This document shows, one piece after another, positions 1 through 27,211 of a DNA stretch of 27,211 nucleotides (its first letter is position 1; each line of letters opens with the position of its first letter). The notes under the pieces are model-generated. The model was not told where the DNA came from. It ran no database searches and saw only the letters and a program-made list of their open reading frames with translations. Source of the DNA: a virus; IMG/VR virus record IMGVR_UViG_3300000553_000275, positions 1 to 27,211 of that record; one strand, written 5' to 3'. The translations under genes and the position numbers were made by a program.

Positions 1-1674
1 CCAAGTAGACCATCAGTAGGAACACTTGATGTATATCAATTAGTGCCAGCATCCGGATCCACCGGCCAATATCCAGACATAAGATATGCTCTCAGAATTG
101 AAGAAGGGATGCAGGCGACATCTACCAACAGAACATCATATATCACCACAGATATAGTGGATTTCTCTATAAATACGGTGGAATCTCCTACAAGTAGTTC
201 TGTGTATAGCTATAACGGAGCAGGGGAACCTGACTTCTATCTGTTAACTAAGAGCGTAGAAATATTTTCTGGCCAAATTGTTAAAAATCAAGTATATGTA
301 TCCTCTACCTTTACACCAAATCTACAAATTTCATTGACAGATAATAATATAATCAAAATTGTAAGTGTGGTCGATGACCAAAACAATACCTGGTATCAGG
401 TGGATTATTTAGCACAAAATTTGGTATTGTTACCGGTCGAGAATAATCAATTAAACTTTGAACAATTTTACAATTACAAATCTTCGGTCCCAAGTATTAT
501 GAGATATTTGAGAACGAATCGAAGATTTTCCATAAAAGTTGATGAAAATAACATAACGACTTTGCAATTTGGGCCGGCAAATGAAAATGTTCCGGAAGAA
601 GTTGTTGTGCCGAATTCTTCATTGCTTGGTGCTGGATTTTCAAACCTAAATAAATTTAATCTGACACTTGATCCAACAAGTTTTGTCAGATCATCGGCAT
701 ATGGAATTTCTCCGGTTGGAACAACATTGACTATAACATATATAGTTGGTGGAGGCATTTCATCAAATACAAATTCCAATACCATAACTACAATAAGCAA
801 TATTAACATAACAGAGCTGCAAAGTTATACCACCGGAGAGATAGATTTGGTTAATCTGATAAAGAGTAGTATTAAAGTTAACAATTCAACCCCCACATTG
901 GGTGGAAATGACCAAGAGACCATATACGACATTAAAAACAATGCCTTGTCAAATTTTTCCAGTCAAGATAGATTGGTTACAAAGGAAGATTATATATCGA
1001 AAGTGTTTAGTATGCCATCGCAGTATGGGTCTGTGGCTAAAGTATATGTTACTACAGAGTCAGATTTGAATACCAAAAATGCAACATATGTCAAGGGATT
1101 GTTAGATCAAAATAATAATATGATTGTTGATCAATCTCAAATGAATTTTAGAAAGATCAATATGGATGGTAATAATCAATTTGGTGTAAATTTATATATG
1201 TTGGCGTATGATGAAAATAAAAACCTTACACAAATAAATGATGCGTTGTCGTATAATCTCAAAACATATCTATCACAATATAGATGTATTACGGACAGAA
1301 TTAATATAATTGATGGATTTATTATCAACATCGGTGTCAAATTTAGTATCTTAACATATTCTAATAATAATAAACAGGAAGTATTATCCAATTGTATTTC
1401 TGCCGTTAAAAATTTCTTCAATATTGACCAGTGGCAGTTTTCTCAGCCAATTAATCTAAGTCAATTGCAATTAGAAATTGCTAATGTATCCGGCGTTCAG
1501 TCTGTGGCAAGTTTGGAAGTCGTCAATCTTACCATTGATGATGGAAATTATTCAATTTATCAGTATGATATATCTTCTGCGACGAAGAATAATATAGTCT
1601 ATCCCCCGATAGATCCTGCGGTTTTTGAGATCAAATTTTTGGATACCGACATACAAGGACGCTGTGTTTCTTAA
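1..1674 (+). CDS. Baseplate wedge protein, T4 gp6 / baseplate-J-like (5' end missing)
   Basis: Probable baseplate wedge subunit, which builds the ring around the tail tube and helps trigger sheath contraction. The frame is open from base 1, so the gene starts left of the window; the GTG at 43 is internal. The first visible residues (PSRPSVGTLDVYQ, then YALRIEEGMQ, VDFSIN and PDFYLL) resemble gp6-like wedge proteins of large environmental myophages. Near bases 955-1070 is the clearest family signature, SSQDRLVTKEDYISKV followed by a GSVAKVYV strand, typical of the baseplate-J/gp6 core. The C-terminal part (about 1290-1560) has the usual beta-alpha-beta pattern ending in a GVQSVASLEVVNL strand. 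At least 557 residues are visible, against about 660 for T4 gp6. It ends in TAA two bases before the next gene. Assignment is by motif memory, not by alignment. Confidence 0.8.
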   Translation, partial: PSRPSVGTLDVYQLVPASGSTGQYPDIRYALRIEEGMQATSTNRTSYITTDIVDFSINTVESPTSSSVYSYNGAGEPDFYLLTKSVEIFSGQIVKNQVYVSSTFTPNLQISLTDNNIIKIVSVVDDQNNTWYQVDYLAQNLVLLPVENNQLNFEQFYNYKSSVPSIMRYLRTNRRFSIKVDENNITTLQFGPANENVPEEVVVPNSSLLGAGFSNLNKFNLTLDPTSFVRSSAYGISPVGTTLTITYIVGGGISSNTNSNTITTISNINITELQSYTTGEIDLVNLIKSSIKVNNSTPTLGGNDQETIYDIKNNALSNFSSQDRLVTKEDYISKVFSMPSQYGSVAKVYVTTESDLNTKNATYVKGLLDQNNNMIVDQSQMNFRKINMDGNNQFGVNLYMLAYDENKNLTQINDALSYNLKTYLSQYRCITDRINIIDGFIINIGVKFSILTYSNNNKQEVLSNCISAVKNFFNIDQWQFSQPINLSQLQLEIANVSGVQSVASLEVVNLTIDDGNYSIYQYDISSATKNNIVYPPIDPAVFEIKFLDTDIQGRCVS

Positions 1675-1676
1675 TT

Positions 1677-1940
1677 ATGCACACACGAATATTTCCAGAT
1701 CAAGATTCTTATATTGAGAATACCCCAAATTTTTTTCTAAAAGATTTCGGTAGAGATGAACTATTGGAAATTTGTGTATTGAATTCTGACAGTTCAATAT
1801 ATACATCCAGTTTGCAAAGTGGAAGTTTTAATAATAAGACAATCAAAAAAGCAACTGTGCAACGTTTTGTTGGTACATTGACAGGTTCATTATCAGGGTC
1901 GGCCGAGTTTATTACGGGGTCAGTGATATATTATTTTTAA
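1677..1940 (+). CDS. Small protein equal to the N-terminal module of the next gene's product
   Basis: An 87-residue protein of unknown function, starting two bases after the wedge gene stop. Its N-terminus (PDQDSYIEN, then FFLKDFGRDELLEI) matches the start of the 604-residue product at 1950 (SKSNSYITN, YYLRNFGRDEELEI). Both continue into a Gly/Ser-rich stretch (LTGSLSGSAE). The pattern of an aromatic/Asp start, a Tyr, then FGRDE.LEI resembles the beginning of DNRLRE-type stalk domains, but the protein stops where such a domain would continue. It may be a free-standing docking module, a truncated paralogue, or a capping partner of its neighbour. There is no clear ribosome-binding site, so translation is probably coupled to the gene before it. 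Confidence 0.75.
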   Translation: MHTRIFPDQDSYIENTPNFFLKDFGRDELLEICVLNSDSSIYTSSLQSGSFNNKTIKKATVQRFVGTLTGSLSGSAEFITGSVIYYF

Positions 1941-1949
1941 TGTGATAAC

Positions 1950-3764
1950 ATGCACCATTTTATTTACTCAAAATCCAATTCATATATCACAAATAATTCC
2001 GAATATTATTTGAGAAATTTTGGTAGAGACGAAGAATTAGAAATATCTTCAGAATTAATTGGAAAATATATCTACGAAAATGCGATAATCCAAACCACCG
2101 GAAGTACTGAAATAATTCTTTGTAAGACAGATTGTTTTTCCGGAATGTTGACAGGTAGTTTGTCTGGTTCTGCGGAATCTATTAGTGGTTCGATTTATAT
2201 CCCGTGCCCAGATATCTATATCACGTCGCCCCCGGCACCAATTATAAATCAATTCTATGATTATATTGTACAAGCTATAGGAGGAGCATCTCCATACACA
2301 TTTGAAGTAGTTTCCGGGGAAACTCCGTATGGTATACATTTTCTTTCAACCGGAGAAATCATAGGACAAACAACGGTTGGCGGTCAGGCCTATCATTTTA
2401 CTCTAAGGGCCACAGATAAATGCGGTTGTCATGGAGATTTTGTGATAACCTGGACAATTGCGTGTAATACACTTCAATTGTCAACTATACTATCACCTGA
2501 GTGCGGGCAAGAATATTCGCAAACAATAATAACCAGTTTTGGCACCCCACCATACACATATGGTTTAATTGGAAGTCTGCCATATGGATTATCATTGGAT
2601 ACATCTACAGGAACAATTTCTGGGAATACTATTGAAAGCGGAATATTTGACTTTACAATATTGTCTACAGATGCAAATGGGTGTGTTGGAAGCGGATCAT
2701 ATGGATTTACACTTTCGTGCTGTCATACTTTTTCTTGGAATGAAGTTGGGTTTGAACCGTGTGTATCAAATGTTCCATATATCGCATCTGTCTCCGCGTC
2801 AAATGGATTAGAACCATATACATATTCCTTAATAGACGGAAGCCTTCCTGATGGCTTGGCGTTGTATTCAAACGGAAGTATATCTGGAATTCCTACAACT
2901 GTACAAACTTCAAACTTCACTGTTGAAGCAGTAGATTCTATAGGTTGCACCGGTCAATTGACAGCATCAATTCAGGTAATGGATGGATGTAAAATCATAC
3001 TTGAAAGAGCATGGAATAAAAATACTAATTCATGGGAAAATCCTTATATATATACGTCTACATGTGGTCCATGTGTATCCCAAGATTGGACATTTATACA
3101 AGAATCAAATCCATACTGTATATGGCACAAGGTTATTTGTCCTGAATTTCCATGTACAGTAGATGGCGATTGTTCATCATATGTAAATACGGATATGACT
3201 TTGCCACCTTATGATTGTGGGTGTGGAGATTGTCATGAGGTTTACACGTTAAATGCTCATATTAGTATTGAATGGGGGGTAGATCCTAATTGTGCTCTTG
3301 GTTCTAGTGACCAAGACATTTCATGCGTTGTAACTAGAAATGCCTCCGATTGTACATATTCTGGGATTATTGCTGTATCTGGGAGTTGCATATCCCAAAT
3401 CTTCATAGACCTAGATAATATAAATCAAATAATAGCATTTTCAGCTGATACTTCCCGGTGGGGATATGCGAATCCCATATCATTTATAGATTGTATTTCT
3501 GGAAGCTATGACACCGCATATGTTCAAACTCAATGTCAAAGTTTACCATTCTGCACACCAACGGACTGGGTAATTCCAGATCCAATAGGAGCACCATGTA
3601 GAGCAACATGTACAACGTGTGGGCTTGATAATAGGATTTCTACATGGGAAGCTATTTACGATGGAATGCAATGGAATTTAAACACCACGCCGGTGTCTAT
3701 AGATCCCCCAATGTATGAGACATGTTTTGGTATGATGTCTATAACCAATATTACTATAACATAA
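1950..3764 (+). CDS. Ig-like (He_PIG-type) triple-repeat, Cys-rich virion adhesin candidate
   Basis: A 604-residue probable surface protein. Residues 1-82 are the N-terminal module shared with the 87-residue product upstream, including LTGSLSGSAE. Residues about 88-170, 173-257 and 259-345 are three Ig-like repeats of the putative-Ig (He_PIG) type. Each has a PYT(F/Y) strand, a (P/T)(Y/D)G(I/L) turn, a G.I(I/S)G strand and a final strand rich in Thr/Val ending in (T/S)D..GC or VDSIGC. Residues 346-604 have no family I recognise and hold about twenty cysteines, including CGPC and CGCGDC. There is no signal peptide or membrane segment, as expected for a virion protein. Ig-like domains on phage particles commonly mediate weak binding to carbohydrate or surfaces; that role is inferred here. 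The N-terminal module could anchor it to the baseplate. Confidence 0.75.
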   Translation: MHHFIYSKSNSYITNNSEYYLRNFGRDEELEISSELIGKYIYENAIIQTTGSTEIILCKTDCFSGMLTGSLSGSAESISGSIYIPCPDIYITSPPAPIINQFYDYIVQAIGGASPYTFEVVSGETPYGIHFLSTGEIIGQTTVGGQAYHFTLRATDKCGCHGDFVITWTIACNTLQLSTILSPECGQEYSQTIITSFGTPPYTYGLIGSLPYGLSLDTSTGTISGNTIESGIFDFTILSTDANGCVGSGSYGFTLSCCHTFSWNEVGFEPCVSNVPYIASVSASNGLEPYTYSLIDGSLPDGLALYSNGSISGIPTTVQTSNFTVEAVDSIGCTGQLTASIQVMDGCKIILERAWNKNTNSWENPYIYTSTCGPCVSQDWTFIQESNPYCIWHKVICPEFPCTVDGDCSSYVNTDMTLPPYDCGCGDCHEVYTLNAHISIEWGVDPNCALGSSDQDISCVVTRNASDCTYSGIIAVSGSCISQIFIDLDNINQIIAFSADTSRWGYANPISFIDCISGSYDTAYVQTQCQSLPFCTPTDWVIPDPIGAPCRATCTTCGLDNRISTWEAIYDGMQWNLNTTPVSIDPPMYETCFGMMSITNITIT

Positions 3765-3771
3765 GGATATA

Positions 3772-4566
3772 ATGAGCGACCCAATATTACCAGACCATTT
3801 ACCAAATCAAGGATTACACCCGATTCCAAATCCAATAGGATGCTCTAATCCTTGTAATAATTGTGATCCTGCTGTTCATGATGAATATAATGTTGTTTTA
3901 AATTCCGATTCTGCAATAACAGTATATGCATACAAACCATACATAGATGCTCCGTGTACATGGTATCAAGACCCCAGTGGTGGTGGTAGTGGAGTTGCGC
4001 TGAATTATGTAGAGGGAAAGATATGGCAATTATCTTTCCCCGGAGAACCCGGATGGCTTATTTTTACACAAACATCCTCAGTAGACCCGTGTGATCCAAG
4101 TGGATGTTATTCAGATGATGTAGGAAATTACGCACAAGTCGGTATTGATATTACAACAAATGATTGTGTGGCAGTTCCGTGCACTTGTCAAGGAGATATG
4201 CCAGGAACAATTCTGTTAAAAGCCGGAACCATAATGTCTGCCAGTTTCTTTTCTAATCAAGATTGTACGGGGGATCAAATATTTCCTCCGGTAATACATA
4301 TAGTTATATCCGATGCTATCCTTTCATCCCTCGGCCCATGTAGCTGGGGAAATAACAATATCTCATATTCAACAAACGGGGGACCCCCGGGTGAAGGCCC
4401 ATTCTCTGTACAGATTCAGGGAAATAATCCGTGTGTTTGGTCTCTTGCCGGGCCATTATACACATTAATTAAGTCTACTGGATTACTTCCAAGTGGCAAT
4501 TATACTGGCACAGGATGTGGGTTTGGTATGAAAATTGATGGGAGTGGAGTTATCGAATCGTTGTAA
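3772..4566 (+). CDS. Cys-rich hypothetical protein
   Basis: A 264-residue protein that I cannot assign. It begins with a Pro-rich stretch (PDHLPNQGLHPIPNPIG) followed by a cysteine cluster (C..PC.NC) and has about thirteen cysteines spread over the chain. The rest is Gly/Ser/Thr-rich with predicted beta strands and no membrane segment. The phrase IPNPIG plus nearby cysteines recalls IPDPIG and its cysteine cluster near the end of the 604-residue neighbour, suggesting related extracellular-type domains. AAGGA at 3763-3767 is a plausible ribosome-binding site, though only four bases from the ATG. Position between adhesin and baseplate genes suggests a virion accessory protein. Confidence 0.7.
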   Translation: MSDPILPDHLPNQGLHPIPNPIGCSNPCNNCDPAVHDEYNVVLNSDSAITVYAYKPYIDAPCTWYQDPSGGGSGVALNYVEGKIWQLSFPGEPGWLIFTQTSSVDPCDPSGCYSDDVGNYAQVGIDITTNDCVAVPCTCQGDMPGTILLKAGTIMSASFFSNQDCTGDQIFPPVIHIVISDAILSSLGPCSWGNNNISYSTNGGPPGEGPFSVQIQGNNPCVWSLAGPLYTLIKSTGLLPSGNYTGTGCGFGMKIDGSGVIESL

Positions 4567-4579
4567 TTATGGTATTGAT

Positions 4580-4894
4580 ATGAAAATTGAATGTGGAAAA
4601 TGGATAGATATAGGTCACTCAGGCGGCGGAAAATGTTCTGTTGTAAATATGAATATATCAATAGGGACATGTGAACACTGTTTAAAAAACAAATTGGAAG
4701 GAAAACATCTACTTAATAAATCAATAATACCAAAACCCATCACTGGTTTAGGTGATGTAATTGCGAAAGTGGCCACTCCAATTGCTAGAGCACTGAATAT
4801 GCCATGTGTAGATCCACAAACAAAACAACTTAAACCAGAAAGTCCATGTTCAAAACGAAGAGCAATGTTGAATAAGGCTGTTCCATTTAGTTAA
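4580..4894 (+). CDS. Small Cys-containing phage protein with C-terminal SKRRAMLNKAVPF motif
   Basis: A 104-residue protein of unknown function. I chose the ATG at 4580 because the in-frame ATG at 4535 would overlap the preceding gene by 32 bases and add an unrelated leader. The N-terminal half has C5, C19 and a C31xxC34 pair, a possible metal-binding arrangement. The second half has a GLGDVIAKVATPIARAL helix, then C76 and C90, and ends in CSKRRAMLNKAVPFS. From memory, small proteins with a GLGD..AK helix and a terminal C..R...LN tail recur beside tail genes in environmental phages, with no known function. A structural or regulatory role is possible. Confidence 0.65.
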   Translation: MKIECGKWIDIGHSGGGKCSVVNMNISIGTCEHCLKNKLEGKHLLNKSIIPKPITGLGDVIAKVATPIARALNMPCVDPQTKQLKPESPCSKRRAMLNKAVPFS

Positions 4895-4898
4895 TATA

Positions 4899-4939
4899 AT
4901 ATACCGATTTTTACCATAAAGTCATATTTATTGGTATAT
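4899..4939 (+). promoter_or_regulatory. Imperfect hairpin across the start codon of the next gene
   Basis: Bases 4899-4908 (ATATACCGAT) can pair with 4930-4939 (ATTGGTATAT), giving ten base pairs with one G-U wobble and a loop of 21 bases. The right arm includes the first two bases of the ATG at 4938 and part of the TATTTATT octamer. If formed in RNA it would mask the start codon. The stem is AT-rich and may be chance. Confidence 0.25.
4925..4932. promoter_or_regulatory. Gap octamer TATTTATT (candidate late promoter element), copy 1
   Basis: TATTTATT in the 43-base gap before the gene at 4938, ending only five bases upstream of the ATG. The minus strand reads AATAAATA, the cyanophage-type late-promoter core. 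It is one of five copies, one in each gap longer than about 35 bases. If it acts as a -10 element for the + strand, the transcript would have almost no leader. Confidence 0.45.
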
Positions 4940-6179
4940 GGATATAAATTTTAATTATGAAATCTTCACAGGAACACTTTGTCAATCATTTGTATCTGGG
5001 AGTGTTAGTGGTTCATTTACTGGGTCTATAGATGGATTTACCGGAAGTATAGAATGTTTTACTGGCCAAATGACCGGATTGGCATCTGGCAGTTACTATA
5101 CCACAAACAATGTATTTGTTAATACATCTACTCCAATTATTAAAAGAAGTCTTTTACAGTTCGATTTGGCAGCAATATCAAAATCAATATCAAATGGAGA
5201 AATAGAAGTTCCGAATTTTGTATTAAACCTCAAAGTCACAGAAGCAAAGGCTCTTCCATTGACATATACAATTTATTGTTATCCATTAACAAAAAACTGG
5301 CAAATGGGGTATGGAACATTTGCCGATGGTGGTTCTGATGTCGGTGTTAATTGGGCATATACAAATTATCCAGATTTAGGGACTGCTTGGTATTCCCCCA
5401 TGGATCCTACCTTTATTCCTACCGATGATTATTTGACTATTCCGTCAACATCCTCTTTTGTAAGAGGGGGCGGAGTTTGGTATTATGCATTGCCTACATC
5501 ATCAATGGATCTTCCGTCGGGTTCAAGTTTGATGTGTACCCAATCCTTTGATTATTACCAATCTTCCGATATAAAATTGGATATTACACCAATATGCAAG
5601 GCGTGGATTGGAGGAGGAATACCAAATAACGGTATTATATTGATGACATCAGAAGAAGTAGGCTCAAATCCACAGAATGGATATTTACACTTCTTCGGAA
5701 AAGAGACAAACACAATTTACACGCCATATATTGATGTCCAATGGGACGACTCTACTTACTTGTCCGGGAGTGTTTTGATTAGTTCCAGTATGGCACCAGT
5801 CACATCAAGCGTGGGAGTGTCGGTATCAATAAAAAATCTAAAGAAGGAATACAAGTCTGGAACAATTTCAAGATTCGATGTATATGCCAGAGATTTATAT
5901 CCCAAGAAAACATTTAGTAGACTACAGACTGTCTACCTGGATACAAAATATCTTCCAGCATCAAGTTATTATGCCATCAAAGACAATGAAAGTGATGAAA
6001 TGGTCATTAATTTTGATGATTACACAAAGATAAGTCTTGATGATGTTGGTAACTTCTTCATGTTAGATACGACAGGAATAGCACAGGAAAGATTTTATAG
6101 AATATTAATCAAATGTGAATTTGATGATAATGAAGTCGTTATTTATGATGACGGGGCAGTGTTTAAGATCACTAGATAA
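4938..6179 (+). CDS. DNRLRE-like virion structural protein
   Basis: A 413-residue probable tail or fibre-stalk protein. Residues about 10-55 are Gly/Ser/Thr-rich with repeated (F)TGS/SGS units, recalling the linkers of the 87- and 604-residue products. From residue about 70 (IIKRSLLQFDL) to about 270 it follows the pattern of DNRLRE stalk domains: a SLLQFDL strand, a LNLKV strand, Y.LTKNW, an ITPICKAWI segment, an FFGKET..IY segment, and finally IDVQWDDS. This last signature is common in structural proteins of large environmental phages. The C-terminal 130 residues (SIKNLKKEYKSGTI to IYDDGAVFKI) look like a further beta domain. No clear ribosome-binding site precedes the ATG. It is followed two bases later by the calcium-loop gene. 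Confidence 0.7.
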   Translation: MDINFNYEIFTGTLCQSFVSGSVSGSFTGSIDGFTGSIECFTGQMTGLASGSYYTTNNVFVNTSTPIIKRSLLQFDLAAISKSISNGEIEVPNFVLNLKVTEAKALPLTYTIYCYPLTKNWQMGYGTFADGGSDVGVNWAYTNYPDLGTAWYSPMDPTFIPTDDYLTIPSTSSFVRGGGVWYYALPTSSMDLPSGSSLMCTQSFDYYQSSDIKLDITPICKAWIGGGIPNNGIILMTSEEVGSNPQNGYLHFFGKETNTIYTPYIDVQWDDSTYLSGSVLISSSMAPVTSSVGVSVSIKNLKKEYKSGTISRFDVYARDLYPKKTFSRLQTVYLDTKYLPASSYYAIKDNESDEMVINFDDYTKISLDDVGNFFMLDTTGIAQERFYRILIKCEFDDNEVVIYDDGAVFKITR

Positions 6180-6181
6180 AA

Positions 6182-7144
6182 ATGAATTCAATAAATACAT
6201 TTGGACCTGAAATAACCAAATTCAGAAATAATGACTTAGAGTATATCTACAGTTTCAATTCTGCTGGGAATCTTTCGTTTTCATACAGTGGTTCATTTAA
6301 CCAAGTATATCTCATGGTAAGTGGATCCAGATTTGGGTATGATGATTCCAATATTAACAAATTGTTGGATATCTCTTTTTCAGAATTTTCTGATACATCA
6401 GAAGAATCGACCGTTTCTTCTATAGATTATAAATCTATTGCAGATCAATTGAACGATCAGGTTTTAAATTTACAGTCCTTGTTATTGGCATCACAACAAA
6501 ATAGCTCATCTCTTGAGGATTATGTTAGCCAAATTAATAGAGATGAGGCAACTATAATAGCATTGAGAATTTCATTGGGGCAGGGTAAAACGGTCAATGA
6601 TTTTTCTACTGTATTCCCATATTTGCCACTAGTTTCTGGATCAGTAAATTCCAGTGGTTCTTTATCAAACAACTCCCCGGCAACAGCGTCTATAAGTAAT
6701 CCATTGGCAAGCCTAGATTCAAATGGTGACGGCATGTTATCCACCAAGGAAATAAGACAAATTCCTATATTGTACAGAACAAATCCTGTATTGCAAAATT
6801 TAATAGCAAAAAGACATAATGGAAAGGCTCCGAAAACATTATCTAAAATAGACCTAGATTATATCGTTCGGACATTCTATATGTATGTGGATCAAACAAC
6901 ATACACAAATACAAAAATTTCTTCTAATATTACGGATACATTGCTTAAAAAATTTGACATAAATGGAAATAAGCTTCTGGATAAAACGGATTTGAAATTA
7001 ATAAAACAACAGTTCAAGGTAGCAAACCCGGTTCTTACACAATTCGCATCAACCGGGTCAAATGGTAAATATAAATTTGATGCTACAAATCAACAAGAAA
7101 TTTATAATGCAATTTATACACAAATAACAGGATCTTCTAGTTAA
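6182..7144 (+). CDS. EF-hand/dockerin-type calcium-loop protein
   Basis: A 320-residue protein with no family match over its full length. Residues 1-75 look beta-rich; 85-135 are likely helical or coiled-coil (IADQLNDQVLNLQSLLLASQ); 150-175 is a Ser/Gly/Asn linker. Residues 179-190 (DSNGDGMLSTKE) are a textbook EF-hand loop with D, N, D, G, L and E at positions 1, 3, 5, 6, 8 and 12. Residues 259-270 (DINGNKLLDKTD), followed by LKLIKQQF, are the dockerin-type form of the loop plus helix. The two loops are about 80 residues apart, spaced like EF-hands in a small calcium domain. It probably binds calcium and could dock onto another virion protein. It starts two bases after its neighbour's stop, so it is likely co-translated. 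Confidence 0.7.
   Translation: MNSINTFGPEITKFRNNDLEYIYSFNSAGNLSFSYSGSFNQVYLMVSGSRFGYDDSNINKLLDISFSEFSDTSEESTVSSIDYKSIADQLNDQVLNLQSLLLASQQNSSSLEDYVSQINRDEATIIALRISLGQGKTVNDFSTVFPYLPLVSGSVNSSGSLSNNSPATASISNPLASLDSNGDGMLSTKEIRQIPILYRTNPVLQNLIAKRHNGKAPKTLSKIDLDYIVRTFYMYVDQTTYTNTKISSNITDTLLKKFDINGNKLLDKTDLKLIKQQFKVANPVLTQFASTGSNGKYKFDATNQQEIYNAIYTQITGSSS
6716..6751 (+). other. EF-hand loop 1 (DSNGDGMLSTKE)
   Basis: Codons for residues 179-190 of the 320-residue protein. All canonical calcium-coordinating positions are filled, including the final Glu, so this loop should be functional. Confidence 0.7.
6956..6991 (+). other. Dockerin-type calcium loop 2 (DINGNKLLDKTD)
   Basis: Codons for residues 259-270 of the 320-residue protein. 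D, N, N and D occupy loop positions 1, 3, 5 and 12, followed by an amphipathic helix as in dockerin segments. Confidence 0.6.
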
Positions 7145-7148
7145 TAAC

Positions 7149-10100
7149 ATGGCATCATTCAATATATTGCAGGAAAATTCTTACGGGATAAATTACACAA
7201 GCTATCTTAATCAATCAGATACTAATCTTTATTTGGGGCCGTCTATTAATGAATTTTTCTTTGGAACCGGGGATGTAAGCAAAGATTCAATCGAAATGGG
7301 AATTTATGATTCTTCGCAAAATCTCCTGTATTTTACATCTATAACGGGTTCCTATACTACCACAAGAAATAATTATTTGTATACAGATATTGACGGGAAT
7401 TCCTTTGTCGATTATTTTGACAAAACTACAGGAAACTTTATACAGAGATCTTATAGAAGTTTGTTAATAGATATCCCGGACTTTATATCAAGTTCTATTA
7501 GTAATTCTTCGAGTCTATCTTCAAGTTTGTTTACTGGAGCATCTAACAATTTCTACATCTCTGTCAACCCGATAATAAATTTCTTCTCAATATCGAATCC
7601 ACTGGTGATAAAGGAGATAAGCAACTCTAAACAAGAGATTCGATTGGTCAAAAACTTCTTGTCTGAAAATGTTGAAAATGATATCTCTTTGGAATTTAAG
7701 AATTCCCAGATTTATCTGAACGGGAACACGAGTATAAACCTGAAATCTGGCATAATTCATACTATTACGGTTTCTGTTAGTGGAAACGAAGATATTACGG
7801 ACATTGGGTTTAGTCTTGTTAAGGACGGACCGATACTCGGAACCGGTACAAACTACACTTCAAATATAATTTTTAAACCATTGACCCAGGAAATAATACT
7901 TGATACTACTTCCGGCAATTTCCCCCAAGTGTTATGGATATATAACAAACATCAATCAGGAATGGGATGTCAAATCACATTTGCGGATTCTGTTGACAAA
8001 GATATATTCAAACTAAATACTGAATTTCTTTCTCTCGATTCAAATAAGTTTGTATATGAACAGATATACGATATAATGGAATATTATCTCAACAGTTTTA
8101 ATTGTGTAAACTTATATAACTCGACCAAAAATAATAATGTCGCTGAGATAGAATCTTTAAAGCATTTTTTCACTCTCAACTCCGATTCTGGCGTATATGA
8201 CATACTAAACACAATTTTTCATGGCGAAGCTTATTATGACAATCTCCAACGTAAACAAGTAACTATACCCGGAATACTGAATTATATATTAAATTATATG
8301 AATTTTAATTATAATTTGGTGGGAGACTTCCAAACCCTATCGTCACAAATCAATAGAATTAATGTCTATACAATAGACGAAGTACTTCGGCACAAGAATC
8401 CAAACTATACTGAAAATTCACAAACCTTATCATATTATAATGATTCTATTACGTATTTATCCAACCTATTCAACTATTTTCTCCTTGGGGTACAGGCATC
8501 TGTAAATTCAGATTTCACCGAAGTATTCAAGTCTCCCATTAGAAATGCATTAAATTTTGGAAGTAATAATTATTCGTTAATAATAAATTCAAAAATAAAT
8601 TATTCAGACCAAAATAATCTGGAATATGTTGTAAAATTAAAAGATCCGCTTCCGGATCAATACGGCATTGGATCTGCCTGTAATGTTTCAAATATAACCT
8701 ACATTCCATTTTTCCAAAGAATAAATTTCATCTCCCCCTCTCCAATTTCGAGAGCCATAAAACTAAACAGTACAAATTTCAACATTCAGATAAATGATTT
8801 ACAACCGTCAATATCAACAAAAACAAAAGAGTATAGTTATTCCGATCTATCAGTTCCATCTCCACAGAAACAGGATATACAAAATGTTAAAACGTCGACG
8901 CAGTTTAATGTAGATTTTTCAGATTTTTCAAATTTTGTGGTATTTTCGCAGGCATTTCTTCGTGTTAAGATATTTGAGAACAAGATTATTACACTTACAT
9001 TATTGGACCAAGAAGCCCAAGTACTCAAACAACAAGCCAAGAATGGCCAATATCCCTCAACATTTACACAGCATGATGGATATAATAATATAATTACTCT
9101 TGGCCCATACACGTCTGGATCTCAACAATCCGACCAAATTAATTCTATATTGGAGTCGTTCGACCCATATGAATCATATCTTTATAACCAATATACTAGT
9201 GGCAGCTTTATTTATGACATTCCACATAAGATGTTCATAGATCCGGCACAAAGTGGGTCAAAAAATCCCCAGACATCTCCATATATATCAGAGCTTGAAA
9301 GTTCTGCATATGAATATGATCGTATAAATCGGGATAGTTTGTACAATAATACTCCGGAATTTATTAATGCTGATGACAACAATTCAGACTATTTAAAATT
9401 TCTCAGTATGGTTGGGCACCATTTTGATAATATCTACCTGTATATTTCGACGATGAACGTATATACCCAGATTGGGAATGATTTGGATAATGGTATACCG
9501 AGAACTTTATTGAGTTCTGTTCTGGAATCATTTGGAATGAAATTGCCGCCGACACTATCTGGTAATACAGATGGTTCAGACGTTCTCTCTACGTATCTCA
9601 CAGATATACAAACCCCAGGCACATTAAATGGAATGTCGTTAGATGATAAGACAAAGGTTGTTTGGAAGCGTATACTGACAAATCTCCCCCAAATTTATAA
9701 AACAAAGGGAACCAATGAATCCATAACATATATATTAAACTGCTATGGTATTCCGGAAAACTTGATTACAATTAAGGAATTCGGTGGCGGATATACATCT
9801 CCAGGAATAGATTCTTGGAATGACGTGGCAGAAAAAGAATATTTATTACAATTCGTCGGGAATAATAATGAATATGTGAGAATTGATGGGGCCGGAGGGT
9901 ATATGTCTCTGGATTTTAAATTTTCTGTGTCAGATAAGGATTATTCCCCAGGAAATTTGGTAGAATTATATTCAAAATTTGGCAACAATATGTCCCAAAC
10001 TGTATCATTTGGCATCATAAAGGGAACAGATGTCAATGGAATGTATTATATCATTATCAGAGACCCTATCAGCGGAAGTGAATATGGATATGTGACAGAC

Positions 10101-12113
10101 CCAATTCCTTTGTTTGACGGAAACATAACCAGCGTAATGTTAAGAAAAAATCATGTAAACCCAGAGTTTGAAAATTCCTGTTTTCCTGTAGACGCTATTC
10201 CTGTTCAATATGATATTGTGTCTGCAAGGAACAATACAATTCGTGATACATCATCAATCAAAGAATTTTCGTTCTATTTGTCTGGATCTGTTAACACTAT
10301 ATTTAGATCGAATAATATCAATATGTTCGGAAATTCATACCAAATTCCAGCATTAGTTTACTTTTCTTCCGAAGATGTGCTAAACCTACTGTCTTCAGAA
10401 TTGGATCCCAATGACATTTTTGGCCCAGAAATGCAAGAAATACAATACGGGATGAATTATTCTGGGTCTTGGAACAATCCGTACGATCCAAATCAAAAAT
10501 CAATCTTTAAATTAAATTTTATCGGGACACTCGACAAATTTACATTTAATTTGAACCCAATTAATAATGATGAGTTTTACACGAAATGTATAAATTTAAA
10601 TTCGTATACTACTAGACATCCATCATCAAGCTATTTCGATACATTGTTTAGATTTGATTTGGGATTTCCTATAGATATAAGCGTGAGTTCATCAGCAGTT
10701 TCCGGTGGATATTCTGTCCAGAATTCCAACCCAGAATATTCAAATATAACTGCAAGCGCATTTAATTTCATAGGTGTAAATTATTCATCATCTTTTAATA
10801 CTTCCTCATGTGTTAGCCAGTCCGTATCAGTATTCCCATATCAAACCCAGAAATTCGATATAATTAATCAATATTACACGTCAGAGGTTGGTCCAAACAG
10901 ATTTGAAAATGAGAAAATTAATAAAAAATCCATAGTTTCTCCGGAAAATAGGCTTTCTCCTGCCAATGCACTATTTTACAAAGACTCAATAAATGATACA
11001 AAAGATTCAAATAAATTGGGAATATTTGTTGCCCCCGTGGAAGAAAGAAATTCTGATATATTGAACTTCTTTGGGAATCATAAAATAATATCTGCGATTG
11101 CCACTCCATATGATACATTGTCAAATGATACATCCTATACTGCATTGAAAAATCTTAGACGGGAATATTATGGTACACATAAACAGAGGATATTATTTAA
11201 CGAGCTGTTCATTATGTATCAAACATACATTGATAAAAGTGTTTTTCAGACTCTTATTAATGTAATCCCTGGTAGAAATAAAGTATATTCCGGAATATTG
11301 ATAGAACCGTCAATTCTGGAAAGAAACAGAATACACAGCCGAGTTGGCACGCATACCATAACAACGTTATCAGCAAATATAGAAATAGGGGAAAAGATAG
11401 TGAGCGATTCTGATGATGCTGGAAAATACTTTATCGCCACGGAAAATGTTGGCGGTATAATTCCTATTAATGAAGAAAATAAAAATGTATCATATAGCGA
11501 TAATAATTGGATGGGATTGGGAGAGTATGTAGATGTACCAGACCCATTTCAATTAAATGTTTATTGCGAATCTGGAAGCGGTCTTGTATATTACACGGAT
11601 GGGAAAGTATATCAGGCATATATTTTATATAAAAACGATTCATTGTATTATGCAAATGATAGTGATACATTAATATCGACATACAAAAAACGTTCACAAA
11701 AAATGGTATTATTCCCAGCAATCTACAATTTTATACTTGAGGAAAGCGATCCTATTATAGAAAGTGAATCGGAGAACGATTTATCTATTGAAAACACATA
11801 TTTTAGTTCATCAGTATATCAAATTAGTCATTCAATCGTAGGATTGCTGGTTCCTTTTACATCCAGTTGTTATTATAACAATTTAATGTCCAGAGATATA
11901 TTCACTAGGAAGAAGTGCTATTACACATCCAGCGGAAGTATATCAACTAACCATTCTCCAACGTGGTTTGTCAAGTCAAGACAGACATCACAAACAACCA
12001 TCAGTGATCCTGATAATACAAATAATGGAGATGTTGCCCCGATTATTTATAGAATTGTTACGGGACCTGTTAAAGCGGGGGGAATCACTAATCCCAACAT
12101 ATTAAATAAATAA
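7149..12113 (+). CDS. Giant tail/baseplate protein with gpI-like core and lectin-like domain
   Basis: A 1654-residue structural protein. Residues about 745-885 carry the recognisable core: DYLKFLSMVGHHFDNIYLYI, then VWKRILTNLPQIYKTKGTNE and ITYILNCYGIP, ending IKEFGGG. The pattern 'leader, LP.IYK.KGT..SI..ILN.YGIP' is shared with P2 gpI-type baseplate proteins and their enlarged relatives in big phages. After it, residues about 890-1040 (EYVRIDGAGGYMSLDFKF onward) look like a concanavalin/LamG-type jelly roll. The first 740 residues are beta-rich and Asn/Ser-rich with no assignment. D80-D91 (DIDGNSFVDYFD) looks like a lone EF-hand-type loop. The C-terminal 350 residues include IDKSVFQTLINVIPGRNKV, common near the end of such proteins. 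It most likely links the baseplate to the fibres. The start four bases after the previous stop is supported by tight packing. Confidence 0.75.
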   Translation: MASFNILQENSYGINYTSYLNQSDTNLYLGPSINEFFFGTGDVSKDSIEMGIYDSSQNLLYFTSITGSYTTTRNNYLYTDIDGNSFVDYFDKTTGNFIQRSYRSLLIDIPDFISSSISNSSSLSSSLFTGASNNFYISVNPIINFFSISNPLVIKEISNSKQEIRLVKNFLSENVENDISLEFKNSQIYLNGNTSINLKSGIIHTITVSVSGNEDITDIGFSLVKDGPILGTGTNYTSNIIFKPLTQEIILDTTSGNFPQVLWIYNKHQSGMGCQITFADSVDKDIFKLNTEFLSLDSNKFVYEQIYDIMEYYLNSFNCVNLYNSTKNNNVAEIESLKHFFTLNSDSGVYDILNTIFHGEAYYDNLQRKQVTIPGILNYILNYMNFNYNLVGDFQTLSSQINRINVYTIDEVLRHKNPNYTENSQTLSYYNDSITYLSNLFNYFLLGVQASVNSDFTEVFKSPIRNALNFGSNNYSLIINSKINYSDQNNLEYVVKLKDPLPDQYGIGSACNVSNITYIPFFQRINFISPSPISRAIKLNSTNFNIQINDLQPSISTKTKEYSYSDLSVPSPQKQDIQNVKTSTQFNVDFSDFSNFVVFSQAFLRVKIFENKIITLTLLDQEAQVLKQQAKNGQYPSTFTQHDGYNNIITLGPYTSGSQQSDQINSILESFDPYESYLYNQYTSGSFIYDIPHKMFIDPAQSGSKNPQTSPYISELESSAYEYDRINRDSLYNNTPEFINADDNNSDYLKFLSMVGHHFDNIYLYISTMNVYTQIGNDLDNGIPRTLLSSVLESFGMKLPPTLSGNTDGSDVLSTYLTDIQTPGTLNGMSLDDKTKVVWKRILTNLPQIYKTKGTNESITYILNCYGIPENLITIKEFGGGYTSPGIDSWNDVAEKEYLLQFVGNNNEYVRIDGAGGYMSLDFKFSVSDKDYSPGNLVELYSKFGNNMSQTVSFGIIKGTDVNGMYYIIIRDPISGSEYGYVTDPIPLFDGNITSVMLRKNHVNPEFENSCFPVDAIPVQYDIVSARNNTIRDTSSIKEFSFYLSGSVNTIFRSNNINMFGNSYQIPALVYFSSEDVLNLLSSELDPNDIFGPEMQEIQYGMNYSGSWNNPYDPNQKSIFKLNFIGTLDKFTFNLNPINNDEFYTKCINLNSYTTRHPSSSYFDTLFRFDLGFPIDISVSSSAVSGGYSVQNSNPEYSNITASAFNFIGVNYSSSFNTSSCVSQSVSVFPYQTQKFDIINQYYTSEVGPNRFENEKINKKSIVSPENRLSPANALFYKDSINDTKDSNKLGIFVAPVEERNSDILNFFGNHKIISAIATPYDTLSNDTSYTALKNLRREYYGTHKQRILFNELFIMYQTYIDKSVFQTLINVIPGRNKVYSGILIEPSILERNRIHSRVGTHTITTLSANIEIGEKIVSDSDDAGKYFIATENVGGIIPINEENKNVSYSDNNWMGLGEYVDVPDPFQLNVYCESGSGLVYYTDGKVYQAYILYKNDSLYYANDSDTLISTYKKRSQKMVLFPAIYNFILEESDPIIESESENDLSIENTYFSSSVYQISHSIVGLLVPFTSSCYYNNLMSRDIFTRKKCYYTSSGSISTNHSPTWFVKSRQTSQTTISDPDNTNNGDVAPIIYRIVTGPVKAGGITNPNILNK

Positions 12114-12145
12114 AATAAAAAGGATGAAATACTCTTCTAATAGTA

Positions 12146-12153
12146 TATTTATA
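12146..12153. promoter_or_regulatory. Gap octamer TATTTATA (candidate late promoter element), copy 2
   Basis: Lies in the 59-base gap before the gene at 12173, 19 bases upstream of its ATG. The minus strand reads TATAAATA, a perfect T4 late-promoter core. An AGGA at 12157-12160 lies between the octamer and the start and is a weak ribosome-binding site. Confidence 0.5.
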
Positions 12154-12172
12154 GTCAGGAATAACAAAATTT

Positions 12173-12805
12173 ATGGCATATATAGATAACAAGTCAATAA
12201 TTGTGGATGCGGTTTTAACTAAAAAGGGCCGAGAATTATTAGCAACAAATGGGAGCCTTAACATCACAGCATTTGCACTATCCGACGATGAGATAGATTA
12301 TTCGCTGTACAATCCCAATGCTGCCAGTCCTGATTTGATGGAAATTGCCCTTGTTAATACCCCCGTATTTGAACCAAATGTTGACGAAACCCAGGTAATG
12401 AAGTATAAATTGGTAACTCTAGACCAGGGCACGACATTTATTCCTACGATTTCTATTTCACAGACGGCAATAGAACAATATTCGACATATAATGGAAGAA
12501 TAGTAATTTCTCCTTCCACCACTCCCGCCAATTACAATTCAAACCTTGGATATACTGCGATATTATCTAACAATGTTGTAGGAAATATTGTCGTAATTAC
12601 ACAGGCCCCAAATGTTGGCGCATCCACCGGGACAGTCCCTATTTTTTCGGGCGACGTATCATCGGCAACATCACAAACACTTGTCGGTCTTGAATTCGCA
12701 TTTACAGTAAATCCAGCATTAACTCGAACAACCACTACCACATTGACAATCGTTGGAAATGAGAGTGGCGGGTCAGTATCAATTCCGGTGACAGTAAAGG
12801 TATAA
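12173..12805 (+). CDS. Conserved phage structural protein (VDAVLTKKGRELLA family)
   Basis: A 210-residue protein whose first 50 residues (IIVDAVLTKKGRELLA, then ITAFALSDDEIDYSLYN) match a very recurrent pattern in tail regions of marine and other large environmental phages: '...VDAVLT..GR..LA......I.KFALGDDEIDY.LY'. These are generally annotated only as structural or hypothetical. The rest (residues 60-210) is Thr/Val/Ile-rich beta, including a Thr-rich TRTTTTTLTIVGNESGG strand and IPVTVKV at the end, resembling an Ig-like or cadherin-like domain. It is the first gene after a gap with a TATTTATA octamer and is followed four bases later by another structural gene, so the pair is probably an operon. 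Confidence 0.75.
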   Translation: MAYIDNKSIIVDAVLTKKGRELLATNGSLNITAFALSDDEIDYSLYNPNAASPDLMEIALVNTPVFEPNVDETQVMKYKLVTLDQGTTFIPTISISQTAIEQYSTYNGRIVISPSTTPANYNSNLGYTAILSNNVVGNIVVITQAPNVGASTGTVPIFSGDVSSATSQTLVGLEFAFTVNPALTRTTTTTLTIVGNESGGSVSIPVTVKV

Positions 12806-12809
12806 AAAT

Positions 12810-13904
12810 ATGGCAACATCCAATTTTAAAGTTTATCAATCTTTTGATTCTGCTGATATAATTAGCGGTAAATTTAACACCGTTTCGAGTGGATTTTTTC
12901 CTGGCGGAAACGTATTTTTTTCACAATCTCTCTTATTGACATCATCGGCCCAAGTAGCAACAGCATCTTTGTTTGGCGGATCATATGATATTCTAAATGG
13001 GTTATATTACACCGAGGTCTATGATAATAGTTATTCAAACCCACAGGTATTGTTCACAATTGCATATGGAAATATTACCGGAAGCGGGGCATCAAATTCA
13101 GATATTAATCAAACTCAGGCTATATATACACAATACAAAAATATATTGTTGGGAAACTCTGATGTGGATGGAATGTTTTCTTTTAGAACCGGAGGAACGG
13201 GAAGTTTTCAAACTGTAAATTCTGGTGACATATATACAATTAATTTTTCGTCCATGTTAACATCAAACCAAATTGATCCGGGACAGTGGAATATAACATT
13301 AAAAGGTCCTACTGGCACGATTTCTCTTATCGATGAAACTCCCCTTAAACAAGTTTCCAATAATTCTGGAGTATACGAGATTATTTCTGGTTCATATGAT
13401 TCCAGTTTAGGTCAGACTGTTCAATACGGGACCGGGAGTTATAATGGATACGGTTTATTTTATCCTGCAAACGGAATAATTGTCTTGAATGCTTCACAAT
13501 TATCCAGCTCAATTGGTCTGGCTGTGCCTCCCGCCGGACAATCCGGTTCATTGGCAGATCAATATCAGATACAAATATATAATGCACTGGTAAATGCTTC
13601 CGGTTCATCCATTAGAATCAGAAAATCAGAATTTGTTCCGTCTACCCACTATTTTGTCAGAGTTAAGAATCAAGACTATAATTTTACGAATAATCCTACA
13701 TTTGTATATAATGCAAAAAATGTTCCTACTGGCAATTCTCCGGGAGATATTATCGCTGGATTATCTGCATCCCCGACTACATATGTAACCACAATTGGTT
13801 TATACAATGATGTAAATGAGTTAGTAGCCGTGGCTAAACTTAGTAGACCCACACATAAAGACTTTAATAGTGAAATTTTGTGCAGGATTCGGCTCGATTT
13901 TTAA
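12810..13904 (+). CDS. Phage structural protein with C-terminal TTIGLYN module
   Basis: A 364-residue probable virion protein. The N-terminus (KVYQSFDSADIISGKFNTVS) and the middle (LFTIAYGNITGSGA, then TQAIYTQYKNILLG) match a family of tail-region proteins common in large environmental phages, with no known precise role. Residues 323-364 form a module (TYVTTIGLYNDVNELVAVAK, LSRP, then a final IRLDF strand) that reappears at the end of the 1052-residue product downstream. AAAGG at 12796-12800, nine bases before the ATG, is a reasonable ribosome-binding site lying inside the previous gene. It follows that gene's stop by four bases. Confidence 0.75.
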   Translation: MATSNFKVYQSFDSADIISGKFNTVSSGFFPGGNVFFSQSLLLTSSAQVATASLFGGSYDILNGLYYTEVYDNSYSNPQVLFTIAYGNITGSGASNSDINQTQAIYTQYKNILLGNSDVDGMFSFRTGGTGSFQTVNSGDIYTINFSSMLTSNQIDPGQWNITLKGPTGTISLIDETPLKQVSNNSGVYEIISGSYDSSLGQTVQYGTGSYNGYGLFYPANGIIVLNASQLSSSIGLAVPPAGQSGSLADQYQIQIYNALVNASGSSIRIRKSEFVPSTHYFVRVKNQDYNFTNNPTFVYNAKNVPTGNSPGDIIAGLSASPTTYVTTIGLYNDVNELVAVAKLSRPTHKDFNSEILCRIRLDF

Positions 13905-13950
13905 AAATAGTCATATAATATTAAAATCTGCAATTTCTCTGTAAATTCTC

Positions 13951-13958
13951 TATTTATA
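13951..13958. promoter_or_regulatory. Gap octamer TATTTATA (candidate late promoter element), copy 3
   Basis: Sits in the 58-base gap before the 1052-residue gene, four bases upstream of the ATG at 13963. The minus strand reads TATAAATA. There is no ribosome-binding site in the gap, so a + strand transcript from here would be nearly leaderless. Confidence 0.5.
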
Positions 13959-13962
13959 TGTA

Positions 13963-16900
13963 ATGAATGATGTAGGCATATCGGTAGAATTTATCAATTA
14001 TGGAACCCCATGGGTAGCAAACTATTGTACGTTGGTTGATAGTGGTTCTTCCCCATATATCCTCGAAGAAGAGGATTTAACCCAAGATATAGAACTGGAA
14101 GATACTGGTTCTGGTTATATAAATCTTGAATCCATAAATTCCATTTCTTCATTAAATTTGCCATATTATGGCGTTCCATATTTCGTTTTCATTCCACCGA
14201 CATCTGCATCATATGATAGTAGTTCTTACTCAGTAGCATTGCAGCAATCAGATTATGATTTCACAACTATAAGAGAAGGATTATTTGTAAATTCAAATGT
14301 AATGTTTAATCCAGATATTGAGTGTAAAAATGTTGATGATACATACAAACGAATAGTTTTCAATCAGGTAAAAAATTCATATTATGATTTCAATCCAATC
14401 ACCACAATTGGGTCTAACAACCAATTCGATGTTATGTTGGATGGAAAAAATCAAGTAATATATTCATCTATAAAATCAGTGAACATCCCGCAGCCATTTT
14501 TCGGAGAAAGTATTATTCAAAACAGTATAGCAATTAGGGAAAATCGTGGATTGGTAGATTATACCATTGTGGACGACGGAAATGGAAACTTGTATACTAA
14601 GGACAAAATGTTCTCGGTGGTAATAGATGATCAGAATAGGGGAGAATTTTCAACATTTCCAACAGCATCAGAAACAACTTCATCAATTAGTGAATCCTCT
14701 TGTAGATTTTATACAAGACGGCTGAATATGGGATACTCGGTCGCAGCAAGCGATGAATACGCCGCCATAGGTTCACCATGTTTTGAAAAACACATCCCGA
14801 CGGAAGGATTTGTTGATATCTACAACTATGACAAAACCGTAAGTGATAAATTTTCATATTTAATGACATTAAAACACACCCCAGACATTGCGTATCCAGT
14901 GTATGATATTTTAATTGAAACAAATACGGATTTTGGAAGATCTGTTGATGTATGTGGAAAAGCCTGTGCCATATCGGTAATTACTGCAAAATATTATTTT
15001 ACTTCTTCGTTCGGGATTGATGTATATTCCTCAAGCGCAGTTCCGGCAATAGAAATTTACGATTTGTCTACAACATCTTCTCTACCATCAACCATAGTTT
15101 CGGCTTCGATGGTGCCATCCATTTACGATACTGGGTCTGGAACATTCGGTCAAAAAATATCAATCAATAACAATTTTCTGGTAGTTGGTTGTCCGTATTC
15201 TTACAAGAATCCAAACACATTGAAATTTGGAGGAAGTGTCTATGTTTTTTCCGGAAGTATTAATACTGAGTATTCTTTCCATTCTATGTTAACCGGAAGC
15301 AATCCCGGAACAGATATTCTATTCGGAAGAGATTTGAAGATAGATAAGACATATAATAGAATCATTGTTGGTAATGGAAATTTTGACCAAGCAATAAGTT
15401 CTAATGCCTACTTGTTTGAATATGTCAGTGGTTCTTGGAAAGAAATATATACGTTTTCTTCCCCACCGAAAACAACAGAGAATTTGAATTTCATAGGTGT
15501 CCAGCCATACAGTACAGAACTTGACCTTCCGGATGCATTTGGAACATCTGTATCAATATATTGTGCATCATATAATGATTATACCGTCGCTATTGGGGCA
15601 CCATTTGATAGAGTAGTTACCGAATATAGCGGTTCTTCATGTTATAAAAATGGGGCGGTATACCTATTTGATCGTCAATATTGCACTCTTACGGGGAGTG
15701 GGTCTATAATATCATATGTCGATGATGGGTTTGTTCAAAACAGAGTCTCTGGTAATGATGAAACATTCAAGAACAATAAATTTGGCCACTCTGTAGATTT
15801 ACATGATAACAAACTTGTAGTATCTTCTCCGAAATATTTACAGGAATTGCCAGCAGACTATTTCTCCGGGACATTCATGGAAAACAATTTGTTGGTACAT
15901 CCCCGGTTGGAGGAAGCGTATCTTGGGATGTTCCACATATATATAAAAACGGAGACGTATGTACCACCAAGTATGTCAAATAATAGTGGATCAGTTTTGA
16001 ATTTCGCATGGTCAGATTATGCGACATATAAGCCACGAAAGCTGTATGGGCATCCGCATTGTTTTTATGCATATGACGTAGCAATATTTAATGATAATCT
16101 TGTTGTAGGGAATCCTATAGTACTTGTTAATTCAACGTCGGGATCTTCTGCACCATACGATATATCTCTTGAGAATACTATTGTCGATGTTCAGGTGGAT
16201 AAGACAGTATTTGTTAAGAATTTACAGGGAAACTTTAATATTTTCACATTTTCTGATTATGAATCTGAACATCACGTCGGAAATGTTTTTTACAAGACTG
16301 GAAGAATGGTACTATCAACTTCCGGATCTATATTTGATTCTATTTTTGAAACATATGTTAATGATTTTCCAATATATGACATAGAATTCAAGAACAAAAT
16401 TCGATTATATGAGAAGGAAATCATATGTACCGTGAATCCCGGAGAATTCAATTATAGTACAAATCCAACAGCATATACCTATAGCATTGTCTCCCCATTG
16501 GATCTAAATAAAACGGGCAAATTTGAATTTGATGACTGTGATAAGGTTTTACGTGGTCTATATTACAAATTTACCGGAACCGAAGCTTGGTGGAAATTGT
16601 TCGATGGATTCTCGGATATGTCCAACTTTGATACAGCCATTGAAAACAGTCTATTTAACTATTATATATCAAATAGTCCTACCAAAACATTATTAACATC
16701 TCGCCTTACCCCAAATGAAATTTCGTACATTGTGAACGATTTGAATAAAGTATTGGATATAAATGGAGATGGGGTTTCAGACTATAATGATATTAAACTT
16801 GTGTGGAAATATTTTGTTTCACATTTGTCCCCCAACAACTTTAATCAATATCAAACATCGAGATGCATTTCTGGTAATAGGCCAACATATGATATGGTCA

Positions 16901-17121
16901 CGTCCTATTTAGATGTTGTCACTGGTAAATCAAACAAACCAACAATATTGGACACGTTCTATTCAGGATCTACATCTGCAACGTCATCATATTTGACTCC
17001 GTATGTCACAACAATCGGTCTATATAATGGGGCAGATCTTATTGCAACTGCAAAGTTAGGAACTCCGACGAAAAACCTTGGGTATTTCCCAATTAATTTT
17101 ATTGTTAGATTCGACATGTAA
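13963..17121 (+). CDS. FG-GAP beta-propeller plus dockerin-like adhesin
   Basis: A 1052-residue protein. Residues about 256-725 contain about seven FG-GAP/integrin-alpha-type repeats. They start at or near M256 (MGYSVAAS...AAIGSP), F324 (FGRSVDV), F395 (FGQKISI...VVGCP), F454 (FGRDLKI...IVGNG), F526 (FGTSVSI...AIGAP), F607 (FGHSVDL...VVSSP) and about 701 (YDVAIFN...VVGNP). Several end in a (V/A)Y(V/L)F strand. Seven such units fit one closed propeller. Residues 847-858 (DLNKTGKFEFDD) and 932-943 (DINGDGVSDYND, then IKLVWKYF) are dockerin-type calcium loops. Residues 1013-1052 repeat the TTIGLYN module of the preceding protein. This arrangement suggests a receptor-binding or decoration protein attached by its C-terminal module. 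The domain content is seen; the adhesion role is inferred. Start 13963 is the only open ATG, since those at 13958 and 13967 run into stops. Confidence 0.75.
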   Translation: MNDVGISVEFINYGTPWVANYCTLVDSGSSPYILEEEDLTQDIELEDTGSGYINLESINSISSLNLPYYGVPYFVFIPPTSASYDSSSYSVALQQSDYDFTTIREGLFVNSNVMFNPDIECKNVDDTYKRIVFNQVKNSYYDFNPITTIGSNNQFDVMLDGKNQVIYSSIKSVNIPQPFFGESIIQNSIAIRENRGLVDYTIVDDGNGNLYTKDKMFSVVIDDQNRGEFSTFPTASETTSSISESSCRFYTRRLNMGYSVAASDEYAAIGSPCFEKHIPTEGFVDIYNYDKTVSDKFSYLMTLKHTPDIAYPVYDILIETNTDFGRSVDVCGKACAISVITAKYYFTSSFGIDVYSSSAVPAIEIYDLSTTSSLPSTIVSASMVPSIYDTGSGTFGQKISINNNFLVVGCPYSYKNPNTLKFGGSVYVFSGSINTEYSFHSMLTGSNPGTDILFGRDLKIDKTYNRIIVGNGNFDQAISSNAYLFEYVSGSWKEIYTFSSPPKTTENLNFIGVQPYSTELDLPDAFGTSVSIYCASYNDYTVAIGAPFDRVVTEYSGSSCYKNGAVYLFDRQYCTLTGSGSIISYVDDGFVQNRVSGNDETFKNNKFGHSVDLHDNKLVVSSPKYLQELPADYFSGTFMENNLLVHPRLEEAYLGMFHIYIKTETYVPPSMSNNSGSVLNFAWSDYATYKPRKLYGHPHCFYAYDVAIFNDNLVVGNPIVLVNSTSGSSAPYDISLENTIVDVQVDKTVFVKNLQGNFNIFTFSDYESEHHVGNVFYKTGRMVLSTSGSIFDSIFETYVNDFPIYDIEFKNKIRLYEKEIICTVNPGEFNYSTNPTAYTYSIVSPLDLNKTGKFEFDDCDKVLRGLYYKFTGTEAWWKLFDGFSDMSNFDTAIENSLFNYYISNSPTKTLLTSRLTPNEISYIVNDLNKVLDINGDGVSDYNDIKLVWKYFVSHLSPNNFNQYQTSRCISGNRPTYDMVTSYLDVVTGKSNKPTILDTFYSGSTSATSSYLTPYVTTIGLYNGADLIATAKLGTPTKNLGYFPINFIVRFDM
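14728..16137 (+). repeat. Seven FG-GAP-like protein repeats (probable beta-propeller)
   Basis: Codons for residues about 256-725 of the 1052-residue protein. Repeat starts are at residues 256, 324, 395, 454, 526, 607 and about 701, spaced 59-94 residues apart, each with an FG.S(V/I)-like start and a (V/A)(V/I)G.P-like strand. Several blades have degenerate FG or GAP elements. Confidence 0.65.
16501..16536 (+). other. Dockerin-type loop 1 (DLNKTGKFEFDD)
   Basis: Codons for residues 847-858 of the 1052-residue protein. D, N, T and D sit at loop positions 1, 3, 5 and 12, with a helix following. Less canonical than loop 2. Confidence 0.5.
16756..16791 (+). other. Dockerin-type loop 2 (DINGDGVSDYND)
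   Basis: Codons for residues 932-943 of the 1052-residue protein. It has the classic dockerin pattern D.NGDG...ND followed by the helix IKLVWKYF. Confidence 0.7.
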
Positions 17122-17126
17122 TTTGA

Positions 17127-17134
17127 TATTTATT
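17127..17134. promoter_or_regulatory. Gap octamer TATTTATT (candidate late promoter element), copy 4
   Basis: Lies in the 37-base gap before the receiver gene, 24 bases upstream of its ATG. The minus strand reads AATAAATA. It is followed by GAGGTG at 17143-17148, the best ribosome-binding site I see in the window, ten bases from the ATG. Confidence 0.5.
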
Positions 17135-17158
17135 GTGTGAAAGAGGTGTTGTTTAATT

Positions 17159-17677
17159 ATGATTAATGTAATGGTAATTGAAGATAACGATGGGGATTAT
17201 GTTCTCGCAAGAGAAGCTATAGCTACGCACTCACAACAAATTGAATTATCCAGAGCAAAAACACTTGCAGATGGGTTGGACCAGATAATGACCAAAACTA
17301 ATATTGATCTAATATTAGTTGATTTACATTTACCAGATTCTATTGGTACTAGTACCATTTTGCTAATAAAAGAAATAACAGATATACCCATTGTGGTATT
17401 GACCGGAAATGATGATGACGAAATGATAGTAGATTCTATACGATGCGGAGCATATAATTTTTTACATAAATCTGAAATGAACGGGAATCTACGGAGAGCT
17501 ATTCTTACTGCCAAGGCAAAATCAGACTGTGATTCAGAAAAGAGGAAAAAATTGTTGGAAACGATGAGAAAATACTTTCCGCCCACAGCGAAAACAGAAC
17601 CTTCCCAAAAACAAGAAATAAAATCTACTAATATTATGGAGGATGTCGAAACCGAGATGTTGGCGACAATTATATGA
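17159..17677 (+). CDS. CheY-like response-regulator receiver protein
   Basis: A 172-residue stand-alone receiver. Two-component receivers accept a phosphoryl group from a histidine kinase on a conserved Asp. All key residues are present: acidic pair E8/D9 (VIEDNDGD), phosphoacceptor D55 (LILVDLHLPDS), T82 (VVLTGND) and K104 (FLHKSEM), with GAYNFLHK matching the usual beta5 region. Residues about 1-122 make the whole domain. The remaining 50 are polar and Lys/Glu-rich with no recognised output domain, so it is probably a CheY/Spo0F-type protein acting through contacts. It has the strongest ribosome-binding site in the window (GAGGTG, 17143-17148). Its stop overlaps the next start (ATGA at 17674-17677), so the two proteins are made together. 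No kinase is visible nearby, suggesting it intercepts a host kinase. A receiver among tail genes is unusual. Confidence 0.85.
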   Translation: MINVMVIEDNDGDYVLAREAIATHSQQIELSRAKTLADGLDQIMTKTNIDLILVDLHLPDSIGTSTILLIKEITDIPIVVLTGNDDDEMIVDSIRCGAYNFLHKSEMNGNLRRAILTAKAKSDCDSEKRKKLLETMRKYFPPTAKTEPSQKQEIKSTNIMEDVETEMLATII

Positions 17678-18051
17678 GCATTGAAATTGAAGATATAATG
17701 ATGGAACTAGTAAAGAACATAGGGGAATCAAACAAGATTCTTCTTGAACGCGTGTCTAAATTAGAAGAAAGTAGCAGAAATACTGCTACCCATGTAGATA
17801 TGGTGGAGTTGGTTAAGGCCGTTTATCGTGTTAATGAAGATACACAACAAATAATTTGTTATATAGCAGATCTTGATAACAGTGTTGGAACTATAGATAT
17901 TCTTACGAAGTGGGATAAATTTTGGTCATGGCTATCCAGGGGTAAAGTTATTGGAGGAATCATTGTTGCAATTTTAGCGGTGGTTGGTGCATTCGTCTGG
18001 TTTTTAATAAAATGGTTACCCCTCCTTACAAAACTATTTTCTGGCAGTTAA
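17674..18051 (+). CDS. Coiled-coil protein with one C-terminal membrane segment
   Basis: A 125-residue protein of unknown function, translationally coupled to the receiver by a four-base ATGA overlap. Residues about 8-36 (IMMELVKNIGESNKILLERV) form a likely coiled coil, and 40-70 are also helical. Residues about 92-113 (VIGGIIVAILAVVGAFVWF) are one strong membrane segment, flanked by K91 and a short tail with lysines, giving a probable tail-anchored topology with the coiled coil in the cytoplasm. It could tether the receiver at the membrane, act as a holin or spanin-like lysis factor, or be a superinfection-exclusion protein. Coupling favours a partner role with the receiver, but no motif decides this. 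Trp-rich spacing before the membrane segment (WDKFWSWL) suggests an interface helix. Confidence 0.7.
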   Translation: MSIEIEDIMMELVKNIGESNKILLERVSKLEESSRNTATHVDMVELVKAVYRVNEDTQQIICYIADLDNSVGTIDILTKWDKFWSWLSRGKVIGGIIVAILAVVGAFVWFLIKWLPLLTKLFSGS

Positions 18052-18055
18052 AACA

Positions 18056-20890
18056 ATGAATAACTTGACCCAACTTTTCGTTGATAAGTTTAATTTACTC
18101 TTATCAGAATCCATAGAATTGTTGTTAGAAGCCGCCAGAATTCAGCATATAGAAGATATTATTTTCTGGGAAGGGTCTCGTGGCGCTTTAAGAGCAGTAA
18201 AAAGCCTTGAATCTCTACAGGCAGGAAATACCAAAGATTTGTCTGTTAAATGGGATGGTTCTCCTGCAATAATTTTCGGAAGAAATCAATCTGGCCAGTT
18301 TGTATTAACTGACAAAAACGGCTTTGTTGCTAAATCATATAATGGTAAGCCTACTTCTGCCGTTGAACTGGAGAAAATGTTTTTGGGAAGGGGATCAAAC
18401 AAAGATATTAGTTATAGACAATTCGCTGCGAATATGAAAAGTGTATGGCCTATATTTGAAGAGTCTGTTCCGACTGAATTCCGAGGGTATTTTAAGGGAG
18501 ATTTATTATATTTTAATACCCCAAAACTAGAAAATGGAAGATACATATTCAAACCAAATATCGTAACATACAGTGTTTCAGAAACATCTGAGCTTGGAAA
18601 AAAAATATCTAAAAGTGTAGTCGGAGTTGTGGTTCATAGGATTGTGGACGAGGCCGGTACCGAATATCCAATAAAAGATTTAAACCTTTTTAAAGGTGCG
18701 AGATTGTTAGTGATTCCTCCTATTATTGTTCAAAAACCACCGGTTATTGATAAAGGAATACTTAGAAAACTAGAATCTTCTATAAAACGCAATGCCAGAG
18801 ATATTGATTCTTTGTTAGATAAGAACAAACTCTCAGCGCAAAAAATGACAGATTTTCCTGATATTTTGTACAAATATATCAATAGTAAGGTTGATACAGG
18901 ACTAGAAGGCCTTGGCAAAGACTTTTTAAAGTGGCTATCTAAAAGCAACGTATCAGATACAAAAAAGAAAAAGATTGACGAATATATAAGACAAAATGTA
19001 AACGGATTTATTGCATTGTGGGAAATTGTTACGTCTCTCATGTCAATAAAGGATAACATAGTTGACCAGATAGATAGTCAAAATGTAGATATACAGACAT
19101 CCATTAATGGAAAGCCTGGTGGAGAAGGATATGTTTTATCACAACCGGACGGAGATATAAAACTGGTCTCAAGATCAAAATTTAGTGCTGCAAATAGAGC
19201 CGTGGTGAGAGAGGATATAGTTGAAGGTGGGTGGTTAAATCCAAAATTAACATCGGGAACGAAACTGACTCCTGACATAATTGAGAAAGTAAATACACAG
19301 TTTAATATCTTTATTGGTGATCTAAATGAGTTCATTTTATCAAAAAACATACCAATTATCAAAGAATTTAAGATTCTTGGTTCTGCCGCATATTATATTA
19401 AAGATCTGGAAGATAAGAAAGAAACCCAATACGGGGATATTGATATGATGCTGGTATTGGAAAAGTCTCCAGACGAAATAGATCAACAAACCAAATCGAA
19501 ATATCAAAAAATTATAGTGGATTTCGTGGAAAATTCTTCGCAGGGATACGTTGACAAAGAATCAGCAAGGCGGAGTCACGGTTCACAATTAATTATAAAA
19601 TTGGGGGAAGAATCATGGGTTCAATTGGATTTGTTGTTTACACTGGAAGAATATAAAGACTGGTTTTCCACGAGATTTACACCGCAGCGTGGTATAAAGG
19701 GGTTCGTAATAGGAAATCTATATTCATCATTAGCAGATACTTTAAATATTAGCATTTCAGATAGGGGCGTTAGAACCAAGACCAAAGACGGTAAAATAGT
19801 ATCATATTCTCTAAAGAAAGACGTAATTGACAAACTGGTTACAAAGCATCCAAAAACATTCTTATATGATATTTGCACATTTTTGTCAAAGTTTTATGAG
19901 TTGCCTCTGCAAGAAATAGATCCAAATCTTGATGCAAATCGTGGCATGGATCCGAAAAATATTGACTTTAAGGGATTTGTAAAGGGCGTTTATGGACTGG
20001 CAAAAACACTGGAAAAATCGGGCATTTTGGATAAAATGGGATTCACGTATACTTCTTTTATCACATCCATAAAATCAAAATATTCAGAAAAATCCACAGA
20101 CCAATTGAATAAGAGAGAGAAAAAATCTGATTCAGAAGAGACTCAACAATCGATTGATAAAATAAAAAAGAATATAGAATTTGGGACTTCCATACTTGGA
20201 AGTACACTTAATGAAGGCGGAAACGTATTCAAGGACCCCTCTGGAAAAATATTGACACATAGAATTAATAAACCCGATGTTATTCCTACAATTAACTGGT
20301 TGGAAAAATTGACCGGATTAAAACTGGTGGATAATACATTGGGAACAACTGGTATCAAGGATTCATCTGGAGATTTAGATTTGGCTGTCGATGTTTCTAC
20401 CATATCCAAAGAACAATTGTCAGCGATTCTTATTAAATGGGCTATAAAGACCAAACACGATCCAAAGGAATTTGTCAAAAAGACAGGAGATTCCGTCCAT
20501 TTCAAGACCCCTATCCTTGGAAACGAAGAGAATGGGTTTGTTCAGACAGATTTTATGTTCGGTGATCCTGCATGGATGAAATGGAGTATGCGAGGAGAAC
20601 CAGAACCATATCGGGGAATGCAAAGACATGTATTGTTGGCCAGTATAGCAAAATATAAAAACCTCAAATGGTCATATAAAAATGGATTGGTTGATAGATC
20701 AACAGATAAGATAGTCAGTAAAAACCCTAAAGAAATTGCAAAAATTTTATTGGGGGTTGATGCTACAGAGAAAGATTTGGAAAATATTCCAACAATTATA
20801 AATAAGATAAAATCCGATCCGAATTACGATGCCATGACCGCAGAGGCTAGACAGACACTAAAACAACAGTATAATGCAATCCTGCCGTAA
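18056..20890 (+). CDS. Ligase-like nucleotidyltransferase fused to two Pol-beta-type nucleotidyltransferase domains
   Basis: A 944-residue probable enzyme. Residues about 25-390 resemble the ATP-dependent ligase/capping-enzyme fold. K65-x-D-G68 (SVKWDGSPAIIFGR) is a motif I candidate for the nucleotide-accepting Lys; EFRGYFKGDLLYF (141-153) could be motif III; GEGYV (356-360) and DIKLVSR (367-373) look like motifs IV and V. From memory, phage proteins with this WDGSPA block are annotated as DUF6267 or hypothetical. Residues about 435-570 are a Pol-beta-type domain: G442-S443, D461xD463 (YGDIDMMLV) and third Asp D525 (VQLDLLF). Residues about 710-870 are a second one: G763-T764, D773xD775 (SGDLDLAVD) and D832 (VQTDFMF). 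All catalytic carboxylates are intact. Substrates could be RNA, DNA, protein or small molecules. It starts four bases after the membrane protein and belongs to the same operon as the receiver. Confidence 0.75.
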   Translation: MNNLTQLFVDKFNLLLSESIELLLEAARIQHIEDIIFWEGSRGALRAVKSLESLQAGNTKDLSVKWDGSPAIIFGRNQSGQFVLTDKNGFVAKSYNGKPTSAVELEKMFLGRGSNKDISYRQFAANMKSVWPIFEESVPTEFRGYFKGDLLYFNTPKLENGRYIFKPNIVTYSVSETSELGKKISKSVVGVVVHRIVDEAGTEYPIKDLNLFKGARLLVIPPIIVQKPPVIDKGILRKLESSIKRNARDIDSLLDKNKLSAQKMTDFPDILYKYINSKVDTGLEGLGKDFLKWLSKSNVSDTKKKKIDEYIRQNVNGFIALWEIVTSLMSIKDNIVDQIDSQNVDIQTSINGKPGGEGYVLSQPDGDIKLVSRSKFSAANRAVVREDIVEGGWLNPKLTSGTKLTPDIIEKVNTQFNIFIGDLNEFILSKNIPIIKEFKILGSAAYYIKDLEDKKETQYGDIDMMLVLEKSPDEIDQQTKSKYQKIIVDFVENSSQGYVDKESARRSHGSQLIIKLGEESWVQLDLLFTLEEYKDWFSTRFTPQRGIKGFVIGNLYSSLADTLNISISDRGVRTKTKDGKIVSYSLKKDVIDKLVTKHPKTFLYDICTFLSKFYELPLQEIDPNLDANRGMDPKNIDFKGFVKGVYGLAKTLEKSGILDKMGFTYTSFITSIKSKYSEKSTDQLNKREKKSDSEETQQSIDKIKKNIEFGTSILGSTLNEGGNVFKDPSGKILTHRINKPDVIPTINWLEKLTGLKLVDNTLGTTGIKDSSGDLDLAVDVSTISKEQLSAILIKWAIKTKHDPKEFVKKTGDSVHFKTPILGNEENGFVQTDFMFGDPAWMKWSMRGEPEPYRGMQRHVLLASIAKYKNLKWSYKNGLVDRSTDKIVSKNPKEIAKILLGVDATEKDLENIPTIINKIKSDPNYDAMTAEARQTLKQQYNAILP

Positions 20891-20921
20891 TTTAAGCTAG
20901 TTATTGTTTGTATTAAACCGT

Positions 20922-20939
20922 TATAAATCGATATTTATT
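20922..20939. promoter_or_regulatory. Gap octamer TATTTATT, copy 5, next to a + strand TATAAATC
   Basis: The 56-base gap before the fibre gene holds TATAAATC at 20922-20929 (one mismatch from the T4 late core, + strand, 17 bases before the ATG at 20947) and TATTTATT at 20932-20939 (the minus strand reads AATAAATA). Together they make a near-palindrome around ATCGAT. This is the only gap where the late-promoter core appears in both orientations. Confidence 0.5.
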
Positions 20940-20946
20940 ATTGTAT

Positions 20947-23900
20947 ATGATAAATAATACACAAAAATCCGGGGCAAAATATAGCTTATCAACCATGCCT
21001 GTAGATATTGAGGATGCTTCTCATCTTTCCGATTACTTCGTTGTTTCAGAACTTCCTTCGGTTCTTAATGCAGGCAAAACGTTGTTTGCCATAAATGGTT
21101 CACCACTTTTAAAATCAAATGCACAAATTTTGGTCGAAGTATTAGATGCATCTGGAAATGCTTTATATTATGAAGTGGCTGAATCAGGATATTATTCATA
21201 TAATGTGACCACAGATTTGGCGATTTCCATTACAGTAGATCAATCTACAGAACCAGGAATTGGGACAATAACTTTGGTCGGAACAACTGCTACAGGGCAA
21301 AATGTTCGATGGTCTACAAACATAAAAATTGACCCTTCCCAGGAAAATCGTTCCAAGGTGATTTTTTATCAGACTCCAAAAATCGAAACAAATTCATCTC
21401 TGGTTTATGTTTTGAATGAAACCCTTTCGTCAGCAAATACGGACCCAATTATCATTTCGGGAAGTATATATGGTACACCAAATGTTCCCAGGGCCTATTC
21501 TGATATTAATGCAATTGATCCGAAAAAAACGCAAACAGGATATACATTAACAACATTAAATACTTCTCAGGGGTTTTCGTCTGATAATGTTAATTCCACT
21601 ATTGTGTTAAATGTTGATACAATATCATACTTGAACGGAAATAATATAGTTACTCGATCTGTAGATATAACACAATCCTATGATATCACTGGTGTAATTA
21701 ATACAGGATCAATTACAATCGATTCTCCGTTTACATATTTTACCGGAAATGTTAATCAAGTAGTTCCTATTATACATGGAAATTTTACAAACAAATATGT
21801 CCATGTTGGATATATTACTGGTTCTGAAGCAGATGACGAAAGTAATCCAGATAAGAAGAAAATTTTTCAATATATGCCACATAATGGTGGTATTGTATTC
21901 CTTAAAAATGGATATTTGGAAGTTACCTATTCAAATTTGGCAACATTTACTGGAAAAGTTTACCGACACAAAATTTATAGAAGAAGTTTGAATAAATCAT
22001 CAGACTATGAATGCATTGCCGATGAACCATTAGAAAACAAAAATATACTTATAGACACTATTACAGTAAATAGGTTTTTCAATGAGATCGGAAAATATCC
22101 AAACCAGACTCATGTTAATAGATACTACTATAGTAGCAGTGCGAATTTACATCTAACACAATCTTCCGACCCAATATTGGATTCGATGACAATAAATTGT
22201 TCTTCGCCAAATCCATTGGGGATTAGTCTATCACAATATATTATCATTAAAAACAATAGTTCTATCTACACTACGTCTTCCGCATATATTCCCTATGATT
22301 CTAATGCTTTCGAGACAAGAAAAAGTGCATCATATGATAGCAACTTTTTGGAATTGTACCCCAATACGGATTATTCAATTGGAGCCGATTTGGCATTAAC
22401 GTCTAATGACATAACCAAAGAATCCAGACTAACGTTTTATTTCACTGGGTCATTTAATAATGATCTGGCACAATCAGATCCTGCATATGTTAATGGGGTT
22501 GGTTTAAAATTGGCCGAATATATATTGCCGCCAGGAAAAAGTTCCGTGACATTTGATTCCGTCATGGATAAAACGCTCTTTTCGTTTGTTAATGATTATC
22601 GAGGAACTATAGTAATGGTACCCGTAAATTTGTCATCGATAAGGATATCAAACTTCTCGGTTTCAACATTTTCAGAATATGGATTTAACCCAGACTTATA
22701 TACTGTTAGAATACCATTTGATGTTACTGTCAAAAATGAACAGTTTGAAATTAAAATAGAATTTTTCGATGTTGATTTTAACCTAATATATTCAGAACTT
22801 ATAGATGTTATAAATTTTGACCAATATGGTCAAACATTATACAAATATATTCCAAATTATCTTTCAGCGGATCAACAATCCGTAGTAAATACGTTAAATT
22901 CTGGGTCTATTAGTCTAACAGTTCCGATTACTGCCAGTGCATTTTTAACAACCAACCCAGGAGTAGGATTTTTTGGAACTGCTAGCTATGCTTTAAATTC
23001 AAGCGGAAGTTCTGGAACATCATTAATAACTGGTTCAACTTATCCAATAACATCAAGCTGGTCCAACAATTCAGTAACTTCTAGTAATGCAATTTCTAGT
23101 TCGTATGCTTTATCTGCTAGTTACGCTGCCAATGTTCCCACAAGCGTGCCTACATCAAGTTATTCTTACACGTCTAGTTGGTCTGTTAATTCTCTTACTG
23201 CATCATCAATTAACTTTGTTCCAAATTTGGCTAACACCGCAAGCTATAATATTAGTTCCAGCCATTCGTTGAATAGTGATAATTCGGTTTCCAGTTCATA
23301 TTCTATATCGTCAAGTTGGGCACCAACTCCCCCAGCATTAGTAACAGGTTCAACTTACCCAATCACATCAAGTTGGTCCAACTATAGTATAAGCTCAGGC
23401 TATTCATTGAATAGTGGAACGTCAACAAATTTGTCTGGTGGATATGTTAGTTCAAGCGGAATTGTATCGAATACAATTTCTGCTAACACGGCGTCATTTT
23501 CTGGGTTAACAATTAATGATTATTTGCAATTACTACCGGTAAATGCCAATATAATCCCCACTGATCATTCTGCCGGGTATATCTACGTAAGCGGTTCAAC
23601 TAATCAAATATATTTCTCACAATATAATGGTTTAGCGACCGATACAGTACAGTTAAGTTGGCTGGAAGATAACCTTTATACTGGGGTATTATGGGGAGGA
23701 TCGATTACCACTGGTTCATCCACAACTATCAACATTGGAAGTGGGAGCGGCATTATTGTCAATCTTAACGCAACAATAACAGAACAACCATATCCAACAA
23801 TTAATTATGTAAACTGGAATACAATAACAAATTATCCATTATCATATTTAACATCATCAATTTCCAGTTTCATTGGGATTGACTCATCAGGAAATGTATT

Positions 23901-26169
23901 GGAAAGAAATCAACCATGGGCAGACGGACAACATAATACAGACTTATTTTTGGGACTTGTATTACACCAAAATTTCTCAACAATTAACGGTGTGGTCACA
24001 TATCCAGCATTATCATATGGATATAAACAACGAACATATGATTTCATAAAAGCGTTTGGTTCCCTAAAATTAAGTGGATATGCAATGACACCGAGCGGAA
24101 GTTCTACTGGAAGTTTAACAGTGGGAAGTGGAACGGCTTGGGCTGATGGGAGAAATTATACAGTTGACCCTAACAATCCAAGTTACATTGTTGATCCAGG
24201 AACAAATGTAAGTAAAATTTTTAGATACTATCAAAGTGGTAGCTCATTTGTTTATGATAGTAACGGTGGAATTGGATATTCTTCAATTGATCCGACACGG
24301 TATAATAGTAATGGGGTATTAACAGCAGTTCCCGGCACTGGTGCCAATAGACGATGGACCGTTCAGAGATGTTATTGGTTTCCTAATAGTGCAACCAAAG
24401 CGGTAATAGTTTATTATGGTAACGCCACTTATACAACCCAAACAGATGCAATTGCTAATATTCCATATGAAACATTTTCAGAATCGACGATAACAGCGGA
24501 AAGTGCCATATCACTCGGAACATTAATAGTTAGAAATAATGCAACATTTACGGATTCAACTAGTTATGCAATTCTTTCTGCCGGATTGTTTAGGAATTCT
24601 GGTGGTTCTGGTGGTAGTAGCACAATTGCTAATTATTTGACAGATTTAACTGATGTATCTATTGTATCACCTACTAGTGGAGATTTATTGATATATGGTG
24701 CGGATGGAGACTCTAAATGGAATAATTCAAAAGTATTAAATGGTAGTTATTCATTAAATGGTTCTTTAGATATTGCATCTGGAACTTCTGTGGGTGTTCC
24801 TCCAACGGCAAGTGCTAGATTATATTCCAACACTGTAAACGGAGTTAATCAATTAAATTGGACAGATTATACTGGATATAATATTAGAATTGGTAGAGAT
24901 GTTTTATTTACCGGGCACAATTCAGAAATTAATACACTGAATACTGGAGAAATTGTTTATATATCTGGATCAACGGGAACTAGTCCAAATGTTAAGAGAG
25001 CAATGGCAAATTCTCTTAATACACTGCCTGCTGTTGGAATCGTTATTAACACCGGAGGTATTAGTTCTGGTGGATATGGTCGGGTATTAAAAATTGGTAG
25101 AACTGAGTGTATATTTGATACGTCTAGATTTAATATTGGGGACAAATTATATGTCAGTGCTACAAATAGTGGATCACTAACAAATGTTCAGCCAAGTTCT
25201 CCAAATTATACACAGTTTATTGGCTATGTAATAACAACGGATGCTACATCAGGATCTGTATCGGTTAACTTCAATTCCATGGAGCCATTGTCCTGTTCAT
25301 ATGCATTAAGTTCGAGTTATTCCAATAATTCTACGAGTGCATCATATTCACTAAATGCAACAACTGCACAAACTGCCTCGTCTATAAATTTTGTGCCGGC
25401 CACTTCCAGCTATTCAAATAATAGCACGTCGGCAAGCTATTCCAACATTTCAACGTCATCTAGTGTTGCTACATCAGCTTTAACAGCATCATCAATCAAT
25501 TTTATACCAAATTTGGCTAACACCGCAAGCTATAATATTAGTTCCAGCCATTCGTTAAACAGTGATAATGCAATTTCTAGTTCGTATGCTTTAAGCTCTA
25601 GTTGGGCACCAACTCCTCCTTCACTAGTTACAGGTTCAACTTACCCAATCACATCAAGCTGGAGCAATAATTCGGTTTCCAGTTCGTATGCAAATACCGC
25701 AGGAACCGCCAGTTATGTATCTGGATCTGTTGTAATAACAGGATCCATCTCAAATGCTGTTAGTGCAAGTTATTCTTTATCATCAAGCTATGCAGCAACT
25801 GCGAGTTATATTCAACCCGCTATCCTTGCATCTTTTGGAATGACAATTAATGGTAATGGAGCAGTCCCATCTACAGGTATAAAGGGATTCGTAACAATCC
25901 CATATAATCTTACAGTTACTGGTTGGTATATTAATGCGAATACATCCGGTTCTGCTGTGGTAGATGTAATTCGGTCTACTTATGGTGGTGCTTCTGCCAG
26001 TGTTGCCGGAAGTGAATTGCCGACATTGTCAAGCCAGATTAGTAATAGAAACTTGACAGTGTCAACTTGGACATCTTCGCTAAATGCCAATGATATTATA
26101 CAATTTAATCTAAATTCGGTATCAAATTCAACTATAATAAGTGTCTCAATCATCGGAAATAAACGTTAA
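20947..26169 (+). CDS. Tail fibre / receptor-binding protein with mosaic Ser-rich repeats
   Basis: A 1740-residue protein. I chose the ATG at 20947 over the TTG at 20941, which falls next to the promoter-like octamer. Residues 1-680 form a beta-rich base (LSDYFVVSELPSVLNAGK, then NIKIDPSQENRSKVIF) like the fibre-base proteins of big environmental phages. Residues about 675-830 and 1445-1620 are Ser/Asn/Ala-rich (S)SYS/SSW repeats typical of phage fibre shafts. Between them, about 905-1100 carries a VLWGGSITTGSSTTINIGSG, GIIV and NYVNWN pattern seen in fibres. About 1300-1440 is another fibre domain (IRIGRDVLFTGHN, GEIVYISGSTG, VGIVINTGG, FNIGDKLYVS). Residues about 1625-1740 (FGMTINGNGAVPSTGIKGFV, then a GWYIN strand) match a common environmental-phage C-terminal domain. 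It probably contacts the host. The first ribosome-binding signal is weak. Internal DNA repeats point to recombination. Confidence 0.8.
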   Translation: MINNTQKSGAKYSLSTMPVDIEDASHLSDYFVVSELPSVLNAGKTLFAINGSPLLKSNAQILVEVLDASGNALYYEVAESGYYSYNVTTDLAISITVDQSTEPGIGTITLVGTTATGQNVRWSTNIKIDPSQENRSKVIFYQTPKIETNSSLVYVLNETLSSANTDPIIISGSIYGTPNVPRAYSDINAIDPKKTQTGYTLTTLNTSQGFSSDNVNSTIVLNVDTISYLNGNNIVTRSVDITQSYDITGVINTGSITIDSPFTYFTGNVNQVVPIIHGNFTNKYVHVGYITGSEADDESNPDKKKIFQYMPHNGGIVFLKNGYLEVTYSNLATFTGKVYRHKIYRRSLNKSSDYECIADEPLENKNILIDTITVNRFFNEIGKYPNQTHVNRYYYSSSANLHLTQSSDPILDSMTINCSSPNPLGISLSQYIIIKNNSSIYTTSSAYIPYDSNAFETRKSASYDSNFLELYPNTDYSIGADLALTSNDITKESRLTFYFTGSFNNDLAQSDPAYVNGVGLKLAEYILPPGKSSVTFDSVMDKTLFSFVNDYRGTIVMVPVNLSSIRISNFSVSTFSEYGFNPDLYTVRIPFDVTVKNEQFEIKIEFFDVDFNLIYSELIDVINFDQYGQTLYKYIPNYLSADQQSVVNTLNSGSISLTVPITASAFLTTNPGVGFFGTASYALNSSGSSGTSLITGSTYPITSSWSNNSVTSSNAISSSYALSASYAANVPTSVPTSSYSYTSSWSVNSLTASSINFVPNLANTASYNISSSHSLNSDNSVSSSYSISSSWAPTPPALVTGSTYPITSSWSNYSISSGYSLNSGTSTNLSGGYVSSSGIVSNTISANTASFSGLTINDYLQLLPVNANIIPTDHSAGYIYVSGSTNQIYFSQYNGLATDTVQLSWLEDNLYTGVLWGGSITTGSSTTINIGSGSGIIVNLNATITEQPYPTINYVNWNTITNYPLSYLTSSISSFIGIDSSGNVLERNQPWADGQHNTDLFLGLVLHQNFSTINGVVTYPALSYGYKQRTYDFIKAFGSLKLSGYAMTPSGSSTGSLTVGSGTAWADGRNYTVDPNNPSYIVDPGTNVSKIFRYYQSGSSFVYDSNGGIGYSSIDPTRYNSNGVLTAVPGTGANRRWTVQRCYWFPNSATKAVIVYYGNATYTTQTDAIANIPYETFSESTITAESAISLGTLIVRNNATFTDSTSYAILSAGLFRNSGGSGGSSTIANYLTDLTDVSIVSPTSGDLLIYGADGDSKWNNSKVLNGSYSLNGSLDIASGTSVGVPPTASARLYSNTVNGVNQLNWTDYTGYNIRIGRDVLFTGHNSEINTLNTGEIVYISGSTGTSPNVKRAMANSLNTLPAVGIVINTGGISSGGYGRVLKIGRTECIFDTSRFNIGDKLYVSATNSGSLTNVQPSSPNYTQFIGYVITTDATSGSVSVNFNSMEPLSCSYALSSSYSNNSTSASYSLNATTAQTASSINFVPATSSYSNNSTSASYSNISTSSSVATSALTASSINFIPNLANTASYNISSSHSLNSDNAISSSYALSSSWAPTPPSLVTGSTYPITSSWSNNSVSSSYANTAGTASYVSGSVVITGSISNAVSASYSLSSSYAATASYIQPAILASFGMTINGNGAVPSTGIKGFVTIPYNLTVTGWYINANTSGSAVVDVIRSTYGGASASVAGSELPTLSSQISNRNLTVSTWTSSLNANDIIQFNLNSVSNSTIISVSIIGNKR
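23085..23112 (+). repeat. 28-base direct repeat, copy 1 (fibre gene)
   Basis: Identical to 25566-25593; begins TAATGCAATTTCTAG and encodes NAISSSYAL. In this first block it lies before the 50-base repeat; in the second block it lies after it, so the order is swapped. Confidence 0.85.
23221..23270 (+). repeat. 50-base direct repeat, copy 1 (fibre gene)
   Basis: Bases 23221-23270 are identical to 25507-25556, starting CCAAATTTGGCTAACACCGC. They encode PNLANTASYNISSSHSL. Protein similarity extends on both sides (TASSINF before, NSDN after). Confidence 0.9.
23344..23372 (+). repeat. 29-base direct repeat, copy 1 (fibre gene)
   Basis: Identical to 25630-25658, starting ACAGGTTCAACTTACCC and encoding TGSTYPITSS. 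A diverged third copy lies near 23029-23059. Confidence 0.85.
25507..25556 (+). repeat. 50-base direct repeat, copy 2 (fibre gene)
   Basis: Second copy of the repeat at 23221-23270, 2.3 kb downstream in the same reading frame. Identity at synonymous positions implies a recent duplication or gene conversion rather than protein-level constraint. Confidence 0.9.
25566..25593 (+). repeat. 28-base direct repeat, copy 2 (fibre gene)
   Basis: Second copy of 23085-23112, here immediately after the 50-base repeat and before SSSWAPTPP, giving a segment that is a mosaic of two parts of the first block. Confidence 0.85.
25630..25658 (+). repeat. 29-base direct repeat, copy 2 (fibre gene)
   Basis: Second copy of 23344-23372, encoding TGSTYPITSS. 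Confidence 0.85.
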
Positions 26170-26184
26170 CAACTATTTAAGAGT

Positions 26185-26694
26185 ATGGCATATAACTACC
26201 AATTTATTAATAGACTATCTCAATACGGATATACCAGTTATGATTTAATATTAACCGATAATTCTGGTATTATGCCAGATGTTCGTTTAATGAAGGAATT
26301 TAAAGTCGGCGAGGATAACGATCTAGACTCGATTGGTGCAACAGAATGTAATAATGCCACGCAAGCTTACAATGACAATCAAACAAGACAGTGGGTTATT
26401 AAACAAATACAAGATGCATCTGGTTTAGTGTATGACTATATAAATTCGTCAAATCCAGATTTAAATGTCTTAAATAATGTTAATAATATTATTAATCCTG
26501 TATTGAATTTTTATGGGATACCGACCCAAGAAGGGCTCCAACCCCTCCTGTTAACACGCTTAAACAATAATATTAATACAATTTTGGAAGCTTTTAATCA
26601 ATTGCCAATAACTGACAATACAATACCGGCAACACAATATTTTGTAAATCAGGTTCAGTTAGCACTAACACCGACCAGTTCATCAGGACAATAA
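26185..26694 (+). CDS. Hypothetical protein downstream of the tail fibre
   Basis: A 169-residue protein that I do not recognise. The N-terminus (YQFINRLSQYGYTSYDLILT) is followed by an acidic stretch (VGEDNDLDSIGATECNN) and a mostly helical, Asn-rich half (DLNVLNNVNNIINPVLNFYG, NTILEAFNQLP). It has no signal peptide or membrane segment. It starts 15 bases after the fibre gene; AAGAG just before the ATG may serve as a weak ribosome-binding site, and TATTTAAG at 26174-26181 is a partial match to the gap octamer. Position suggests a fibre-associated or fibre-assembly protein, but no sequence feature proves it. Its low GC matches the fibre gene and contrasts with the next gene. Confidence 0.65.
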   Translation: MAYNYQFINRLSQYGYTSYDLILTDNSGIMPDVRLMKEFKVGEDNDLDSIGATECNNATQAYNDNQTRQWVIKQIQDASGLVYDYINSSNPDLNVLNNVNNIINPVLNFYGIPTQEGLQPLLLTRLNNNINTILEAFNQLPITDNTIPATQYFVNQVQLALTPTSSSGQ

Positions 26695-26696
26695 CA

Positions 26697-27211
26697 ATGG
26701 CTACCTACATTTCCAATCCAGCAGGAGGTAATCTAACAGCATCCGGTTCGTGGTTGCAGGTATCGTCTACGGCTGAAAATGACTCGGTTGCCACAGGAAC
26801 AGCCGCTACAACCGCTTTCCAGTACAGTTCGACCTTCGTCCCTGCGGCTTCGGCAGTCGGTGGGGTTGCGGTTAGAATTTACTCCAGATCCGTTGCCTCG
26901 GTCGGCACAGTAACGGTCTATTTTGCCAACAACACTTCCGCAGGAGCCAGAGAAGCCAGCACAACCCTGCAAATTGCTGATTTTCCAAACCTTCAAACCC
27001 AAAACTGCGGTTGGGCTTATTTTCAATTTCCAGCCTCAGTAACGCCAAACGGAACCGACGCTTACAAAATTGGTATTTGCACCTCCCAATATGTCTTTAC
27101 TGTTTCTGGGGTTTCTGTTGCTCCGCTGCCAGGCAACACCTATACCAACAATGGGTTTACATTTACTATTCAAGGGACAAGCATTGTGGCTGGATCTGGC
27201 ATTATTTCAGC
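26697..27211 (+). CDS. Adhesin-like structural protein, 3' end beyond the window; foreign base composition
   Basis: An open frame from the ATG at 26697 to the right edge (171 codons visible, no stop). It starts two bases after the previous stop. It reads MATYISNPAGGNLTASGSWL and continues with beta-strand-rich sequence (AVGGVAVRIYSRS, VGTVTVYFANNTSAG, WAYFQFPASV), a jelly-roll or lectin-like pattern. Near the edge it reads GNTYTNNGFTFTIQGTSI, a motif recurrent in repeat-bearing surface proteins of environmental phages and uncultured bacteria. GC is about 50% over 26701-27180 against roughly a third or less nearby, with GCC, ACC, TCG and GTC codons that are scarce in its neighbours. It is probably a recently acquired receptor-binding gene. 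An antisense frame at 26733-27026 is a composition shadow. Confidence 0.7.
   Translation, partial: MATYISNPAGGNLTASGSWLQVSSTAENDSVATGTAATTAFQYSSTFVPAASAVGGVAVRIYSRSVASVGTVTVYFANNTSAGAREASTTLQIADFPNLQTQNCGWAYFQFPASVTPNGTDAYKIGICTSQYVFTVSGVSVAPLPGNTYTNNGFTFTIQGTSIVAGSGIIS

Follow-up and report, generated by a model that had tools for sequence, protein, structure and literature searches.

A phage gene that may encode a prohead-processed set of a DUF6267 ligase-like enzyme and two polymerase-X-like nucleotidyltransferases

In phage RNA repair, RlaP (PF10127) is predicted to work with ATP-dependent RNA ligases (PMC7824862). The virion of African swine fever virus (ASFV) contains Pol X (O174L) together with a DNA ligase (NP419L) (PMC12172490). 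In T4, the internal proteins are made with leaders of 10–19 residues that are removed in the prohead (PMC9026906); these leaders and that of Alt are capsid-targeting sequences (CTS) taken off by gp21, and the internal proteins are ejected into the host, where some of them act against restriction (PMC9026906, PMC3012670). The gene described here occupies positions 18056–20890 (+ strand, as for all window features below) of a 27,211-base virus record, the whole of which we call the window. We propose, with the chances standing at about even, that it encodes, in a T4-like phage, a common precursor for three end-repair enzymes, which is processed in the prohead and packaged in the virion.

The frame is open and intact and its 944-residue product carries, in succession, a putative capsid-targeting leader, a ligase-like DUF6267 domain (N), a Pol-X-like nucleotidyltransferase (M) and a Pol-beta-type nucleotidyltransferase (C). 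The leader would span residues 1–25 (18056–18130) and end in LLE25/AA, the slash marking the presumed cut. N extends to about residue 390 (residues 26–390, 18131–19225), M runs from about 391 to 720 (19226–20215) and C from about 721 to 944 (20216–20887), limits which correct those of the initial annotation. The gene sits in an apparent run of tail genes; the window opens with a 543-residue ORF that matches baseplate-wedge families, and most other ORFs match nothing. Two genes upstream (17159–17677) is a 172-residue protein with a receiver (CheY-like) domain, odd in such a run, whose acidic pocket and phospho-acceptor Asp are apparently intact and which belongs to phrog_731, of unknown function; the idea that it could be an RNA-repair cRec domain was set aside, as on visual inspection it resembles an ordinary receiver. 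The gene immediately upstream (17674–18051) encodes a 125-residue protein with a coiled N-terminal part, a hydrophobic C-terminal stretch and no PHROG match.

Residues 1–390 match DUF6267 in Pfam (PF19782) at 3.5e-32, with a score of 112.6 bits where the gathering cut-off is 27, and also phrog_455; both families are annotated as of unknown function, and our literature search, within its incomplete coverage, found no paper naming DUF6267. The initial annotation had recognized ligase-like motifs in K65-W-D-G, GEGYV (356–360) and DIKLVSR (367–373), and had proposed to check whether K65 is conserved. It is, in 107 out of 107 dereplicated N domains, and so are H31, E33, D34, W66, D67, G68, P70, D149, E357, G358, K369 and R373, alike in the groups with and without M or C neighbours. 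Motif I (18248–18259) thus contains an invariant K65, the candidate adenylated lysine; the motif III-, IV- and V-like residues follow in ligase order, with G148-D149 (18497–18502), where Asp replaces the usual Glu of ligases, and then E357-G358 to K369-L-V-S-R373 (19124–19174).

The structural model of N, computed from a 71-sequence alignment, has a mean pLDDT of 89.7. Foldseek against the PDB gave nothing below 1e-3 (the first row was a tRNA ligase, E 0.15). With VIA-align, all 50 matches listed were RNA or DNA ligases, the best being the Naegleria RNA ligase with a Z of 7.4, below the tool's caution level of 8 (180 residues aligned, 4.4 Å). This Z value is modest but the listed matches are unanimous for ligases, and the predicted fold of the first domain, on which the initial annotation had also made its reading depend, appears ligase-like. 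In BFVD the fold is linked with fusions of DUF6267 to cytidyltransferase-like domains and also, at E 3.1e-3, with a 324-residue Atu_ph07 protein that bears the name RNA ligase and has the length of the Atu_ph07 KLDG protein. N has a long helical insertion between motifs III and IV and, unlike cellular DNA ligases, shows in its secondary structure no candidate region for an OB-fold after motif V. By sequence, the 944-residue protein does not match PF09414 (Rnl2-type RNA ligase) at E up to 1, neither it nor the profiles of N and M found a meaningful match in the PDB, and NCBIfam gave nothing useful. Profile comparison of N with the KLDGS proteins of Phosso and Atu_ph07 was weak (13% probability), with an alignment covering motif I and a shared PNxxxY; these proteins occupy the same slot and are possibly remote homologues.

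The two sets of DxD plus a third Asp reported initially, D461/D463/D525 in M and D773/D775/D832 in C, are intact. In an alignment built on fused relatives and then checked, the G-S...D-x-D...D of M and the D-x-D...D of C are each invariant, and conserved together, in the rows that cover them. The model of M plus C (pLDDT 91.7, pTM 0.65) retrieved family-X polymerases in the first 50 Foldseek rows against the PDB, at E values from 1e-3 to 7e-3 and none below 1e-3. In VIA-align, ASFV Pol X came first (Z 11.1, 168 residues aligned, rmsd 3.3), followed among the matches listed by Pol beta, TdT, Pol lambda and Pol mu (Z 9.9–11.1). All of these fall on M and say nothing of the fold of C, which is related to M by profile (hhalign 95.8%).

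It is here that RNA repair has to be weighed, i.e. the joining of cleaved tRNA by the ligase-like part after the nucleotidyltransferases have restored lost nucleotides. We regard it as rather unlikely, though it is the foremost of the competing explanations. Among the structures listed for N a nick-sealing RNA ligase ranks first, the related Atu_ph07 protein bears the name of RNA ligase, no OB-fold is seen in N, and a ligase next to a Pol-beta nucleotidyltransferase is the known RlaP arrangement (PMC7824862). However, the RlaP model PF10127 is matched at E up to 1 neither by the 944-residue protein (M and C included) nor by the M domain or the Phosso and Atu_ph07 homologues, and the nearest folds of M are family-X DNA polymerases. 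Moreover, the versions found in cyanophages, Phosso and Atu_ph07 lie amid DNA-replication genes (gp43, UvsX and gp41 beside the first, primase and helicase genes beside the other two), and no recurrent kinase or phosphatase was seen among the neighbours inspected.

Relatives could be collected only with alignments: the 944-residue sequence alone found none in viral contigs, and tblastn with M alone found none in phage records. Alignment-based scans of viral contigs yielded DUF6267, C and M loci (designated L below), and a search of phage records yielded the cyanophage DUF6267 proteins and the C homologues of Phosso, Atu_ph07 and PA5oct. As the sampling of loci was query-driven, the counts that follow show linkage, not frequency. 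According to the domain models, N is alone in 73 cases, follows a separate C gene in 70, is fused as N+M+C in 38 (the window counted) and comes third after C and M genes in 25. Rarer arrangements are M, C and N genes (6), a C+N fusion (6), an N+C fusion (1) and partial forms. In all, 148 contigs besides the window have N fused or adjacent to C, M or both, so that the fusion is not an isolated oddity. Neighbouring module pairs are on one strand in 140 cases out of 140, and in 110 of them overlap or are at most 10 bases apart. The other N+M+C fusions form a sister clade of proteins of about 990 residues, with many near-identical contigs. Genome contigs scanned for hosts gave a single match, a 5.6-kb metagenome-assembled contig, and the module thus looks phage-borne.

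In Phosso and Atu_ph07, a nucleotidyltransferase of the C type comes after the KLDGS ligase-like gene. The gene that follows it is strongly similar (E 8e-67 and 2e-78) to a family of 220–310 residues, cl5, which accompanies the module in 35 of the loci with separate C and N genes and in a few others. The trio of nucleotidyltransferase, ligase-like gene and cl5 is thus seen repeatedly, with ligase-like proteins of two kinds, and cl5, which is without match in Pfam, PHROG and NCBIfam, is a likely fourth component. Its members are spread over very different phages (examples are L144:6113-6997, L004:6824-7498 and L005:6842-7627). In PA5oct, EST35_0228 (L166:3306-4646), annotated as hypothetical, displays KIDG, PNVIEY, EGYV and KIVDK, which makes it a ligase-like candidate near a nucleotidyltransferase annotated as a virion protein.

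The cyanophage-type N has another companion, a HIGH-type nucleotidyltransferase of the NMN/cytidylyl-transferase kind, which lies no more than 3 kb away in 55 of 73 loci and is in most cases the next gene, overlapping with it. This pairing would suit a quite different target, i.e. nucleotide transfer to proteins, RNA capping, or a nucleotide signal or cofactor serving anti-defence, and it is the case that KxDG occurs in capping enzymes too and that small Pol-beta-type nucleotidyltransferases can modify proteins or small molecules. We hold such targets to be improbable: M resembles template-using Pol X enzymes across 168 residues and the listed structural matches of N are all ligases. The HIGH-type enzyme is also found fused to C and N, in L092, L094 and L106 (about 5300–7840).

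What distinguishes the proposal of a packaged precursor is the sequence at the domain starts. The enzymes begin directly after [L/I]-x-E, which is the signature of the T4 gp21 prohead protease. Among the starts with leaders, counted as distinct upstream strings, Glu occupies P1 in 78 of 78 for C and 36 of 36 for M, and P3 is always L, I or V; the neighbouring positions are variable. Standalone C proteins start M..[LI]xE/GGN.F and standalone M proteins start like MRAKEFILE/GGWAST. Four leaderless cases (C of Phosso, Atu_ph07 and L122; M of L089) begin with Met right before GG, which indicates that the fold does not need the Glu. As for N, the proteins with M or C neighbours have [ILVF]xE[AGSDN] before HxED in 65 cases out of 71. 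In the window protein such sites are present at all three domain starts: LLE25/AA, then IVE390/GG at the N–M joint (19217–19225) and LNE720/GG at the M–C joint (20207–20215), the last two being putative internal protease sites. Taking 45 fused proteins together, all 82 [LIV]xEGG strings stand at domain starts and none elsewhere. The bare [LIV]xE[AGS] count is not special (5 in the window protein versus 2.5 in shuffles), so that the weight of the evidence lies in position and conservation, not in the number of strings.

The signature is not confined to the module. CTS-like starts were found in 33 of 164 split module proteins and in 64 of 896 same-strand neighbours, where shuffles lead one to expect 0.4 and 1.7, and in 0 of 167 opposite-strand ORFs; the strict CTS pattern was absent from the N-terminus in the fused clade (0 of 9). 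Judging from their starts, the CTS-like neighbours of split modules are probably a stock of internal head proteins. Unrelated genes around split modules (L211:7552-7935, L097:9724-11035 and other same-strand neighbours) share starts of the form MK/MR..EF[IL].E, and one of the proteins with such starts is metallopeptidase-like. The cyanophage 'cytitidyltransferase' adjoining DUF6267 (L003:6176-7228, L019:4929-6002 and similar genes) often has a CTS-like leader, MRFRQFIIE/A, and may by this token be a virion protein. The triple fusions of L092, L094 and L106 have [LI]xE at both internal joints and lack an N-terminal leader.

The initial annotation had counted three transferase centres in one chain. 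Their motifs are invariant as described, and what is now in doubt is the single chain, which may be a precursor only, since [LI]xE at all three domain starts suggests cutting. It could nonetheless act uncut, as one three-domain enzyme in the infected cell, the [LI]xE strings being folding or linker features or relics. That the domains are fused in two clades, that the L106 polyprotein keeps its internal sites with no leader and that the leaderless PA5oct homologue is annotated as a virion protein all speak for this explanation. We nevertheless consider it unlikely, as conservation is limited to P1 and P3 with nothing around, relatives starting at M-GG make the Glu dispensable for the fold, the [LIV]xEGG strings are found at domain starts without exception, and unrelated neighbours carry the same signature. 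If the precursor is cut as proposed, the mature N-termini predicted for the window protein are AARIQ, GGWLN and GGNVF, which can be checked by virion proteomics of cultured relatives.

A candidate protease for these cuts, of the S77 (gp21) type, is encoded in 11 of the 14 related records searched. The other three, contigs of 92–126 kb that include L137 with its leadered module, gave no S77 match, and no protease was seen within the 27-kb window, itself a genome fragment. In the L106 record (G002:C1:81609-83132, - strand), the S77 match is in two parts within one 576-residue frame, as if an intein or other in-frame insertion interrupted it. In L185, a member of the window's sister clade, the tail sheath gene is followed by one with a CTS-like start, then by N+M+C, an unknown gene, the terminase and portal genes, two ORFs and the head maturation protease gene. 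The distant C homologue of PA5oct, like many of its neighbours, is annotated 'structural, ESI-MS/MS'; its lack of a leader makes the connection of leaders with packaging less secure. The initial annotation had found the late tail-region location unexpected for a repair enzyme. The surprise would disappear with packaging in the head, which we propose as the reason why repair-type enzymes lie among late structural genes and which agrees with the place of the L185 gene, after the tail sheath gene and ahead of those for terminase, portal and head protease. Our literature search, itself incomplete in coverage, found no packaged phage ligase.

The mechanism that we infer for the packaged precursor would run as follows. 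The leader would carry the precursor into the prohead, where the gp21-type protease would cut after L-L-E25, I-V-E390 and L-N-E720 and so free, within the head, the ligase-like enzyme and two Pol-beta/Pol-X-type nucleotidyltransferases. These would enter the host together with the phage DNA; the nucleotidyltransferases would then add or fill in nucleotides, and the ligase-like enzyme would seal 5'-phosphate/3'-hydroxyl ends by way of an adenylated K65. As substrate, ends, gaps or nicks in the DNA of the incoming genome would be more probable, with cleaved tRNA as the main alternative. DNA appears somewhat likelier than RNA in view of the predicted Pol X fold of M, the replication-gene neighbours and the parallel with the packaged ASFV Pol X and ligase. 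The coupled end-processing and joining put forward initially gains support from the motifs, the fold comparisons and the co-occurrence of the parts, with the activity and the substrate as predictions. On a broader scale, and a little short of even chances, a polyprotein cut by the prohead protease into a ligase and two polymerase-X-like enzymes would let each virion deliver a DNA (or tRNA) repair set, DUF6267 being the ligase of the system across cyanophages and other large phages. This provides a mechanism-level hypothesis for DUF6267, a family without assigned function in the annotation, with hundreds of records from cyanophages and other phages. If packaging is true, the genome (or host tRNA) would be repaired by enzymes present at entry, before phage gene expression.

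Set against the known systems, the locus resembles each in part. As in RlaP systems, a ligase and a nucleotidyltransferase of the Pol-beta superfamily are found together in large phages; unlike them, M and C of the window are without PF10127, the ligase-like part is DUF6267 and not Rnl1 or Rnl2 by Pfam, and the nucleotidyltransferases are two in number and fused, with prohead-protease-like sites. N may share the covalent nucleotidyltransferase fold, its model aligning over 180 residues at 4.4 Å, with the Rnl5-type RNA ligase of Naegleria gruberi (Rnl, PDB 6vt1/5cou), from which it differs by an identity of only 11–12%, by its helical motif III–IV insertion and in that no OB domain is seen. With ASFV the locus shares a Pol-X-type polymerase associated with a ligase, the best listed fold match of M being ASFV Pol X itself; the ASFV enzymes, from a eukaryotic virus, are encoded by separate genes, include a DNA ligase with an OB domain and take no prohead protease route, whereas in our case packaging is proposed and an AP endonuclease was not seen. 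Finally, the short N-terminal leader ending in [LI]xE and the S77 protease of related genomes recall the T4 internal proteins, from which the window protein departs in being a ligase/polymerase set with sites between its domains, at which processing would take place.
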